DNA of 64,000 nt from positions 1 through 64,000 of the forward strand of contig NZ_LSUQ01000001.1 of NCBI RefSeq assembly GCF_001642725.1, given 5' to 3'. The notes under the pieces were generated by a model. The model searched no databases. It saw only the letters and a program-made list of their open reading frames with translations, and was not told the DNA's origin. Position 1 is the stretch's first letter, and each line of letters begins with the position of its first letter. The DNA is from Ferroacidibacillus organovorans (GTDB taxonomy: Bacteria > Bacillota > Bacilli > Alicyclobacillales > SLC66). The position numbers and the translations under genes are program-made. This document shows positions 1-64,000 of this stretch, piece by piece.

Positions 1-1433
1 ATGTGGTGCGCGAAGTGCCTCTAAGCGAGTTTCCAAGTTATGTCGCGCGTGAAGAGCGCGCCGTATGGGTCGAGCGAATCGACCTCTACTTCGATTCGCC
101 GCTTGCTCGCGTAGGCGTGACACTCGTGGACACCCCTGGCTCAAACTCGATTCACGCGCGCCATACCGACCTCGCGTTTCAATTTATGCGGGACGCAGAT
201 GCGACCGTGTTTGTCACGTATTACAACCACGCATTTGCAAAACCTGACCGCACCTTTTTGCGACAACTCGGGATGGTGAAAGACGCGCTTGACACGGATG
301 CGATGATTTTTGTCATCAACGCGGCTGACCTTGCGGCGACATCTGATGAAACGGAGCACGTCGCGTCCTATGTGCGCCAAGAACTGAAGAAACTCGGCGT
401 GCGCGAGCCTCACATCTACCCACTTTCAAGCCAACTCGCCATGTTTGCGTCCATGATCCGCAGCAACACGTTTCCAGAAGAAGCGGTCGTGGCGCTTCGT
501 CAGCGGCTTCATTTGGCGGAGGATGAAGCCCTCCCGGCGGTTGAACAGATAGAGGCGCGCTCTGGCATGGGGCCGTTTTACGAGGCGCTCGAAGCGCTGG
601 CGGTGCTGCGTTTGCGCGATGAGTCACGGGCGCGCGCACGGTCTGAACTCACGCGCGCTATGCAGCGTCTCACAGCGGGGGTTGCGGCACTGGAAGAGCA
701 AATTCAGAAGGGTGACGCGTATCAGCGCATGCGCATGGACGAGAGTCGGGAATTTGTCGCGCAGATGGATGACGATCTGGCGATTGAGGCGCAACGCCTA
801 AAGGCAGAAGGTGACGAGCTTTTTCATCACGCTTTGCAGCGCATCCGTTTTGCGCTGCCGGAACTGGGGGCAGTGGCGTTTCACGCCTCAACGCGGTGAA
901 ACGGTTCGCGCGATGAGGCTGATCGGGCGTACCGCGAATGGCGCAGTGACGTGGCGGAGCGCGCGACTCAAGAGGCGCGCGCGACTTCCATTCGGCTTTT
1001 GCGCATGGTAGAGCAGGGGAGGTTGCGGCGGATTCAGGCAAACCTTGATTTCTGCGCGCGCGTAGGTCTTGTGGAGCAGAGTCCGCGCAGCGAAGCGCTT
1101 GCCTACCCTACGCCGGCGGCGCTTACGCTCTTTCGCTCTCCTGACATCGAGCGGGCAGTGCAGCGCGCGGTACGCGATGTGCAGGCATTTGTTGAAGGGC
1201 AAGGGAGAGACCAACTAGCGCCAATTCTTGAGGCGCACGCGACAGAATCTGTCGATAGGTACTTTCAGTCGATCTTACGCGCCTTCATCGATACGTACAA
1301 CGAGCATGCGTTGGCGCAACTTGACACCTATCGCCAAGTTGTGAAACAAGCCGAAGCGCCCGTTCGCCATGACGAGTTGAGACAGCGGCTCGCGCTTTTG
1401 CTCGCGGCGCGCGCGGCGTGGCCGGATGAATAA
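1..1433 (+). pseudogene. Dynamin-family GTPase, C-terminal part, interrupted by an in-frame TGA
   Basis: The reading frame enters from the left edge, so the N-terminus and P-loop are outside the window. Visible are the G3 motif DTPG (in VTLVDTPGSNS, about residues 41-47 of the visible part) and a G4-like NAAD in FVINAAD, followed by a long charged helical region typical of bacterial dynamin-like (DynA-type) membrane-remodelling proteins. A TGA at 897-899 stops the frame. The same frame stays open and protein-like right after it and runs to a stop at 1431-1433, so the two pieces (to 899, and 900-1433) look like one gene. No ribosome binding site is seen before the first start codon of the second piece (GTG 951). 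Either a recent nonsense mutation or a sequence error could explain this. The GTPase family call is firm; the pseudogene status is less sure. Confidence 0.7.
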
Positions 1434-1453
1434 GAATTTTTGGAGGAGTTAGT

Positions 1454-1858
1454 ATGAATGAATCGCGCATCACGCTCGTTGTTCGCTCGACGGAGATTGA
1501 TATCAATGGCCACGTCAACAATGCGAAGTATCTGGAATACCTCGAATGGGGGCGGGAAGACTTTTACGAGCGCGCCAAGCTTGATTACGACACGCTTATA
1601 AAGCTTGGCGTGTTTACCGTTTCGGCCAACATCTCAATTAATTATCGACGCGAGGCAAAACAAAATGATGTACTCACCGTGATTACCAGACCCGGACAAC
1701 CGGGGAACAAAAGTTTCGTTTTTCATCAGACCATCTTGCGCGAAGCGGATGACACGCTGATTGCGGATGCGTCTGTGACGCTTGTGACGGTGGATGCAAA
1801 GACGCGTAAAAGCACACCGCTTCCGGCGAAACTGCGCAGTGTGCTCCAGAGTGAATAA
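1454..1858 (+). CDS. Acyl-CoA thioesterase, hotdog fold (4HBT/YbgC-like)
   Basis: Predicted 134-residue single-domain hotdog thioesterase that would hydrolyse acyl-CoA or a related thioester in the cytoplasm. The N-terminus has the family pattern STEIDINGHVNNAKYLEYLEW, with the Asp/Gly-His-Val-Asn loop and the aromatic residues of the 4HBT active site. Length fits the family. The ATG at 1454 follows GGAGGAG at 1442-1448. It lies between the dynamin-like gene and the globin gene on the same strand. The substrate cannot be read from sequence. Confidence 0.85.
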   Translation: MNESRITLVVRSTEIDINGHVNNAKYLEYLEWGREDFYERAKLDYDTLIKLGVFTVSANISINYRREAKQNDVLTVITRPGQPGNKSFVFHQTILREADDTLIADASVTLVTVDAKTRKSTPLPAKLRSVLQSE

Positions 1859-1889
1859 AAACGAAAAGAGCAGAGGGAAGGCGTTTTTG

Positions 1890-2285
1890 ATGATTGATTC
1901 ACCCTATGAGAAGATCGGCGGGGAAGAGACGATCGGGCGATTGGTGGACGCTTTTTATGCGCGCGTCATGAAGCACGAGGACTTGATTCCCATTTTCCCG
2001 AGTGACATTTTGCCAGTACGCGACAAACAGTTCCTCTTTTTAACGCAATTCTTGGGCGGACCGCCTCTCTATTCAAACGCGTACGGTCACCCGATGCTGC
2101 GTGCGCGCCACATGCCGCATGAGATCACGCCAAAACGCGCCGCCGCGTGGCTGTCATGTATGAGAGAGGCAATGGATGAGATTGGTCTGGCGGGCGAGAT
2201 GCGCAGCTTCATTGAGGAGCGCTTGACCATGACGGCGCAGCACATGGTCAACCGATCGGATGATGAGGCCAAAAGGACAGTCTAG
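1890..2285 (+). CDS. Truncated haemoglobin (group II, GlbO/YjbI-like)
   Basis: A 131-residue 2-on-2 globin that binds haem and probably handles O2 or NO in the cytoplasm. Family marks are the N-terminal YEKIGGEETIGRLVDAFY with a Tyr at B10, the RHMPHEIT segment carrying the proximal F8 histidine, and AAAWLSCM with the Trp at G8 that defines groups II/III. The ATG at 1890 is preceded by AGAGGGAAG and begins the globin homology directly; the same frame is open further upstream, into the thioesterase gene, but that part is not globin-like. It lies 31 nt after the thioesterase stop. In Bacillus the homologue YjbI lies beside yjbH, which is not seen here. Confidence 0.88.
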   Translation: MIDSPYEKIGGEETIGRLVDAFYARVMKHEDLIPIFPSDILPVRDKQFLFLTQFLGGPPLYSNAYGHPMLRARHMPHEITPKRAAAWLSCMREAMDEIGLAGEMRSFIEERLTMTAQHMVNRSDDEAKRTV

Positions 2286-2321
2286 CGTACGGCGTTTGGC
2301 GTTTACAACCGTGAGGAGTGA

Positions 2322-3137
2322 GTGACGATTCTTGAACAAGTAACGTTTGATTTGGACGGAACGCTTGCCGATGCGCCGTTTGAGCGGTTGGTTCTTCCAC
2401 ATGTCTATCGGGAGATGGAGCGACTGGGTATCGCGACGCCGCAAGAGCGGCTCTTTCAGGAGCAATTGCGGCGTTTTGATGAAGAGCGGCGGGTCGACGC
2501 GTTTCACTGGGACGATCTCGTGCTACAGGTTTTGCGCGCAGAGGGGGTACAAGCGTCGATTGTGATGGCCGATCTTATAGAGCGTGAAGATGTCGCCAAA
2601 GCGCTGCGCGAAGAAAAATTGTTTCCAGACGTGATCGCGGGACTGCGCGCGATTCGCGCACTCGGGTTTGGCATCTCTGTATTGACGAATGGGCATGCAC
2701 GCTACCAGCGTGCGGTTTTTGCCAAAATGGGCGTTGACACACTGTTTGATGTCATTGTCGGCCCAGATGTTTTAGGCATCTCGAAGCCAAACCCTGCGGT
2801 TTTTACGCACGAGAGCCTGAAACTGCCCGTGCGCATGCACGTCGGGGATTTGTTGACGCAAGATGTGGCGGTAGCGAAGGGTGCAGGAATACGCGGTGTC
2901 ATGGTGGCGCGACCGCGGCAAACGGTGGATGGGTTTGAGCGTTTGCGCGCGTACTCGCCTGCAGAGCGCCCACGCGCGGCGCTTGCGTCAGGTTTGCTTT
3001 TGCAGCAATACGAAAAGGAGCATCGCTATCTTGCCCGCCCGCTGCCGCCTGCTCCGCTCACGTCAGAGAGCGATGCGTTTCCAGACGCGATCGTATTTTC
3101 AATCGAAGAATTGCCCGACCTTTTGCGCACACCATGA
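2322..3137 (+). CDS. HAD-superfamily hydrolase
   Basis: A 271-residue haloacid-dehalogenase-like phosphatase. Motif I is FDLDGTLAD near residue 9, with both Asp residues (nucleophile and acid/base). Motif II is around SVLTNGH, and the motif III/IV region includes GISKPNPAVF (Lys) and MHVGDLLTQDVAVAKGAGI. An alpha-helical cap sits between motifs I and II, as in subfamily I. It starts with GTG at 2322 after GAGGAG at 2313-2318. Its stop overlaps the ATG of the MFS gene by 4 nt, suggesting translational coupling. About 50 residues after the last HAD motif are of unknown role. The substrate is unknown. Confidence 0.85.
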   Translation: MTILEQVTFDLDGTLADAPFERLVLPHVYREMERLGIATPQERLFQEQLRRFDEERRVDAFHWDDLVLQVLRAEGVQASIVMADLIEREDVAKALREEKLFPDVIAGLRAIRALGFGISVLTNGHARYQRAVFAKMGVDTLFDVIVGPDVLGISKPNPAVFTHESLKLPVRMHVGDLLTQDVAVAKGAGIRGVMVARPRQTVDGFERLRAYSPAERPRAALASGLLLQQYEKEHRYLARPLPPAPLTSESDAFPDAIVFSIEELPDLLRTP

Positions 3138-4360
3138 GCAAAGAGATGAAAGCGCGCCAGGCGTACCCGGTCGTACTGTTCATTTTTTTTACGACATCCC
3201 TTGTCGAGTCGTTGGTGGTTTCTCATTTAAACGCATTTCTTCCGGTCTATCTCCATCAGGATCTTTCCGTTTCGCAAAAAAACGTCCCGATTTTTCTGGC
3301 GCTCTCGACTGCCATCGAGTTTGTACTCGGGCTTCCGCTCGTTCCCTTCTGGGGTGTGTGGGCAGACAAATTCAGCCGCAAGTGGGTGATTGCGCGCAGT
3401 GCCTACGTCGAGGCGCTCGTGTTTTTTATGATCGGTGCCTCACACTCGGTTGTGATGTTTGTCATCTCACTGCTTTTTGTCGGGTTCCAACTGGGGAACA
3501 CAGGCGTCATGCTCTCATCGATTCGCGATGTGGCGCCCGCCAAGCGCACAGGATTCGCCATCGCGATTTTCGGCTTGGCAAGTCCGCTCGGCTTCGCGCT
3601 CGGACCACTCATGGGGAGCTTTCTCGTAGAGCATACGGGACTTGGGTTGCACGGCTTATTCCTGCTTGACGGCGTCTTGTCTGCTGGCAGTGGCGTTCTC
3701 GTCTCTGTGTTGTTTCGCGAAGTGCGACCCGCAGCGCCGCCCGAAGGGCGCACACTTGATCTCGCGCTGCGCGCTGTTCGCCGCGTCTTTACGTCGCCGC
3801 GGATAGGGAAATTGTTCCTCATTTTTGGCTTGGTCATCCTGGGGCGGCAGATGGTCTCACCGTTCATTCCACTATTAGTCATTCACCTGCACCCGCTCAG
3901 TTACGGACAACTCAGCGCCATCGGACTCGTGACCGGAACCTCCGCGCTCGCGGGCGCCGCGATCTCGCCTCTGGCTGGCATCCTCGGTGATCGCATCGGG
4001 TTTCGCCGCGTCTTGTTTGTCTCCGTAATCGTCATGGCTGCGAGTTTTTTTGCGATGGCGATCGCCCCAAGTGTTCTCGCGCTAGCCGGTTTAAGTCTGC
4101 TCTTTTCTGCCGCCAACAGCATCAACTTTGCGATGATCTTTTCCATGTTGGCAACGACACTGCGCGATGACGAGCGAACGCCTGCGCTCAATCTGGTGTA
4201 CGTCCCGCTCTACATCTCCGGGATCATCGGTCCCATCATCGCGGGCGGCTTCGCGCGCGTCGATTTCCCGCTGGTGTTCATCGCAGCCGGTGTCATGGCG
4301 CTGATCGGGGCATGGGTGGTCTACCAAACGCGCGCTCGCACAGCGGTTACGACTCTCTAG
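3134..4360 (+). CDS. MFS transporter (drug/metabolite exporter type)
   Basis: A 408-residue protein with about 12 predicted membrane segments in two six-helix halves. The loop between TM2 and TM3 (WGVWADKFSRKWVI) fits the MFS motif A pattern, repeated in the second half as AGILGDRIGFRRV. This is typical of the DHA1/tetracycline-type drug:H+ antiporters. The ATG overlaps the preceding HAD stop (ATGA), so the two are co-translated. The end overlaps the convergent proC by 14 nt. The exported compound is not predictable. Confidence 0.85.
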   Translation: MSKEMKARQAYPVVLFIFFTTSLVESLVVSHLNAFLPVYLHQDLSVSQKNVPIFLALSTAIEFVLGLPLVPFWGVWADKFSRKWVIARSAYVEALVFFMIGASHSVVMFVISLLFVGFQLGNTGVMLSSIRDVAPAKRTGFAIAIFGLASPLGFALGPLMGSFLVEHTGLGLHGLFLLDGVLSAGSGVLVSVLFREVRPAAPPEGRTLDLALRAVRRVFTSPRIGKLFLIFGLVILGRQMVSPFIPLLVIHLHPLSYGQLSAIGLVTGTSALAGAAISPLAGILGDRIGFRRVLFVSVIVMAASFFAMAIAPSVLALAGLSLLFSAANSINFAMIFSMLATTLRDDERTPALNLVYVPLYISGIIGPIIAGGFARVDFPLVFIAAGVMALIGAWVVYQTRARTAVTTL

Positions 4361-5219
4361 TCTCGCGCGACAGCGCGTCGCCGAGTTCTGCCGAGCGCTC
4401 TGTCGCGCGTTTGATCGCGCTGCGCACGGCGTCTGTAAAGGAGTACGCGTCGAGCACTGCGAGACCGGCCATCGTCGTGCCGTTGGGCGATGTCACTTGT
4501 TTTCGCAGCGTCGCCGGCGGCGCCACGCGTTCACGCAGCATCTGGGCTGCGCCAAACAGTGTCTCGACGACGAGTTCTGTCGCCGTGTGCGGGTCGAGTC
4601 CGACGTCAATGCCGCCTTGTGTCATCGCCTCGGCAAGATAGTATACATACGCAGGGCCGCTGCCAGACAGGCCAGTCACCGCGTTAAGAAGCGACTCTTC
4701 GAGCGGATACGCGCGCCCCAAAGCGCCGAGCAGTGTGCGCACCACCGCCTCATCTTCTGGCGTGCACGCGTGGTTCAGCGCGTAGCCGGTCGCTGAACAC
4801 AAGACGATGCTCGACGTGTTTGGCATCGCGCGCACGATGCGCTTGCGGGGCTCCTCATAACCGCTTTTCGATTGCGAAAGCGCCCCCTCGATCGTTGCGA
4901 TATCGATGCCCGCAGCGATGGAGACGTACAGCGCGTCGCGCGGCGCAAACGGTGCGATGTAAGCGAGTGCGGTTGGCACATCGCGCGGTTTGGTGCAGAT
5001 CAAAATGACGTCGACATGCGCAAACGCATCTGTTGCGAGCGCGTACGTATTTACGCCATAGCGTGTCTGAAGCTCCGCAAGGCGAACGTGATTTCCGCGG
5101 TTTGTCACGTGGATTTGCTCAGGTTTGGCGACGCCTGTGGAGGTGAGCCCGCGGATCAGCGCCTCTGCGATGGCTCCTGCGCCGAGAAACCCGAGGTGCA
5201 GCGTCCCTAGCGCTTTCAT
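4347..5219 (-). CDS. proC: Pyrroline-5-carboxylate reductase
   Basis: ProC catalyses the last step of proline synthesis, NAD(P)H-dependent reduction of 1-pyrroline-5-carboxylate. The 290-residue product has the N-terminal dinucleotide-binding motif GFLGAGAIAEAL, the RAMPNT segment, and the C-terminal family signature around TGLSGSGPAYVY and VTSPNGTTMAGL. The ATG at 5219 is chosen because a GAGGGGTG ribosome site lies 6-7 nt upstream; a GTG three codons earlier (5228) is possible. The gene is convergent with the MFS gene (14-nt overlap), and thrB lies upstream on the same strand with a 29-nt gap, so it may be transcribed with the threonine operon. Confidence 0.95.
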   Translation of the reverse strand: MKALGTLHLGFLGAGAIAEALIRGLTSTGVAKPEQIHVTNRGNHVRLAELQTRYGVNTYALATDAFAHVDVILICTKPRDVPTALAYIAPFAPRDALYVSIAAGIDIATIEGALSQSKSGYEEPRKRIVRAMPNTSSIVLCSATGYALNHACTPEDEAVVRTLLGALGRAYPLEESLLNAVTGLSGSGPAYVYYLAEAMTQGGIDVGLDPHTATELVVETLFGAAQMLRERVAPPATLRKQVTSPNGTTMAGLAVLDAYSFTDAVRSAIKRATERSAELGDALSRETRES

Positions 5220-5248
5220 ATGGTTCACCCCTCATAGAAAATTTTGAA

Positions 5249-6181
5249 TCAGCGCGCCCCGTGCGGTGTACGCTGCGCCTTCATATGCACATGCGCACCC
5301 ATCGTCGTCGGTGGAAGAATGCGCGCAACGGCGGTACTGCCTGTCTGTTCAAACGCATTCACCATCGCCTGCGCAACGGCTTGGGCAGGGGCGCCTGCCT
5401 CGACGACTGCGAGCAGCGTGGGACCGGCACCACTCAACACCGTGCCGATCGCGCCTGCGCGCTGTGACGCAGCGTACACCGCGTCAAACCCGGGAATCAG
5501 GTGTTTGCGCGCGTCCTGGTGCAGGCGATCGGCGAGTGATCGCCGCAAGAGTGGCAGATTACCTGTGGTGAGTGCCGCTGTCAGGAAACTCGCGTGTGCT
5601 ACGTTAAAGATGGCGTCGGCGCGCGCGACGTGATCGCCAAGTACGCCCCGCGCGGTCTCGGTGAGCAGTGGGAATTTCGGCGTTACGGCGACAAACGTGA
5701 GATTGTCGCGAATCGGCAGGTTGACGTGTGTCACGACATGATCTTCGAGATACGCAAGCACCGCACCACCTAAAAAGGCGGGAGCGACGTTGTCTGGGTG
5801 GCCCTCATCCTCGACGGCGATGCGCAGAATTTGCGCGCTTGTAAAAGGGGAATCAAGAAAGTGATTCGCGGCGAGCAAGCCACCGACGAGTGCCGCTGCG
5901 CTTGAACCAAGCCCTGCTGCGACGGGAATGTGATTGACCATGCGCAGGTGAACGCCGTGAAACGGCTCCCCCGCGCGTTCGTACATCATCTTCATGCAGC
6001 GAATGACCAGATTCGTGTCATCGCGCGGCAGCGTGTCGGCGCCAACGCCGTCAATCTCAATCTGCAGATCGTCGGCGGGTGTCGCGTGAATCTCATTCCA
6101 CAGATCGAGTGCGATGCCCATACAGTCAAATCCGGGACCGAGGTTTGCGCTCGTCGCAGGCACATAGATGCTGACGTTCAC
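5249..6181 (-). CDS. thrB: Homoserine kinase
   Basis: GHMP-family kinase converting homoserine to O-phosphohomoserine, the substrate of ThrC. The 310-residue product opens with [20 protein letters not shown] and carries the GHMP ATP-binding loop [18 protein letters not shown] near residue 90. The C-terminal motif [13 protein letters not shown] is also present. The start is GTG at 6181, overlapping the thrC stop (GTGA); a longer frame starting within thrC has no homology ahead of this point. It is the last of the hom-thrC-thrB genes. Confidence 0.95.
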
Positions 6182-7257
6182 GATTTTCCCTCCGCAATGG
6201 CACGCCATACGGCAGCGCGTGACGCTTCCACCGCGCGCGCACTCACACTGTGAGAGGAGACGGCCGTGTCGGGGTCTTTTAGGCCATTGCCAGTGAGGAC
6301 ACAGACGATCTTGTCATCAGGTGAAAATGGGTGTTGTGCGGCATGCTTGAGAATCCCTGCGATCGGCGCTGCAGAGGCGGGTTCTGCAAACACACCCTCG
6401 CGCTGTGCAAGCAGTTTGTACGCTTCAAGAATTTCTTCATCTGTTACGGCCGCAATCGCGCCGCGACTTTCGGAAAGTGCATTTTTAGCGAGTTGCCAAC
6501 TGGCCGGATTGCCGATGCGAATCGCAGTCGCAATCGTATCGGGCTTTGCGACGATCTGTCCATTTACAATCGGTGCCGCGCCCGCCGCCTGAAAGCCGAG
6601 CATGCGCGGCACCCCAGACTGCCGCGTTTGATTCCACTCTGCGAAGCCCATGTGATACGCCGAGATGTTGCCCGCGTTGCCGACTGGAATCGCCAGGTAT
6701 TCAGGCGCCTGCCCGAGCGCTTCGACAATCTCGAAAGCGGCTGTTTTTTGCCCTTGCAAGCGGTATGGATTGACAGAGTTGACGAGGGTAATCGGCTCGT
6801 GCGCCGCGACGTCGCGCACAATGGTGAGCGCCTCGTCAAAGTTTCCCTCGATGCTGATCACCTCGGCGCCATAGGCGAGCGCTTGTGCGAGTTTGCCGAG
6901 CGCCACATAGCCGGCGGGGATGATCACGACACAGCGCAGGCCTGCGCGCGCCGCGTATGCCGCCGCCGCCGCCGACGTGTTGCCAGTGGATGCGCAGATG
7001 ATCGCGTGACTGCCTTCTTCGACCGCCTTGGCAACCGCCATGACCATGCCGCGGTCTTTAAACGAGCCTGTTGGATTTGCACCTTCATATTTGAGATAGA
7101 CATGCGCCTGTACGCGCTGTGAAAGATAAGGCGCCGGGATGAGCGGCGTGTCGCCTTCGCAAAGACTTAGCGGGGGTGTCTTTTCAGTCACAGGAAGATC
7201 CTTTTTAAAGCGGGCGAGAATGCCAGTGCGATGGTGAGTCTTTGCGATCAGATTCAC
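6178..7257 (-). CDS. thrC: Threonine synthase
   Basis: PLP enzyme of fold type II making threonine from O-phosphohomoserine; 359 residues, the usual length of the Bacillus-type enzyme. The PLP lysine sits in [10 protein letters not shown] (about residues 60-69), and the phosphate-binding glycine/asparagine loop appears as [11 protein letters not shown]. The start is GTG at 7257, overlapping the hom stop by 4 nt. AGGAG lies 8 nt upstream, inside the end of hom, so the pair is translationally coupled. It overlaps thrB in the same way. Confidence 0.95.
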
Positions 7258-8546
7258 GCTTCGGCACTCCTTTCAACAGGCATGATGCAGTGCAGGGTTG
7301 AAACTGCGGGGTGCGCTTCGAGCTGTCTTAATGCAGCGTGTAGATGCTTTGCGTGGACATCATGTGTGACAATGACGATCTCCGCGTTGTGTGCTGCGAC
7401 ACGTTTTTGAAGAACGGTCTCCATGCTGACGCCGTGATCGCCAAAAATGCCCGCAATTTTTGCAAATACGCCAGGTTGGTCGTTTGCTGAGAGGCGAATG
7501 TAGTGGCTCGCCGCCTCTGCACGTTGTTGGTCGACCGGTTTGTGTGGTCGAGGATGCGGCACGTAGCCGCCGTTTTGCGGCTGGCGCATCGCTTTGAGTA
7601 CTTCGATGGCATCGCCGACGACGGCGCTCGCTGTGGGCAGCGCGCCAGCTCCCCTCCCGAAAAACATCAGGTCACCTGCCGCGTCGCCACGCACAAACAG
7701 CGCATTGTACGAACCGGAGACGTGCGCCAATGGGTGACTTTTCGGGATCAGTGTCGGTCGCACATGCAGGGTTAGCGCTCCGTCGCGCTCTGTGCCAACG
7801 GCGAGCAGTTTGATCACGGCACCCAATTCATGCGCGTAAGCGATGTCGCGCGCGGTGATCTTGCGAATCCCCGTGACTTCGACATCGCTCAAGCTGACCC
7901 GGGTATAAAACGCAATCGATGCGAGAATGGTCAGTTTGCGCGCTGCGTCCAGCCCATCGACATCGCTGCTCGGATCGCTTTCTGCATAGCCGAGGTCTTG
8001 CGCCTCTTGCAGCACATCCGAAAAATCGGCACCCGTCTCTGTCATTTGAGAGAGAATGTAGTTAGTCGTCCCATTGACGATCCCTTTGAGATCGGAGATC
8101 GCGTTTGCCGTCAAGCTTTCCTGGAGCGGTCGAATCAGCGGAATTGCACCGCCAACGGCTGCCTCATAGAGCACCGTGACGCCTGCCGCGTCGGCCGCCG
8201 CCAGAATTTCCTCACCACAGAGTGCGATCAAATCTTTATTGGCTGTGATGACGTGTTTTCCGCGCGCAATCGCCGCCAGAATAAACGTACGCGCAGGTTC
8301 GATGCCGCCGATGGTTTCGATGATGATGCGAATCGATTCATCGCCGAGCACGGTGTCGGGATCGTCCGTCAGCACATCCTCTGCAAAGGAGACGGTGCGC
8401 TCTTTGAGCACATCGCGCACAAGCACGCGCGCAATCACAGGTTCCCAACCGGTCAGACTCTGAAGGCGTTGTTTTCTCCTGCGCATCAGTTCGATAACGC
8501 CGCCGCCGACGGTTCCACACCCTAACAAGCCGATTCGCTGTTCCAT
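7254..8546 (-). CDS. hom: Homoserine dehydrogenase with C-terminal ACT domain
   Basis: Reduces aspartate-semialdehyde to homoserine, the branch point to threonine, isoleucine and methionine. The 430-residue product has an N-terminal Rossmann motif ([12 protein letters not shown]), the catalytic-domain signature around [12 protein letters not shown] and [14 protein letters not shown], and a C-terminal ACT domain beginning near [21 protein letters not shown]. The ACT domain is usually the site of threonine feedback. The ATG at 8546 is preceded by AAGGAAG; six upstream codons in frame are unlikely to be used. Operon order is pheB-hom-thrC-thrB, with a 57-nt gap to pheB. Confidence 0.96.
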
Positions 8547-8603
8547 GACTCGTCTTCCTTTCACGCGCTCAATGTTGGTAGTCGTTGTGTAGTGTTATTT
8601 CTG

Positions 8604-9047
8604 TTACGAGCCCTGCCCGACCATGACGACCTGGTTTACGCCTTCGACTTCGCGAAGGATCTGCAGGAGGTCGTCGAGCGTTGCATCGAGCGTGTGTGTA
8701 TCCACGGAGAGAATGACTGTTGCAATGCCCTGGAGTGGCAGGGACTGATTGATCGTCAAAATGTTGCCGTGACTCGATGCGACCGTGTTGAGGACCGTCG
8801 AGAGTACGCCTGGCTTGTGTTCAAGCGTCAGGGCAATTGTGACAATCTGTCCACTCATCGCTTCGGAAAACGGTCGCACCGCATCTTTGTATTTGTAGTA
8901 TGCGCTGCGCGAGAGCCCGATCGCGCGCACCGCTTCGAGGACGCTCATGTCGCGCCGCCGCGTCAAGAGTTCGGTCACCAGCGTCGTTTTTTGAATAACT
9001 TCTGGCAAGTTTGAGCGGCGAATTAAAAAATAGGGATCTTCTGACAT
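8604..9047 (-). CDS. pheB: ACT-domain protein, UPF0735/PheB family
   Basis: A 147-residue protein of the UPF0735 family (B. subtilis PheB), found widely in Firmicutes beside hom/thr genes. Residues 1-65 carry a helix-turn-helix-like segment (VLEAVRAIGLSRSAYYKYKD) and residues 70-145 an ACT domain (VTIALTLEHKPGVLSTVLNTVA). This combination suggests an amino-acid-sensing regulator, but its target is unknown. The old link to phenylalanine synthesis is not proven. The ATG at 9047 follows GGAGGGTCACC. A longer frame upstream lacks homology. It is the first gene of the operon with hom, thrC and thrB. Confidence 0.88.
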   Translation of the reverse strand: MSEDPYFLIRRSNLPEVIQKTTLVTELLTRRRDMSVLEAVRAIGLSRSAYYKYKDAVRPFSEAMSGQIVTIALTLEHKPGVLSTVLNTVASSHGNILTINQSLPLQGIATVILSVDTHTLDATLDDLLQILREVEGVNQVVMVGQGS

Positions 9048-9099
9048 GGTGACCCTCCTGCGTCCACAATTCATGAACAAATGTCCTATATGTACGGAC

Positions 9100-9129
9100 A
9101 ATATACGATAAATCGTGAGTGTTCCGCAA
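9100..9129 (-). promoter_or_regulatory. Predicted promoter of pheB-hom-thrC-thrB
   Basis: On the minus strand, TTGCGG (9129-9124) and TATATT (9105-9100) are separated by 18 nt, about 50 nt upstream of the pheB ATG. It fits a sigma-A promoter with a weak -35. It lies back to back with the ilv promoter. Confidence 0.45.
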
Positions 9130-9201
9130 GTCTGTTCACATTGTGCACACAAAGATCCGCGAAATTGAGCAGAAAAAGGTGTTTTGCCAGGCGTTCTTAC
9201 C

Positions 9202-9231
9202 TTGACCGTTGCCGCCTCTGTACCGTACAAT
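9202..9231 (+). promoter_or_regulatory. Predicted sigma-A promoter of the ilv-leu operon
   Basis: TTGACC (9202-9207) and TACAAT (9226-9231) with an 18-nt spacer. The predicted start near 9238 places the whole ykkC-type leader inside the transcript. Confidence 0.65.
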
Positions 9232-9260
9232 AAGTTAAATTTTTAACATTGTGCGTCAGG

Positions 9261-9357
9261 AGGATGTCTAGGGTTCCGCCTTTGGGGTCAGGACCGAGCG
9301 ACATCGCACTCATTTTAATTAGGGTGTACACCTTGGGGATAAAAACCCCGCGGCAGG
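9261..9357 (+). ncRNA. ykkC-family riboswitch aptamer, probably ppGpp-type
   Basis: The leader has the ykkC hallmarks in order: CTAGGGTTCCG (9268-9278), GGACCGAG (9291-9298), and GGGGATAAAAACCCC (9335-9349, conserved GGGAUAAAAGCCC element). GATGTC (9263-9268) is exactly complementary to GACATC (9300-9305), matching the first paired element. Known ykkC subtypes sense guanidine (I), ppGpp (2a) or PRPP (2b). The ppGpp subtype is the one typically found before branched-chain amino acid genes, and ilvE follows here. Ligand assignment is therefore inference from context. The 3' arm of the last hairpin (CCCC) also belongs to the downstream terminator stem, so ligand binding should prevent termination (an ON switch). 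Confidence 0.82.
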
Positions 9358-9411
9358 TTCTGACTCGCGATCGTCTCTTTGACGTTCGCGGGTTCCTGTC
9401 GCGGGGTTTTT
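9341..9411 (+). terminator. Riboswitch-controlled intrinsic terminator before ilvE
   Basis: The 17-nt arm at 9341-9357 pairs along its full length with 9395-9411 (one G-U wobble). The 3' arm ends in TTTTT and is followed by a T-rich stretch. The 5' arm shares its first bases with the 3' part of the ykkC aptamer, so aptamer and terminator are mutually exclusive. Confidence 0.85.
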
Positions 9412-9458
9412 CGTTCTTAATTAGGGACGCAACATTCATAAGTAAGGGATGGGACCGG

Positions 9459-10337
9459 ATGGATGCCGATCGAAAAATCTACCTAAACGGCCAACTCGTG
9501 CCAAAAGAACAGGCGGTCGTTTCCGTCTATGATCACGGTTTTCTTTATGGAGACGGGATCTTTGAGGGGATTCGCATTTATGACGGTGTCATTTTTCGAC
9601 TGGATGAACACCTGGAAAGACTCTATGATTCGGCGAAGTCGATCCTCCTTGACGTCCCCTTAACGTTTGAAGAAATGGCGAGCGCAGTGCTAGACACGGT
9701 GCGCGCAAATGGCCTGCAAAACGGCTACATTCGATTGGTCATCTCGCGCGGACCAGGAGACCTCGGGCTTGACCCGCGGAGCTGCCCGCGCGCAAACATC
9801 GTCATCATTGCGGATACGATTCAACTCTTCCCGCAAAAATATTATGAAGAAGGTCTGAAAATTGTTACGGTGCCGACGCGCCGGAACCCGGTTGGAGCGC
9901 TCAACCCACAGATTAAGTCGCTGAACTATCTCAACAGCGTTCTCGTCAAGATTGAGGCGGCAAACGCTGGATGTCTCGAGGCGCTCACGGTCAATGCGGA
10001 AGGGTATGTTTGTGAAGGGTCGGGCGACAACGTGTTTATCGTAAAGAAAGGGCGCGTCTACACGCCCCCAATCTATCTGGGCGCGCTCGACGGCATCACG
10101 CGTCGCTCGATCATCGATCTGTGCGCAAAGCTGTCTATTCCATTGCAAGAGACGCCGTTTACGCGTCACGATGTGTTTGTGGCGGATGAGGTGTTCTTGA
10201 CAGGGACGGCTGCGGAATTGATTCCGGTCGTCGAAGTGGATCGCCGGACGATTGGAAGCGGCGTGCCGGGTGAAGTCACAAAGCGACTGCACCGCGCGTT
10301 TCACGAGTTAGTCCGCATAGACGGTCGACGACTTTAA
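9459..10337 (+). CDS. ilvE: Branched-chain amino acid aminotransferase
   Basis: Class IV PLP aminotransferase catalysing the last step of valine, leucine and isoleucine synthesis; 292 residues. Typical segments are VYDHGFLYGDGIFEGIR, the PLP-lysine region IKSLNYLN, and EGSGDNVFIV with the glutamate that contacts the cofactor. The ATG at 9459 follows AAGGGATGGG. The frame is open much further upstream through the riboswitch, but that part is not protein-like. First gene of the ilv-leu operon; 88 nt separate it from ilvB. Confidence 0.95.
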   Translation: MDADRKIYLNGQLVPKEQAVVSVYDHGFLYGDGIFEGIRIYDGVIFRLDEHLERLYDSAKSILLDVPLTFEEMASAVLDTVRANGLQNGYIRLVISRGPGDLGLDPRSCPRANIVIIADTIQLFPQKYYEEGLKIVTVPTRRNPVGALNPQIKSLNYLNSVLVKIEAANAGCLEALTVNAEGYVCEGSGDNVFIVKKGRVYTPPIYLGALDGITRRSIIDLCAKLSIPLQETPFTRHDVFVADEVFLTGTAAELIPVVEVDRRTIGSGVPGEVTKRLHRAFHELVRIDGRRL

Positions 10338-10425
10338 GTGTGCGATCTTTCATATGCATCAGGCGTAGAGAAAAAGAGATTGTGTCAAGAGAGAGTGTAA
10401 CGTGAGAGGAAAGGGAGGAAACCCA

Positions 10426-12162
10426 GTGAGCGCGAGCCAGACGTTTGAGACGATTCAAGCGCATCCGGAAAAACGGAAAATGCCTAAAGTCTCACTCGGC
10501 GCTGAACTGTTGTGCGACCTGCTGATTCAAGCGGGTGTCGACACAATCTTTGGCTATCCGGGTGGTGCAGTGTTACCGATCTACGACGCACTTTTTGACG
10601 CACCGCTCCGACATATTCTGACGCGCCACGAACAGGGCGCCATCCACGCGGCGCAAGGGTTTTCTCGCGCGACCGGGCGACCGGGCGTAGTGCTTGCGAC
10701 GTCGGGGCCGGGCGCCACTAACCTTGTCACCGGGATCACCGACGCGTTTATGGATTCGACGCCGGTGATCATTTTGACAGGCCAAGTGGCCTCGGAGAAA
10801 ATTGGCAGCGACGCGTTTCAAGAGGCAGATATCATCGGAATCACCTTGCCGATTACGAAACACAATTATCAGGTGAGAAACATCGCAGACCTCCCGCAGG
10901 TCATCGCTGACGCGTTTCACATCGCGACTACCGGGCGACCGGGTCCGGTCTTGATCGATCTCCCAAAGGACATGATGTCAGGTCCCGCGCAGCGATGCCA
11001 AATGCCAGAGCCAGCGCCGCGCGGCTATCGTGTCCCAAAGGCGCCAGATCCTGTGGTGCTCGAGCAAGTTGCGGCAGAGATCAAGCGGGCAAAACGTCCG
11101 CTGCTTTATATCGGCGGCGGGATTATCAGTTCGAAGTCCTCGGAAGATCTGCGCGAATTCGCACGGAGGAATCAAATCCCGGTAACGTCGACGCTCCTCG
11201 GGCTTGGCGCTTATCCGGCAGGGGATGACCTGTTCGTTGGAATGCTTGGCATGCACGGCATCTATGCCGCGAATCGGGCGATCACAGAGTGCGATGTTTT
11301 GATCGCGCTCGGGGTGCGCTTTGACGATCGCGTGACGGGTAAGCTTGAACGCTTTTCTCCCCACTCAAAGAAGATTCACGTTGACATCGACCCAGCAGAA
11401 ATCAATAAGAATGTACCTGTCATGTGGCCAGTGGTGGCGGATGTCGGCATGACGCTGCGCGGGCTCTTGGCGCTTGACTGCGTCCCGGATGCTGAGGCGT
11501 GGCGGCGGCAGATTGCCGGATGGCATGAGGAGTGGCCGCTGTCCTATCGCCCGGCGCAGGATGGACTAAAACCTCAGCGTGTCGTTGAGTTATTGGCAGA
11601 AGCGACAAAAGGGCAAGCCATCGTGACGACAGAAGTTGGGCAGCACCAAATGTGGGCGGCGCTTTTTTACCCATTCACGCGACCGCGCCAATGGATCACG
11701 TCAGGCGGTCTCGGCACGATGGGCTTTGGATTTCCCGCGGCGATGGGTGCGCAAGTTGCAATGCCGGAGCAAACGGTCGTATGTATCGCCGGCGATGCGA
11801 GTTTCCAAATGAACGTGCAAGAATTGCAAACGATCGTTGAGAACAAGTTGCCGGTTAAAGTGGCAATTCTAAACAACGGATTTCTCGGCATGGTGCGCCA
11901 GTGGCAGCAGTTTTTTCACGAGCGTCGCTATGCAGAGAGTCGCATTGGGTCTCCTGATTATGTGAAACTCGCTGATGCGTATGGCGCACTCGGATTGCGC
12001 GCGGCAAACGCGCACGAGGCTGAGGCAATCATTGAACAGGCGTTACGCCACGATGGGCCGGTGATCATGGAGTTTCTCGTTCACGAAGAGGAGAACGTGT
12101 TCCCGATGGTTCCTCCTGGTGCAGGGACGGATCAGATGACACTGGAATGGGAGGAGGCGTGA
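10426..12162 (+). CDS. ilvB: Acetolactate synthase, large (catalytic) subunit
   Basis: ThDP- and FAD-dependent enzyme condensing pyruvate with pyruvate or 2-oxobutanoate; 578 residues. Present are the FGYPGGAVLPIYDAL start with RHEQGAIHAAQGFSRATG (catalytic Glu), the central FAD region, and the ThDP/Mg motif GDASFQMNVQELQTIVENK with the closing NN. The start GTG at 10426 follows GGGAGG at 10413-10418; a GTG eight codons earlier (10402) has no ribosome site. Its stop overlaps the ilvN start (TGATG). Confidence 0.96.
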   Translation: MSASQTFETIQAHPEKRKMPKVSLGAELLCDLLIQAGVDTIFGYPGGAVLPIYDALFDAPLRHILTRHEQGAIHAAQGFSRATGRPGVVLATSGPGATNLVTGITDAFMDSTPVIILTGQVASEKIGSDAFQEADIIGITLPITKHNYQVRNIADLPQVIADAFHIATTGRPGPVLIDLPKDMMSGPAQRCQMPEPAPRGYRVPKAPDPVVLEQVAAEIKRAKRPLLYIGGGIISSKSSEDLREFARRNQIPVTSTLLGLGAYPAGDDLFVGMLGMHGIYAANRAITECDVLIALGVRFDDRVTGKLERFSPHSKKIHVDIDPAEINKNVPVMWPVVADVGMTLRGLLALDCVPDAEAWRRQIAGWHEEWPLSYRPAQDGLKPQRVVELLAEATKGQAIVTTEVGQHQMWAALFYPFTRPRQWITSGGLGTMGFGFPAAMGAQVAMPEQTVVCIAGDASFQMNVQELQTIVENKLPVKVAILNNGFLGMVRQWQQFFHERRYAESRIGSPDYVKLADAYGALGLRAANAHEAEAIIEQALRHDGPVIMEFLVHEEENVFPMVPPGAGTDQMTLEWEEA

Positions 12163-12689
12163 TGATGGAGCGAATCCTCAGTGTGATTGTCAATGATCGC
12201 CCCGGTGTCCTCGCGCGCGTTGCCGGCCTTTTTTCCAGACGCGGTTTTAACATTGAAAGCATCACCGTCGGGTCGGCTGAAGAGCCGACCTATAGTCGCA
12301 TGACGATTGTAAGCCACGGCGATGACGCGATGGCTCAGCAGATGGTCGTTCAATTGATGAAACTGGTGGATGTGATCGATGTGCACGACATCTCGCGCGA
12401 GAAGGTAGTTTCACGCGAACTCGCGCTCATCAAGGTGCGAATCGCCAAGGAGACGCGCATGGAAATTTCTCATATCCTCGAACCGTTTCGCGTTTCGATT
12501 GTCGATGTGGGTCACACGTCCATGAGCGTTGAAGTGACAGGAGACACGGAGAAGGTAGATGCGCTTATTGGTCTCCTTTCACCCTATGGCGTGCTTGCAA
12601 TCGCGCGCACAGGTGTGACGGCGCTCGTGCGTTCAGGGATCTCCGAGGCGGACTCTTATGACGAACGGCAAACGGCATGGCCGATGTAG
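12162..12689 (+). CDS. ilvN: Acetolactate synthase, small (regulatory) subunit
   Basis: ACT-domain subunit (also called IlvH) that activates IlvB and confers valine feedback; 175 residues. An ACT domain fills residues 3-75 ([30 protein letters not shown]), followed by the ALS small-subunit C-terminal domain. Two adjacent ATG codons (12162 and 12165) follow GGGAGGAGG at 12149-12157; either could be used. It overlaps ilvB by 1 nt, the usual arrangement for stoichiometric synthesis. Confidence 0.94.
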
Positions 12690-12727
12690 TGATGCAGAGA
12701 AAAATGAAATTATGGGAGAGATCATTT

Positions 12728-13714
12728 ATGCAAATGTTTTATGAAAATGACGCAAACCTTCACATCCTCGCGGAAAAAACGGTCGCCGTGGTCGGCTATG
12801 GAAGTCAGGGCCACGCGCAAGCGCAAAATTTGCGCGATAGCGGTGTGCGCGTGATCATTGCGCAGCGCAACGGCAAGTCGGCGGATAAAGCGCGTGAAGA
12901 CGGCTTCACGGTTGTCAGCGTGGCAGAAGCTGCACAGACTGCCGATATTTTGCAAATCCTTCTGCCAGACGAATCGCAGGCGCGCGTATATAAGGAAGAA
13001 ATTGAGCCGTATCTGCGCAGCGGGCAGACACTTATGTTTTCACACGGTTTTAATATCCACTTTCAACAAATTAAACCACCCACCTTTGTCGATGTCGTGC
13101 TAGCGGCGCCTAAAGGGCCGGGACATCTCGTTCGCCGCGTCTATGAGGGCGGCGCGGGCGTTCCAGCATTGATCGCAGTGGCTCAGGATGCATCGGGACA
13201 CGCGCGGGAAACGGCGCTCGCCTATGCGAAAGGGATCGGCGCGACGCGCGCGGGCGTTCTTGAAACTACCTTTAAAGAAGAGACGGAGACCGATCTGTTC
13301 GGCGAGCAGGCCGTGCTTTGCGGCGGTGTGAGCGCGCTTGTCAAAGCAGGCTTTGAGACGCTTGTCGATGCGGGGTATCAACCGGAAATTGCATTTTTTG
13401 AATGCTGCCACGAACTCAAGCTCATTGTCGATCTCATCTATGAAGGTGGGCTTGAGCGCATGCACGACTCGATTAGCGACACGGCAGAGTATGGCGATTA
13501 TACCGCAGGACCAAAAATTGTCACAGATGAGACAAGGCGCGCGATGAAAGCGATTCTAAAAGACATACAGACGGGTGTCTTCGCACGCAACTGGATTCTT
13601 GAAAACCAAGCTGGACGACCCTCCTTCTCAGCGATGCGCCGCATCGACGCGGAACATCCCTTGGAGCAGGTTGGAAAAGAACTCCGCGGCATGATGAGTT
13701 TTATTGCGAAATAA
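12728..13714 (+). CDS. ilvC: Ketol-acid reductoisomerase
   Basis: NADPH- and Mg-dependent isomeroreductase turning acetolactate or acetohydroxybutyrate into dihydroxy acids; 328 residues, class I (short) form. The N-terminal Rossmann motif is [21 protein letters not shown]. The C-terminal metal-binding knotted domain includes [18 protein letters not shown] and [18 protein letters not shown]. The ATG at 12728 follows GGGAGAG with a 7-nt spacing; earlier in-frame starts inside ilvN are unlikely. Confidence 0.96.
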
Positions 13715-13745
13715 ACAAATAAAATGTGTAGCTGTGTAGAATCGA

Positions 13746-13785
13746 CAAGCGCGTGTCACCCGCACGGTGTGGGTACGCGCGCTTG
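13746..13785 (+). other. Intercistronic hairpin between ilvC and leuA
   Basis: CAAGCGCG at the 5' end pairs with CGCGCTTG at the 3' end, with a further inner ACCC/GGGT stem. No T-tract follows, so it is more likely an mRNA processing or stability element than a terminator. Confidence 0.4.
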
Positions 13786-13812
13786 CGAACCATATGAAAG
13801 GAGTGAGTCACG

Positions 13813-15345
13813 ATGAGGCGGATCCGCATTTTTGACACCACATTGCGCGATGGAGAGCAATCCCCGGGTGTGACGCTGACCCCGGCAGAAAAGTTGGAGA
13901 TTGCGAGGCAACTGGTTCGACTTCGAGTCGACGTGATCGAAGCGGGCTATCCGGCCGCATCACCTGGTGACTTTTCCTCCGTTGAAGCGATTTCTCGCGT
14001 CGCCAAAGGGGTTACTGTCTGTGGACTTGCGCGCGCGGTGCAAAGCGATATTCAAACAGCCTATGACGCGATTAAAGAGGCAGATGACCCGCGCATTCAC
14101 TTGTTTTTAGCTACATCGAATATACACATGGAAAAAAAATTGCGCTTGACGCGCGCACAAGTTGAAGAGCAAGTGGATCGTATGGTTCGCTTCGCGGCAA
14201 CGCTTACGCCAAACGTACAGTTTTCACCGGAAGACGGCGGCCGTACAGATCTTGATTTTCTTGTGCGCATCGTCGAGATTGCCATTCGCGCCGGCGCCAA
14301 GGTGATCAACATCCCCGACACGGTTGGCTTCTTGTTGCCATCGGAGTATGCCATGCGCATGAAGCATGTGCGCGATCACGTGGAGTTTGGTGATGTGCAG
14401 CTCTCCGCGCACTGTCACGACGATCTTGGACTCGCAGTCGCCAATTCTCTCGCTGCCATCTCAGCGGGTGTCGATCAAGTGGAGGGAACGATCAACGGAA
14501 TCGGGGAGCGCGCTGGCAATGCATCTTTGGAAGAGATTGCAGTCGCTCTGTCGCTTCGCGCAGAGCAGTTTGGCGCGTCGACAAATATCGATCTCTCGCA
14601 AATCGTTCGCACATCGCGTCTTGTCAGTCGCTTGACTGGGATGGTTGTCCCGCCTAACAAAGCCGTGGTGGGCGCAAACGCGTTTGCACACGAATCGGGT
14701 ATTCATCAAGACGGGGTCATCAAAGAGCGTACGACGTATGAAATTATTGATCCATCCTCCGTGGGTCTCACGGAGAATCGTTCGCTCGTTCTCGGGAAGC
14801 ATTCTGGGCGTCACGCATTTCGCAAGAACCTCGAAGAAATGGGATATGTGCTCGCCGATGGAGACCTCGCAGAAGTCTTTAAGCGTTTCAAGGCGTTGTG
14901 TGACCGCAAAAAAATTGTGACAGAAGAGGACATTCTTGCGCTCGTTGATGAGCGTTACCACGAGGATGTCGTAGGGCCGTACGCGCTTGACTATCTTCAC
15001 GTTTCTACGGGCAATTTTGCGCTCGCGACAGCGACGGTTCGCGTGACGGGACCAGACGGCGTGAAGGAGGAGGCAGCGGTCGGGAACGGTGGCGTCGAGG
15101 CGATTTACAATGCGCTTGATCGCGTGACCGGTGAGCAACTGGAACTCAAGTCGTATCAGATTCTATCGGTGACACCAGGACAGGATGCGCTCGGTGAGGT
15201 GCGCGTGCAGATTGCGGCGGGCGTCCATCGCGTCGCTGGTCGCTATGTGGCGAGCGACGTGTTAGAGGCATCCGCGCGCGCGTATCTGGATGCGATCAAT
15301 CGTTTGATTTATGTGCGCGGCGCTAAAATGACTGTGCAGAACTGA
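13813..15345 (+). CDS. leuA: 2-isopropylmalate synthase
   Basis: First committed step of leucine synthesis, condensing acetyl-CoA with 2-oxoisovalerate; 510 residues. The HMGL-like TIM barrel begins at FDTTLRDGEQSPGV (metal Asp and catalytic Arg). It includes LSAHCHDDLGLAVANS (metal histidines) and GTINGIGERAGNASLEEI. The C-terminal part from about residue 390 is the LeuA dimer domain that binds leucine. The ATG at 13813 has AAAGGAGTGAG upstream. It differs from cimA at the window end, which has LRDGAQTEGV in place of LRDGEQSPGV. Confidence 0.96.
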   Translation: MRRIRIFDTTLRDGEQSPGVTLTPAEKLEIARQLVRLRVDVIEAGYPAASPGDFSSVEAISRVAKGVTVCGLARAVQSDIQTAYDAIKEADDPRIHLFLATSNIHMEKKLRLTRAQVEEQVDRMVRFAATLTPNVQFSPEDGGRTDLDFLVRIVEIAIRAGAKVINIPDTVGFLLPSEYAMRMKHVRDHVEFGDVQLSAHCHDDLGLAVANSLAAISAGVDQVEGTINGIGERAGNASLEEIAVALSLRAEQFGASTNIDLSQIVRTSRLVSRLTGMVVPPNKAVVGANAFAHESGIHQDGVIKERTTYEIIDPSSVGLTENRSLVLGKHSGRHAFRKNLEEMGYVLADGDLAEVFKRFKALCDRKKIVTEEDILALVDERYHEDVVGPYALDYLHVSTGNFALATATVRVTGPDGVKEEAAVGNGGVEAIYNALDRVTGEQLELKSYQILSVTPGQDALGEVRVQIAAGVHRVAGRYVASDVLEASARAYLDAINRLIYVRGAKMTVQN

Positions 15346-15383
15346 TTCTTTATCGTTTTACAGGTTGAAATGGAGGGTTTTCC

Positions 15384-16451
15384 TTGGCAAAACGTGTGGC
15401 ACTCTTGCCGGGCGATGGGATCGGACCGGACGTTGTCGCATCGGCAGTCCGGGTGCTTCGGCAGGTCTTTTCTGACCGCCCAGAGGCACTCTCGTTTCAG
15501 TACCATCTCCTTGGCGGTTCGGCGATCGATGAGACGGGCCAGCCTTTTCCAGAAGAGACGCGCGCGGCGGTGCTCGCCTCTGACGCGGTTTTGTTGGGAG
15601 CTGTCGGCGGACCAAAGTGGGACAAAGGGCCAGGTCACTTGCGCCCTGAAGCGGGACTTCTCGCGCTGCGCAAGACGCTTGGCGTCTACGCGAATATGCG
15701 CCCTGTGCGCGCGTACGAAAGACTGCTCGACGCGTCACCTCTACGCCTTGATGTGGCAAAAGGGGTTGATCTCCTCATCATCAGAGAGTTGACTGGCGGA
15801 ATCTATTTTGGCGAACGGGAGCGCGGGGATACGGCGCTCGAGGGGCGTTTTGCCAAAGACACGATGTATTACACAGAGATGGAGATTCGGCGTGTTGTAA
15901 AAAAGGGGTTTGAGGCGGCGCGCGATCGCAAAGGCCATCTCACCTCGGTAGACAAGGCGAATGTGCTCGACAGCTCGCGCCTCTGGCGCGAGGTGGTCGA
16001 TGACATGAAAAAGGATTTCCCAGATGTTACGGTGGAGCACGTGCTCGTTGATTCCTGCGCGATGCACCTTGTCACAAGGCCGGAGCGTTTTGATGTCATT
16101 GTCACAGAGAACCTGTTTGGGGATATCCTGAGTGACGAAGCGGCCGTTTTGACTGGATCGATTGGTGTGCTTCCGTCTGCAAGCCTCGGCGATGGGCCAG
16201 GGCTGTACGAGCCAATTCACGGTTCAGCGCCTGACATCGCGGGAAAGGGGATCGCGAACCCACTCGGCACGATTCTTTCGGCTGCAATGATGCTGCGTCA
16301 TTCGCTCGCAGAGCCTGAGCGCGCGGAGCGCATGGAGGCGGCGGTTTCGCGTGTCATCGATGCGGGACTGCGCACGGCCGATCTGGCGCGCGGGCAAGCA
16401 TCCGTTTCAACGAATGCAATGACCGATGCGGTGATTGCGGCGCTGCTTTAG
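15384..16451 (+). CDS. leuB: 3-isopropylmalate dehydrogenase
   Basis: NAD-dependent oxidative decarboxylase of the leucine pathway; 355 residues. Motifs are LLPGDGIGPDVV at the N-terminus, RELTGGIYFGE, the metal-binding VTENLFGDILSDEAA, and GLYEPIHGSAPDIAGKGIANP at the coenzyme site. The start is TTG at 15384, preceded by GGAGGG. leuC and leuD, normally next in this operon, are not here; a helicase gene follows instead, so the two isomerase genes must lie elsewhere. Confidence 0.96.
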   Translation: MAKRVALLPGDGIGPDVVASAVRVLRQVFSDRPEALSFQYHLLGGSAIDETGQPFPEETRAAVLASDAVLLGAVGGPKWDKGPGHLRPEAGLLALRKTLGVYANMRPVRAYERLLDASPLRLDVAKGVDLLIIRELTGGIYFGERERGDTALEGRFAKDTMYYTEMEIRRVVKKGFEAARDRKGHLTSVDKANVLDSSRLWREVVDDMKKDFPDVTVEHVLVDSCAMHLVTRPERFDVIVTENLFGDILSDEAAVLTGSIGVLPSASLGDGPGLYEPIHGSAPDIAGKGIANPLGTILSAAMMLRHSLAEPERAERMEAAVSRVIDAGLRTADLARGQASVSTNAMTDAVIAALL

Positions 16452-16509
16452 GAATGATGAGTTAAAACGAGTAAAGTGGATGAATTCTGTCAAGCCTATG
16501 AATCAGGCG

Positions 16510-16518
16510 TGGTATACT
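16510..16518 (+). promoter_or_regulatory. Possible extended -10 promoter for the XPB helicase pair
   Basis: TGGTATACT is a TGn-extended -10 element, 63 nt upstream of the helicase start. No convincing -35 box is visible. It would separate the helicase pair from ilv-leu transcription. Confidence 0.45.
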
Positions 16519-16581
16519 GATTCGTAGGCTTACGTTCTGTTTTTATGCGCGTGCGACGTGGCTCGAGGAGGAAGATTTACG

Positions 16582-18261
16582 ATGGACAAGCCAGTCATCG
16601 TTCAGATGGATGGATCAATCTTATTGGATGTGCATCATTCTGACGCAGATGCGGCGAGGCAATGTCTCGTTCCTTTTGCAGAGCTAGAAAAGAGCCCAGA
16701 TCATTTTCACACGTATCGCGTTACTGCGCTATCTCTCTGGAATGCGGCGTCGGCGGGCCACCGCTCAGCAGAAATTGTGGAGAATCTGCGCTCGATCAGC
16801 CGCTACGATGTACCGCCGCCGATTATTCGTTTCATCACAGAGACAATGGATCGCTACGGCATCCTCGAACTTCATCGCGGTGAAAACGGATTGACCCTCT
16901 TCAGCCATGACCCGCTTGCGCTTCTCGAAGTGACTCAACATCGCTCCATCGCGCCGTTTGTGCGCCGAAATGTCTCCGCTTCTGCGGTTGAGATTCCACT
17001 GCTCGCGCGTGGAACAATTAAGGTGGCGCTGACGAAACTCGGCTATCCTGTTCGGGATCTGGCTGGCTATGCCGAAGGGCAACCTCTGCAATTCTCGCTG
17101 CGCGAGTTTTTGGGTGAGGGAGTTCCGTTTACGCTGCGCGACTATCAGGAACAGGCGGCAGAGTCGTTTCACGAAGGCGGCAATCTGTCAGGCGGATCGG
17201 GCGTTCTGACGCTGCCGTGCGGCGCTGGAAAAACGATTATTGGCCTGCGCGCAATGGAACTTCTGCAAACTTCGACGCTCATTCTTGCGGCGAACGTGAC
17301 GGCAGCCAGGCAGTGGATTCACGAGTGTATCGACAAGACGACGCTCACGCCAGACCAAGTCGCCGAGTACAGTGGAGAGAGTAAAATGACGGCGCCTGTC
17401 ACCGTGGCAACCTATCAGATTCTCAGCTACCGTCCTCGTGGGAAGGATGATTTTCCCCATTTATCACTTTTATCCTCACATAACTGGGGTCTCATTATTT
17501 ACGATGAGGTCCATCTTCTTCCGGCGCCCGTATTTCGCATTACAGCAGAGATTCAGGCGCGCCGCCGACTGGGACTCACCGCGACACTTGTGCGCGAAGA
17601 TGGGAAGGAAGAAGAGGTCTTCTCGCTTATCGGCCCCAAAAAGTTTGACGCACCGTGGAAAGAGCTCGAGGCGCAGGGGTATATCGCGACGGCGATGTGC
17701 ACGGAGGTGCGTGTCGGGTTGAACGATGAGGAGCGCCGTCACTACGCGGTCTCTGAACTCCGCGAGAAGGCGCGAATTGCGGCTGAGGCGAAGGAGAAGG
17801 AAGACGCGGTGCTGCGGCTTGTCGCGCGACATCCACAAGACATGATTCTCATCATCGGACAGTACATTGATCAACTCAAGCGGATCGCGGAGAAACTAAG
17901 CGCTCCTTTGATTACAGGAAGTACAAAATCGCGTGAGCGGGATGAACTCTACCAGGCGTTTCGCATTGGCGAATTGCGCGTTCTTGTCGTCTCGAAGGTT
18001 GCCAATTTCTCAATTGACCTCCCCGACGCTTCTGTCGCGATTCAGATTTCCGGCGCGTTTGGGTCACGCCAGGAAGAGGCGCAACGCCTTGGACGGATTA
18101 TGCGCCCAAAGGCGGACGGAATGACCGCCCACTTTTATTCGGTGGTGACACGGGAAACGAAGGATCAGGAGTTTGCGCTCGGTCGTCAGCGTTTCTTAAC
18201 AGAGCAAGGCTATCAGTATGACATTGTCGATCTCGCGGATCTTGAAGAGGTGTACGCATAA
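16582..18261 (+). CDS. XPB/ERCC3-type DNA repair helicase
   Basis: A 559-residue superfamily 2 helicase related to eukaryotic/archaeal XPB. In order: an N-terminal domain (about 1-190, XPB-type damage-recognition-like), Walker A LPCGAGKTI near 213, the DEVH box IYDEVHLL, motif III LTATLVREDGKE with the RED triplet typical of XPB, and motif VI EAQRLGRIMRPK. It acts on DNA in the cytoplasm, presumably in repair. The ATG at 16582 follows GAGGAGGAAG. The next gene starts directly after its stop and is a helicase-associated protein, the same pairing seen in mycobacteria (Rv0861c/Rv0862c, from memory). Confidence 0.9.
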   Translation: MDKPVIVQMDGSILLDVHHSDADAARQCLVPFAELEKSPDHFHTYRVTALSLWNAASAGHRSAEIVENLRSISRYDVPPPIIRFITETMDRYGILELHRGENGLTLFSHDPLALLEVTQHRSIAPFVRRNVSASAVEIPLLARGTIKVALTKLGYPVRDLAGYAEGQPLQFSLREFLGEGVPFTLRDYQEQAAESFHEGGNLSGGSGVLTLPCGAGKTIIGLRAMELLQTSTLILAANVTAARQWIHECIDKTTLTPDQVAEYSGESKMTAPVTVATYQILSYRPRGKDDFPHLSLLSSHNWGLIIYDEVHLLPAPVFRITAEIQARRRLGLTATLVREDGKEEEVFSLIGPKKFDAPWKELEAQGYIATAMCTEVRVGLNDEERRHYAVSELREKARIAAEAKEKEDAVLRLVARHPQDMILIIGQYIDQLKRIAEKLSAPLITGSTKSRERDELYQAFRIGELRVLVVSKVANFSIDLPDASVAIQISGAFGSRQEEAQRLGRIMRPKADGMTAHFYSVVTRETKDQEFALGRQRFLTEQGYQYDIVDLADLEEVYA

Positions 18262-19926
18262 GTGAGACTTGATTACTATCTGGCGAATTTGACCAAGCAA
18301 AAGCTCCTCGTCATTGCTGAATATCTCGGGCAAGTGGTTGACGGGCCCAAAGAGAAAGTGGCTCAAAGTGTCATTCAGTCGCTCGTTCATGGATCGGGGT
18401 ATACGCAACTTTTCCATATGCTTACAGATCACGACAAACGAATCTTGCGGATCGCATTTGTCGAAATGATCGGGGACGGATTTGTCGTGTCCATCTCGAA
18501 ATCGAGGCTACTTCACTTAATTGAAGAGTCGTACGATGGAATGCCGGATGTAATCCCATCGATCAATCACCTCGCAGATCTAACCATGCTGATTCCTACA
18601 CAGATTTGGTATCTCGGTGATGGATTTGAAATGCCGAGGGAGTGCTTCGATCTTTTAAAAATGATCTATAAAGATGAAGTGGCGCGGCTGATTCCGTGTG
18701 TGCCAAAAGAGCATGTTACGGTGGAGCGCTCGCTCGGCTCGATGTTTGCAAACGACATGATCAGACTGATGACATACATAAGCACACACAGCGTATCCGC
18801 AACCAAAAATGATGTGGTTTATAAGCGTGAATTGCAGCGAATCAAACTGCTCTTTCGCACACTACACTATCAAAAAGAAGAAGTTGAGGAGGGCCCTTGG
18901 GCGGGCTTCCCTGAAGTCGTATACCTTGCGTTTCAGATCCTGAAGGATCTGTCTGTGATCACCATTGGAAACGGTTCGGTGCATCCTCAAGGAAAATTGA
19001 TGCGCGAGGTATTGACGCAGCCGTTTGATGAATTGCAACAGCAAATCGGAGAGACACTTTTTTCCAACCTATTATCTCCCCGTATGCAATCCCATTTTCA
19101 CGTCCTGTTATTTGAGATGATCATGTCAGCGAATGAAGAATCATGGTATGCCATCTATCACGGTATCTCGTCATGGCTCGAATTGCCTGACGGAAAGCGT
19201 TGCGCTGCGCACAATACAGCCGCGCGCCTGATCAGTGTGCTGGCGCTGATTGGACAGGTGGATTTTGGTTTCGATCGGAAGTATGGCCTGGTGTATAAGC
19301 GATGCCGCCCAATCACCGCGCGCCAAGGCAGAATCTCTGTGCAACCGAATCTCGACATCCTCGTTCCTGATGATGTTCATCCGATGCTGCACTTTTTTGT
19401 TGGTCAGTTTGCAACGCTTAAACGCGCGGATGAGATGTCTCTTTATACGATGGATCGTGAGTCGGTTTTGCAACTCTGCGATCACGGCTGGCGTGAGGCG
19501 GATTTGAATGATGCGCTTGATAAGTACTCTTCTGTTGCCATCGGGTCGTCGATTAAAAGATCGATTCGCGATTGGATGATTGCGTATAGTCGCGCGGTGA
19601 TCTGGGATGCGATGTTTGTGCGCTTCGAGCAGGAAGAGGTGTATCAGGCGTTTCTCGCAGACCCGCGAAGCAAAAAGTGTACGGTTGAGGCATTCGACCA
19701 GGTGGTTGTCACGATGCGCAGTGCAGAAAAAGTGGTGCGCGAGATCTTGAGTGACCTTGGAGCGCCTGCTCCGCTTGAGGTGCGTAGTGTAACAGAGGAT
19801 GTTCCGACGACGAAGGCGAAGCGGGGGGCGCCGAATAAAGCGAATACGCAGGCGCTGCGCATTCTGCAAAGTCGGGAGCTTATTCACTTGATCGACGATG
19901 CCCTTAGCATACACTCCACATTGTGA
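18262..19926 (+). CDS. Helicase-associated protein (XPB partner, Helicase_C_3-like)
   Basis: A 554-residue protein with no helicase motifs of its own. The region ISVQPNLDILVPDDVHPMLHF (about residues 353-373) and the following LYTMDRESVLQLCDHG match the pattern of the helicase-associated Helicase_C_3 family found next to bacterial XPB. The N-terminal half is helical with winged-helix-like segments. The C-terminus is basic (TKAKRGAPNKAN). It begins with GTG immediately after the helicase TAA, with no intergenic base, so the two are almost certainly co-translated and probably act together. Its molecular role is unknown. Confidence 0.75.
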   Translation: MRLDYYLANLTKQKLLVIAEYLGQVVDGPKEKVAQSVIQSLVHGSGYTQLFHMLTDHDKRILRIAFVEMIGDGFVVSISKSRLLHLIEESYDGMPDVIPSINHLADLTMLIPTQIWYLGDGFEMPRECFDLLKMIYKDEVARLIPCVPKEHVTVERSLGSMFANDMIRLMTYISTHSVSATKNDVVYKRELQRIKLLFRTLHYQKEEVEEGPWAGFPEVVYLAFQILKDLSVITIGNGSVHPQGKLMREVLTQPFDELQQQIGETLFSNLLSPRMQSHFHVLLFEMIMSANEESWYAIYHGISSWLELPDGKRCAAHNTAARLISVLALIGQVDFGFDRKYGLVYKRCRPITARQGRISVQPNLDILVPDDVHPMLHFFVGQFATLKRADEMSLYTMDRESVLQLCDHGWREADLNDALDKYSSVAIGSSIKRSIRDWMIAYSRAVIWDAMFVRFEQEEVYQAFLADPRSKKCTVEAFDQVVVTMRSAEKVVREILSDLGAPAPLEVRSVTEDVPTTKAKRGAPNKANTQALRILQSRELIHLIDDALSIHSTL

Positions 19927-20080
19927 CACTTTGACGGATTGACGAGAGGGACGAAGAAAAACCGTACCATTCGCCCTATTTCCTTTTCCGTGTAAAAACG
20001 ACCGTTCTCTCACATAGTAAGGATGTCCCTTCTGGTTCAACCACGTCCAGGGAACATGAGTGGAGAGAAGATGTGATAGA

Positions 20081-20923
20081 GTGCAGATGAAAAAGAGAAT
20101 TCTTCCAATGGTTATAAGGCTTGGTATTGTGGGAATGTTGATTGCACTATGTGACGCGCCACTCGGTCAAACGGCAGAGGCGTTTCAGTGGTTTCCGAAG
20201 AAACAGGTAGCCAAACCCAATCTGCTGCCAACTCGACTTCATAAAACGGTTGTGGTTGATCCTGGTCACGGTGGCATTGATGGAGGTACGTCGCGAGGGG
20301 GATTGCTTGAGAAGACCATTACGTTGGAAATTGCCAAAAACCTCGCGCTTGAGCTTGATCGCGCCGGGTTTGACGTGACAATGACGCGCAGGACGGATAT
20401 CGATTGTTCCGGTCTGTTTCCATCCCCGCTGTCAGGCAGGCACCGCAGAGATCTGCAAAACCGTCTGGATTTGCTGCGCAAGGCGCGCGCAGTGGGCTTT
20501 TTAAGCATCCATGTGAACAGCTCAGCCAACCCGAGTGATCGCGGACCGCTTGTTTTCTACACGGTCCACTCAGAGGCGAGTCAACAGCTTGCGAGTCTTG
20601 TTCAGGCGAAACTAAACGCGTTGGCAGATACGACACAGCGACCGATTGGGCGCAAAAACCTGTTCGTGATTCGGCATGCGCCGTGTCCTGCCATTCTCGC
20701 AGAGGTGGGTTATGTGACGAACGACCGCGATGCGATCAAATTGCGGCAACCCATGTATCTAAAACAAGTGGCGCATGCGATTGCCGTTGGCGCAATTCCA
20801 TTTTTACGTCAACAGTCGACACCAAACGCAGTTGTTGGCAATCCGAATGATGATTGGGTACCGCCTGCACTGTCTCCCGCTGTGGTACAATCAGGAAGTT
20901 CAAACATGGCACAATCACGGTGA
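20081..20923 (+). CDS. cwlD: N-acetylmuramoyl-L-alanine amidase, CwlD-like
   Basis: Amidase_3 cell-wall hydrolase. CwlD prepares muramic-delta-lactam in the spore cortex, so this gene supports a spore-former. The 280-residue product has an N-terminal hydrophobic signal or anchor (about 8-28). The catalytic domain starts at VVVDPGHGGIDGG (zinc His) and continues with a Glu in LEKTITLEIAK, FLSIHVNSS (second zinc His) and ILAEVGYVTND (catalytic Glu). Start choice: GTG 20081 is 10 nt after GGAGAGAAG; ATG 20087 is the alternative. The C-terminal 30 residues are a Pro/Ser-rich tail beyond the domain. Confidence 0.88.
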   Translation: MQMKKRILPMVIRLGIVGMLIALCDAPLGQTAEAFQWFPKKQVAKPNLLPTRLHKTVVVDPGHGGIDGGTSRGGLLEKTITLEIAKNLALELDRAGFDVTMTRRTDIDCSGLFPSPLSGRHRRDLQNRLDLLRKARAVGFLSIHVNSSANPSDRGPLVFYTVHSEASQQLASLVQAKLNALADTTQRPIGRKNLFVIRHAPCPAILAEVGYVTNDRDAIKLRQPMYLKQVAHAIAVGAIPFLRQQSTPNAVVGNPNDDWVPPALSPAVVQSGSSNMAQSR

Positions 20924-20939
20924 GATGCAGGGGGCTGGC

Positions 20940-21998
20940 ATGAGAGAGACTGAATGGAATGAGACACAATTAGAGGAAGCGCTTGAGTCGGCCGTAAATC
21001 ACATCGTACGACTCGTATCGATTCCGAGCCCGACGGGATTCACGGACCAGGCCATTCACTACTGCGCAGAGCGCTTCGGGATGCTCGGTGTGTCCTATAA
21101 GCGCACCTATAAAGGCGGCTTGCAGATTTTAATTCCGGGAAAATCACAAAAAACGCGCGTGTTGGCGGCTCACGTGGATACGCTAGGAGGCATGGTCAGA
21201 GAAATTACTGACCAGGGATATTTGCGTCTCTCCGCGCTTGGTGGATATGCGTTTCAAACGGTGGAGGGCGTCTATTGCAAAATTCACACCTTGGACGGTG
21301 CCGTTTACACAGGTACGCTCGTGGCGCGACACGCGTCAACGCATGTGTATAAAGAGGTGGAAGAGCGCACACCAGACACGGTCGTGCTTCGCCTAGATGA
21401 AAAGGTTCAATCAAAAGTGGATGTGGAAGCGCTCGGCATTGCGGTGGGTGATTTTGTTTCGTACGATCCGCGTGTCGTTGTCACGACGTCCGGCTATCTC
21501 AAATCACGTCACCTCGACGACAAGGCTTCGGTCGGCATCCTCCTTTCCCTTGTAGAACGTACTCTGGCAAATTCGATAGAATTGCCTTATTCGTTGTGTC
21601 TCCTGATCAGCACGGACGAAGAGATCGGTTACGGCGGAAATTCAAACATCCCTGAAGAGGCGTTTGAGTACGTGGCGGTTGACATGGGCGCCATTGGAGA
21701 AGGATTAACGACCACGGAACACGTCGTTTCGATCTGTGCAAAGGATTCGAGCGGTCCATACGATTACCAACTGCGTAAAAAATTGACACACCTCGCAAAA
21801 ACGCATCAGATTCCTCACGCAGTGGATCTTTATCCGTACTATAGTTCGGATGCGAGTGCGGCACGCCGCGCTGGGTATGATCTCGCAACGGGTCTCATTG
21901 GTCCTGGAATTGACAGTTCGCACGCCTATGAACGAACACATCGCGACGCGATCTCCGCAACACTTCGACTTTTATGGCAATACATACAGAGCGTATAA
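20940..21998 (+). CDS. M42-family metallo-aminopeptidase
   Basis: A 352-residue cytoplasmic peptidase of the M42 (glutamyl aminopeptidase/TET) family. Metal ligands are visible as the His/Asp of LAAHVDTLGG, the Asp in SRHLDDKASVG, the Glu pair in STDEEIGYGGN, the Asp of AVDMGAIG, and the C-terminal SSHAYERTH. The insertion between about residues 75 and 175 is the usual M42 dimerisation domain. The ATG at 20940 follows CAGGGGG. It lies 16 nt after cwlD, so the two probably share a transcript. Substrate preference cannot be told. Confidence 0.88.
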   Translation: MRETEWNETQLEEALESAVNHIVRLVSIPSPTGFTDQAIHYCAERFGMLGVSYKRTYKGGLQILIPGKSQKTRVLAAHVDTLGGMVREITDQGYLRLSALGGYAFQTVEGVYCKIHTLDGAVYTGTLVARHASTHVYKEVEERTPDTVVLRLDEKVQSKVDVEALGIAVGDFVSYDPRVVVTTSGYLKSRHLDDKASVGILLSLVERTLANSIELPYSLCLLISTDEEIGYGGNSNIPEEAFEYVAVDMGAIGEGLTTTEHVVSICAKDSSGPYDYQLRKKLTHLAKTHQIPHAVDLYPYYSSDASAARRAGYDLATGLIGPGIDSSHAYERTHRDAISATLRLLWQYIQSV

Positions 21999-22057
21999 GA
22001 TCATCGCAATGTGCAGGAGAGTTCTGGTTAGAATGTACGGTTAAATAAAATAAGCGA

Positions 22058-22081
22058 GACGCTGTCGCAAGCGACAGCGTC
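22058..22081. repeat. Perfect 10-bp inverted repeat (hairpin) after the M42 gene
   Basis: GACGCTGTCG and CGACAGCGTC flank a CAAG loop. No T-tract follows on the plus strand; on the minus strand a T-rich stretch follows. It may act as a weak bidirectional terminator between the convergent genes. The rest of 21999-22202 shows nothing else. Confidence 0.5.
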
Positions 22082-22202
22082 AGGGTTATATGAGCACCAA
22101 TAGAACAGGAAAAGATAAGAGCGAAAATCATGAGTGCACTCATAAGAACGAGATCAATGTAACAAAATCTACATCGTTAGTCAAGGTTCGACACAGCTTG
22201 TC

Positions 22203-22235
22203 CAAAAAAAACTGCGGAGCTGAGTCCTCTCCGCA
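22203..22235 (-). terminator. Intrinsic terminator of the NYN-domain gene
   Basis: On the minus strand, TGCGGAG and CTCCGCA form a 7-bp stem followed by AG and then a run of T. It begins 9 nt after the NYN gene stop. Confidence 0.8.
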
Positions 22236-22244
22236 AAGCGACAA

Positions 22245-23210
22245 TCAAGGGCGCGGAATGGAGTACTCATCGTGATCAAGCGACGCATTCTCATCGCGCT
22301 CGGGCGTTTCAATGCTCAATACGATATTTTTATGGGTGCCATACTCGTTTGTACGCAGTTCTTCACGGATGAAGTTTCCGCGGTGAAGGAGATCGATCAC
22401 TTGGCTCGCCGTATTGCTTGGAATGCTTAAATAGTCAGCGAGTCCATCGCGCAACCATTTCGGTCCGAGATTTTTGGTGCGGTTTGCCGGTTGTGCATGC
22501 CACTCTGAAATATATTGAATCGCATCTTGAATAAAATCAGACGGATTTTTGGGACTGACATCCACGTGAAGAAATTCCAACAGATCGTAACTCTGATGCG
22601 CAAATTTGCGAATGTCCGTATGCTTTGCAATCGCGTCTTCCACGTAAAACAATTCAACGTGCTTACCGCGATATAGCATTCTGCTCATAATCGGGATCAT
22701 GTCACTATCCGCTGTTACAAAGACATAACAGGAAATATTTGAATCCGAATACGAAGTTTCCATTGCATCAATCGACAATTCGATATCGGACGCATTCTTT
22801 GCTTTGTCTTCATTTTTCCCGTTCGCGTAAACGTGTCGTATCTGCACACGCTTCTTTTGCAGACTCGTCAGGTTGGCCGCGACCTGTTCAAAGTCTGCGT
22901 ACGCTTTGAACATGCGAATGTTGTTTTTGTCGTATTTTTCCCAGAGTCGGTCAAACAAGTTGCGCTGGGGGTCCTCGTGATCAGGGTCGTGACGATAGCG
23001 ATTCATCAGTGTCCAATAAACGTTATCGTAATCGACGAATACGGCGACATTCTGCATCGCATGGTCATCTGAACGGGTTTGTATGGCGCGCTCTACCGCA
23101 CCCGCAATTGCAATTCCCAATTTGTTCATTACGGTGTCTTCCGAAAAAGAGATTGGGTCAGTCTCCAATTTCTTTCGGTGTGGCACCTGTGCCGCACGTG
23201 ACTCACTCAT
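22245..23210 (-). CDS. NYN-domain (PIN-like) putative ribonuclease
   Basis: A 321-residue protein with an NYN/LabA-like nuclease domain at about residues 50-210. Acidic active-site residues appear as VAVFVDYDNVYW, ASDIELSIDAM and VTADSDMIPIM, the pattern of Mg-dependent PIN-fold RNases. The C-terminal 110 residues look like a winged-helix region (WLRDGLADYLSIPSNTASQVIDLL), as in NYN proteins with an added nucleic-acid-binding module. The ATG at 23210 is preceded by AGGAGG. The gene stands alone, with its own terminator. RNA targets are unknown. Confidence 0.82.
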   Translation of the reverse strand: MSESRAAQVPHRKKLETDPISFSEDTVMNKLGIAIAGAVERAIQTRSDDHAMQNVAVFVDYDNVYWTLMNRYRHDPDHEDPQRNLFDRLWEKYDKNNIRMFKAYADFEQVAANLTSLQKKRVQIRHVYANGKNEDKAKNASDIELSIDAMETSYSDSNISCYVFVTADSDMIPIMSRMLYRGKHVELFYVEDAIAKHTDIRKFAHQSYDLLEFLHVDVSPKNPSDFIQDAIQYISEWHAQPANRTKNLGPKWLRDGLADYLSIPSNTASQVIDLLHRGNFIREELRTNEYGTHKNIVLSIETPERDENASLDHDEYSIPRP

Positions 23211-23372
23211 GTGTTGCCTCCTATCGATAACACGCACGATCTCCATCGCACTGTATCTACATGTTCTCCTCGAGAGCCGAATTTCCTTCCGAGGGCCAGT
23301 GAAAATTACCTATTTTCGTGGATCCATCTACTCTTATGATATGCGCAAGATGCTGGCGAAAGGTTACAGCTG

Positions 23373-24329
23373 TTATACTGGTTTTTTCAAAAATCGCTGC
23401 AAAAAGACGAGTGAGAGAGCACCGACGGGAATCGGTAAATAAAAAGAGATGAAGCGATACATCAGAGTGCCTGCAATCGCCATCGATAAAGGGACGCCGT
23501 AGCTGTGAACGACAGTTGCGAGCACAGCCTCCACGACGCCAATTGTCGTCGGCGCCAGTGACACGAGTACCAAAAGGGACGTGATCGAGTACGAGAGCAC
23601 AGCGAGCCAAAGTGAAATTGGGACGTGAATCGCCTGAAATGCGGTGTACACCATGACCATCCGAACGACATAAACGAGAAAAAGGTATACACAGGCGAAC
23701 AAAAATGGGATGGGATGGTGCTGCATCCGTTTCCATTCTTCTCGAAGAATCGTTAAAGTATGCGAAGCCCGCTTGCTTTTCTGCCCAAAACGCGAAATCA
23801 GAAAGTAAAGAAGCAAAACGCCAAGACTCACAGCTACCGCGATAAGCAGTCCCACTCTAATGAGGTTTGCTTCCTGCCCGTTCGTTGCAAACGCGGCAAA
23901 CAGACAAAGAAGCAGCAATGGGACGAGTGAAACGTAGCTGAGCGCGAGTGACCACAGATTGGTCGCCGTCGTTTCTTTTAAGCCATACCCTAAACGATTT
24001 CCCCAGAAAATGAAAGCGGCAGTCCCTGATGCGCCAGACAAAGGCAAGACAGCGTTATACATGGTTTGCAATGTATAGAGCACAGTGAGCAAAAGGAGCG
24101 GAACCTTTCGCTGCATGGTTGCAAAAAGCACGCGGCCGGATGCCCCTTGTAGCAGAAAGAACAGCAGTTGAAGGGCGAGTAGCGCTGCGACCCCCCAGGC
24201 GTTTGCGTGAAGCAGATAGGGCCAAGAACGCGCCAACTCTCCGCGCTCTTTGTCGATCAGGTAGACGATCAGACCAGCCGTCGCGAAAAGCAAAAAAATC
24301 GACCATGCGCGTGAGAAACGCTTTCTCAA
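23373..24329 (-). CDS. Lysylphosphatidylglycerol synthase TM-region (YbhN/UPF0104) family protein
   Basis: A 318-residue integral membrane protein with about 8 hydrophobic segments. The conserved VLPLSGASGTAAFIFWGNRLGYG stretch near residue 90 and the APTTIGVVEAVLATVV stretch near residue 260 are characteristic of the MprF flippase-like UPF0104 family. It lacks the cytosolic lysyl-transferase domain of full MprF, so it is more likely a lipid-flippase-like protein than an LPG synthase. It is divergent from the P-type ATPase gene across a 141-nt gap. Confidence 0.78.
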   Translation of the reverse strand: MRKRFSRAWSIFLLFATAGLIVYLIDKERGELARSWPYLLHANAWGVAALLALQLLFFLLQGASGRVLFATMQRKVPLLLLTVLYTLQTMYNAVLPLSGASGTAAFIFWGNRLGYGLKETTATNLWSLALSYVSLVPLLLLCLFAAFATNGQEANLIRVGLLIAVAVSLGVLLLYFLISRFGQKSKRASHTLTILREEWKRMQHHPIPFLFACVYLFLVYVVRMVMVYTAFQAIHVPISLWLAVLSYSITSLLVLVSLAPTTIGVVEAVLATVVHSYGVPLSMAIAGTLMYRFISFYLPIPVGALSLVFLQRFLKKPV

Positions 24330-24470
24330 TCCTCATGCAACCTTTCTCACGTTCCGTGCGCTGCGTCTTTCATCGTTTCTGCCAGATATTGTACCACATA
24401 CCTTGGCATTACAGTGTGATACTACAGCAAATAGAGACGTGTTTGTCCATCATAAATCGGAAGAGGGCAT

Positions 24471-27400
24471 TTGCACTTGTCTGAAACAGCAACCGTCATC
24501 CACGAATTGCCAGGACGCATTCGGGTGCGCGTCAAATGGATTCACGTTCGGCAAAATGAGCAGGCGACCGTATTGCGTGCGCTGCGCGAATTGCCAGGCA
24601 TGGTGCGCTTGGAATTAAACACGTTGACAGGAAACCTGTTGATCTTGTTTCAGCAAGGGGAAAATCGTCAAGATCACGTTGTGAAGTCGATACTGTCAAC
24701 CATCGAAGACACCTTGCGCACAACAGAAAATTCGCACGCCGACACTTCGAAAGAAATGTCTGGCGGGACGGTGACCTTACCCTTTAAATATGCGCAAACG
24801 GCTGCTGCACATCTGAGCGTGGACAGGGGTTGCGCAGAGCGAGGATGTGGACTGTCTACTCAAGAGGCGAAAGAGCGTTTGCGCCAGTATGGGGAAAATC
24901 GCTTGCCACTTTTGCGTGATACACCGTGGTGGAAGCATGTCCTAAAGCAAGGTCAGGATGGCATGACGCTTTTGCTGCTCGGGTTGGCGGGTCTATCCTT
25001 TGTCTCAAAGCGTACCGCAGAGGGTAGCGCCCTTCTCATTGTCATCATGGTCAACAGCGTCGTCACAGTCCTTCAGCAACATCGTTCAGGGCGCGACAAG
25101 CGAACGCTTGCCGCAATGACAGACGGAGATGCAATCGTGTTTCGCGATGGACGACGCGAGCATCTTGCTAAAGAACTGCTCGTACCAGGGGATCTCGTTT
25201 GGCTGGAAGAAGGGATACAGGTGCCTGCGGATGGCGAACTGATCGAATCGCATCACCTCGCGTGTGATGAATCCCTTTTAACAGGGGAGCCCCTTGCGAT
25301 CGAAAAAAATGCTGCCGCGCTCAGTGCTAAAACGACGGTGCGTGAACAAAATCCTGACGGCGTGACGTCTGCGTCAGGCGTTGTGATGGGCAGCTTTGTC
25401 GTGCGCGGAAACGGTGTCATGCTCGTCACACAGACTGGTTCTGAGACGGTCATGGGAAAGATTGCAAAAGGACTTGTAGAGCCAACGCTGGTTGAAACGC
25501 CGCTTCAGCGCAGTGTGTCCCGGTTTTCGCGCGCGGTGGTCACTACGATAGGGCTTTCCACTGCGCTTTTGATTCTCGTTGGGATCTTGCGCAAAGAGCG
25601 TGTGGGACCACTGCTCCTCTCAGCGCTAAGCATCGGGGCGTCCGCGATTCCGGAGGGTCTTCCTGTGTTGATTGGCATCGCCTTGACGGCGGGCGTTCGC
25701 CGCATGCAGGCGCGCAAGGCGCTTGTACAAAAGCCGTCGGCGCTCGAAACACTCGGGCGCAGCACGGTGATCTGCTCTGACAAAACGGGAACACTAACCA
25801 AAAATGAGATGACCGTGCGCGTGCTGTTTGACGGCACGCATGTCAGGGTGCTTCCTGATTTGGATGTTCTGTCGACAAGCGATATGGATCAACCGCTTCG
25901 CGCGTCAGGCCACGTGGTCAATCTGCTCACAAAGGCGGTTTTATGCAGTAACGCAGAGTGGGTGGAGGCCGAGCGCGATGGAAAGACAGAGTGGACACTG
26001 CGCGGCGATGCCACCGAAGGGGCGCTTCTTGCGGCCGCCTGCAGAGCGGGAATCGCTCTGCGGGAAATTCGCGCAAAGTATGCGCGCCTAGATGAGCGCC
26101 CCTTTGAGTCGGAGCGCCAGCGTATGAGTGTCATCTGCCAAGGCTTCTCAGGTAGTGAACTGATCGTAAAGGGAGCGATCGAACCCATATTTGCGCGTTG
26201 TGCGTTCTATCAGTCAGAAGACGGGCTCTGTGAATTGGATGACGCGAATCGCGCGCGCATTCTTGCCATCGCGAACGATTTTTCTCGGGAGGCATACCGA
26301 GTGATCTGCCTTGCGTATCGCCCGCTCCCGCACGACGTTCCGGCGCGCGCGGTGGATGAGAACGAAGAGAATCTCATCTTTCTCGGGCTCGTAGGCATGG
26401 AAGATCCGCCGCGTGAACATGTAGAACAAGGCATCCGCGCATGTCGCGATGCAGGGATTCGCGTCTTAATGATGACCGGGGATCACCCGGAAACGGCGCG
26501 CGCGACCGCGCGCAAAATCGGACTTTCGACGTCACAAGCGGAGCGTGTGCTTGTGGGGAGTGAACTCACGGAATACTCGGATGAGGCGTTGCAGCGCGTG
26601 TGCCTTGATGTATCGATTTTTGCGCGCGTCACACCACAAGATAAACTGCGCATCGTCGCGGCGCTCAAAGCGACCGGCCATGTCGTCGTGATGACCGGGG
26701 ATGGGGTCAATGACGCGCTGGCGATTCGTCACGCAGACGTCGGTATTGCCATGGGACAGAGTGGGACGGCGCTTGCGCGCGAGGCGAGTTCGATCACCTT
26801 GGTCGACGACGATTTTAACGCGATCATTCGCGCGGTCGATGAGGGACGGGGGATTCTCGGTAATATCCGCCGGGCGCTTGGATACCTGCTCTCTGGAAAT
26901 CTGGGAGAAATCTTGTTCAGTCTACTCTCCGTTCTCTTCGGGTTACCGCTTCCCTTTGTTCCGATTCAGATTTTGCTGATCAATCTGCTGACCGACGCGG
27001 CGCCGACACTCACGCTGCTTGTGCGCCCCAAACGACACGCGGGCATGTTGCGCGTTCGCGAGGCGGATTTGAATGACCGCAACTTTCTCACGCAACTCGT
27101 TGTACGCGCACTCTCAATCGGTTTCTCAACGTTTTTGCTCTATCGCTCGCTGCTACTGCGTGTCGCACCGCGCATTGCGCAATCGGCTTCGCTCACTACG
27201 CTGGTGCTTGTCCAGTGGTTTCAAGTCGAAAGTTGGCACCACGACGGCGCCGCACCGCAGCGCATCCTTCCACGTCAACGATCCATGCAAGGTGTTCTTG
27301 CTGTCAGCTTTGCCGCGCTCATCGGAGCGCTTTATATTCCGCCGCTTGCAGCGCTTACCGGGCTTCAGCCGCTTTCGCTCGGCATCTTCTTTGCGGCTGT

Positions 27401-27494
27401 TACAACAGCGTACGCCGCCCAACTACTTCATGGAGGGATCATGCAATGCCTGAGACACTTGAAAATAAGCTCCACGCCATCTCTGCAGCACTAA
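24471..27494 (+). CDS. Cation-transporting P-type ATPase (P2-like) with N-terminal HMA-like domain
   Basis: A 1007-residue ion pump. Residues 1-80 (HELPGRIRVRVKWI, then LPGMVRLELNTLTGNLLILF) resemble the HMA_2 fold without a CxxC metal site. The pump core follows: cation N-terminal domain at about 115-180, ESLLTGEP in the actuator domain, PEGLPVL in M4 (near 395), the phosphorylation motif CSDKTGTLTKNE (Asp near 438), MMTGDHPETA, TGDGVNDALA (near 742), and M6 NLLTDAAPT. PEGL and the absence of CPx place it among P2-type (Ca2+/Mn2+-like) pumps rather than heavy-metal pumps, despite the HMA-like head. The start is TTG 24471 or TTG 24477 after GAAGAGGG. Two small genes, a Ca2+/H+ antiporter and TerC follow. 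Confidence 0.88.
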   Translation: MHLSETATVIHELPGRIRVRVKWIHVRQNEQATVLRALRELPGMVRLELNTLTGNLLILFQQGENRQDHVVKSILSTIEDTLRTTENSHADTSKEMSGGTVTLPFKYAQTAAAHLSVDRGCAERGCGLSTQEAKERLRQYGENRLPLLRDTPWWKHVLKQGQDGMTLLLLGLAGLSFVSKRTAEGSALLIVIMVNSVVTVLQQHRSGRDKRTLAAMTDGDAIVFRDGRREHLAKELLVPGDLVWLEEGIQVPADGELIESHHLACDESLLTGEPLAIEKNAAALSAKTTVREQNPDGVTSASGVVMGSFVVRGNGVMLVTQTGSETVMGKIAKGLVEPTLVETPLQRSVSRFSRAVVTTIGLSTALLILVGILRKERVGPLLLSALSIGASAIPEGLPVLIGIALTAGVRRMQARKALVQKPSALETLGRSTVICSDKTGTLTKNEMTVRVLFDGTHVRVLPDLDVLSTSDMDQPLRASGHVVNLLTKAVLCSNAEWVEAERDGKTEWTLRGDATEGALLAAACRAGIALREIRAKYARLDERPFESERQRMSVICQGFSGSELIVKGAIEPIFARCAFYQSEDGLCELDDANRARILAIANDFSREAYRVICLAYRPLPHDVPARAVDENEENLIFLGLVGMEDPPREHVEQGIRACRDAGIRVLMMTGDHPETARATARKIGLSTSQAERVLVGSELTEYSDEALQRVCLDVSIFARVTPQDKLRIVAALKATGHVVVMTGDGVNDALAIRHADVGIAMGQSGTALAREASSITLVDDDFNAIIRAVDEGRGILGNIRRALGYLLSGNLGEILFSLLSVLFGLPLPFVPIQILLINLLTDAAPTLTLLVRPKRHAGMLRVREADLNDRNFLTQLVVRALSIGFSTFLLYRSLLLRVAPRIAQSASLTTLVLVQWFQVESWHHDGAAPQRILPRQRSMQGVLAVSFAALIGALYIPPLAALTGLQPLSLGIFFAAVTTAYAAQLLHGGIMQCLRHLKISSTPSLQH

Positions 27495-27661
27495 AGGATG
27501 CGATTGAAACGAGCGTTGATGCGTTTCAAAGCGGTGTCGATAAAAAGGAAATAGGTCAGTTGTGGAGTGGCATGCTCAGTCAGTTCATGGAGGATATGCG
27601 CAATAAAAGTCGGAGTACCGGGGAAAACTTGCTGGCATGGGTTCGCATGCCGCGCATCTAG
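27446..27661 (+). CDS. Small helical protein, unknown function
   Basis: A 71-residue soluble, helix-rich protein with no recognised family. Its ATG at 27446 lies inside the end of the ATPase gene (49-nt overlap, different frame) and is preceded by TGGAGGGA at 27431-27438 with good spacing. That makes it a real translation-coupled gene rather than a chance frame. The heptad-like pattern (ISAALKDAIETSVDAF) suggests an amphipathic or coiled helix. A link to the pump is inferred from position only. Confidence 0.6.
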   Translation: MPETLENKLHAISAALKDAIETSVDAFQSGVDKKEIGQLWSGMLSQFMEDMRNKSRSTGENLLAWVRMPRI

Positions 27662-27688
27662 CGGATTGCCTCTGAAAGGTTGAGAGAA

Positions 27689-28138
27689 ATGAACAGACTG
27701 CTGTGGGTGGGGCTTTTAAGTTTGGTGATCGCCTCGCGAGCAAAGGACGAGCGCAATTTTCGTTCGCAGGTGGTGCGCACCGTCGTGAATGGCATGCGCG
27801 CTGCAGATCTCGCCAAAGTGTCTGTCGCACGCTTTAAAGAGGTGGGCGAAGACCTATTAGCGGACGTTCGCTATCAGTATGAACAGCGCACGCGAAAAGC
27901 GGCTGATTCTTTACAAGAGTTGCCAAGCCCATCTGACTTTCGTATGATGGACGCGACAATCGAGAGACAGGAGAGCCGCCGACATGCGAATACGAATGTG
28001 GATGCCAGCGACTGGAATTCTGTTGCTCTCCCTCGCGTCTTGGTACGCGAGTGTAAAGGCGTGGAGTCCGCCACTGACGTTTCTACTTTGCGCGCTTACG
28101 ATCATCGCACTCGCGCGACGCATCGGGTCATCCACTGA
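27689..28138 (+). CDS. Hypothetical protein with N-terminal membrane segment
   Basis: A 149-residue product of unknown function. A short hydrophobic N-terminus (LLWVGLLSLVIAS) is followed by a charged helix (FKEVGEDLLADVRYQYEQRTRKAADSL), a YtxH-like layout. It starts at ATG 27689 after AAAGGTTGAGAG, 27 nt after the 71-residue gene. The last 155 nt overlap the antiporter gene in another frame. The tail within the overlap is low in structure and may be non-essential. Confidence 0.5.
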   Translation: MNRLLWVGLLSLVIASRAKDERNFRSQVVRTVVNGMRAADLAKVSVARFKEVGEDLLADVRYQYEQRTRKAADSLQELPSPSDFRMMDATIERQESRRHANTNVDASDWNSVALPRVLVRECKGVESATDVSTLRAYDHRTRATHRVIH

Positions 28139-29042
28139 GCATCTCGCGCGGCACCTTGGCTCGACGCTTGGAGCGTTGCTGTCCGCCACATTTGGAAACA
28201 GCGTTGAACTGATTCTGTCTATCGCGGCGCTGCGTGCAGGACTCTATCGCGTCGTTCAGGCGAGCATCGTGGGCAGTGTCCTCGCTAATCTTCTGCTGAC
28301 ACTCGGTGTCTGCATGATGATCGGCGGCGTCACACAGAAGGTGCAGGTGTTCAGCCGCGCTCGCGCAGGGTTGAACAGTGTGATGCTTTTTATTGCCGTA
28401 TTCGGTCTCTCCATGACGAGTCTATACCAATATTCAGGTACGCACGCAGGCCACGCCAAAGCGCTTGGCGTCAGCATTTCCATCGTGTTTTTACTGATCT
28501 ATGCGCTCGGATTTGTGTTTTCCTTCTTCACACATCGGAGTTTCCTGGTGCCCGCCGAGTCACTCGGTGGGCAAGAGCGTCAACCGGGGTCACTCTTTCC
28601 ACACATGGTTGAATTGATTGTCGCTACGATCCTAGTTTCGATTGTCAGTGAGGGGATTGTCGGTTCAATCGTACCGCTCTCCGCGCGGTTTGGGATCTCG
28701 GAGCCGTTTGTTGGCATGATCCTCTTACCACTGATCGGAATCGCACCTGAATTTTTCTCCGCAATATTACTTGCACGGCGTGGGAATTTGGATGGAAGCA
28801 TGGAGATTGGACTCGGATCAAGTTTGCAAATCGCGCTCTTTGTGGCACCCGCACTCGTGCTTACGGATACGGCGATGCGCGGGAAATTTACACTTGTTTT
28901 TACGCCTGTGGAGGTACTCGTACTCTTTTTGTCGACCCTTTTGGTGAGTCTTGTCTCACTTGACGGGGAGACCCACTGGTACGAGGGAATGATGGTGACG
29001 GCCGCTTACGTCATGCTGGGATTGCTCTTTTTCTTTCAGTGA
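27984..29042 (+). CDS. Calcium/cation-proton antiporter (CaxA/ChaA type)
   Basis: A 352-residue CaCA-superfamily exchanger with about 11 membrane helices, probably exporting Ca2+ against H+. The first alpha-repeat is SATFGNSVELILSI, matching GNxxE. The second repeat reads IGIAPEFFSAILLARRGN, keeping the Glu but with Ile where GNAAEH normally has Asn. Length equals Bacillus ChaA (YfkE). The ATG at 27984 is preceded by GAGAGCCG; ATG 27996 is possible. It overlaps the upstream small gene by 155 nt and shares its direction with the P-type ATPase, consistent with a common cation-homeostasis role. Confidence 0.88.
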   Translation: MRIRMWMPATGILLLSLASWYASVKAWSPPLTFLLCALTIIALARRIGSSTEHLARHLGSTLGALLSATFGNSVELILSIAALRAGLYRVVQASIVGSVLANLLLTLGVCMMIGGVTQKVQVFSRARAGLNSVMLFIAVFGLSMTSLYQYSGTHAGHAKALGVSISIVFLLIYALGFVFSFFTHRSFLVPAESLGGQERQPGSLFPHMVELIVATILVSIVSEGIVGSIVPLSARFGISEPFVGMILLPLIGIAPEFFSAILLARRGNLDGSMEIGLGSSLQIALFVAPALVLTDTAMRGKFTLVFTPVEVLVLFLSTLLVSLVSLDGETHWYEGMMVTAAYVMLGLLFFFQ

Positions 29043-29075
29043 AATGGACAGCGTGGATCAACAGGGGGTGTGGGT

Positions 29076-29762
29076 GTGTACAAAAAAATCACTCGCCACA
29101 CGGTGTGGATGCTACTATTTGCCCCGCTCGCGCTTCTTCTCATGATTCTTTTTTATCGCTCTGGAAGCTGGACAATCCTTCCTACATACCTGGAAAAATT
29201 GGGACATGCCGGAATCGTTTTAAGCTACCTGTTGGTGGTGCTTCAGACGGTGGTCCCGTTTGTCCCCTTTGCCATTCTAGCGGGTATGAATGCGACTGCG
29301 CACGGATTCTTCACAGGCTATCTGGCGACACTTTTCGGGAGTTTCACAGGCGCACTCCTTCTTTATGGCTTGAGCAAAAGTGTGCTGAGACCGCTTTTCA
29401 GCCGCTATTTAAGACGTTTTTTTGCGCGCCACCAAAAATTGCAAACTGCCGTATCCCGGATCGAACAGGCAACGCCGTGGTCCACCTTTTTTACCGTTTT
29501 GGGTTTGCGCTTACAGTTCTGGCTTCCGGCATCGCTCATCGATGTTTCTGCAGGGATTTCTTCCGTGTCCTTTGTACCCTTTCTTTTTGGTACACTCATC
29601 GGACAGGCGATCATGGTTCTACTCGAGAGTTATGTGGGGCATCGCGTGCTACATTTCCAAGCTCACATGGCTGAACTCGCAGGAATCTGCGTGATAGGGG
29701 GGGCCATTTTGGCGACAAATTTCATTTTGGCAAAACGGAGAAGGCGAAAGCTGAACTCATGA
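29076..29762 (+). CDS. TVP38/TMEM64-family (VTT domain) membrane protein
   Basis: A 228-residue membrane protein of the VTT/DedA-like superfamily (B. subtilis YdjX/YtxB relatives). The central FVPFAILAGMNATAHGFFTG and GSFTGALLLYGLSK segments carry the family's Gly-rich re-entrant pattern. The GLRLQFWLPASLIDVSAGISSVSFVPFLFGT region is the conserved C-terminal half. The start is GTG 29076, 8 nt after CAGGGGG; GTG 29070 is too close to it. Its stop overlaps the terC-like start by 4 nt. Function in bacteria is unsettled; lipid scramblase activity is known for eukaryotic relatives. Confidence 0.83.
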   Translation: MYKKITRHTVWMLLFAPLALLLMILFYRSGSWTILPTYLEKLGHAGIVLSYLLVVLQTVVPFVPFAILAGMNATAHGFFTGYLATLFGSFTGALLLYGLSKSVLRPLFSRYLRRFFARHQKLQTAVSRIEQATPWSTFFTVLGLRLQFWLPASLIDVSAGISSVSFVPFLFGTLIGQAIMVLLESYVGHRVLHFQAHMAELAGICVIGGAILATNFILAKRRRRKLNS

Positions 29763-30415
29763 TGCACGCGCTGTATTCCTTTTTTGCCATCCTTCTCACC
29801 GATTTGGTTCTTTCGGGAGACAATGCGTTTGTGATCGCGATGGCGACACTCCATCTCGCCCCAAGCGCGCGAAAGCGCGCGATGCTTTACGGTGCGGCAG
29901 TCACGATTTTGCTCAGGGTGTTACTCACGCTCGTCCTCGGACGCGCGCTCACGTGGCCGTACTTACAGACGATTGGTGGCTTGCTTTTGCTCTACGTCGC
30001 CTATTCCGTCTTGTTTCATAAGGATTTAAAAGTAGCGTCTGACGAGCAAACAAAGCGCGGCGTTCTGTCAACGGTCGCAACCATTCTAATCGCCGATCTC
30101 ACAATGAGTGCAGATAATGTGGTGGCGGTGGCGGGAATTGCGCAGGGCAATGCAGTGATGACGGCGCTCGGTCTTTTAGTGAGTATTTCTCTTTTGATGT
30201 TTGCCAGTTCTTTGATTGCCAGGCTGATGGCGCGTTTGGCGATTCTGCGATGGATTGGGGCAGGCGTTCTCGCGTGCACGGCGGGCGTGATGTTTCACAG
30301 TGATCCAGGGATCGCTCACTTTTTTGGGGCGCGGTCGATCTACGCGCCGATTTTCGGATTTGTACTTGGATCTGTACTCTATGTCGCGTCGCGCAAATGC
30401 AACGTCAGCTTTTGA
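29759..30415 (+). CDS. TerC-family integral membrane protein
   Basis: A 218-residue, seven-helix TerC/YjbE-type protein. The twin metal-binding motifs DLVLSGDNAFVIAMA (residues 15-29) and DLTMSADNVVAVAG (near 115) are both intact. Bacillus TerC proteins export Mn2+, partly to metalate secreted enzymes. The ATG overlaps the VTT gene stop by 4 nt. It is the last gene of the cation cluster, and its 3' end overlaps the convergent HD-domain gene by 37 nt. Mn2+ as the ion is family knowledge, not shown here. Confidence 0.88.
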   Translation: MMHALYSFFAILLTDLVLSGDNAFVIAMATLHLAPSARKRAMLYGAAVTILLRVLLTLVLGRALTWPYLQTIGGLLLLYVAYSVLFHKDLKVASDEQTKRGVLSTVATILIADLTMSADNVVAVAGIAQGNAVMTALGLLVSISLLMFASSLIARLMARLAILRWIGAGVLACTAGVMFHSDPGIAHFFGARSIYAPIFGFVLGSVLYVASRKCNVSF

Positions 30416-30978
30416 GCAAACGCGATCTGCCAAAAATCCGCTTTCTTTTTTAACAGATGATCTACATCGTCAGGTGAGAGTCCGCTCACAACGAGTGTGA
30501 CCTCGCGGGAGGTGCGCTTGATCTCGTGAAGGACGGCCGTCCCGAGATGTGATCTGTCGAGACCGTCGGCGACGCGCAGGCATGCGCAACAGGCGAGCAG
30601 GTCGCGCGCTCTGCCAATTTTGTCGATCCAAGAAGGTTTAACGCTGCGCCTGTGATAGAAACACAATGTTGCGACATCCTCTTTGAGTGTCGCATCCCAC
30701 GTGGCCGTCTCGCGCGCGTGTCGGACGATGTAGCGGGAGTGCTTGTGATGGTTTCGCGAATTTATGGAATGCCCCACATCATGGAGATAGCCAGCCAATT
30801 CGAGTGTTAATTGGGCGGCTTGCTGCGCCGCTTCGCCACGCATGCCGAGATAGAGCGTTTGCGCGAACGAGGCGACGCGCATGCAGTGCGCGCGATCGGT
30901 TTGAAAATGGTTCATCGCGCGCAGCGCGTCATGTTTGTATTTTGCGAGTGACAGAGCGACCGAAGTGGGATCTTTCAT
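30379..30978 (-). CDS. HD-domain phosphohydrolase (Ppx/GppA C-terminal type)
   Basis: A 199-residue protein with an HD metal-binding domain: RAHCMRVASFAQTLY (first His), ELAGYLHDVGHSIN (HD pair) and later LRVADGLDRSHLG. The pattern is that of the HD-like domain fused to the C-terminus of Ppx/GppA phosphatases, here as a stand-alone gene at the end of an operon that starts with ppx/gppA. The ATG at 30978 overlaps the stop of the preceding kinase-like gene by 4 nt. It may act on a nucleotide or polyphosphate-related substrate; that is inference. Confidence 0.75.
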   Translation of the reverse strand: MKDPTSVALSLAKYKHDALRAMNHFQTDRAHCMRVASFAQTLYLGMRGEAAQQAAQLTLELAGYLHDVGHSINSRNHHKHSRYIVRHARETATWDATLKEDVATLCFYHRRSVKPSWIDKIGRARDLLACCACLRVADGLDRSHLGTAVLHEIKRTSREVTLVVSGLSPDDVDHLLKKKADFWQIAFAQKLTLHLRDAT

Positions 30979-31673
30979 TTGCGAATCAGGCGTGAGACGT
31001 GCGTGCGCAGGGTCTCCTGCACCTCTTCAATCGCGCGTGTGCCGTCAAGTGTAACAAAATGATAGTCTTCTGCCAGTTCTTCAAACTGCTGTGCGCAAAG
31101 AGACTGATAGCGATGAAAGCTTTCAAACATGTCCGTCGACAAAGAGAGGTCCATGCCAGATTCCCAGTAATCGAGAACGCCGCGTTTTTGAAAATGGCGA
31201 TGCAGCAACACTTCGGGTGTCATATGCAAATAAAACGTGAGATCCGGAATGCGCGCAAAGCCAAACAGCTCTTCTAGCCAGTCAGGATCGGCGCCACGCA
31301 CGGCGTCGCGAACCATCAGCGTAAATATGTAACGATCCGCAAGCACGATAAATCCTGCCCGAAGCGCCGGAATGATCTTGTTTTCCAATTGATCTGCAAA
31401 ATCGGTCGCGTAAAGCAGGCTGAGTGTCGTCTTGCCAAGGACATTGCCCTCTTTTGCTTGATCGATAACACCGCTGACGAGGGTGGAACGCTTGATCCCT
31501 GTGTCCATGACCGCGTGTCCTTCATACTCGAGCCACTGTTTTAATAAAAATGCCTGGGTCGATCGCCCTGAACAGTCGGCGCCTTCGATCACAATCAGCT
31601 TTCCGGCGTACGTCTCATCCTTCAGATAGGGGAGACCTGCGCCGTAGTAGGTTTTCTTCGACTCATCCATCAC
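30975..31673 (-). CDS. Thymidylate-kinase-like protein with altered P-loop
   Basis: A 232-residue P-loop protein of the dTMP kinase fold. The Walker A region reads IEGADCSGRSTQ: the invariant Lys of GKST is replaced by Arg (codon CGA on the minus strand). The DRY motif (VLADRYIFTLMVRDAVRGADPDW) is intact. It is a diverged paralogue of the gene just upstream, sharing LRAGFIVLADRY and the LSLSTD..ESF region. The housekeeping tmk is normally next to holB, so this pair is probably specialised. Order is ppx, kinase A, this gene, HD gene. With the changed P-loop it may bind nucleotide poorly. Confidence 0.72.
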   Translation of the reverse strand: MMDESKKTYYGAGLPYLKDETYAGKLIVIEGADCSGRSTQAFLLKQWLEYEGHAVMDTGIKRSTLVSGVIDQAKEGNVLGKTTLSLLYATDFADQLENKIIPALRAGFIVLADRYIFTLMVRDAVRGADPDWLEELFGFARIPDLTFYLHMTPEVLLHRHFQKRGVLDYWESGMDLSLSTDMFESFHRYQSLCAQQFEELAEDYHFVTLDGTRAIEEVQETLRTHVSRLIRK

Positions 31674-31696
31674 CGTAGCGCTCCTCTCGTCTTTGC

Positions 31697-32404
31697 TTAT
31701 CGCGTGGTTAAATGATAGGGAAGTTCATAATCCGTCAGATGCTTCTCGACGATCTCGCGCACGATGCGCTGTTGTTCTTCAATCGGTTTTGTCGCGTCGA
31801 CGACCGTAAAATGCTCCTCATCGATCATCGCGTCATAGTGATCCTTGATTTTTCCCTGAAACAACTTGAAGCTCTCGATGGGGTCGGTCGAGAGACCGAG
31901 ATCGAGACCCGCCTCATGGTATTTTAACTGTGGACGCCCACTCAAGATGCGATCGAGCGAAACGGCGAGCGGTGTCTGGAAATAAAAGCTGACCGTTGGT
32001 TTGACCGCGAATCCATACATGTTCTTTACCCAGTCCGGGTCACACCCGCGCGCCATGTCACGCGCATACGCGGTGTATACATAGCGGTCAGCAAGGACGA
32101 TGTAACCTGCGCGCAAATAGGGTAGCATCATCTTTTCATAACGGTCGGCAAAATCGCACGCGTGAATCAGACTGAACGTCGTTGGCGTCAACAAATTCTT
32201 TTTCTTCGCCTTTTTATTCGCCGATTTGATGAGTTCACTGGAATTCCACTCTGTAAAAAAGACAGGGTATCCGCGGTCTTCGAGCCAACGTTTCAACAAG
32301 TAAATTTGCGTGCTTTTTCCTGAGCCGTCGTTTCCTTCTACAATAAAAAGTCTCCCCGGATAATGCATGCTGCGGCCGAGTCCACGTGCTTTTTTTAGTC
32401 GCAT
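31697..32404 (-). CDS. Thymidylate-kinase-like protein
   Basis: A 235-residue P-loop kinase of the dTMP kinase fold with a normal Walker A (FIVEGNDGSGKSTQ) and DRY motif (VLADRYVYTAYARDMARGCDPDW). The segment DWVKNMYGFAVKPTVSFYF and the C-terminal half differ from ordinary Tmk, so the nucleotide substrate is uncertain. The ATG at 32404 follows AAGGAG with a long 12-nt spacing. The frame is open further upstream into ppx. It begins 5 nt after the ppx stop, so it is co-transcribed. Confidence 0.75.
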   Translation of the reverse strand: MRLKKARGLGRSMHYPGRLFIVEGNDGSGKSTQIYLLKRWLEDRGYPVFFTEWNSSELIKSANKKAKKKNLLTPTTFSLIHACDFADRYEKMMLPYLRAGYIVLADRYVYTAYARDMARGCDPDWVKNMYGFAVKPTVSFYFQTPLAVSLDRILSGRPQLKYHEAGLDLGLSTDPIESFKLFQGKIKDHYDAMIDEEHFTVVDATKPIEEQQRIVREIVEKHLTDYELPYHLTTR

Positions 32405-32408
32405 ATCG

Positions 32409-33914
32409 TTACGGTGCTCCTTTTTCTGATGAGATGGAAAGCGGGAATCCAAACGCTTTGCGAAAGAGTGGAAGCAAATCATTTGCCGCCTGATACTCAA
32501 GATCGCCTTCGTCCGCGTGCACGTAAAGGACAGCCTGTTTCTTTTCGGTCTTCAGTCGAACCGCCGAAACGCGCTTTTCGTGGCGGCGATCAAGCGCTTC
32601 GGCAAGGCGGACAATCACGCCGATTTTTGTGATTTCTGTAAGATCGTCTTCACTGAGCAAAGTGCGAAACGGCGCACACTGCTTCCGTGTCCTGTTGCGT
32701 CCCTTGTAGGAGGCGGCTGCCGCGACCATCAACAGTTCGCGATGCGTAAGTCCATAAAGGGTGCCGTTTAAGATCAAATAAAAGGTGTGGCGGTCAAAAT
32801 CATAATAGTGAATGTGAATCCCGACACGATGGAGCATAGCGGCCGCATAGAGCAGGTGGAGCCGCGCAGGATCAAGATCACCTCGCTCGCAAAGCGGCGT
32901 TGCAATGGCGAGTGCCAAGTGTGTCACGGTTTTTGCGTGATCGATTGGAACGCGACAGCGTTCGAGCAGATTGTGGACGCTTGTCTCAAGAACGCCTTCG
33001 GTAAGCAGACCGTTGTCAGTGCCTAAGACGCGTGTAAAAAATGTCCCGTCGCGCAGCCCGCGGCCGCTGATGCGCAGCACGGAGGACGCGGTATAGCGCA
33101 TGAGGCTGAGGAGAATCATACCGCCGGGAACGATCAGATCGGCGCGGTCTTTAGAGAGTCCCTCCACCTTTTTGCGCCGGGCGAGCGGTATGTCACCCAG
33201 GTAGGCAACCGTTTCCTCGACATCTGTTTGCTGCATGAAATAATTATGCGTAAGCGCGAGGGGGTAGCCGCTGAGTCCTTGGTGGACGCGCGCAATCGTG
33301 CGGATGGTGCCGCCGATCCCGATCAGTTCCATGTTCTTCGCCTGCGTGAGTAGTTCCACCTGCGGGAAAAGGGTTTGGATGCGCTGCATCATTTGCTCGC
33401 GAGACAGTTGACCTAGATCGCGATTCGCGGTGACTGCGCCAATGGGAAAGGAGTGTGACGCGATAGCCGCTCCGCTCCTGACAAGGGTGACTTCGGTGCT
33501 GCCGCCGCCAATGTCGACGAGCAGCGCATCACAAAGCTTCATGGTGTTGGCCACCGCGCTAAAACCGAGCGCGGCTTCTTCGACGCCAGGGATGACTTCG
33601 ACGTGAATCCCGGTCTCGCGCTCAATGCGCTCGACGATCTCTGCGCGGTTCTTGGCTGCACGTAAAGCGGCGGTTCCCACGGCTTCGATGCGTGTGGCGT
33701 GGTGGGCGCGGCAAAGTCCGATGAAACCTTGTAGTTTCTCGATCAGGTCGCGAATGGCATCCTCTGCGATCGCTCCATCACGCTTGATCTGTTGGCTGAG
33801 TCGCGGAGATGCCTTCTGTTCATCAAGCACGTAATAGGCGCCACTTTGCAAGGAAGCAATGATCGAGAGACGCATGGAGTTTGAACCGATATCAATGATC
33901 CCGGTAACGTTCAC
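32409..33914 (-). CDS. Ppx/GppA-family exopolyphosphatase / guanosine pentaphosphatase
   Basis: A 501-residue sugar-kinase/Hsp70-fold phosphatase acting on inorganic polyphosphate and/or pppGpp. Motifs are IIDIGSNSMRLSI at the N-terminus, EAALGFSAVA, the DIGGGSTEVTLV phosphate loop, and GIGGTIRTIA. The C-terminal 190 residues form the HD-like domain of long family members. The start is GTG 33914, 7 nt after AGGAG, and the family homology starts there. The frame is open to 34100 and would add a TNALRY hexapeptide repeat, judged not to be translated. First gene of the operon with two kinase-like genes and an HD gene. Confidence 0.88.
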   Translation of the reverse strand: MNVTGIIDIGSNSMRLSIIASLQSGAYYVLDEQKASPRLSQQIKRDGAIAEDAIRDLIEKLQGFIGLCRAHHATRIEAVGTAALRAAKNRAEIVERIERETGIHVEVIPGVEEAALGFSAVANTMKLCDALLVDIGGGSTEVTLVRSGAAIASHSFPIGAVTANRDLGQLSREQMMQRIQTLFPQVELLTQAKNMELIGIGGTIRTIARVHQGLSGYPLALTHNYFMQQTDVEETVAYLGDIPLARRKKVEGLSKDRADLIVPGGMILLSLMRYTASSVLRISGRGLRDGTFFTRVLGTDNGLLTEGVLETSVHNLLERCRVPIDHAKTVTHLALAIATPLCERGDLDPARLHLLYAAAMLHRVGIHIHYYDFDRHTFYLILNGTLYGLTHRELLMVAAAASYKGRNRTRKQCAPFRTLLSEDDLTEITKIGVIVRLAEALDRRHEKRVSAVRLKTEKKQAVLYVHADEGDLEYQAANDLLPLFRKAFGFPLSISSEKGAP

Positions 33915-33990
33915 AGATGCACTCCTTGCATAGAGAGATTTCAAAGGGATTTCACGGATCAACCCGTGCGTGCGCGCGAGGCGCACATGG

Positions 33991-34098
33991 CGGTTCGTGT
34001 AACGCAGAGCGTTCGTGTAACGCAGAGCGTTCGTGTAACGCAGAGCGTTCGTGTAACGCAGAGCGTTCGTGTAACGCAGAGCGTTCGTGACACGCGGC
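33991..34098. repeat. 18-bp tandem repeat array (five copies plus a decayed sixth)
   Basis: The unit GCGTTCGTGTAACGCAGA is repeated head to tail: 33991-34008 (first two positions changed), then four exact copies to 34080, then a degenerate copy 34081-34098. Each unit contains the inverted repeat GCGTT-n5-AACGC. The array lies between ppx/gppA and the divergent 98-residue gene, and inside the predicted ppx leader. Confidence 0.92.
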
Positions 34099-34111
34099 AC
34101 ACGTTTTCTGT

Positions 34112-34140
34112 AGTATAGAGTTTGTCCTCGTGAAGAGCAA
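34112..34140 (-). promoter_or_regulatory. Possible promoter of the ppx-kinase-HD operon
   Basis: On the minus strand, TTGCTC (34140-34135) and TATACT (34117-34112) are 17 nt apart. Transcription would start near 34105, leaving the tandem repeats in a 5' leader of about 190 nt. Confidence 0.45.
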
Positions 34141-34180
34141 AACGGGTGACGATTGGGAAAGAAAAAAAGCAGGTGAGATT

Positions 34181-34477
34181 GTGACGAAACGGTTTACCAT
34201 CGATGATGTTGCGGGGATGTTTCAGGTGCGCAAAGAAGACGTGCGGGTGGCACTCGTTCGTCTCCAAGAAATGCGTTCGCTGTCCGCTGAAACCTTTTTT
34301 TATGCGGGAGAGGCTGCGCGGATTGCGCCGTCTGATCTTGATCGCATTCGGCGAGAACTCGGTGCATTAAAAGAGGCGCCCATAAAAGACGAAACCGCGT
34401 CCCAGCGGGGGACGCGGCGTATCATTCGAAAAACCGTGCGGCTTGCCGCAGAGGAAGATTCACCCCCCGACGCCTGA
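34181..34477 (+). CDS. Small HTH-like protein, unknown function
   Basis: A 98-residue protein with a predicted helix-turn-helix-like N-terminus (FTIDDVAGMFQVRKEDVRVALVRL), followed by a helical segment (SDLDRIRRELGALKE) and a basic tail (RRIIRKTVRLA). No family is recognised. The start is GTG 34181 after AGGTGAG; a GTG further up (34130) lacks a ribosome site. It is divergent from the ppx operon across the repeat array, and its end overlaps the GH18 gene by 18 nt. It might be a DNA-binding regulator of its neighbour, but this is only positional. Confidence 0.5.
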   Translation: MTKRFTIDDVAGMFQVRKEDVRVALVRLQEMRSLSAETFFYAGEAARIAPSDLDRIRRELGALKEAPIKDETASQRGTRRIIRKTVRLAAEEDSPPDA

Positions 34478-35770
34478 GAGAATTGCGGAGACGTCGCTCG
34501 CATTGCCGAGCCCCAATTGCCAGATTGCGACACCGCCGTATCCGGCAGCGGTTGTCATGGCGGCGCGTTCGCGCAGAGAGCTTGTCGTCTCAAGCCACAT
34601 CCACTGGGTTTGCGCGCCGACGTGAAACGTGTCGACGGTAAGCCCTGATGTCGGGTCATTTCGCAGCGATGCGGGGTGACTGTTTTTTATGCTCGCTTCC
34701 TGCGACAGGGAGAGCGCTGTGGAAGAAAAATTGCCAGGACTGCCAGACCACAGCCTCGTATAAAACGGGATGCCCGCGAGAATCTTTGCCTTTGGCACAC
34801 CCCCTTGTGCGGTTTTTTGAAGTTCTTGCATCATCCAGGGGATGCCTGCCACTGGTCCTGAAAATGGGTCACCCGCGTAGTATTGATCGTAGGTCATCAC
34901 GACCAAGTTGTCGGCGATGGCGGCGAGGGCTGGACGGTTGTAGACGAGGCCCCAGTTCGGGTCGCTTGAAGGAACGGACACGTCAACACTGATCGTTTTT
35001 CCCATGGCGTGAAGGAGTGTCGCCAGATTTTTTGTCAATTGGGTGAGGCGTGGCGAATCAGATGGAATCATATCCTCAAAGTCGAGGTTGATGCCATCCA
35101 CGTGGTCTCGGGCGACGTCAGCGAGGATGGTCGAGAGGAAATTCGCCTGTGCGGTCGGACTCTCAAGAAGTGCTGTGGTACGCGCCGGATTGAAACCTGA
35201 ATCGACAATTGGCCATACCTGTTCTCCGTGCGCGTGCGCAATCTGCACCGCTTGGGCCGAGAGTTGGTCAGAGACTGTGCCGTTTTGTGAAGTTACATTA
35301 TAAACCATCGGCGCATAGACGGAGATCGGATAACCGGCGCTTCCGGTGTCTGTCAGTGCATACGGATCGTCGAAACCGAGCACAATTTCTCCATTGATTT
35401 TATTCACAGGCTGTATGATTCCGGTTTTGACGGTAAATAAACGGGCGTCAGAAAGCGGAGCCGTGACCGTCTGACCCGCGTTTTGAAACGAAAAGGTTTG
35501 CGCGGTCGTCGCTGTGACACTCACGAGCGTATTGGTTTGTATGGCCGGCGCGTTTTGTAAACGACTCGTGATGAGCGCGTATGTAACGTTTGGCGGCGCA
35601 TCTGGCGCGACGGTTGCTTTTTGCATCTGGCGGGCTGTCGTGTCAATCGTGCGCGTGGGAAGCGCACGGGCGCTTTCAATGAATGAATACGCGCGTGTAG
35701 AGGTAGAGACGGCGAGCAGCAGAGTAAGGGTGATCACACCCGATAGGCGATAGATGAGCTTATCGTTCAT
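34460..35770 (-). CDS. Secreted glycoside hydrolase family 18 protein
   Basis: A 436-residue protein with a Sec signal peptide (hydrophobic core about 9-22, possible cleavage near TRAYS). The GH18 catalytic motif DGINLDFE lies at residues 225-232, with Glu232 as the proton donor. Other family strands are VVMTYDQYY, ILAGIPFYTR and GGVAIWQLGLG. This is the YaaH/YdhD-like group that acts on N-acetylglucosamine polymers such as spore or cell-wall peptidoglycan. No LysM repeats are visible; the N-terminal 120 residues are unassigned. The substrate is not certain. Confidence 0.85.
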   Translation of the reverse strand: MNDKLIYRLSGVITLTLLLAVSTSTRAYSFIESARALPTRTIDTTARQMQKATVAPDAPPNVTYALITSRLQNAPAIQTNTLVSVTATTAQTFSFQNAGQTVTAPLSDARLFTVKTGIIQPVNKINGEIVLGFDDPYALTDTGSAGYPISVYAPMVYNVTSQNGTVSDQLSAQAVQIAHAHGEQVWPIVDSGFNPARTTALLESPTAQANFLSTILADVARDHVDGINLDFEDMIPSDSPRLTQLTKNLATLLHAMGKTISVDVSVPSSDPNWGLVYNRPALAAIADNLVVMTYDQYYAGDPFSGPVAGIPWMMQELQKTAQGGVPKAKILAGIPFYTRLWSGSPGNFSSTALSLSQEASIKNSHPASLRNDPTSGLTVDTFHVGAQTQWMWLETTSSLRERAAMTTAAGYGGVAIWQLGLGNASDVSAILSGVGG

Positions 35771-35886
35771 AGTGTCTCCCTTTTTCGTCTATGAAGGAAT
35801 GCGCATAATCTCGCAGAAATCCTTTCGTTGCTAGTGTACGAGCCAATGGAAGACGTGCCAACACGCAAGATCTGGAAACGGTGCGC

Positions 35887-35916
35887 TAGACATGGCGGAT
35901 CGCGAGCGTGTACGAT
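35887..35916 (+). promoter_or_regulatory. Possible promoter of sufT
   Basis: TAGACA and TACGAT with an 18-nt spacer, about 30 nt upstream of the sufT-like ATG. Both boxes are imperfect. Confidence 0.35.
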
Positions 35917-35946
35917 AGACGCATGGCGATAAAGGGGTGATGATCG

Positions 35947-36246
35947 ATGGTGACCGAAGAAGCGATCTATGAGCAATTAAAAGATGTGCTCGACCCGGAG
36001 ATCCAGATCGATGTGGTCAATCTGGGCATGATCTATGGCGTAAAGATTGAAGAAGAGAAGGTCACAGTAAGAATGACCCTGACGACGATGGGGTGTCCTG
36101 CAATGGAAGAACTGCAGGGGGATGTCGTGCGTAAAGTAAAGGAGCTCGGTGTTCCTGAAGTTGAGATCGATTTGACGTTTGATCCACCGTGGAACAAGGA
36201 CATGATGTCGGATGAAGCGAAAACGGTGATGCGGTACCTTTTCTAG
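35947..36246 (+). CDS. sufT: MIP18/DUF59-family Fe-S assembly factor (SufT-like)
   Basis: A 99-residue DUF59 protein. Members help mature iron-sulfur proteins, and in Firmicutes they are often next to suf genes, as here. The conserved DPEIQIDVVNLGMIYGV and TLTTMGCPAMEEL (with the conserved Cys) and LTFDPPWNKDMMS are all present. The ATG at 35947 follows AAAGGGGTG. It has its own terminator before sufC, so it is transcribed separately from the suf operon. Confidence 0.85.
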   Translation: MVTEEAIYEQLKDVLDPEIQIDVVNLGMIYGVKIEEEKVTVRMTLTTMGCPAMEELQGDVVRKVKELGVPEVEIDLTFDPPWNKDMMSDEAKTVMRYLF

Positions 36247-36257
36247 ACGCACCGCTC

Positions 36258-36295
36258 AAAAGCCCTGCCACACGGATTGCGTGGCAGGGCTTTTT
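36258..36295 (+). terminator. Intrinsic terminator after sufT
   Basis: AAAAGCCCTGCCAC pairs with GTGGCAGGGCTTTTT around a 9-nt loop. This is a strong stem with a T-tract, 12 nt after the sufT stop. Confidence 0.92.
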
Positions 36296-36356
36296 GACAA
36301 TTTCTAGACATTCGATGCAGGTGTGCGTTTGCCAGCTTTCAGAGGAGACTGTGATC

Positions 36357-36384
36357 TTGCAATTTTGTGTGGGTGTGATAGCAT
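36357..36384 (+). promoter_or_regulatory. Possible suf operon promoter
   Basis: TTGCAA (36357-36362) and TAGCAT (36379-36384) with a 16-nt spacer. The predicted start falls on the palindromic operator just downstream. Confidence 0.45.
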
Positions 36385-36390
36385 AAACAT

Positions 36391-36403
36391 GACTAAATTA
36401 GTC
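36391..36403. promoter_or_regulatory. IscR type-1-like operator at the suf promoter
   Basis: GACTAAATTAGTC is a perfect palindrome that fits the core of the E. coli IscR type-1 consensus (GACT-R-www-Y-AGTC) at every position, and the right flank GACTTT also fits closely. An IscR-like Rrf2 gene lies at the end of the same operon (42029-42529). Together they suggest Fe-S-dependent repression of sufCDSUB. Confidence 0.65.
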
Positions 36404-36457
36404 GACTTTAAACAAGATATCGCGTCGCAATGGTTGCGTGTACAGGGGGATGGTTAC

Positions 36458-37246
36458 ATGGCTTCAGTGCCTGAGTTGAAAATTAATGAATTGCGCGCCT
36501 CAGTAGAGGGCAAAGAGATTTTGAAAGGGGTCAATCTCACGGTGCGCGGTGGCGAAGTCCACGCGATCATGGGCCCAAACGGTACGGGAAAAAGTACGCT
36601 TGCTTCTTCTTTGATGGGGCATCCAAAATACGAAGTGACGAGCGGCACGGTCTCATTAGATGGCGAAGATCTGCTTGAGATGAGCGTTGATGAGCGCGCG
36701 CGAAATGGCCTGTTTCTCGCGATGCAGTATCCCAGCGAGATTGCGGGTGTGAGCAACGCAAACTTTATGCGCATGGCGCTAAATGCCAAACGTGGAGAGG
36801 GTAACGAGATACCCGTTCTCAAGTTTCATCGCGAACTGCAAAATAAAATGAAATCGCTCAGCATCGATACAGCATTTGCCGAACGCTATCTCAATGAAGG
36901 TTTCTCAGGCGGCGAGAAAAAGCGCAATGAGATTCTTCAGATGTCCGTTCTTGAACCGCGGATCGCGATTCTTGACGAGATCGACTCAGGGCTTGACATC
37001 GATGCACTGCGCATCGTCGCAGACGGTGTAAACGCCTTGCGCGGACCTGCATTTGGCCTTTTGATCATCACGCACTACCAACGTCTTTTACAGTACATCG
37101 TGCCGGATCACGTGCATGTCATGATGCAGGGGCGCATTGTTCGCTCCGGAACGCGCGAACTTGCGGAAGAACTCGAGGCGCGCGGCTACGACTGGCTTAA
37201 AGATGAACTGGGCATCGAAGATGAGACCGAATCGGTGAATGTGTAA
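36458..37246 (+). CDS. sufC: Fe-S cluster assembly ATPase SufC
   Basis: ABC-type ATPase of the SufBCD scaffold; 262 residues, the normal length. Walker A is MGPNGTGKST, the ABC signature region is FSGGEKKRNEI, and Walker B is AILDEIDSGLD, followed by the ITHYQRLL switch histidine. The ATG at 36458 follows AGGGGGA; the frame is open further upstream across the operator but without homology. First gene of sufCDSUB-rieske-iscR. Confidence 0.97.
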   Translation: MASVPELKINELRASVEGKEILKGVNLTVRGGEVHAIMGPNGTGKSTLASSLMGHPKYEVTSGTVSLDGEDLLEMSVDERARNGLFLAMQYPSEIAGVSNANFMRMALNAKRGEGNEIPVLKFHRELQNKMKSLSIDTAFAERYLNEGFSGGEKKRNEILQMSVLEPRIAILDEIDSGLDIDALRIVADGVNALRGPAFGLLIITHYQRLLQYIVPDHVHVMMQGRIVRSGTRELAEELEARGYDWLKDELGIEDETESVNV

Positions 37247-37258
37247 GGGGTGAGCGAG

Positions 37259-40179
<2,921 letters not shown>

Positions 40180-40251
40180 GCGAAAATCCGAATACGTGAC
40201 GAACTAACTGATGAAGTGCAAGTAAGGAGTTTCACACTAGGAGGGGTTACG

Positions 40252-41649
40252 ATGAGTCAGAAGGTGCCGGAGCTCTCTGAGTACCAATACGGTTTTATCG
40301 ATAAGGATGTTTCGGTCGTCCGTTTTAACAAGGGGCTTAGCAAGAAAGTGGTCGAAGAAATTTCGTCGATGAAGAACGAACCGGGGTGGATGACCGATTT
40401 TCGGTTGCGTTCTCTTGAGATTTTTAACAATAAGCCGATGCCCAACTGGGGTGGAGATCTCGGGTCGCTTGATTTTGACGAGATCACGTACTATGTGAAG
40501 CCGTCCGAACGTCAAGGAAAAACGTGGGAGGAAGTCCCTGAAGAGATCAAGAACACGTTTGATCGCTTGGGAATTCCTGAGGCGGAGCGCAAGTTTTTAG
40601 CGGGCGTCTCAGCGCAGTACGAGTCAGAAGTTGTGTATCACTCGATGCAAAAGGAACTCTCTGATCTGGGAGTCATTTTCACGGATACCGACTCGGCGCT
40701 GCGCGATCATCCGGAAATTTTCAAATCCTACTTCGGCACGATCATCCCACCGGAGGATAACAAGTTTGCGGCGCTCAACTCGGCGGTCTGGAGTGGTGGT
40801 AGTTTCATCTATATTCCAAAAGGTGTGCGCTGTGAGGTTCCACTTCAAGCGTATTTCCGCATCAACTCCGAGAATATGGGACAGTTTGAGCGGACGTTGA
40901 TCATTGCGGATGACGACAGTTTTGTGCACTACGTCGAGGGGTGCACCGCGCCGATTTACAGCACGAACTCGTTGCATAGCGCAGTCGTTGAAATTATTGT
41001 GAAAGATCGCGCGCGGGCGCGCTACACGACGATTCAAAACTGGGCGCCGAACATCTACAATCTCGTCACGAAGCGGGCGGTCGCGTATGAAGACGCGACG
41101 ATGGAGTGGATTGACGGAAATATCGGATCGAAACTGACGATGAAGTACCCGGCAATCTACATGCTCGGGCCGCGCGCCAAAGGGACGGTGCTCTCGATTG
41201 CGGTGGCAGGCGCCGGGCAGCATCAGGATGCAGGGGCGAAGGTTGTTCACGCCGCGCCTGACTGCACGTCGACAATCATCTCAAAATCGATCAGCAAGCA
41301 CGGTGGAAAGACAACGTACCGCGGTTTGGCACACTTTTCTCCGGATGCTGACCGATCCAAATCAAATATTAAGTGTGATACGCTGATTCTTGACAAGGAG
41401 TCGACGTCTGACACGATTCCATACAACGAGATTTTGAATGAGTCAGTAACGCTTGAACATGAAGCAACCGTCTCCCGTGTCAGTGAGGAACAACTCTTTT
41501 ATTTGAGAAGTCGGGGAATTCCAGAAGAAGAGGCAACGCGGATGATCGTCATGGGCTTTATTGAACCGTTTACGAAGGAACTGCCGATGGAGTACGCGGT
41601 GGAGATGAATCGTCTCATTAAATTTGAGATGGAAGGTTCGATCGGTTAA
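40252..41649 (+). CDS. sufB: Fe-S cluster assembly protein SufB
   Basis: A 465-residue main scaffold subunit of SufBCD. The segments [36 protein letters not shown], and the C-terminal [30 protein letters not shown] are characteristic. The ATG at 40252 follows GGAGGGG, after a 72-nt gap from sufU. Its TAA overlaps the start of the Rieske gene by 1 nt (TAATG). Confidence 0.97.
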
Positions 41650-41954
41650 TGCGTACAGTGACAGTCAAACCGCTTGAAGAGCTTGAGGTAGGAACGTTCT
41701 GCAAAGTGACGGTGGATCAAAAGGATATCCTTTTGGTGCGTCTTGAGGATGGCGTATTCGCAACGAGTGACGTGTGCACACATGCGCTTGTCAATTTGAG
41801 TGGCGGATGGCTTGAGGGAAACGTCATCTGTTGCCCAAAACACGGAGGGAAGTTCGATGCAAGGACGGGAAAGGCGCTCGCTTTCCCTGCAATTACGGGA
41901 CTCAAGACGTATCGGACATCCGTCGTGGACGGACAGATTGTGCTTGAGGTTTAA
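41649..41954 (+). CDS. Rieske-type [2Fe-2S] ferredoxin-like protein
   Basis: A 101-residue single-domain Rieske protein of the NirD/dioxygenase-ferredoxin type. Cluster ligands are CTH (DVCTHALVNLSGG) and CPKH (VICCPKHGGKFD), that is C-x-H and C-x2-H. Its start overlaps sufB, so it is co-translated with the assembly machinery. It may be an electron carrier or a cluster-bearing accessory of the pathway; no oxygenase gene is nearby. The extra Cys before CPKH is unusual but not necessarily important. Confidence 0.88.
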   Translation: MRTVTVKPLEELEVGTFCKVTVDQKDILLVRLEDGVFATSDVCTHALVNLSGGWLEGNVICCPKHGGKFDARTGKALAFPAITGLKTYRTSVVDGQIVLEV

Positions 41955-42028
41955 TGGGTTGTCCGTTTTTTGATTGACGACATCTCTGGTCATGCAGAAA
42001 CACACCCATGGAGCGAGGAGTGAACGGT

Positions 42029-42529
42029 GTGAAAGTGTCCATGAGAACAGAATACGGATTGCGCGCGATCGTGACACTTTGCGATATGTCGGACCGTTCG
42101 GGGCGCGCTGTGCCGCTTCGCGAGATTGCATCGTTTGAAGAGATTCCCGAGGCGTTTCTTGATCAGATATTCGGAACGCTTCGTAAGGAAGGCATCGTTC
42201 AAAGCGTGCGTGGTGCGTCAGGCGGTTATCGATTGGCAAAGCCGGCAGAGGAGATCTCGATGGGGCAGCTCATCCAAATTCTTGAAGGCAACCTTGCCCC
42301 TATGGCGTGTGTGGGAGATGTCGATGCAGTCGCAGAAGAGTTCTGCGTGAAAGCGTCGCGCTGCCATACGCGAAGCGTGTGGCTTCGTCTCTACGAGTCG
42401 ATTTCTATGGCGTTAAACAAGATCTCACTTGCTGAAATCGTGCGGCTTGAGTCGGTTCCGGCCGAGTATTCAAATCGGATGAGTGTCGAAAGCCCCGCCG
42501 CCACAGACGCGTTATCGGCGTCGCATTGA
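42029..42529 (+). CDS. Rrf2-family Fe-S regulator (IscR-like)
   Basis: A 166-residue winged-helix regulator. The N-terminus MRTEYGLRAIVTLCDM and the recognition region EAFLDQIFGTLRKEGIVQSVRGASGGYRLAKP are those of IscR. Three cysteines (C in MACVGD, FCVKAS and SRCHT, spaced 12 and 6) plus the following His can hold a [2Fe-2S] cluster, so it is more IscR- than CymR-like. The start is GTG 42029, 8 nt after GAGGAG. It ends the suf operon and probably binds the GACTAAATTAGTC site at the suf promoter, giving feedback. Confidence 0.87.
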   Translation: MKVSMRTEYGLRAIVTLCDMSDRSGRAVPLREIASFEEIPEAFLDQIFGTLRKEGIVQSVRGASGGYRLAKPAEEISMGQLIQILEGNLAPMACVGDVDAVAEEFCVKASRCHTRSVWLRLYESISMALNKISLAEIVRLESVPAEYSNRMSVESPAATDALSASH

Positions 42530-42620
42530 TTCACGTATCCCAAACTCGCCAATGTTCCCTCGTAGTACAGTTCACACGCGCGCGCTGATACACACTGGGA
42601 CACCTGTGCAGATCTGTATA

Positions 42621-42640
42621 AACCGCCCTAAAGGGCGGTT
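42621..42640 (+). terminator. Intrinsic terminator after the iscR-like gene
   Basis: AACCGCCC and GGGCGGTT form an 8-bp stem with a TAAA loop, followed by the AT-rich TATTATA. It closes the suf operon. Confidence 0.75.
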
Positions 42641-42818
42641 TATTATACGATTGTGTGTGCGTGTATTACGGACACATGGATAACCCTCGTATACAGTTAC
42701 AATCTTTTTACATATATTTTTCATTCGCTTTAAGTCAAGGGTGTGTTAGCGTAATATTCAAGAAGCGACATGATATTCACGGTCATTCGTACATTTAGCG
42801 CTGTTTTTCACGAAGGCA

Positions 42819-42847
42819 TTGACTTTTTGAGGCAAGTCTCCTATATG
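42819..42847 (+). promoter_or_regulatory. Predicted promoter of the opp operon
   Basis: TTGACT and TATATG with a 17-nt spacer, about 140 nt before oppD. Apart from the suf terminator and this promoter, the 458-nt stretch 42530-42987 is AT-richer than its surroundings and shows no gene or recognisable leader structure. Confidence 0.55.
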
Positions 42848-42987
42848 TATCTTGTAGTGTTTGTTAAGTCTTTGTGTCTTTGGTGTGGAGAATTTGTAAG
42901 GATATTGGCCGAATTTTCCAAGTGTTCCTTGCTCGCCTCTCTGCCAGTATGTATGCACCATAAATGTCAAATTGCAGGGGGTGCCCC

Positions 42988-43956
42988 GTGTCGACGCCAT
43001 TGCTTGAAGTTCGCAATCTGAAAACACATTTTATCAGTCGAACGAGTCGCGTCCGAGCGGTCGACGGTGTCGACTTTTCGGTCGAGCGAGGCAAGGTCTT
43101 GGGAATTGTTGGAGAGTCAGGCAGCGGTAAAAGCATGACTTCCTTATCGATCATGCGCCTCGTGCCTGGACCTCAAGGGCAAATTGTCGACGGAGAAATT
43201 CTCTTAGACGGGAAAAACCTTTTAAAACTCACTGAACGGGAAATGACGAATATTCGCGGCAATCAAATCGGAATGATCTTCCAAGAACCGATGACAGCAC
43301 TCAACCCCGTGTTAAAAATCGGCGAACAAATTGGAGAGGTCTTGACGCGGCATCGCGGGATGAATAAAGCCGAAGCGAAAAAGCATGCGGTGGAGCTTTT
43401 GAAAAATGTCGGATTCCCGCGCGCCGAACAGATTGTCAATGAGTATCCTCACCAGTTATCGGGCGGAATGAGACAACGCGCGATGATCGCGATGGCGATG
43501 GCGTGCCAGCCGACGCTGTTGATCGCCGACGAACCGACGACAGCGCTTGATGTGACGATTCAGGCGCAGGTGCTCGACCTGATGCGCGAACTTAAAAATC
43601 GCACAGGCACGGCAATTATCTTGATTACGCACGATCTCGGCGTCATCGCTGAGATGGCGGACGATATGGTTGTGATGTATGGCGGTCAGGTTGTGGAGTC
43701 GGGATCTGCGGATTCTGTGTTTGAAGAGCCACTGCACCCCTATACGCGCGCGCTGCTTGAGTCAATCCCTGTAATTGACGAAGAGCGGGAGCGGTTGACG
43801 GCGATTCCGGGAACCGTGCCGAGTGCGGCGAACTTCCCCGAGGGCTGTCGCTTCGCAGATCGCTGTTCGCTCGTAGAGTCGTCGTGTCGCGAGAAGATGC
43901 CAGAGCTGCGCGAGTTGCGCAAAGGGCACAGCGTGCGTTGCACGCTCGCGGTATAG
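42988..43956 (+). CDS. oppD: Oligopeptide ABC transporter ATPase OppD-like
   Basis: A 322-residue ATP-binding subunit of a dipeptide/oligopeptide importer. Walker A is GESGSGKSM, the signature is [12 protein letters not shown], and Walker B is [13 protein letters not shown]. The C-terminal oligopeptide-transporter extension carries Cys residues ([16 protein letters not shown] and VRCTLAV) typical of OppD/DppD, where a cluster-like Cys pattern is found. The start is GTG 42988 after CAGGGGG. First gene of oppDFABC. Confidence 0.9.
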
Positions 43957-44058
43957 CGCGGCCTGTGGTGGTGCGCGAGTGAGACGATTGTGTGGAAAGC
44001 CATGTCGCCTTGCGATACGCGCATAGCGGCAGGAAATTAGGGGAGAGGGGGAATCCGT

Positions 44059-45069
44059 GTGAGTGTTGCAGAACGGCAGATGGACGCGAACCACACACCT
44101 CAGAGCGACATTCTTTTAGAACTCACAGGTGTGAAAAAGTATTTTCCGATTACGGGTGGCGTGCTGCGCCGAACGATTGGCGCGGTCAAAGCGGTTGACG
44201 ATATTTCATTTACGCTGCGCAAGGGTGAAACGTTGGGTCTTGTCGGTGAGTCTGGTTGCGGCAAATCAACGACAGGCCGTGTGATCATGAAGATCTTGGA
44301 TCCTACGGCGGGTACCATTCGTTTTGACGGCCGCGATATCACGAAATTGTCTGGGCGCGCTTTGCGCGAAATGCGCCAGGATTTCCAGATGGTGTTTCAG
44401 GATCCTTATTCATCACTCAATCCGCGGATGAGCGTCGGCGCGCTGGTTGCTGAACCGCTGATTGTCAACAAGAAGGGGACGCGCGAACAGATTCGCGATG
44501 AAGTGGAGCGATTGCTTCAAGTTGTCGGACTTTCTCCGGAGGCGCGATTGCGTTTTCCTCACGAATTTTCTGGTGGTCAACGGCAACGGATTGCGATCGC
44601 GAGAGCGCTCGCCCTGAAGCCCAAGTTGATTGTCGCTGATGAAGCTGTTTCTGCACTTGACGTTTCGATTCAAGCGCAGATCTTAAACCTGTTGGCTGAC
44701 CTCCGCAAGGAGTTTGGACTCTCTTATGTGTTTATCTCTCACAACCTCGCTGTCGTGAAACACGTCAGCGATCGCGTGGGGGTGATGTACCTCGGACGGA
44801 TGGTGGAACTCGCTGACAAGGCGAAACTCTACAGTCAACCGCTCCACCCGTACACGCAGGCGCTGCTCTCTGCGGCGCCCGAACCGAAGCGAAACGTAAC
44901 CCGTGATCGCATCGTGCTCGCAGGAGATGTTCCGAGTCCTGCCAATCCACCCTCGGGTTGCGCGTTTCACACGCGCTGTCCCAAGGTGATGGATGTGTGC
45001 AAGAGTCAGCGACCTGAGCTTACCGCATACGGAGATGGCCAGCTTGTGGCGTGCCACCTCTACGCGTAA
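44059..45069 (+). CDS. oppF: Oligopeptide ABC transporter ATPase OppF-like
   Basis: A 336-residue second ATPase of the importer. [13 protein letters not shown] (Walker A), [18 protein letters not shown] (signature), [13 protein letters not shown] (Walker B) and the C-terminal [23 protein letters not shown] extension are present. It starts with GTG 44059 after GGGGAGAGGGGG. The [25 protein letters not shown] start is classic for OppF/DppF. Confidence 0.9.
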
Positions 45070-45126
45070 GACGCAGGGCAAAATGCTTCACGCCGCAGAG
45101 GCGCATATGAAAAGGGGGTAACACAA

Positions 45127-46860
45127 ATGAATAAACGCACAGCCATGTTTTCGGCTGCAGCAGTTGTAACACTTTCCGGACTCTTGGCAGGGCTCGCAGG
45201 TACCGGCGCATTCGCCGCGACAAAACCTGTCGCAAAACACGCAGCGAAGCATGCAGCAATCCCGAACGGCGGAACGCTCGTGCAGACCGTGCCTTCTTCG
45301 TTTGGCGTAAACTTTATCCCACTTTTGGACTCTTCCGCGTATAACCAGAATGTGACAGGACTCATGTTCGATCCGATCTTGACGATCAATGCGAACAACC
45401 AATTGATCGGCGATATTGTGCAAAAATGGTGGTTCTCGAAGAACTTAAAGACCACGTACTTTAAGATTAATCCTAACGCCAAATGGTCAAACGGAATCCA
45501 CGTCACATCAAAAGACGTCGAACTTGGCGTTGACTGGCTCGCCTCGCAGTCTTACAACAATAAAGACAACGGCGCTTATAACTACATCGTGAGCAGCATC
45601 GTTGGCGCACAAAAACCGCTGCCTGACGGCACGACGCCTAGTGGATTCAAGATCATCAGTCCGACGGAGTTTTCAATCACACAAACGACGGTCGATCCGA
45701 CAAACTTGGGCTCCAATCTCCAATTCATCACACCACTCCCGACATTTATTCTCGGCAAGATACCGATGTCGAAATGGTCGACGTCTGCATTCAACAAGCA
45801 GCCGACGATTGGCGATGGACCGTTTACGATCACGCAGATCGTGCCAAACCAATCGGTGACGATGAAGGCCAACCCTTACTACGTGTTTGGCAAACCGCAT
45901 ATCGCCTTCAACATTTGGAAAGTCGTTTCTCCTGACGTTGTGAGCGGCGACCTCGTATCTGGTCAAGTATCGATTGCAGCAGTCCATGCAACAGACTTTA
46001 ATAAATTGAAGAATGCACCTGGGCTCGCGACGAACGTGACGCCGCAAAACAGCTATGACTTCCTTGGCTGGCGCTTGAACAACGCGGTGTATGGAAAAGA
46101 GTTCAGCAATGTGAAATTCCGTCAGGCTGTCGAGTATGCGCTGAACCGTCCGGCACTCGTTCAGGCGCTCGACAAGGGTTACGCTACCGTTGTCAACGGT
46201 CCTTTCCCATCCGCGAACAGCTATGCGGATAAAGCACTCGCAAACTCCTATAAGTACAACCCAACGCTTGCAAACAAACTCCTGAATGAGGCAGGCTTCA
46301 AGATCGGCAAGAACGGTTGGAGAACGACCCCGGGCGGCCGCCCATTTACGCCGACGCTGACGTACGCGTCTGGAGATTCGTTGCTTCAAACGCAGGCAGA
46401 GTTCATGAAGCAATTCATGAATGCGGTGCACATCAACCTGAAGCTGAATGCGCCGATCTCCTTTGAGCAACAGCTTAACGAATTGAATAACGATACAAAT
46501 GGCAAGCAGCCGATTCAAGGCTTCCTTGAAGCCTGGAACTTGGGAAGCGGTCCCCAAGATCCGCGTGGTTTGTGGCTCTCAAACGCCACGTTTAACACGA
46601 CGACCCAAGACTGGACACAGCCGGTGAGCGTGCTAAAACAAAACGACAAGCTTCTCGCAGAGCAGGCGAGTGCCGCCGCGTACAATCCGGCGTATCGCCA
46701 ACGCGTGCTCAACCAATGGCAACAGCTTTGGAACACGCAGTTGCCGACAAATAACACGATCTCTGACGACCTGCTGACAGTGTATAGCAACAAATTGCAC
46801 GGCGTTGTCTTCTCGCCATACGGCACACTCTTCATCTACAAGTGGTATCTGACGAAGTAA
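45127..46860 (+). CDS. oppA: Peptide-binding protein of the opp transporter (family 5 SBP)
   Basis: A 577-residue extracellular solute-binding protein. A Sec signal peptide is clear (hydrophobic core about 8-28, likely cleavage after AFA), but there is no lipobox Cys, unlike most Gram-positive SBPs. After the signal comes a Lys/His/Ala-rich stretch (KPVAKHAAKHAA). The SBP_bac_5 body includes DPILTINANNQLIGDIVQKW and FRQAVEYALNRPALVQAL. It follows oppF by 57 nt. How it stays near the membrane is open; ligand unknown. Confidence 0.87.
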   Translation: MNKRTAMFSAAAVVTLSGLLAGLAGTGAFAATKPVAKHAAKHAAIPNGGTLVQTVPSSFGVNFIPLLDSSAYNQNVTGLMFDPILTINANNQLIGDIVQKWWFSKNLKTTYFKINPNAKWSNGIHVTSKDVELGVDWLASQSYNNKDNGAYNYIVSSIVGAQKPLPDGTTPSGFKIISPTEFSITQTTVDPTNLGSNLQFITPLPTFILGKIPMSKWSTSAFNKQPTIGDGPFTITQIVPNQSVTMKANPYYVFGKPHIAFNIWKVVSPDVVSGDLVSGQVSIAAVHATDFNKLKNAPGLATNVTPQNSYDFLGWRLNNAVYGKEFSNVKFRQAVEYALNRPALVQALDKGYATVVNGPFPSANSYADKALANSYKYNPTLANKLLNEAGFKIGKNGWRTTPGGRPFTPTLTYASGDSLLQTQAEFMKQFMNAVHINLKLNAPISFEQQLNELNNDTNGKQPIQGFLEAWNLGSGPQDPRGLWLSNATFNTTTQDWTQPVSVLKQNDKLLAEQASAAAYNPAYRQRVLNQWQQLWNTQLPTNNTISDDLLTVYSNKLHGVVFSPYGTLFIYKWYLTK

Positions 46861-46880
46861 ACACCTAGAGAATCCACGAT

Positions 46881-46908
46881 GAAAGGGGTAGCCCAGGCTG
46901 CCCCTTTC
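46881..46908 (+). other. Hairpin between oppA and oppB
   Basis: GAAAGGGG and CCCCTTTC flank an inner GCC/GGC stem. There is no T-tract. Such a hairpin after the binding-protein gene usually stabilises the upstream mRNA and makes oppA more abundant than the permeases. Confidence 0.55.
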
Positions 46909-46935
46909 GCTAAATGAGGAGGTTGAAAAGCCGTC

Positions 46936-47901
46936 ATGGCGTCTTACATTGTACGGCGGTTGTTAGGTCTTATTCCGACACTCTTCGTCATCACGGTGAT
47001 TGTCTTTTTGCTTATGCACGCGATGCCTGGCAACGCGTTTATGGCGCTCGTCTACAATCCAAAGGTGAAAGACCCGGCTGCGCTAATCGCTAGATTGGAA
47101 GCGCAAAACGGATTGAATCAACCGCTCTATATTCAGTACTTTGACTGGTTGCGTAACGTTTTTCAAGGAAACCTTGGCATGTCACAGAGTCTGAATGAAC
47201 CGGTATCGCAAGCGATTGGTCAAGCACTTCCGAATACATTGCTACTCGCTGTCACTGCGGAGGTTATTATCCTTCTTGTTTCGATTCCAATTGGTGTTCT
47301 TCAGGCTAACCGCGCAAACAAAGGGTTTGATATCACAACCTCGTTTATTGCAGTGCTGTTTTATTCAATTCCTGGATTTGTTTTCGCATTAATCCTCTTG
47401 CTCTTTTTTTCTTTTAAATGGAATATACTCCCTTCGACAGGTACGGTGACGCCAGGGGTGTCGTATTCGGGCTCTCTAGGTGATCACATTATTCACTTGG
47501 TACTTCCGGCGATGGCGCTCGCCCTTCCTTCGCTCGCCTATTACACACGATTGACGCGCGGGAACACGCTCCAGGTGATCGTCGCAGATTTTGTTCGAAC
47601 GGCCAAAGCAAAAGGTTTGCGCACGCCGCGCATTCTTTTCCGTCACGTGTTGCGAAACGCAATTATACCTCTTGTCACGCAGTTTGGGTTTGACATTGGG
47701 GGGCTGTTTGGCGGGGCGATTATTCTCGAAGAAATTTTTACGTGGCCAGGAATGGGTGAATTATCGATCAATGCGACACTTAGCCATGATTACCCGTTGA
47801 TTCTTGGTTCCACGCTTGTTTTTGCGGTAACCGTTCTTATTGGGAATCTGATCGCTGATATTCTACTCGCTGTTTCTGACCCGAGAATTCGCTACGATTG
47901 A
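46936..47901 (+). CDS. oppB: Oligopeptide ABC transporter permease OppB-like
   Basis: A 321-residue membrane permease of the DppB/OppB type with six helices. The N-terminal YIVRRLLGLIPTLFVITVIVF and the EAA-loop region (VRTAKAKGLRTPRILFRHVLRNAIIP) are characteristic; the conserved Gly of EAA is present. The ATG at 46936 follows GAGGAGG. It pairs with OppC. Confidence 0.92.
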   Translation: MASYIVRRLLGLIPTLFVITVIVFLLMHAMPGNAFMALVYNPKVKDPAALIARLEAQNGLNQPLYIQYFDWLRNVFQGNLGMSQSLNEPVSQAIGQALPNTLLLAVTAEVIILLVSIPIGVLQANRANKGFDITTSFIAVLFYSIPGFVFALILLLFFSFKWNILPSTGTVTPGVSYSGSLGDHIIHLVLPAMALALPSLAYYTRLTRGNTLQVIVADFVRTAKAKGLRTPRILFRHVLRNAIIPLVTQFGFDIGGLFGGAIILEEIFTWPGMGELSINATLSHDYPLILGSTLVFAVTVLIGNLIADILLAVSDPRIRYD

Positions 47902-47913
47902 GGAGGTGAGCCA

Positions 47914-48822
47914 GTGGCTACACAAATTGTGCAACATGCCGTGAAGAAACCAGAGCGAAAGGTAACGGTTGGTAAATCTCCGACAAGGCTTGCGTTTGAG
48001 CGATTTTTTCGAAACCCACTCGCAGTCGCGGGAGTAATTGTTCTTTCACTCATCATCTTGGTCACCATCTTTGCGCCGTTTTTGACAAAGTTCTCACCGA
48101 GTACGGCGGACATCATGAACACTGACTCGCCTCCTACCGCGCTCCACCCGCTGGGCACGGACGCATCAGGCTTTGACAATTTGGCGAGGGTGCTCTATGG
48201 CGGAAGGGTTGATCTCACTGTCGCATTCGCGGCGGCGTTCATGTCCATGTTTTTGGGTACGCTTTATGGAGGAATCTCTGGTTTTTTTGGTGGGTGGGTT
48301 GACAACATCATGATGCGTTTCGTCGACATCATGCTTAATTTTCCGTTTTTGATACTCGTTCTTGCGCTCGAATCGATCTTCAGCGTGCAAGGTGTATGGA
48401 TTCTTGTCTTTGTTGTCGGAGTGACGGCGTGGCCGGGGCCAGCCCGTTTGATGCGTGGTATGTTTCTTCAATTGCGCGAACAGGACTATGTGATCGGTGC
48501 GCGGACGATTGGTTGCAGTTCTTGGCGGATCATTTTTCGGCACATGCTGCCAAACACACTCAGCTTTTTGATCGTCCTCGTCAGTTTTTCCGTCGCGAGC
48601 TACGTCGGTCTTGAAGCTGCTCTCTCCTTTCTTGGGTTAGGCGTTCCTTTATCTGTTCCTTCTTGGGGAGGTATGCTTAACGCCTCGACTGGATACATTC
48701 AGTTGACAACGGAGCCGTATGCTTGGGGTCCTCCAATGGCAATGATTGTACTGACGATCTTGTCGGTTAACTTTATCGGAGACGGTTTGCGTGACGCGTT
48801 TGATCCACAGTCAAAAGCGTGA
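47914..48822 (+). CDS. oppC: Oligopeptide ABC transporter permease OppC-like
   Basis: A 302-residue permease of the DppC/OppC type. The N-terminal cytosolic part is followed by FFRNPLAVAGVIVLSLIILV. HPLGTDASGFDNLARVLYGGRVDL and the EAA loop (GARTIGCSSWRIIFRHMLPN) are typical. It begins with GTG 47914, 12 nt after oppB, with GGAGGTGAG upstream. Last gene of the opp operon. Confidence 0.92.
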   Translation: MATQIVQHAVKKPERKVTVGKSPTRLAFERFFRNPLAVAGVIVLSLIILVTIFAPFLTKFSPSTADIMNTDSPPTALHPLGTDASGFDNLARVLYGGRVDLTVAFAAAFMSMFLGTLYGGISGFFGGWVDNIMMRFVDIMLNFPFLILVLALESIFSVQGVWILVFVVGVTAWPGPARLMRGMFLQLREQDYVIGARTIGCSSWRIIFRHMLPNTLSFLIVLVSFSVASYVGLEAALSFLGLGVPLSVPSWGGMLNASTGYIQLTTEPYAWGPPMAMIVLTILSVNFIGDGLRDAFDPQSKA

Positions 48823-48933
48823 TTGATTCACCGTCGTTACGTAATGATCTTTGAACATGACCCTGTGATCTTTGTTGATCGCCGGGTTTTTACTATGGAT
48901 GCGGTGAGATCCTCTAAACCCGCCATGAACCCG

Positions 48934-48962
48934 TTGACAAGAGGGGAACGCCTATCTACAAT
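48934..48962 (+). promoter_or_regulatory. Sigma-A promoter of fadR-etfBA
   Basis: TTGACA (48934-48939) and TACAAT (48957-48962) with a 17-nt spacer, close to consensus. The FadR box starts 3 nt after the -10. Confidence 0.85.
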
Positions 48963-48964
48963 AA

Positions 48965-48982
48965 TGAATGAATACTCATTCG
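48965..48982. promoter_or_regulatory. FadR operator (FadR box)
   Basis: TGAATGAATACTCATTCG matches the B. subtilis FadR box pattern TGAATGAnTAnTCATTCA at all but the last position. It covers the transcription start of fadR, 22 nt before its start codon, so FadR should repress its own operon and be released by long-chain acyl-CoA. Confidence 0.85.
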
Positions 48983-49004
48983 AAATGAGCTGGCTGAATG
49001 CGGG

Positions 49005-49631
49005 GTGGAAGGGATCGCGCAACGGAAAGATGGAGCGAAGTATCAGACCATCCTTGCGGCTGCTGTGGAAGTGATGTCGGAATCCGGTTATCACGGTGCA
49101 CAAGTGGCGCGCATCGCGCGCGTGGCGGGGGTTGCGGATGGAACGGTCTATCTCTATTTTAAGAACAAAGAGGACATTCTCGTCTCCATCTTGCGTGAGA
49201 CGATTGGGGAGATTGTCACGCTCTCCACACTTCTTGAAGGTGACCATCCGGAGCCGCTTAAGGCGCTGCATAAGCTGATCGAGGCGCACTTTCAAACGCT
49301 CGGGCAAAACCCGGCGCTCGCGTCTGTGCTGCAGGTCCACATCCGCCAGGCAGACCCGGCAATTCGTGCCCAGGTCGCGGAGATCATGAGACCGTATCAG
49401 CAAACAGTCGCGCGCATTGTTGAGATGGGTGTTGTACGCGGTGAAATGCGCAGTAAGCTCGATCTGCGAATTGCGCGGCGCATGATCTTTGGAACGATTG
49501 ACGAGACCGTCAATGCATGGATTTTTACTGGTGCAAAGTATGATTTGACAGCGTTGATTGATCCTGTTTTTGATGTTCTCATGACTGGACTTACGGGTAG
49601 GAATGATTACGATCGAGAAGGTAAGGAGTGA
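49005..49631 (+). CDS. fadR: TetR-family fatty-acid regulator FadR
   Basis: A 208-residue TetR-type repressor. The HTH is at residues 13-60 (ILAAAVEVMSESGYHGAQVARIARVAGVADGTVYLYFKNKEDIL). The C-terminal ligand domain ends in an ETVNAWIFTGAKYDL region like B. subtilis FadR (YsiA), which senses long-chain acyl-CoA. The start is GTG 49005; no strong ribosome site is seen. A near-perfect FadR box at its promoter and the following etfBA genes repeat the Bacillus fadR-etfB-etfA arrangement. Confidence 0.87.
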   Translation: MEGIAQRKDGAKYQTILAAAVEVMSESGYHGAQVARIARVAGVADGTVYLYFKNKEDILVSILRETIGEIVTLSTLLEGDHPEPLKALHKLIEAHFQTLGQNPALASVLQVHIRQADPAIRAQVAEIMRPYQQTVARIVEMGVVRGEMRSKLDLRIARRMIFGTIDETVNAWIFTGAKYDLTALIDPVFDVLMTGLTGRNDYDREGKE

Positions 49632-49637
49632 TCGCTT

Positions 49638-50405
49638 GTGAATGTGATCGTATGCATGAAACAGACGTTTGACACAGAGGCAAAAATTACCCTCACGGAT
49701 GGAAAGATTAACGAAGAGGGCGTGCAGTGGATTATCAATCCATATGACGAGTACGCGATCGAGGAAGCGTTAAAAATCAAAGAGGCAACGGAGGGAACGG
49801 TAACGGTCGTCACGATCGGTCCCGCGCGCGTTGAAGAGGCGGTGCGGACTGCGCTGGCGATGGGTGCGGATGACGCTGTGATTGTTGATGACCCAGCCGC
49901 GTTTGGCGATGAATTTACGGCGGCTGAGGTGTTGGCGGCAGTGATTCGCACGCGCACCTATGATGTCATTCTCGCGGGCAATCAGGCGGTGGACGACGGT
50001 TCGTCGCAAGTGGCAGTAAGGCTTGCGCAGCTTCTCGATGTGCCCCATGTCTCGACGATTACCAAACTCACGTTTGATGGCGCAGTCGCCGTCGCAGAGC
50101 GCGACGCAGAGGGTGACACAGAAGTTGTAGAGGTCAAACTCCCTGCACTCTTTACGGCACAGCAGGGGCTCAACGAGCCGCGCTATCCGTCGCTCCTGGG
50201 AATTCGAAAAGCGAGCAAGAAACCTGTAGAGCACGTGACGGTTGCAGGGATCGGTCTCGCTGAGAATGCGATTGCGAAGCGTGTGGCTGTGACAGAGACG
50301 TTTATCCCAGCGCAAAAAGGGGCTGGCCGCATTTTGACGGGTGATACTCCGGAGCGCGTCCGCGAATTGGTGCGAGAGCTTAGACAAACAAGCAAAGTGA
50401 TTTGA
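49638..50405 (+). CDS. etfB: Electron transfer flavoprotein beta subunit
   Basis: A 255-residue ETF subunit that, with EtfA, carries electrons from acyl-CoA dehydrogenases to the membrane. The N-terminus NVIVCMKQTFDTEAKI and AGNQAVDDGSSQVAVRLAQLLDVP are typical, as is the AMP-binding-region pattern. It starts with GTG 49638, 9 nt after AAGGAG and 6 nt after fadR. Confidence 0.95.
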   Translation: MNVIVCMKQTFDTEAKITLTDGKINEEGVQWIINPYDEYAIEEALKIKEATEGTVTVVTIGPARVEEAVRTALAMGADDAVIVDDPAAFGDEFTAAEVLAAVIRTRTYDVILAGNQAVDDGSSQVAVRLAQLLDVPHVSTITKLTFDGAVAVAERDAEGDTEVVEVKLPALFTAQQGLNEPRYPSLLGIRKASKKPVEHVTVAGIGLAENAIAKRVAVTETFIPAQKGAGRILTGDTPERVRELVRELRQTSKVI

Positions 50406-50480
50406 TGCGTTGCGCGCTTTGATTTCGCGTGTTTTTTGTAGCGGGACGAAGGACGAAGGACGGAGAGAGGATGACCGTGA

Positions 50481-51449
50481 ATGCAAGACGTATTAGTCGT
50501 CGCTGATTTGCGTGGCAGTACATTGCGAAATGTTTCACTAGAGGCGCTCTATGGCGCAGGAGTCATTGCACAAGGCGGGCGCGTCACCGCGCTGCTTGCC
50601 GGGCATGGTGTTGTCGATCTTGCTGAAGTGCTCTTATCGCATGGCGCGAATGATGTGCTTGTCGTCGATGATGAACGCCTGCGCACTTATCAACCAGAGT
50701 TTTATCGCAAGGCTGTGCAAGCGGCCATCGAAGCGATAAAACCATCAACGGTTCTGTTTGCCCACTCTGCCATCGGTCGCGATCTCGCACCAGCGATCGC
50801 TGCGCACTACAAGGCGGGACAGGTGTCTGACGTGATTGGCATTGAGCTTCAGGGCAATCAGGTGATTTACACAAGACCAGTGTATGCGGGAAAAGCGTTT
50901 ACGAAAAACGGAATTTCCGGCGATTTGGCGATCGTAACCATCCGGCCTAATAACCTACCGGTTTCTGAGGCGACGCAAGCGAGTGGTACCGCGAAAAATC
51001 TTGACGTATCCTTTGTCGACGATTTGCGGTCGACGATCAAGGACGTAGTGAAAAAAGTGAGCGGCGGGGTTGATCTGACAGAAGCCAAAATCATCGTTTC
51101 GGGAGGACGAGGCGTCAAAAGTGCAGAAGGGTTTGAACCCTTGCGCGAACTGGCGAGTGTTCTCGGCGCGGCGGTTGGCGCATCGCGGGGAGCGTGTGAC
51201 GCGGGATACTGTGACTATTCCATGCAGATTGGGCAGACCGGAAAAGTGGTGACACCGGATCTCTATATCGCGTGTGGGATCTCTGGCGCGATCCAACATC
51301 TCGCTGGCATGTCAAACGCAAAGGTCATCGTCGCAATCAACAAAGATCCGGAGGCGCCGATCTTCAAAGTGGCAGACTACGGAATTGTCGGCGATCTCTT
51401 TGATGTGGTGCCGGCACTTACACAGGAGCTTCGAGCATTCCTAGGGTGA
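50481..51449 (+). CDS. etfA: Electron transfer flavoprotein alpha subunit
   Basis: A 322-residue FAD-binding subunit. The C-terminal FAD domain is clear: [59 protein letters not shown] and [20 protein letters not shown]. The ATG at 50481 follows GGAGAGAGGATG. A terminator lies 36 nt after the stop, closing fadR-etfBA. Confidence 0.95.
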
Positions 51450-51485
51450 TTGTTCGCAACCAACTGCAAGACATTCTTCTTCGTA

Positions 51486-51514
51486 CCCTGCATGCATCGC
51501 GCGTGCAGGGCTTT
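51486..51514 (+). terminator. Intrinsic terminator after etfA
   Basis: CCCTGCATGC pairs with GCGTGCAGGG (one G-U) around a short loop, followed by CTTTT. Confidence 0.75.
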
Positions 51515-51667
51515 TAGATGTGGTGAGAAGGACTTACTGCAGAAAGAAAGACATCGCTTTTTGGGTGGAAATGCGCACAAAAGAGGGGGCGTGCGCCCGT
51601 ACGCAAGAGATTTGTCCTGCATCTATTAGGAGTGTAGTAAACACCAAACTCCAGGAGGGAATTTACC

Positions 51668-51784
51668 GTGGGTGTTTTCGGCGGATACACGCGCTGGGCT
51701 GTCGTATTTCTCATCATCTTTGTGCTGTTCTTCTTGCTTGTGCCGGGTTATACGACACAGTGCACGACCGTTCCGGTGTATTGA
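51668..51784 (+). CDS. YjcZ-like sporulation micro-protein
   Basis: A 38-residue membrane micro-protein. The N-terminus MGVFGGYTRWAVVFLIIF, a single hydrophobic helix followed by LVPGYTT, resembles the YjcZ family (short Gly-Gly-Tyr head, then one helix) of spore-coat-associated peptides in Bacilli. It starts with GTG 51668 after the strong site AGGAGGGA (51653-51660) and is followed 6 nt later by a good terminator, so it is an independent small gene. Family assignment rests on pattern and size. Confidence 0.7.
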   Translation: MGVFGGYTRWAVVFLIIFVLFFLLVPGYTTQCTTVPVY

Positions 51785-51790
51785 TCAAGA

Positions 51791-51827
51791 GGCAGAGGGT
51801 GTCTGCGTTGCACCCTCTGCCATTTTT
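51791..51827 (+). terminator. Intrinsic terminator of the micro-protein gene
   Basis: GGCAGAGGGTG pairs perfectly with CACCCTCTGCC around a 9-nt loop, followed by ATTTTTG. Confidence 0.9.
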
Positions 51828-51922
51828 GTAAGAATCGTCGCATGGCTGTGAAGACTATGATTTTATAGCTTAAAACGATACAATGAGAGGTGAAGATACA
51901 TTGAGGTGTGGGGGAATTGTGT

Positions 51923-53617
51923 GTGGGATTTTCATCGTATCTTTATCAACGGCCTGATATGGAGGAAACGAAACACCTTTTTGAGGAGCGCCTGGAGACT
52001 TTCAGGGCGTGTAACAGTGTCGTAGAGGCGCGCACTGCAATCGCTGCGATAAACGCAATACGCGATGCATTTGATTCGATGGGAAATCTTGTTTACATAC
52101 GGCACAGCACAGATACGAACAGCGAGTTCTACCGTGATGAACAACGTTTTTTTGATGAATTCGGCCCTGTCATGCAGTCGCTTACGACCGCCTTTTACGA
52201 TGCGCTTCTCACATCGCCGCATCGCGCAGAGCTTGAAAAAGAGATTGGTGAACGCGTCTTTAGGCTCGCGGAGCTTCAGCGCAAAACGTTTTCGCCAGAG
52301 GTTCTCGAAGATCTGCAAAAAGAGAATGAGCTAACGACAAAATACCAAGAGATCGTGGCTTCTGCCAAAATTGCGTTCGACGGCAAGGAACTAAACCTCG
52401 CGCAGTTTGGTCCTTACACCGAATCTCCGGATCGGGATTTGCGCAAAGCGGCGAGTGAGGCGCGGTTTGCGTTCATGGCTTTGCACGAAGAAGAATTCGA
52501 CAGCATCTATGACCAACTCGTAAAATTGCGACACGGCATTGCAGTAAAACTCGGATTTCCAAGTTTTACGGAGCTGTCCTATGCGCGATTGAATCGCACA
52601 GACTATTCACAGGAGGATGTCAAAAGGTTTCGCGATCAAGTTCACCGTGAGATTGTTCCGATTGTTGAGGGGCTCACAGAGCGAAAAAAGGCTCGTTTAC
52701 ATCTCGATAAGCTCTACTATTACGATGGCGCATTTTCGTTTGCGACGGGAAACCCAACGCCAAAGGGATCGCCTGAGGAGTTGGTGGCTTACGCGAAACG
52801 GATGTATGCGGAACAATCGGATGTAACTAAATCCTTTTTTGACTTCATGATCGAGAATGACTTGATGGATCTTGTGACAGGCCCTGGTAAAGCGGCTGGC
52901 GGATACTGTACATACATTCCGCAGTATGGCTCGCCGTTTATTTTCGCGAATTTCAACGGAACCTCTGGAGATGTAGACGTTTTGACTCATGAAGCGGGGC
53001 ACGCGCTTCAGGTGTTCCTGAGCCGAGAACAAGTGATGCCTGAGTATTATTGGCCAACGTTTGAAGCGGCCGAGATCTTTTCGATGAGTATGGAATTCTT
53101 TGCGTGGCCGTGGATGGATCTTTTCTTTAAGGAGGATACTGACAAGTACAAGTTTGACCATCTGAGTGGGGCACTCTCCTTCTTGCCTTACGGGGTTGCA
53201 GTCGATGAGTTTCAACACTTTATCTACGCCAATGTTGACGCCACACCCGCAGAACGCAAGTCGGCGTGGCGGGCGGTTGAACGAAAATACTTGCCATCGC
53301 GGGATTATGCGGGAAACGAATACCTGGAGCGAGGCGGATTCTGGCATATCCAGTCACATATTTTTGGAACACCGTTTTACTACATTGACTATACGCTTGC
53401 GCAAGTTTGCGCGTTTCAGTATTGGCAACGCTCCCTCGACGAACGGGATGCGGCGTTTGCGGATTATCTCGCGATCGCGCGTAAAGGTGGCAGCGCGTCC
53501 TTCACTGAACTTGTGCACGCTGGAAACTTGACGTCGCCGTTTGCGACTGGCTGTCTCGAAGAGGTGTCAGGTGCTGTGCGCGTGTGGCTCGATCGGATTG
53601 ATGATTCGGCGTTCTAA
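51923..53617 (+). CDS. M3-family oligoendopeptidase (PepF-like)
   Basis: A 564-residue zinc metallopeptidase degrading cytoplasmic oligopeptides. The zinc motif HEAGH is near residue 357, with the distal Glu in EAAEIFSMSMEF. The PepF-type N-terminal helical domain (about 1-110) and the C-terminal GTPFYYIDYTLAQVCAFQYW are present. The start is GTG 51923, 6 nt after GGGGGAA; GTG 51908 and TTG 51917 are weaker. Confidence 0.9.
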   Translation: MGFSSYLYQRPDMEETKHLFEERLETFRACNSVVEARTAIAAINAIRDAFDSMGNLVYIRHSTDTNSEFYRDEQRFFDEFGPVMQSLTTAFYDALLTSPHRAELEKEIGERVFRLAELQRKTFSPEVLEDLQKENELTTKYQEIVASAKIAFDGKELNLAQFGPYTESPDRDLRKAASEARFAFMALHEEEFDSIYDQLVKLRHGIAVKLGFPSFTELSYARLNRTDYSQEDVKRFRDQVHREIVPIVEGLTERKKARLHLDKLYYYDGAFSFATGNPTPKGSPEELVAYAKRMYAEQSDVTKSFFDFMIENDLMDLVTGPGKAAGGYCTYIPQYGSPFIFANFNGTSGDVDVLTHEAGHALQVFLSREQVMPEYYWPTFEAAEIFSMSMEFFAWPWMDLFFKEDTDKYKFDHLSGALSFLPYGVAVDEFQHFIYANVDATPAERKSAWRAVERKYLPSRDYAGNEYLERGGFWHIQSHIFGTPFYYIDYTLAQVCAFQYWQRSLDERDAAFADYLAIARKGGSASFTELVHAGNLTSPFATGCLEEVSGAVRVWLDRIDDSAF

Positions 53618-53649
53618 GCATGGTAAGAGGGCAGGAGGTAGTGTTTTAC

Positions 53650-53982
53650 GTGATGGATCTGAACAAGGTTGTTGCACATCTTGACCCGATGTGCGGTAAC
53701 CTCGTCTTTTTACATATGGAAGTGAATCCCGGAGCATACATCCGAAATGCGGCTGTAAAACTGGAACGCTATCACGTGCGGGGGGATGGCGTTTATCGTG
53801 TGTATTTGGAGTTTGCCGACCGTCAGGGCATACTGCACATGGATGACGTGACGGAGGCGCGCGTGGAGGAAGGTCGCGTTCTTTTTGTGGGGTATGACGA
53901 GAGGGAGCGGCTCGCGCGCACACTTGTCATCAGCTTGCAACCGCTCTCTATGGGACAAAACGGCGAGAGGGAGGGCGCGTGA
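53650..53982 (+). CDS. yojF: YojF-family protein (DUF1806)
   Basis: A protein of about 110 residues matching B. subtilis YojF in its core (GAYIRNAAVKLERY, GDGVYRVYLEF, GRVLFVGYDERERLARTLVIS). In Bacillus yojF and bshB2 (yojG) are adjacent, exactly as here: bshB2 starts 1 nt after this stop. The link to bacillithiol is by position; its biochemical role is unknown. Start choice is uncertain among GTG 53641, GTG 53650 and ATG 53653, all after AGGAGG at 53633. Confidence 0.75.
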   Translation: MMDLNKVVAHLDPMCGNLVFLHMEVNPGAYIRNAAVKLERYHVRGDGVYRVYLEFADRQGILHMDDVTEARVEEGRVLFVGYDERERLARTLVISLQPLSMGQNGEREGA

Positions 53983-53983
53983 C

Positions 53984-54670
53984 GTGAACCGTGAAAAGGT
54001 CATCGCAGTATTTGCTCACCCGGATGATGAGACATTTATCTGTGGCGGGATTCTCGCGCGCTATGCAGCCCTTGGCGCGGATGTCACGCTCGTTTGTGCG
54101 ACGCTTGGCGAGATGGGGCGGCGCATGGGCGTACCGCCCATCGGTGATCGCGAGTCGATCGGGGCAATTCGTCAGCGTGAACTGGAAGAAGCGGCGCGTG
54201 CACTTAACCTGTCGCGTGTAAAACTACTTGGTTATCGCGACAAGACGCTTGAGATCATCCCGCGCACGGAACTCGTCTCAAGGCTTGATGCGATTTTTGA
54301 AGAGATAGAGCCGACGGTCGTCCTCACGTTTCACCCGGAACGCGGCGGGCATAATGATCACTGTGCGATTGGGGAAGCGGCGACAGAAGCGGCAGAGCGC
54401 TGGTTTCAAAAGAACGCTTCACTTGCACTCTATTACATCACATTTGCAAATGGCGAGAAGCGCCAGGAAACGTTTCGCGCCATGCAGTTAAATCATGAAG
54501 CGCACGACGTCAGTGCTTACCTGCAGCAAAAACTGGAAGCGTTTCGCGCACATCGGACACAATCTGGTCTTCATCGCGCACTGTGGGGTTCAGCAAAACA
54601 GGCGAAACAATCCCTGTCTGCAACGGAATTTGTGTGGCGGGTGTCGTTTTCGCCACACTCGAAAGTGTGA
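53984..54670 (+). CDS. bshB2: Bacillithiol biosynthesis deacetylase BshB2
   Basis: A 228-residue PIG-L/LmbE-family zinc deacetylase converting GlcNAc-malate to GlcN-malate on the way to bacillithiol. Zinc and catalytic residues are seen in FAHPDDETFICGG and HPERGGHNDHCAIG. The start is GTG 53984, about 8 nt after GAGGGAGG in the end of yojF. The neighbouring yojF supports BshB2 rather than BshB1. Its last 161 nt overlap the convergent gtrA-like gene. Confidence 0.87.
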   Translation: MNREKVIAVFAHPDDETFICGGILARYAALGADVTLVCATLGEMGRRMGVPPIGDRESIGAIRQRELEEAARALNLSRVKLLGYRDKTLEIIPRTELVSRLDAIFEEIEPTVVLTFHPERGGHNDHCAIGEAATEAAERWFQKNASLALYYITFANGEKRQETFRAMQLNHEAHDVSAYLQQKLEAFRAHRTQSGLHRALWGSAKQAKQSLSATEFVWRVSFSPHSKV

Positions 54671-55133
54671 ACGGAGTTTCATTCGCGCGCTGATCGGATT
54701 TGCTTTTTGCAGTGCCCTTCTTTGCAAAAACGACCGTGCGCAACAGGAAGAAGGTGACGCTTGACGCGACGAGCATGGCGAATCCTTTGCCAATGTTCGT
54801 GGCGAAAAGCGGTTTAAAGCCCATCTGAAGCGCAATCGAAGTCATTTGGTTTAAAACCAGATCGTTTAACGCGATATTGATAAGCGCCTGCAAAATGAAC
54901 AGTACGCGTTGGCGCACGTGACCAGTGGCTTCGCGGCGAAAGGTGATACGCGTGTTAAAGAGGTAACTGTTTGCGATCGCCGCGATCACGCTAAGCGTGT
55001 TGTCAAGCGTGAGCGTCCATCCGCTCGCGTGTGGAGATAACAGCAAGAGCCCGTTGAGAACTGCGATATCGACAAAGACGCTAGAAACGCCTACCAGGAG
55101 AAAATTTGCGTACTGGTTTGTCACTCGACGCAT
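54510..55133 (-). CDS. GtrA-family membrane protein
   Basis: A 207-residue protein with four membrane helices in residues 8-135 (YANFLLVGVSSVFVDIAVLNGLLLL; NTLSVIAAIANSYLFNTRITF; LFILQALINIALNDLVLN; GFAMLVASSVTFFLLRTVVF), the GtrA pattern of putative polyprenyl-phosphate-sugar flippases. A further ~70-residue hydrophilic tail is encoded antisense to bshB2 and has no family match. It follows sqdX with a 13-nt overlap (ATG 55133 after GGGGGGTGAG), suggesting a role in glycolipid handling. Confidence 0.8.
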   Translation of the reverse strand: MRRVTNQYANFLLVGVSSVFVDIAVLNGLLLLSPHASGWTLTLDNTLSVIAAIANSYLFNTRITFRREATGHVRQRVLFILQALINIALNDLVLNQMTSIALQMGFKPLFATNIGKGFAMLVASSVTFFLLRTVVFAKKGTAKSKSDQRANETPFTLSSVAKTTPATQIPLQTGIVSPVLLNPTVRDEDQIVSDVRETLPVFAAGKH

Positions 55134-56287
55134 ACAGGCTCACCCCCCATGCGACGCTCTGGTCGCGCCCGTTTCCATTTGGCGAGCCGGATGGCCGCGT
55201 CATACGTACGAATCAATTCATCCGTTGCATGATCCCAGTTCCAGCGTTGTGCCCGCAAAACGCCAAACGCTGTCATCTCGGTGAGACGATCTACGTCCTG
55301 TGAAAGCGCGCGCACCTGCGCGATAAAAGTGGATGGATCGGCACCGTCAAACCACGTCCCGTTTCGCTCTCCTTTGAGCAGTTCAAGTGTTGGTTCGCTC
55401 TTTACCGCAAGCACCGGTAGACCGCTTGCCATCGCCTCCATCACGACGAGCCCAAGCGTCTCTGTGACCGACGGAAAGACGAACAGATCCGCGCTGGCAT
55501 ACGCTTCTGCAAGATCGCGGCCGTAAAGCGGACCCGCGAACGTCACATTCGCTGACGCGTAATCGACGGTGAGTTCGGCGCGCGCCGGTCCGTCTCCAAC
55601 GAGAATCAAATGCGCCTCCGGCAAGAGTTTCATCGGCTCAAGGATTGTGCGCAAATCTTTTTCGTGAGCAATTCGTCCGACATAAAGCAGCGTAAATCGG
55701 TCATCTCGCAAAGACCATGCACGCTTTTTTTCCGGTGTGTCCTGTGGCTGAAACGCCGCGTGGTCAAGACCGCGCGGCCAGTACCGCATCCGGCGAAAGC
55801 CATGTTCACGGAGTTCGCGCACCATCGCATGCGACGTCGCGAGTGAGACGTCCGCGAGGTTGTGCAGATTGCGCAAATAAAACCAACTGACCGGCCCGAG
55901 AAACGGCACATTGTAGCGTTTGGCATAGACAGCAAGGTGTGTGTGATAGGACGCGACGAGCGGGATGTGACAGCGCTTGGCGATCAGCACCGCACCCATG
56001 CCGAGCACGATCGGACCTGCCGCGTGAATCACGTCAGGCTTTGCGTCGAGCAACGGTTTGACGAGCGCCGGAAGTGGCCAGGCAAAGCGTTTTTCAGGGT
56101 AAAAGGGGTAGGGGAAACCGGGCAAACTCGTGACTTCTACTCCGGAGAACGAGGACACACTTCCGGCCGGAGCAAACACGCGCACTTCATGCCCTTTTTG
56201 GGTGAGGTTGCGAATGGTGTGCGTGAGACGCGTTACGATTCCGTCTGTAGCCGGAAGAAACGTTTCTGTCACGAGTGCGATTCTCAT
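55121..56287 (-). CDS. sqdX: Sulfoquinovosyltransferase-like GT4 (SqdX-like)
   Basis: A 388-residue GT-B glycosyltransferase, family GT4. The N-terminus MRIALVTETFLPATDGIVTRL, the central VASYHTHL and PRGLDHAAF, and the C-terminal SVTETLGLVVMEAMASGLPV (nucleotide-sugar E-x7-E) resemble SqdX, which transfers sulfoquinovose from UDP-SQ to diacylglycerol. The ATG at 56287 follows GAGGAGGG. It lies 56 nt after a clear sqdB, so the pair is most likely the sulfolipid (SQDG) pathway. A general GT4 with another acceptor is the alternative. Confidence 0.83.
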   Translation of the reverse strand: MRIALVTETFLPATDGIVTRLTHTIRNLTQKGHEVRVFAPAGSVSSFSGVEVTSLPGFPYPFYPEKRFAWPLPALVKPLLDAKPDVIHAAGPIVLGMGAVLIAKRCHIPLVASYHTHLAVYAKRYNVPFLGPVSWFYLRNLHNLADVSLATSHAMVRELREHGFRRMRYWPRGLDHAAFQPQDTPEKKRAWSLRDDRFTLLYVGRIAHEKDLRTILEPMKLLPEAHLILVGDGPARAELTVDYASANVTFAGPLYGRDLAEAYASADLFVFPSVTETLGLVVMEAMASGLPVLAVKSEPTLELLKGERNGTWFDGADPSTFIAQVRALSQDVDRLTEMTAFGVLRAQRWNWDHATDELIRTYDAAIRLAKWKRARPERRMGGEPVCVE

Positions 56288-56343
56288 CGGGATGCCCTCC
56301 TCAAAACGTTGCGACACCCGCCCGTTTGCGATTCAATCTCGCG

Positions 56344-57507
<1,164 letters not shown>

Positions 57508-57738
57508 TTAAAATAACGGATTAGGATTAAAAAACGCTTAAGATTTCGTGCATCCAGTGTACTATTGTACTTCAAACTTGGGATCGGATGCGAACCTTGT
57601 TTTGTGAATGAAGACGAATTCATGCTGGTCGCATAGAATCTGGTTTGCATTAAGGCTATAATGACGTAGTGCCTTTTCAATTATGGACATGACGTAGGTC
57701 TCTCAGCAGGACAAGTGGCATGTCGTTTGGAGGAAGAT

Positions 57739-59130
57739 ATGGGCGTTACGATGGATCAATTGGTTTCTCTTGCAAAGCGTCGAGGATTTATTTTCCCGGG
57801 TTCTGATATTTATGGCGGACTTGCCAACACATGGGACTATGGGCCACTCGGCTCTCTCTTAAAAGGAAATATAAAGCGCGCATGGCAATACTACTTTATT
57901 CAGCAAAATTCGTATAACGTCTTGATTGACGCGGCCATTCTGATGAATCGCCAAGTGTGGGTTGCGTCGGGGCATGTGGGGAATTTTAACGATCCGATGA
58001 TCGACTGCCGCGCGTGCAAAGCGAGGCATCGCGCAGACAAGCTGATTGAAGACGAACTGGCAAAGCGCGGCGAGGATCGCTTGGTTGACGGGCTGCCCTT
58101 TGCGGAGATGGAGCGGTTGCTTCAGGCGTATGATATTCGCTGCAAGGATTGCGGCGCAAAAGATTTCACGCCGATTCGCCAGTTCAACATGATGTTCAAA
58201 ACGCATCAAGGCGTTACGGACGACTCGAGCAGTGAGATTTATTTGCGGCCGGAGACTGCACAAGGCATCTTTGTGAACATGAAGCATGTACAGCGCACCA
58301 TGCGCAAAAAACTGCCATTTGGCATCGGTCAGATCGGAAAGAGCTTTCGCAATGAGATCACGCCCGGAAACTTTACGTTTCGGACGCGCGAGTTTGAACA
58401 GATGGAACTGGAATTTTTTTGTGAACCGGGAACGGATGAACCGTGGTTTGCGCACTGGCGTACCTTCTGCTACCAATTTGTGGAGGCTCTAGGTGTTTCT
58501 AAAGAGAATATCCGCTTTCGCGACCATCAAAAAGAGCAACTGTCCCACTACAGCAAAGCGACGACTGACGTTGAGTATCAGTACCCGTTTGGTTGGGGTG
58601 AACTCCTAGGCGTGGCGAATCGCACCGACTACGACCTCCGCCAGCATGAGACGTATTCGCACGAAGACTTCACGGTGCGCGAAGAGGGAAAAGAGCCTTT
58701 CATACCGTACTGCATTGAGCCATCGATCGGTGCAGACCGTTTAACGCTTGCTGTCTTGCTTGACGCATATGAAGAGCAAACGCTTGAAGACGGGGATGTG
58801 CGCACCGTTCTTCATTTTCACCCAGCGCTTGCGCCGTTTCAGGCGGCCGTCTTTCCACTCTCAAAGAAACTTTGCGATCAGGGGCAAGCGGTTTTTGACA
58901 AACTTTCTGCCGAATTTATGGTGGATTATGACGATTCAGGCTCTATTGGGAAACGCTATCGCCGTCACGATGAGATCGGGACACCGTATTGTGTCACCGT
59001 TGACTTTCAGACGGAAGAAGATGGGTGTGTCACCATTCGCGATCGCGACACCATGACGCAGGAACGGGTTTCGATTGCCGAACTCTCGTCGTGGCTGCGT
59101 GCAAAAATCGCCTTCACTCCTTTGCGCTGA
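57739..59130 (+). CDS. glyS: Glycyl-tRNA synthetase, dimeric type
   Basis: A 463-residue class II aminoacyl-tRNA synthetase of the eukaryote/Gram-positive alpha-2 type (GlyQS), not the alpha-beta type. Motifs are the N-terminal [23 protein letters not shown], zinc cysteines CRACKARH and [22 protein letters not shown] (motif 2 region), and [16 protein letters not shown] (motif 3). The C-terminal anticodon domain starts at about residue 355. The ATG at 57739 follows GGAGGAAG. No T-box is seen upstream; 57493-57738 holds only a TATAAT-like box at 57657. Confidence 0.96.
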
Positions 59131-59232
59131 AATGGGGCTCACAGGCAGGCTTGGAACTGGCTTGTATGAGGACACACATTGTGGGTGGGGCGTTTGGCAA
59201 CCTCCGCTTCACCCGAGTAGGAGGGAAATACC

Positions 59233-59736
59233 GTGCTTCTTGATGCGTATATTGCGCTGCTTATCGCGTCAGCGATTGGCGCCATACTCTTTGTGGGCTA
59301 TACGTTTCGCGTAAAGATTGTCTACCCGATTCGCATCGTGCAACTGCATGTCCTGACTACGATCATCGCGATGGTTCTCTTCACCATGGCAACGTGGGAT
59401 AAGGTGACACTCAGTGGATATTTTGCGCACGCAACGTTTGGACTCTGGTTTCTTATCATTTCTTATCTTATTGGGTTGCTTACACTCGTTCTCGGGTTTG
59501 CGTTTTATTGGCAGTTTGACGCAAAGCTGCGCGTACTACGCTTGCGATTTATTGCGATTCATCTCACACTTGCCGGGATCAGTTTTATATTTTTTACGTC
59601 GGCCGTCATCCTCTATCAATTTCCAGTTCACTACGAATCGAATCAAGTCATCGGCTCGCGCAGCGGTGCGTGGTACATCCTTCACCGCAATGAAATCTTG
59701 CGGCAGAAGTACGATCTAACGCATCAAAAGACGTAG
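59233..59736 (+). CDS. Four-helix membrane protein, unknown function
   Basis: A 167-residue integral membrane protein with four predicted helices. Histidines lie in or near the helices (QLHVLTTIIAM, YFAHATFG, FIAIHLTLAG), a spacing that could bind haem as in small cytochrome-b-like proteins, but no family is recognised. It starts with GTG 59233 after GTAGGAGGG, 102 nt downstream of glyS. A perfect hairpin follows the stop. Confidence 0.7.
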   Translation: MLLDAYIALLIASAIGAILFVGYTFRVKIVYPIRIVQLHVLTTIIAMVLFTMATWDKVTLSGYFAHATFGLWFLIISYLIGLLTLVLGFAFYWQFDAKLRVLRLRFIAIHLTLAGISFIFFTSAVILYQFPVHYESNQVIGSRSGAWYILHRNEILRQKYDLTHQKT

Positions 59737-59743
59737 TGGGCGA

Positions 59744-59768
59744 CAGGGATGAGGTGCACTCATCCCTG
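59744..59768. terminator. Hairpin between the 4-TM gene and tlp
   Basis: CAGGGATGAG and CTCATCCCTG form a perfect 10-bp stem with a GTGCA loop between convergent genes. There is no strong T-tract on either strand, so it is a weak bidirectional terminator at best. Confidence 0.55.
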
Positions 59769-59817
59769 CCAATGCTCGCGTGTCAATCGTTGCTCTGATC
59801 AAGCGCGTTCCACTCGA

Positions 59818-60021
59818 TCAAAGTTCGTCATAAAGCGCCTCTTTAAAATCGTTCAGACTTTGCTCGCGATGCGCATTGCGCGTCTCAAGATCCGCGCGAA
59901 CGTTGCTTGAGAGTGGTTGCGTAGCCAGTACTTCTTCCGTGCGCTTGTGATTTTCTTCCGTATTGTGAATGTGATCGCGTATTTCTTCAACGGCTTGATT
60001 GCGTTCTCGATTGGTAGGCAT
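59818..60021 (-). CDS. tlp: Small acid-soluble spore protein, Tlp family
   Basis: A 67-residue, highly charged, helix-forming protein. RNQAVEEIRDHIHNTEENHKRTEE and the C-terminal LETRNAHREQSLNDFKEALYDE follow the Tlp pattern (central NT.EN, later K/RNAxREESI and an acidic end), known from the spore core of Bacilli. The ATG at 60021 follows AGAGGGG. Expression in the forespore is expected. The gene is divergent from the CorA-like gene. Confidence 0.78.
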   Translation of the reverse strand: MPTNRERNQAVEEIRDHIHNTEENHKRTEEVLATQPLSSNVRADLETRNAHREQSLNDFKEALYDEL

Positions 60022-60115
60022 AAAAAGACCCCTCTCATCCGTACCATGATGGTTGCACCGTTAACATGCGTCATGGCATTCGGAGTTATCCACGCGAAAG
60101 AACGGAGGGGTGAAG

Positions 60116-61582
60116 ATGTGGTATGTTCGTGAGTCCTTCACAAAACTCGTCTATCCGTTTCTTTTGACATCGTCCGAAGAGAGCGGGTTTCTGGAAATTT
60201 GTGACGCGATCAATCGCACGGCGGCGGAGACAGAGTCTCCGTTTTGGCGTGAGGTCGCGATTCGCGATGATGAGCTTGACAACGTCATCCCTTACGTGAA
60301 GCGATACGTAAAGAGGCCAGAGAATCAGCGGCGCTTTTCGGTTCGTGAAGCGTGGATGACATCACTTCAGGCGATGCGCACGTCGCGCATGAAAGAGGAT
60401 GATCCAGCGTTTCGCTTTCGCGCGATTGATCTGCATGTCTTTTTTAATGGTGTCGGTTTTCTCGTCTTTGAGATTGAACCGGTCTACGATGACGCTTTAC
60501 TGACCATCGAGTGGGTGCAAAACGTCAACGCAGATCTCGCCTCGCTCACGCGCGGACGGCCGCTTTTGCGCGTGAGCACGCCGCACAGTGAGCGTGAAAG
60601 TTCCCACGACGATCCGTACGCTGGATCAATCTATGTTCCGCGCACGTTTACGATGCGCACCCTCGTAAGCCGACTGCTCGATCCTCTGATGAGCGCGTGC
60701 AGGAGTGTAAAAATTGATCCGATGGTTGACACGTTCCTATTAGCGTATGGTGCGGTGCAACTGACGCTTGAGGATGATGTGCCAGATCCTGACGCGGCGT
60801 TTCAGAGTTTTGCCGCACAGCATCTGACCGTTTTGCGAAAAACGCTGTCCGCTCAAAACAGCAACCACTTTTCTCAGCAGATTTTTGGCGACCCTGAGCA
60901 TAATTACATGCCTTACCACAACGTGATTCACACGCAGTCCCTCGAAGGTGGATTTGTCATTGCATACGACAACGGCGCGAGCCATTTTCAGGGGCGACCG
61001 TCGGCGGCGATGGCATCCTTTCGCAAGCATTATTTCTTAATGATGCTCCTTGCGCTCCATCAGCGGATGAGTATTTTACGCTATGCGACAGGTGCCGCAG
61101 ACGCGGCGCTTTTATCGGAGCGCGCGCAAAAGTTGCGCGCCTTGCGCGAACAGATCTACGATTTTACATCACGCTGCTACTTTTCTCAGGCATCCATCAG
61201 TGAAGAGCGCGACCAACTCTATCGACGCTGGCAACGGGCGTTTAACATCTCTCAGATGTACGACGAGTTAATTGAGGAAATTCACGATATTGACGACTAC
61301 CTCGCGGGGGTTGAACGGGAGCGGGAACTCGCCACAAAAGCACAAGAACTGCGCCAAGATGCACAGCGAACCAAGCTCGTCACGTATGTCAGTTTTATTC
61401 TTCTTCCTGTTTCTATCCTCGTCAATCTCATTCAGGCAATTCCCGTGATTCAGACATGGTGGATGCACGGATTTCTGTCTTTTCGCATGGGTGCGTTCTT
61501 TGCGCTCACGTTCGTTGTGTTTATTTTTATTATCATTCTGATCATCTCTCGTTTTGCGCGAAATCATCAAGAAAGAAGGTGA
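60116..61582 (+). CDS. CorA-like membrane protein, unknown function
   Basis: A 488-residue protein: a large cytosolic region (about 1-410) rich in helices, ending in coiled-coil-like LAGVERERELATKAQELRQDA, then two membrane helices at about 418-442 and 459-480. The overall plan (long cytosolic helices plus two C-terminal helices) is that of CorA-type proteins, but the pore motif GMN is absent. The ATG at 60116 follows GGAGGGG. It precedes the EamA gene by 4 nt. Confidence 0.65.
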   Translation: MWYVRESFTKLVYPFLLTSSEESGFLEICDAINRTAAETESPFWREVAIRDDELDNVIPYVKRYVKRPENQRRFSVREAWMTSLQAMRTSRMKEDDPAFRFRAIDLHVFFNGVGFLVFEIEPVYDDALLTIEWVQNVNADLASLTRGRPLLRVSTPHSERESSHDDPYAGSIYVPRTFTMRTLVSRLLDPLMSACRSVKIDPMVDTFLLAYGAVQLTLEDDVPDPDAAFQSFAAQHLTVLRKTLSAQNSNHFSQQIFGDPEHNYMPYHNVIHTQSLEGGFVIAYDNGASHFQGRPSAAMASFRKHYFLMMLLALHQRMSILRYATGAADAALLSERAQKLRALREQIYDFTSRCYFSQASISEERDQLYRRWQRAFNISQMYDELIEEIHDIDDYLAGVERERELATKAQELRQDAQRTKLVTYVSFILLPVSILVNLIQAIPVIQTWWMHGFLSFRMGAFFALTFVVFIFIIILIISRFARNHQERR

Positions 61583-61586
61583 CGGC

Positions 61587-62531
61587 GTGGCAGTTCATGA
61601 ACAACCGCCTCCCTCGATGAAACGTACCGTCTTTGCGGTAGCGATAACACTGCTCTTCTGGTCATCCGCATTCGCCGGAATTCGCATCGGCCTTGAAGGT
61701 GGATACGGCGCAGGCGGGCTTGTGCTTCTGAGATTTCTGTCTGCCTCCCTCGTCTTTTTGGTTTACGCGATCGTGCGACGTGTGGCCATTCCTTCAAAAA
61801 GGGACATGGTAAGGCTCGCGCTGCTCGGAATCTCGGGCATTACGATCTATCACATTGCGCTCACCTTTGGTGAAGAGTGGGTCAGTGCCGGGACGGCCAG
61901 TCTGATTATCGCGGCTGCACCCATTTTTACGGCGCTCGTCTCGCTCGTGGCGCTGCGCGAACGTCTGAATGCGCTCGGGTGGGGAGGGCTCGCGCTTGGG
62001 TTTCTCGGAGTCGCGATCATCACGCTAGGTCCCCAGTCGTCTTCTCACTACCTGCGCGGCACGCTGCTTATCCTTGTCTCTGCAGTGTCTACCGCGTTCT
62101 ACTTTGTCTATCAACAACCGCTTCTCATGCGATATGGCGCGATCGACGTGACCGCGTATGTTACGTGGTTTGGCACTGTGCCGATGCTCTGGTTTACAAA
62201 AAGTTTATTTTTGCAAATGCCACACGCCAGTCTCACGGCGACGATCGCGGTGATTTATATTGGTGTATTCCCGGCCGCGATCGCGTATGTCGCGTGGGCG
62301 GTGGCGCTCTCTTTAGGGCGTGCGTCTGGCGTGTCTTCGGCGCTCTACTTAAACCCCATTCTCGCCATGATCGTCGCGTGGTTTCTGTTGCGTGAGGTTC
62401 CAAAGTGGCAGGCTGTGCTCGGTGGCGCAGTGGCAATTCTCGGCGTGATTGTCGTCAATCGCTCGAATACGCTTTCGCGCAAACGAAAGACGGCAATCGC
62501 GACGGAAGAAGGGAGAAATTCGACTACTTAA
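61587..62531 (+). CDS. EamA-family (DMT superfamily) transporter
   Basis: A 314-residue transporter with ten helices in two EamA repeats (first about 12-140, second about 160-290). The segments LLFWSSAFAGIRIGL and ASLIIAAAPIFTALVSLVALRERL are typical, as is SALYLNPILAMIVAWFLLREVP in the second repeat. The start is GTG 61587 after AAGGTGA. The substrate is unknown; relatives export amino acids or other metabolites. It is followed by the cimA promoter. Confidence 0.87.
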   Translation: MAVHEQPPPSMKRTVFAVAITLLFWSSAFAGIRIGLEGGYGAGGLVLLRFLSASLVFLVYAIVRRVAIPSKRDMVRLALLGISGITIYHIALTFGEEWVSAGTASLIIAAAPIFTALVSLVALRERLNALGWGGLALGFLGVAIITLGPQSSSHYLRGTLLILVSAVSTAFYFVYQQPLLMRYGAIDVTAYVTWFGTVPMLWFTKSLFLQMPHASLTATIAVIYIGVFPAAIAYVAWAVALSLGRASGVSSALYLNPILAMIVAWFLLREVPKWQAVLGGAVAILGVIVVNRSNTLSRKRKTAIATEEGRNSTT

Positions 62532-62547
62532 TTTGTCTTGAGTGGGA

Positions 62548-62576
62548 TTGTCACCGCGCGGCGTGTAGGGTATACT
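62548..62576 (+). promoter_or_regulatory. Predicted promoter of the T-box-cimA transcript
   Basis: TTGTCA and TATACT with a 17-nt spacer. The start near 62583 lies just before the T-box stem I. Confidence 0.75.
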
Positions 62577-62587
62577 TGCCATAATTC

Positions 62588-62837
62588 ATGAGAGTGTTGG
62601 CGATGATGGGAACGAGTAGTCTGGAAGAGCGAACAGAGAGCGGGACGCAAGGGTGCGAGTCCTGAACGAACTCACCAGATGAAGATCCTCCTTGAGCTGT
62701 TGCGTGAACCTTTTTGCAGTAGCGCGACCGGAACCCTACCGTTAAAAAGGGGGGATGTGATCAAAGAAACGGATCACCCGGTGGTAGAGCGAAGAAGTCT
62801 TTCGTCCGGTATGGATGAAGGGCTATTTGTGTTTTTA
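62588..62837 (+). ncRNA. T-box leader, isoleucine-type, upstream of cimA
   Basis: A complete T-box. Stem I has GATGATGGGAACGAGTAGT (K-turn region), AGAGAGCGGG and GGGTGCGAGTCC (distal loop elements), and AGATCCTCCTTGAGC, where AUC is the likely specifier codon (Ile). The antiterminator is CCGG, a 7-nt bulge TGGTAGA, GCGAAGA, then TCTTTCGT and CCGG. The bulge carries TGGT to pair with the tRNA ACCA end. The competing terminator is CTTTCGTCC (62799-62807) with GGATGAAGG (62813-62821) and a T-rich tail. Uncharged tRNA-Ile should therefore allow cimA transcription. The T-box core differs from the usual TGGnACCGCG. Confidence 0.85.
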
Positions 62838-62895
62838 AAAGAGATAAGAACTTCGGTTCAAAAGAGAGAAATAAGGGAGAAGGAGTGGGGACGAC

Positions 62896-64000
62896 ATGAA
62901 CCGTGTGTACGTCTATGACACAACGCTGCGCGACGGCGCTCAGACAGAAGGCGTGAGTTTTTCCGTTGCCGACAAGCTTGATGTGGTTACGCGCCTCGAT
63001 CAGTTAGGCGTCGATTACATCGAGGGTGGATGGCCTGGATCAAACGCCAAGGATCTCGAATTCTTTTATCGCTTAAAATCACTTCCGCTTCGACACAGCC
63101 GAGTCGTCGCGTTTACGAGCACGCGCCGCAAGGGGCAAAAGATTGAGCAGGATGAACCGATGAAGATGGTGTTGGGGACGGATCTAGCGCACTGCGCAGT
63201 CGTAGGGAAAACGTGGGATTTCCACGTTGAGAAGGCGCTGCAAACGGATCTTTTAGAGAATCTGGCGATGATTCGTGATACGGTGAGATTTCTGAAGGAT
63301 CGAGATATTGAAGTTTTATTTGACGCGGAACACTTTTTTGACGGTTACAGTAACAACTCGGTCTACGCATTGGAGGCGCTTTATACGGCAAAAAACGCCG
63401 GGGCGGACTGGCTGATCTTATGCGATACAAATGGCGGAGCGCTGCCGAGCGCAATTGCGCGCGCGGTGGCTGATGTTCGGGCAAATGGGTTGGGACCTGT
63501 GGGAATTCACGCGCACAATGACGGGGGGCTGGCGATTGCAAACACCCTCTTTGCCGTCGATGCTGGCGCTACGCAGGTTCAGGTGACGGTGAATGGACTC
63601 GGTGAACGCTGTGGGAATGCCGATATGTGCTCCGTGGTGCCGAATCTTGTTCACAAAATGAAGCACGTCTGCACCATGGGAGAGCAGGGATTGCGTGATC
63701 TGAAATCCATCTCAGAACATCTTTACACGTTGACGGGAATCAAGCCGCAAGCGCATCAACCGTATGTTGGCCGAAGCGCGTTCGCGCATAAAGCGGGCAT
63801 CCACGTGAGTGCGGTGATGCGCGATCCAAAACTCTACGAACATCTCGCGCCTGATGCAGTTGGGAATGAGCGACGCGTTCTCGTGTCTGAGCTGTCTGGC
63901 GCGAGCAATATCGCCTTTTACCTGGAGAGCAGAGGGGTTCAGGCAACGCCTGCACAAATTCAGGAGATTCTGGGCCAGGTGAAATTGGCAGAGCAGAAAG
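62896..64000 (+). CDS. cimA: Citramalate synthase (partial, cut by window end)
   Basis: Condenses acetyl-CoA with pyruvate to (R)-citramalate, the entry to threonine-independent isoleucine synthesis. The visible 368 residues start MNRVYVYDTTLRDGAQTEGV (HMGL-like metal/catalytic site; CimA-type AQTEGV where LeuA has EQSPGV), then FDAEHFFDGY, CDTNGG, GIHAHNDGGLAIAN (metal histidines), GLGERCGNAD and SAFAHKAGIHVSAV. The C-terminal dimer domain is outside. The ATG at 62896 follows AAGGAG. It is controlled by the Ile T-box upstream. Confidence 0.93.
   Translation, partial: MNRVYVYDTTLRDGAQTEGVSFSVADKLDVVTRLDQLGVDYIEGGWPGSNAKDLEFFYRLKSLPLRHSRVVAFTSTRRKGQKIEQDEPMKMVLGTDLAHCAVVGKTWDFHVEKALQTDLLENLAMIRDTVRFLKDRDIEVLFDAEHFFDGYSNNSVYALEALYTAKNAGADWLILCDTNGGALPSAIARAVADVRANGLGPVGIHAHNDGGLAIANTLFAVDAGATQVQVTVNGLGERCGNADMCSVVPNLVHKMKHVCTMGEQGLRDLKSISEHLYTLTGIKPQAHQPYVGRSAFAHKAGIHVSAVMRDPKLYEHLAPDAVGNERRVLVSELSGASNIAFYLESRGVQATPAQIQEILGQVKLAEQK

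Follow-up and report, generated by a model that had tools for sequence, protein, structure and literature searches.

Small proteins of the PacL class scaffold heavy-metal P1B pumps in mycobacteria; DUF1490 corresponds to PacL, and proteins with DUF6110 have been termed PacL-like and tied to P1B6 pumps (PMC9374683, PMC13043812). For Ca2+ transport expressed during sporulation, precedents exist in Bacillus subtilis with YloB and YfkE/ChaA (PMC10574481, PMC10227063, PMC4726428). The Ca2+ P-type ATPase YloB is sporulation-expressed and affects heat resistance and germination of the spores (PMC10574481), and a role in sporulation was suggested for the antiporter YfkE/ChaA (PMC10227063). The long P-type pumps, CtpH/CtpI among them, are counted as enigmas still awaiting characterisation (PMC10654040). 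Here we describe a gene cluster of Ferroacidibacillus organovorans and compare it with these systems.

Layout and conservation of the cluster

The analysed stretch of DNA (64 kb, in the following the window) contains six genes on the plus strand at 24471-30415. The original prediction had described them as co-directional, and all six were located there on the same strand, with identities backed by Pfam and NCBIfam:

24396..24424, + strand: SigG-like (forespore sigma factor) promoter-like element ACATA-N17-GATACTA, sole match in the window
24471..27494, + strand: pump, P2A-type cation ATPase with N-terminal HMA_2 head (Pfam/NCBIfam, SERCA-type M4/M5/M6 residues, head model)
27446..27661, + strand: smA, 71 aa, predicted soluble helical hairpin (no Pfam model for the family; Bacilli-wide link to HMA_2 pumps)
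27689..28138, + strand: smB, 149 aa, N-terminal hydrophobic segment, distantly PacL-like (DUF5132/DUF1490/DUF6110)
27984..29042, + strand: Cax-type Ca2+/H+ antiporter of the CaCA family (TIGR00378, PF01699)
29070..29762, + strand: VTT (DedA-type) membrane protein (PF09335 over cut-off)
29759..30415, + strand: TerC-family protein, YjbE type (PF03741 and TIGR03717 over cut-off)

The pump and smA genes overlap by 49 nt, smA and smB are separated by a gap of 27 nt, smB overlaps the antiporter gene by 155 nt, and a gap of 27 nt precedes the VTT gene, which overlaps terC by 4 nt. Among the family loci compared, the long smB/antiporter overlap occurs only in the window and in G001. For the pump, TTG 24477 is a more probable start than 24471, because GAAGAGGG ends 9 nt upstream of 24477; the VTT gene possibly starts at GTG 29076. 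The antiporter reached 265.5 bits with TIGR00378 (cax, cut-off 211.15) and also exceeded the cut-off of Na_Ca_ex, and TerC reached 167.2 bits with TIGR03717 (YjbE, cut-off 134.8). The VTT protein matched VTT_dom; an assignment as UptA was rejected, with the models scoring far below cut-off.

Comparison of related genomes revealed the complete six-gene unit with identical order and flanks in seven members of the family (the window's own genome, G001, G005, G007, G011, G014 and G015), and in G006 it is present as far as the contig end. Within the family the genes stay together, and the scattering that the original prediction had named as its refutation was not seen. The genes flanking the unit are also syntenic across the family. 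For this reason the gene order by itself is weak evidence; the behaviour of the genes as blocks is stronger. In G009 and G017 Cax-VTT-TerC is present and pump-smA-smB is missing as a block, and G008 contains none of the six genes, with the flanking NYN and HD genes adjoining. The relatives keep, gain or lose the unit as blocks, and the grouping exceeds chance. The idea of a dedicated unit for divalent cations is supported by the conserved order, the overlapping genes and the Ca-type pump beside a Cax antiporter, but the unit consists of two separable blocks, pump-smA-smB and Cax-VTT-TerC.

The pump and its small partner proteins

The pump matches E1-E2_ATPase, Cation_ATPase_N, Cation_ATPase_C and HMA_2, the last one spanning about 24483-24758 and lying with 31.3 bits just above the cut-off of 30. 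Both motifs on which the assignment of a P2-type core had been based, PEGLP and DKTGTLT, are found. The head had also been singled out for the missing CxxC. The motif is indeed absent, and the head contains no cysteine, but this is not an anomaly: an alignment of 20 heads conserves PGRxR and TG, not Cys, so the form without CxxC is the normal one here. An AlphaFold2 model of the head (mean pLDDT 85.5) predicts the order strand-strand-helix-strand-strand-helix, and Foldseek returned weak matches with MerP and HMA domains among them.

The best solved relatives of the pump are LMCA1, SPCA and SERCA. Its catalytic and cation motifs are TGE, DKTGTLT, GDGVND, M4 IPEGLP, M5 GNLGE and M6 NLLTD, and M4 IPEGLP, M5 GNxxE and M6 NxxTD are retained in this pump and in nearly all pumps of the module described below. 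The M8 Glu of SERCA is replaced by Gln. Judged by sequence, the cation residues fit Ca2+ or Mn2+ better than the metals of P1B pumps. The NCBIfam equivalog cut-offs of the SERCA/PMR1 type were not reached (TIGR01522, 496.6 against 798.3 bits; TIGR01116, 438.7 against 703.4 bits). In 16/18 family genomes there is also a P2 pump without the head, about 900 aa long, and the pump of the cluster is therefore an additional one. With 1007 aa it lacks the long N-terminal extension of the FUPA24 type.

The original prediction had pointed to two unknown small proteins in the cluster, and Pfam and NCBIfam indeed assign an accepted family to neither. An assignment of smA to a known family or fold was rejected: a consistent Pfam match was found for none of 31 members, and the PDB contains no match by sequence or by fold. 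smA has no strongly hydrophobic segment, and its predicted structure is a confident two-helix hairpin (mean pLDDT 92.9), which suggests a soluble helical hairpin. A comparison of smA with smB revealed no kinship.

A profile search for smA was positive in 33 of 399 Bacilli genomes, a count that leaves out a 34th row with an E-value of 0.007. With HMA_2 pump frames over 900 aa, smA and pump co-occur in 28 genomes, with 5 and 4 discordant (Fisher p about 1e-33, a value inflated, like the SigG and promoter statistics below, by kinship among the genomes). Aneurinibacillus, Ammoniphilus and Brevibacillus are among the named carriers, and a profile search of genome contigs with the closer smA set yielded five named loci. 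Outside the family, a gene for an HMA_2-type pump lies near smA in 26/28 loci. These pumps mostly comprise 1392-1643 aa and do carry the extension; their N-terminal half shows a weak likeness to P1B pumps. On plasmids, a search with the long pump found pump cores only, and smA was found on none. The usual gene order outside the family is pump, smB, smA, and in the window's family pump, smA, smB. A further anchored protein, smC, is encoded upstream of the module outside the family, usually divergently, and 3/4 pumps without smA (G029, G044, G124) retain smB and smC. Outside the family the pump module does not include Cax, VTT or TerC. By this comparison pump-smA-smB represents, in this family, a module spread across the Bacilli, with Cax-VTT-TerC as a family-specific addition.

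Beyond the genus smB is too divergent for a search with a single sequence, and family members were identified by their position in the locus. In the family and in distant loci smB is encoded beside a P-type ATPase. Distant smB proteins share a conserved helix, REExEDIVAEAQFERM, and carry a single hydrophobic segment in their N-terminal part; the hydrophobicity of the segment is 1.4-2.4, compared with a weaker 0.95 in smB of the window. Sub-threshold matches to DUF5132 (PF17195) were obtained for 18/29 smB members (best 2.4e-5), and in the wide set 2/29 matched DUF1490 (best E 0.005). The DUF5132 cut-off of 25 bits is reached by two distant smB proteins, not by that of the window, and 8/9 DUF5132 matches in the 399 Bacilli genomes are smB. 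With DUF6110, smB of the window gave an E-value of 0.18, under the curated Pfam cut-off. DUF6110 proteins from Bacilli with small genomes could be aligned in register to family-type smB, with modest support (49%, weaker for the wide alignment); one of these DUF6110 proteins adjoins a P-type ATPase. A relationship between smB and smC was indicated by hhalign (93%). The smB alignment shows no C-terminal Asp/His metal-binding motif as in PacL, and DUF6110 PacL-like proteins likewise lack such a motif (PMC9374683, PMC13043812). These comparisons support a PacL-like nature of smB as a resemblance, not as proven membership.

The upstream element and competing explanations

The regions upstream of the family pumps have the element GNATA-N17-NATACTA in common. 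With a 17-nt spacer it is found in 8/8 family genomes examined, one of them weaker; the -10 part reads TAAACTA at L031 and CATACTA in one relative. In the window, ACATA-N17-GATACTA is the only match within 64 kb, with 0.01 expected by chance. The SigG consensus is GHATR-N17/18-CATNHTA, and the element of the window departs from it at -35 (ACATA, not the usual GNATA) and at the first -10 base. Comparable elements precede only 2/4 SASP genes of the same genome. A palindrome that would indicate an operator of the CopY/BlaI type is not kept upstream of the pump.

For the distant pumps we used a SigG-like promoter model with weights set by hand; it was written with the family sequences already in view and applied without change. 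SigG-like matches upstream of these pumps exceeded first-order shuffles on the forward strand (KS p 4e-8; reverse strand 0.56), although roughly every second distant pump lacks a convincing one. In relatives without the pump, the region upstream of cax contains a weak element in L107 (GGATA-N17-TATACTG, p 0.05) and none in L105. SigG is over cut-off in 33/33 smA carriers versus 29/47 other genomes, and it is encoded in the genome of the window (TIGR02850, 497 bits, cut-off 457). Many Bacilli without smA sporulate too.

The best explanation, to which we give even chances, is an efflux operon for Ca2+ (or Mn2+) acting in sporulation or germination, with two blocks, PacL-like and smA partners and a SigG-type promoter. 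It builds on gene content, block conservation, pump class, cation-site residues, module linkage, the promoter-like element and SigG in the carriers, all read from the genomes; from these we infer the ion, the single transcript, the scaffold and subunit roles, the compartment and the timing. All six genes would be read as one operon from a sporulation-type promoter with SigG as best fit, which would place the proteins in the forespore or spore inner membrane. The P2A-type pump would expel Ca2+ (or Mn2+) from the cytosol in an ATP-driven manner. The PacL-like, anchored smB may assemble or stabilise the pump in the membrane, and smA would be a regulatory subunit that probably docks at the cytosolic side, perhaps to the HMA_2 head, and tunes activity or placement of the pump. 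Cax, VTT and TerC would add proton-driven Ca2+ efflux and handling of Mn2+. In this way free Ca2+ or Mn2+ could be controlled while the core is loaded with Ca-dipicolinate or when this is released on germination. The proposal is weakest in compartment and timing: Ca2+ loading of the core would be counteracted by an exporter in the inner spore membrane, and therefore a role in germination, a low level of free Ca2+ or expression in the mother cell have to be weighed. A more general proposal, which we put forward tentatively and consider possible rather than probable, is that the HMA_2-headed P2A pumps of spore-forming Bacilli are multi-subunit, sporulation-expressed Ca2+ (or Mn2+) machines with a PacL-like scaffold and smA as an undescribed obligate soluble subunit, governing Ca2+ in spore formation or germination.

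The original prediction had favoured Ca/Mn detoxification or metalation in secretion, and nothing specific was found in favour of either the first, in vegetative cells, or the second. In the first case pump and antiporter would lower cytosolic Ca2+, TerC would export Mn2+ and the small proteins would stabilise the pump, with sporulation being irrelevant. The transporter content of the unit, the presence of an extra pump beside the ordinary headless P2 pump and the patchy distribution, as expected for an accessory tolerance function, are consistent with it. Against it stand the conserved sporulation-type element and SigG in all carriers. Moreover, a Mn riboswitch is seen upstream of some YjbE-type TerC members, but neither this nor another Rfam match was found in the window or seven related loci. 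We regard vegetative detoxification as unlikely. The reading moves to sporulation or germination because of the sporulation-type promoter element and because the Bacilli-wide module of pump and small proteins was found here in SigG-bearing genomes only.

A sporulation operon of the mother cell is less probable again. Transcribed by SigE or SigK, it would provide a pump in the outer forespore membrane that carries Ca2+ out of the mother cell and into the space between the membranes, to be taken up later together with dipicolinate. An exporter's direction suits this membrane better, and mother-cell sigma factors are likewise compatible with a -10 element such as CATACTA, but the -35 sequence GNATA and a spacing of 17-18 nt suit the SigG consensus best. 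Metalation of secreted proteins centred on TerC, with the other transporters supplying the metal, has a precedent in MeeF/MeeY, TerC proteins that metalate exported enzymes in B. subtilis (PMC10550928), and terC closes the unit. This we consider very improbable: TerC is here of the YjbE type, the unit contains no gene for secretion or a metalloenzyme, and the pump module elsewhere lacks TerC. That the genes are neighbours without common function, held together only by the conserved gene order that the syntenic flanks document, is hardly credible, as they are missing as blocks between retained flanks and pump-smB-smA is found again as a module in different surroundings.

Comparison with described systems

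Compared with LMCA1 of Listeria, the closest solved relative of the pump core, the pump of the window has a head and keeps the M5 Glu, which is Ala in LMCA1. It shares the P2A core and, as proposed here, the sporulation link with YloB of B. subtilis (PMC10574481), but differs by the HMA_2 head and the partner genes, and the family keeps a separate headless P2 pump as well. The antiporter belongs to the same Cax family as YfkE/ChaA (PMC10227063), over the TIGR00378 cut-off, but shares a unit with a Ca-type ATPase, VTT and TerC. The pumps of the distant modules can be likened, by description, to CtpH/CtpI of the FUPA24 type (PMC3573892, PMC10654040), with about 1.5 times the usual length and the P-type motifs in the C-terminal part; the pump of the window is short in comparison. 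For pumps resembling CtpH/CtpI the partner genes provide a handle.

The closest parallel to the small proteins are the PacL/Ctp effluxosomes of Mycobacterium, e.g. PacL1-CtpC (PMC9374683, PMC13043812). Here as there, a P-type ATPase is encoded with a small protein that combines an N-terminal membrane segment, less clear in smB of the window, with an acidic, Ala-rich cytosolic helix, and smB resembles DUF1490, DUF5132 and DUF6110 below threshold. In contrast to these systems, the pump is of the P2A (Ca) type and not P1B, smB has no visible C-terminal metal-binding motif, and there is smA as an additional soluble partner, joined in distant Bacilli by smC as a second anchored protein. In the literature searched we found no paper that connects Ca pumps with DUF5132 or DUF6110. 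What goes beyond the earlier reading of this locus is the proposed link to sporulation and the module shared across Bacilli, and the promoter element makes it directly testable, in culturable Aneurinibacillus, Brevibacillus and Ammoniphilus, which pumps handle Ca2+ in sporulation or germination. PacL-type scaffolding has so far been described for heavy-metal P1B pumps; if true, a PacL-like protein and an undescribed soluble partner on Ca-type pumps would extend the idea of the effluxosome to hard divalent cations.

Genes flanking the six-gene unit

The pump shares its upstream region with a divergently oriented gene for an LPG_synthase_TM protein. This gene is absent from two of the compared genomes, G008 and G017, both of which also lack the pump block. 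On the other side the unit is adjoined by a convergent cluster.

23373-24329, divergent from the pump: LPG_synthase_TM (MprF-flippase-like) gene
30379-34100, convergent: two thymidylate-kinase-like genes, Ppx/GppA and HD/Ppx-GppA_III
L112:9693-12549: counterpart of the convergent cluster in genome G091

Since the thymidylate-kinase-like/Ppx/GppA/HD cluster again adjoins a long HMA_2 pump in G091, which belongs to a distant family, a possible link is suggested. In the window, the Ppx/GppA reading frame carries at its 5' end a perfect 18-bp tandem repeat of 5.4 copies (33993-34089).

The smB/antiporter overlap

The gene of the 149-residue protein, smB, and the antiporter gene overlap out of frame by 155 nt (27984-28138), and smB is thereby longer by about 50 residues. 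This overlap is present in the window and in the congener and absent from the other genomes of the family.

Paralogues and N-terminal halves of HMA_2 pumps

In three genomes a P-type ATPase paralogue immediately adjoins the active HMA_2 pump.

L068:3674-6442: degenerate paralogue
L070:3375-6146: degenerate paralogue
L073:44-1621: degenerate paralogue
L071:12143-14062: N-terminal half of a 1534-aa distant module pump

All three paralogues have lost TGE, DKTGT and GDGVND and retain the M5 motif GNxGE; judged by these motifs, they appear to be dead pumps, each partnered with a live HMA_2 pump. At L070 the HMA_2-headed half is encoded as a gene of its own (642 aa). In the distant module pumps the N-terminal half is long and shows a weak likeness to heavy-metal P1B pumps (23-26% identity).

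Follow-up and report, generated by a model that had tools for sequence, protein, structure and literature searches.

An 18-bp tandem array in the predicted ppx leader of Ferroacidibacillus organovorans looks like a recently expanded minisatellite

Bacterial minisatellites, or VNTR loci, are built from units of roughly 10-60 bp repeated in tandem, head to tail, and they serve in MLVA typing. In marine Beggiatoaceae, intergenic TAACTGA direct repeats reportedly form 169 sets in one draft genome and are said to have been suggested as regulatory. In Mycobacterium tuberculosis, tandem repeats in the dop, lpdA-glpD2 and cysG-efpA promoters vary in copy number within populations, and this variation is linked to expression (PMC12817950). 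Here we describe an array of 18-bp units ahead of the exopolyphosphatase gene ppx of F. organovorans, in a window of 64,000 nucleotides (the whole stretch of DNA that was analysed). Our literature search on tandem repeats in an exopolyphosphatase leader or untranslated region returned nothing related, judged by title.

The array shares with bacterial minisatellites a short head-to-tail unit, near-identical interior copies and diverged edges, as well as a copy number that differs between related genomes, which here means a comparison across two species. With the Beggiatoaceae repeats it has in common that short direct repeats occupy an intergenic stretch, but there are 169 sets in that genome and one locus here. 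The M. tuberculosis repeats are likewise tandem units of variable number in a gene control region. However, the cysG unit there measures 54-56 bp against 18 bp here, and those repeats are described as promoter elements, whereas our array lies downstream of the predicted transcription start (PMC12817950). The features of the locus are as follows.

32409-33914, minus strand: ppx, encoding a Ppx/GppA phosphatase of 501 aa with a GTG start, assigned from profile matches
33915-33990, minus strand: rest of the ppx leader, with an AAGGAG Shine-Dalgarno sequence; agrees with the sister species at 60 of 75 aligned bases
33991-34098, minus strand: 18-bp tandem array, four exact units and edge units with 2 and 4 mismatches, from unit comparison and TRF
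34112-34117, minus strand: predicted ppx -10 box, TATACT; TATACT or TATAAT stands ahead of ppx in all ten leaders read
34135-34140, minus strand: candidate ppx -35 box, TTGCTC, with a 17-bp spacer; 3 of 6 letters match the consensus, and the letters are identical in the sister species
34181-34477, plus strand: gene of a divergent 98-aa protein with no Pfam or NCBIfam match, adjoining ppx in 9 of 10 ppx-bearing family genomes, this one counted

Six 18-bp units make up the array, quoted here on the minus strand, from which ppx is transcribed. Compared with GCGTTCGTGTAACGCAGA, the units at 33991, 34009, 34027, 34045, 34063 and 34081 carry 2, 0, 0, 0, 0 and 4 mismatches, respectively, and in the register GTTCGTGTAACGCAGAGC the array holds five exact units. 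TRF reported the head-to-tail arrangement typical of a minisatellite (period 18, 5.4 copies, 100% match, 33993-34089) with a score of 194, while dinucleotide-shuffled windows (n=50) gave a maximum of 66 and a median of 46. The four exact and two decayed copies described in an earlier note on this DNA were thus borne out, and both of its palindromes, the GCGTT-N5-AACGC inverted repeat and the AACGC-AGA-GCGTT joint, were present as claimed. An assembly artefact is an unlikely source of the array, since its 97 bp fit within a typical short read.

The downstream gene product matched PF02541 (E 8.9e-51), and its best NCBIfam match was TIGR03706 with 263.9 bits, under the curated cut-off of 307. The start of ppx is most likely the GTG at 33914, which is preceded by AAGGAG. 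Among the ten family leaders, the -10 box reads TATACT in eight and TATAAT in two. The ppx promoter is a prediction in which two -35 registers tie in this genome; among the other genomes, another hexamer pair scores higher in G014 and another pair ties in G015 and in the sister species (G001). Because TTGCTC matches the consensus at only 3 of 6 positions, a simple promoter scan found no ppx-strand promoter at its threshold. The predicted transcription start lies a few bases before the array, and the array should therefore belong to the ppx 5' UTR; if transcription starts near 34105, it would occupy nucleotides 8-115 of a leader of about 191 nt. Its placement between the predicted ppx promoter and the start codon fits the comparison with relatives.

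Several other signals and genes surround the array. A small inverted repeat, ATGCA-AGGAG-TGCAT (33917-33931), carries the ppx Shine-Dalgarno sequence in its loop; the repeat has identical letters in the sister species, and its stem is predicted at -3.3 kcal/mol. On the plus strand, a promoter-like GTGACA-18-TAGTAT (34087-34116, 9 of 12 matches) overlaps both the array and the ppx -10 box; its -35 box falls within the diverged last unit, and its letters are identical in both species. Of 61 genomes searched, 40 gave a match to the 98-aa protein, whose start lies at about 34181; in G037 and G054, both from the other family of the order, its gene and ppx share a contig but are separated by more than 1 Mb. 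Two thymidylate-kinase-like proteins and a 199-aa open frame follow ppx on its own strand (30379-32500). Five relatives have a second place near ppx that weakly matches the C-terminal part of Ppx.

We compared the locus with the sister species, the only other genome of the genus searched, whose Ppx is 88% identical. At the same place it has three diverged units, with 7, 3 and 5 mismatches. These are too diverged to be reported by TRF, which covered the stretch, and their homology is judged from where they lie, their register and the alignment. Since the end unit there agrees with the diverged end unit here at 15 of 18 positions, the edge unit at that end is probably ancestral to the genus pair. 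If the array were a slippage-prone locus, as the earlier note proposed, then copy number should differ between related genomes, and in this one pair it does (six against three diverged units); its accompanying suggestion of tuned expression was not supported for a route through translation, as described below. From the -10 box to the ppx start there are 197 nt here and 142 nt in the sister species, a difference of three units plus 1 nt. A ppx match was found in 10 of 18 family genomes and in none of the other 8. In the eight family genomes outside the genus that have one, the -10 box lies 6-46 nt from the matched ppx start (placed by tblastn, with a possible error of a few codons), and none of these eight leaders contains an array. 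Of 59 genomes of the order, this one alone has a doubled unit (at most 3 mismatches). In the alignment with the sister species, identity was 42/54 in the array and 60/75 in the remaining leader, 18/20 around the -10 box and 21/27 around the -35 box, 19/35 at 34146-34180 and 50/60 at the start of the next gene. These figures give no hint that the array is more constrained than the rest of the leader.

Outside the array, no place in this genome matched a single unit within 2 mismatches, and one stray place at 3 mismatches appeared for each of the two registers searched. The sister genome, searched in one register, matched at its leader unit with 2 mismatches; at 3 mismatches it had four stray places, against 6 in the control. 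Dispersed palindromic repeats of the REP or BIME kind require many copies, and we rejected them given that none lay within 2 mismatches outside the array. We also filtered tandem arrays by a score of at least 60, or at least 3 copies with a period of at least 9. Two arrays passed in 236,991 bases of this genome (the window and nine further stretches): the one in the ppx leader, and another of 21 bp and 6.9 copies (L071:5246-5389), which lies in an 836-codon open frame, reads GSGTTTP and is probably coding. In 97,840 bases of the sister genome the filter kept three rows, which fall at two places outside the ppx leader.

The palindromes in the units invite the reading that the array is a set of operators, at which a dedicated repressor would bind GCGTTN5AACGC in the initial transcribed region between two divergent genes. 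Each unit does contain the short inverted repeat, but the frequency of arms of at least 5 bp was 3.6% among shuffled units and 3.4% among window 18-mers treated as circular (5000 each), and tandem repetition of any unit that holds both arms necessarily creates the second palindrome at the joint. GCGTTN5AACGC occurs 12 times in this genome; with the four in the array set aside, 8 sites compare with 12 for the reversed control, and the sister species has 7 against 5. For AACGCN3GCGTT the corresponding figures are 12 in total, five in the array, 7 elsewhere against 10, and 3 against 17 in the sister species. An operator regulon was rejected for want of any excess of either palindrome over the reversed control in this genome. 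The arms are intact in none of the three sister units, one of which (GTGTT/AACGC) is a single base off, and we regard an operator array as very improbable. The idea that the array is translated, adding TNALRY repeats to the N-terminus of Ppx, is hardly credible. In this genome the frame runs open from 34100 through the whole of ppx, which confirms that part of the earlier note, but five of the six unit frames are open anyway. If the repeats were coding, the frame should stay open in relatives; in the sister species, the sole relative with units, a stop that follows the array closes it, 12 codons separating this stop from the ppx start, and a translated extension was rejected on this ground. 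Moreover, ppx has a canonical AAGGAG-GTG start at 33914, and the listed upstream start, GTG 34100, has no room for a ribosome site because no more than about 5 nt separate it from the assumed transcription start.

Folding gave a similar picture for selected RNA hairpins. Against dinucleotide shuffles the array folded well on the ppx strand (z -2.60, 2/200 as good) and on the other strand (z -3.31, 0/200). Tandem arrays of shuffled units, however, folded at least as well in 82/500 cases on the ppx strand and 85/500 on the other, as did arrays built from window 18-mers in 120/500 and 70/500, and the proposal of selected hairpins was not sustained. The fold of the whole leader was unremarkable (z -1.38, 17/200 shuffles as good). 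Rfam searched over 33600-34500 gave no known structured cis-regulatory RNA above its gathering score; the sole match (14.4 bits, gathering 100, 33754-33882) lies below it and outside the array. Assuming a transcription start near 34105, predicted Shine-Dalgarno accessibility ranged over 0.77-0.83 for 2-12 units and was 0.78 with the array removed, which argues against tuning of expression via translation. Shuffling the letters of the array lowered it from about 0.8 to 0.51 (sd 0.19, n=50). Since the sister leader is predicted at 0.55, the effect of leader structure may differ between the two species; predicted start codon accessibility was 0.17 there against about 0.5 here. Gain and loss of units might instead tune the level of ppx mRNA, by affecting promoter escape or by shielding the 5' end of the transcript, as a phase-variation-like switch of polyphosphate turnover. 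We consider this rather unlikely. The array begins about 8 nt past the assumed transcription start, and a site just past the promoter is where copy number could matter, yet ribosome-site exposure is predicted to be unaffected by 2-12 copies and the eight other family leaders have no array. The two species differ in copy number, but with one genome per species behind that comparison. By analogy with the M. tuberculosis promoter repeats, whose variation within populations is linked to expression (PMC12817950), a modest effect of copy number on ppx mRNA is possible. The more elaborate version, a genus-specific, slippage-driven rheostat acting via mRNA stability or promoter escape, with a self-paired ladder keeping the ribosome site open and heritable variation in polyphosphate stores, appears improbable.

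We therefore think it quite likely that the array is a minisatellite in the predicted ppx 5' UTR that expanded in this lineage and is near-neutral or has a modest effect on ppx. We favour the minisatellite because the interior units are perfect and the edge units diverged; because three diverged units stand at the same place in the sister species, with a -10-to-start difference (197 vs 142 nt) of three units plus 1 nt; because the eight other family leaders measure 6-46 nt and the doubled unit occurs in 1/59 genomes of the order; and because the array (42/54) is conserved no better than the other leader (60/75) and Shine-Dalgarno accessibility is flat with copy number. The common ancestor of the two species would already have had diverged 18-bp units after the ppx promoter. 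In the present lineage the interior units would then have been copied recently, most likely by replication slippage, perhaps aided by the unit's short inverted repeat, leaving four to five identical units flanked by diverged edges. Recent instability is suggested by the comparison of one genome per species. If transcription starts near 34105, the transcribed array would pair with itself to form a ladder of 5-bp stems, altering the length of the leader. Because exposure of the ribosome site is predicted to be unchanged, the array is probably neutral or of small effect. We found no evidence of a conserved function: the array has the look of an ordinary bacterial minisatellite that expanded recently, and it could serve as a strain-typing marker and little beyond. 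If copy number does alter ppx expression, however, polyphosphate turnover would be under the control of a simple variable switch.
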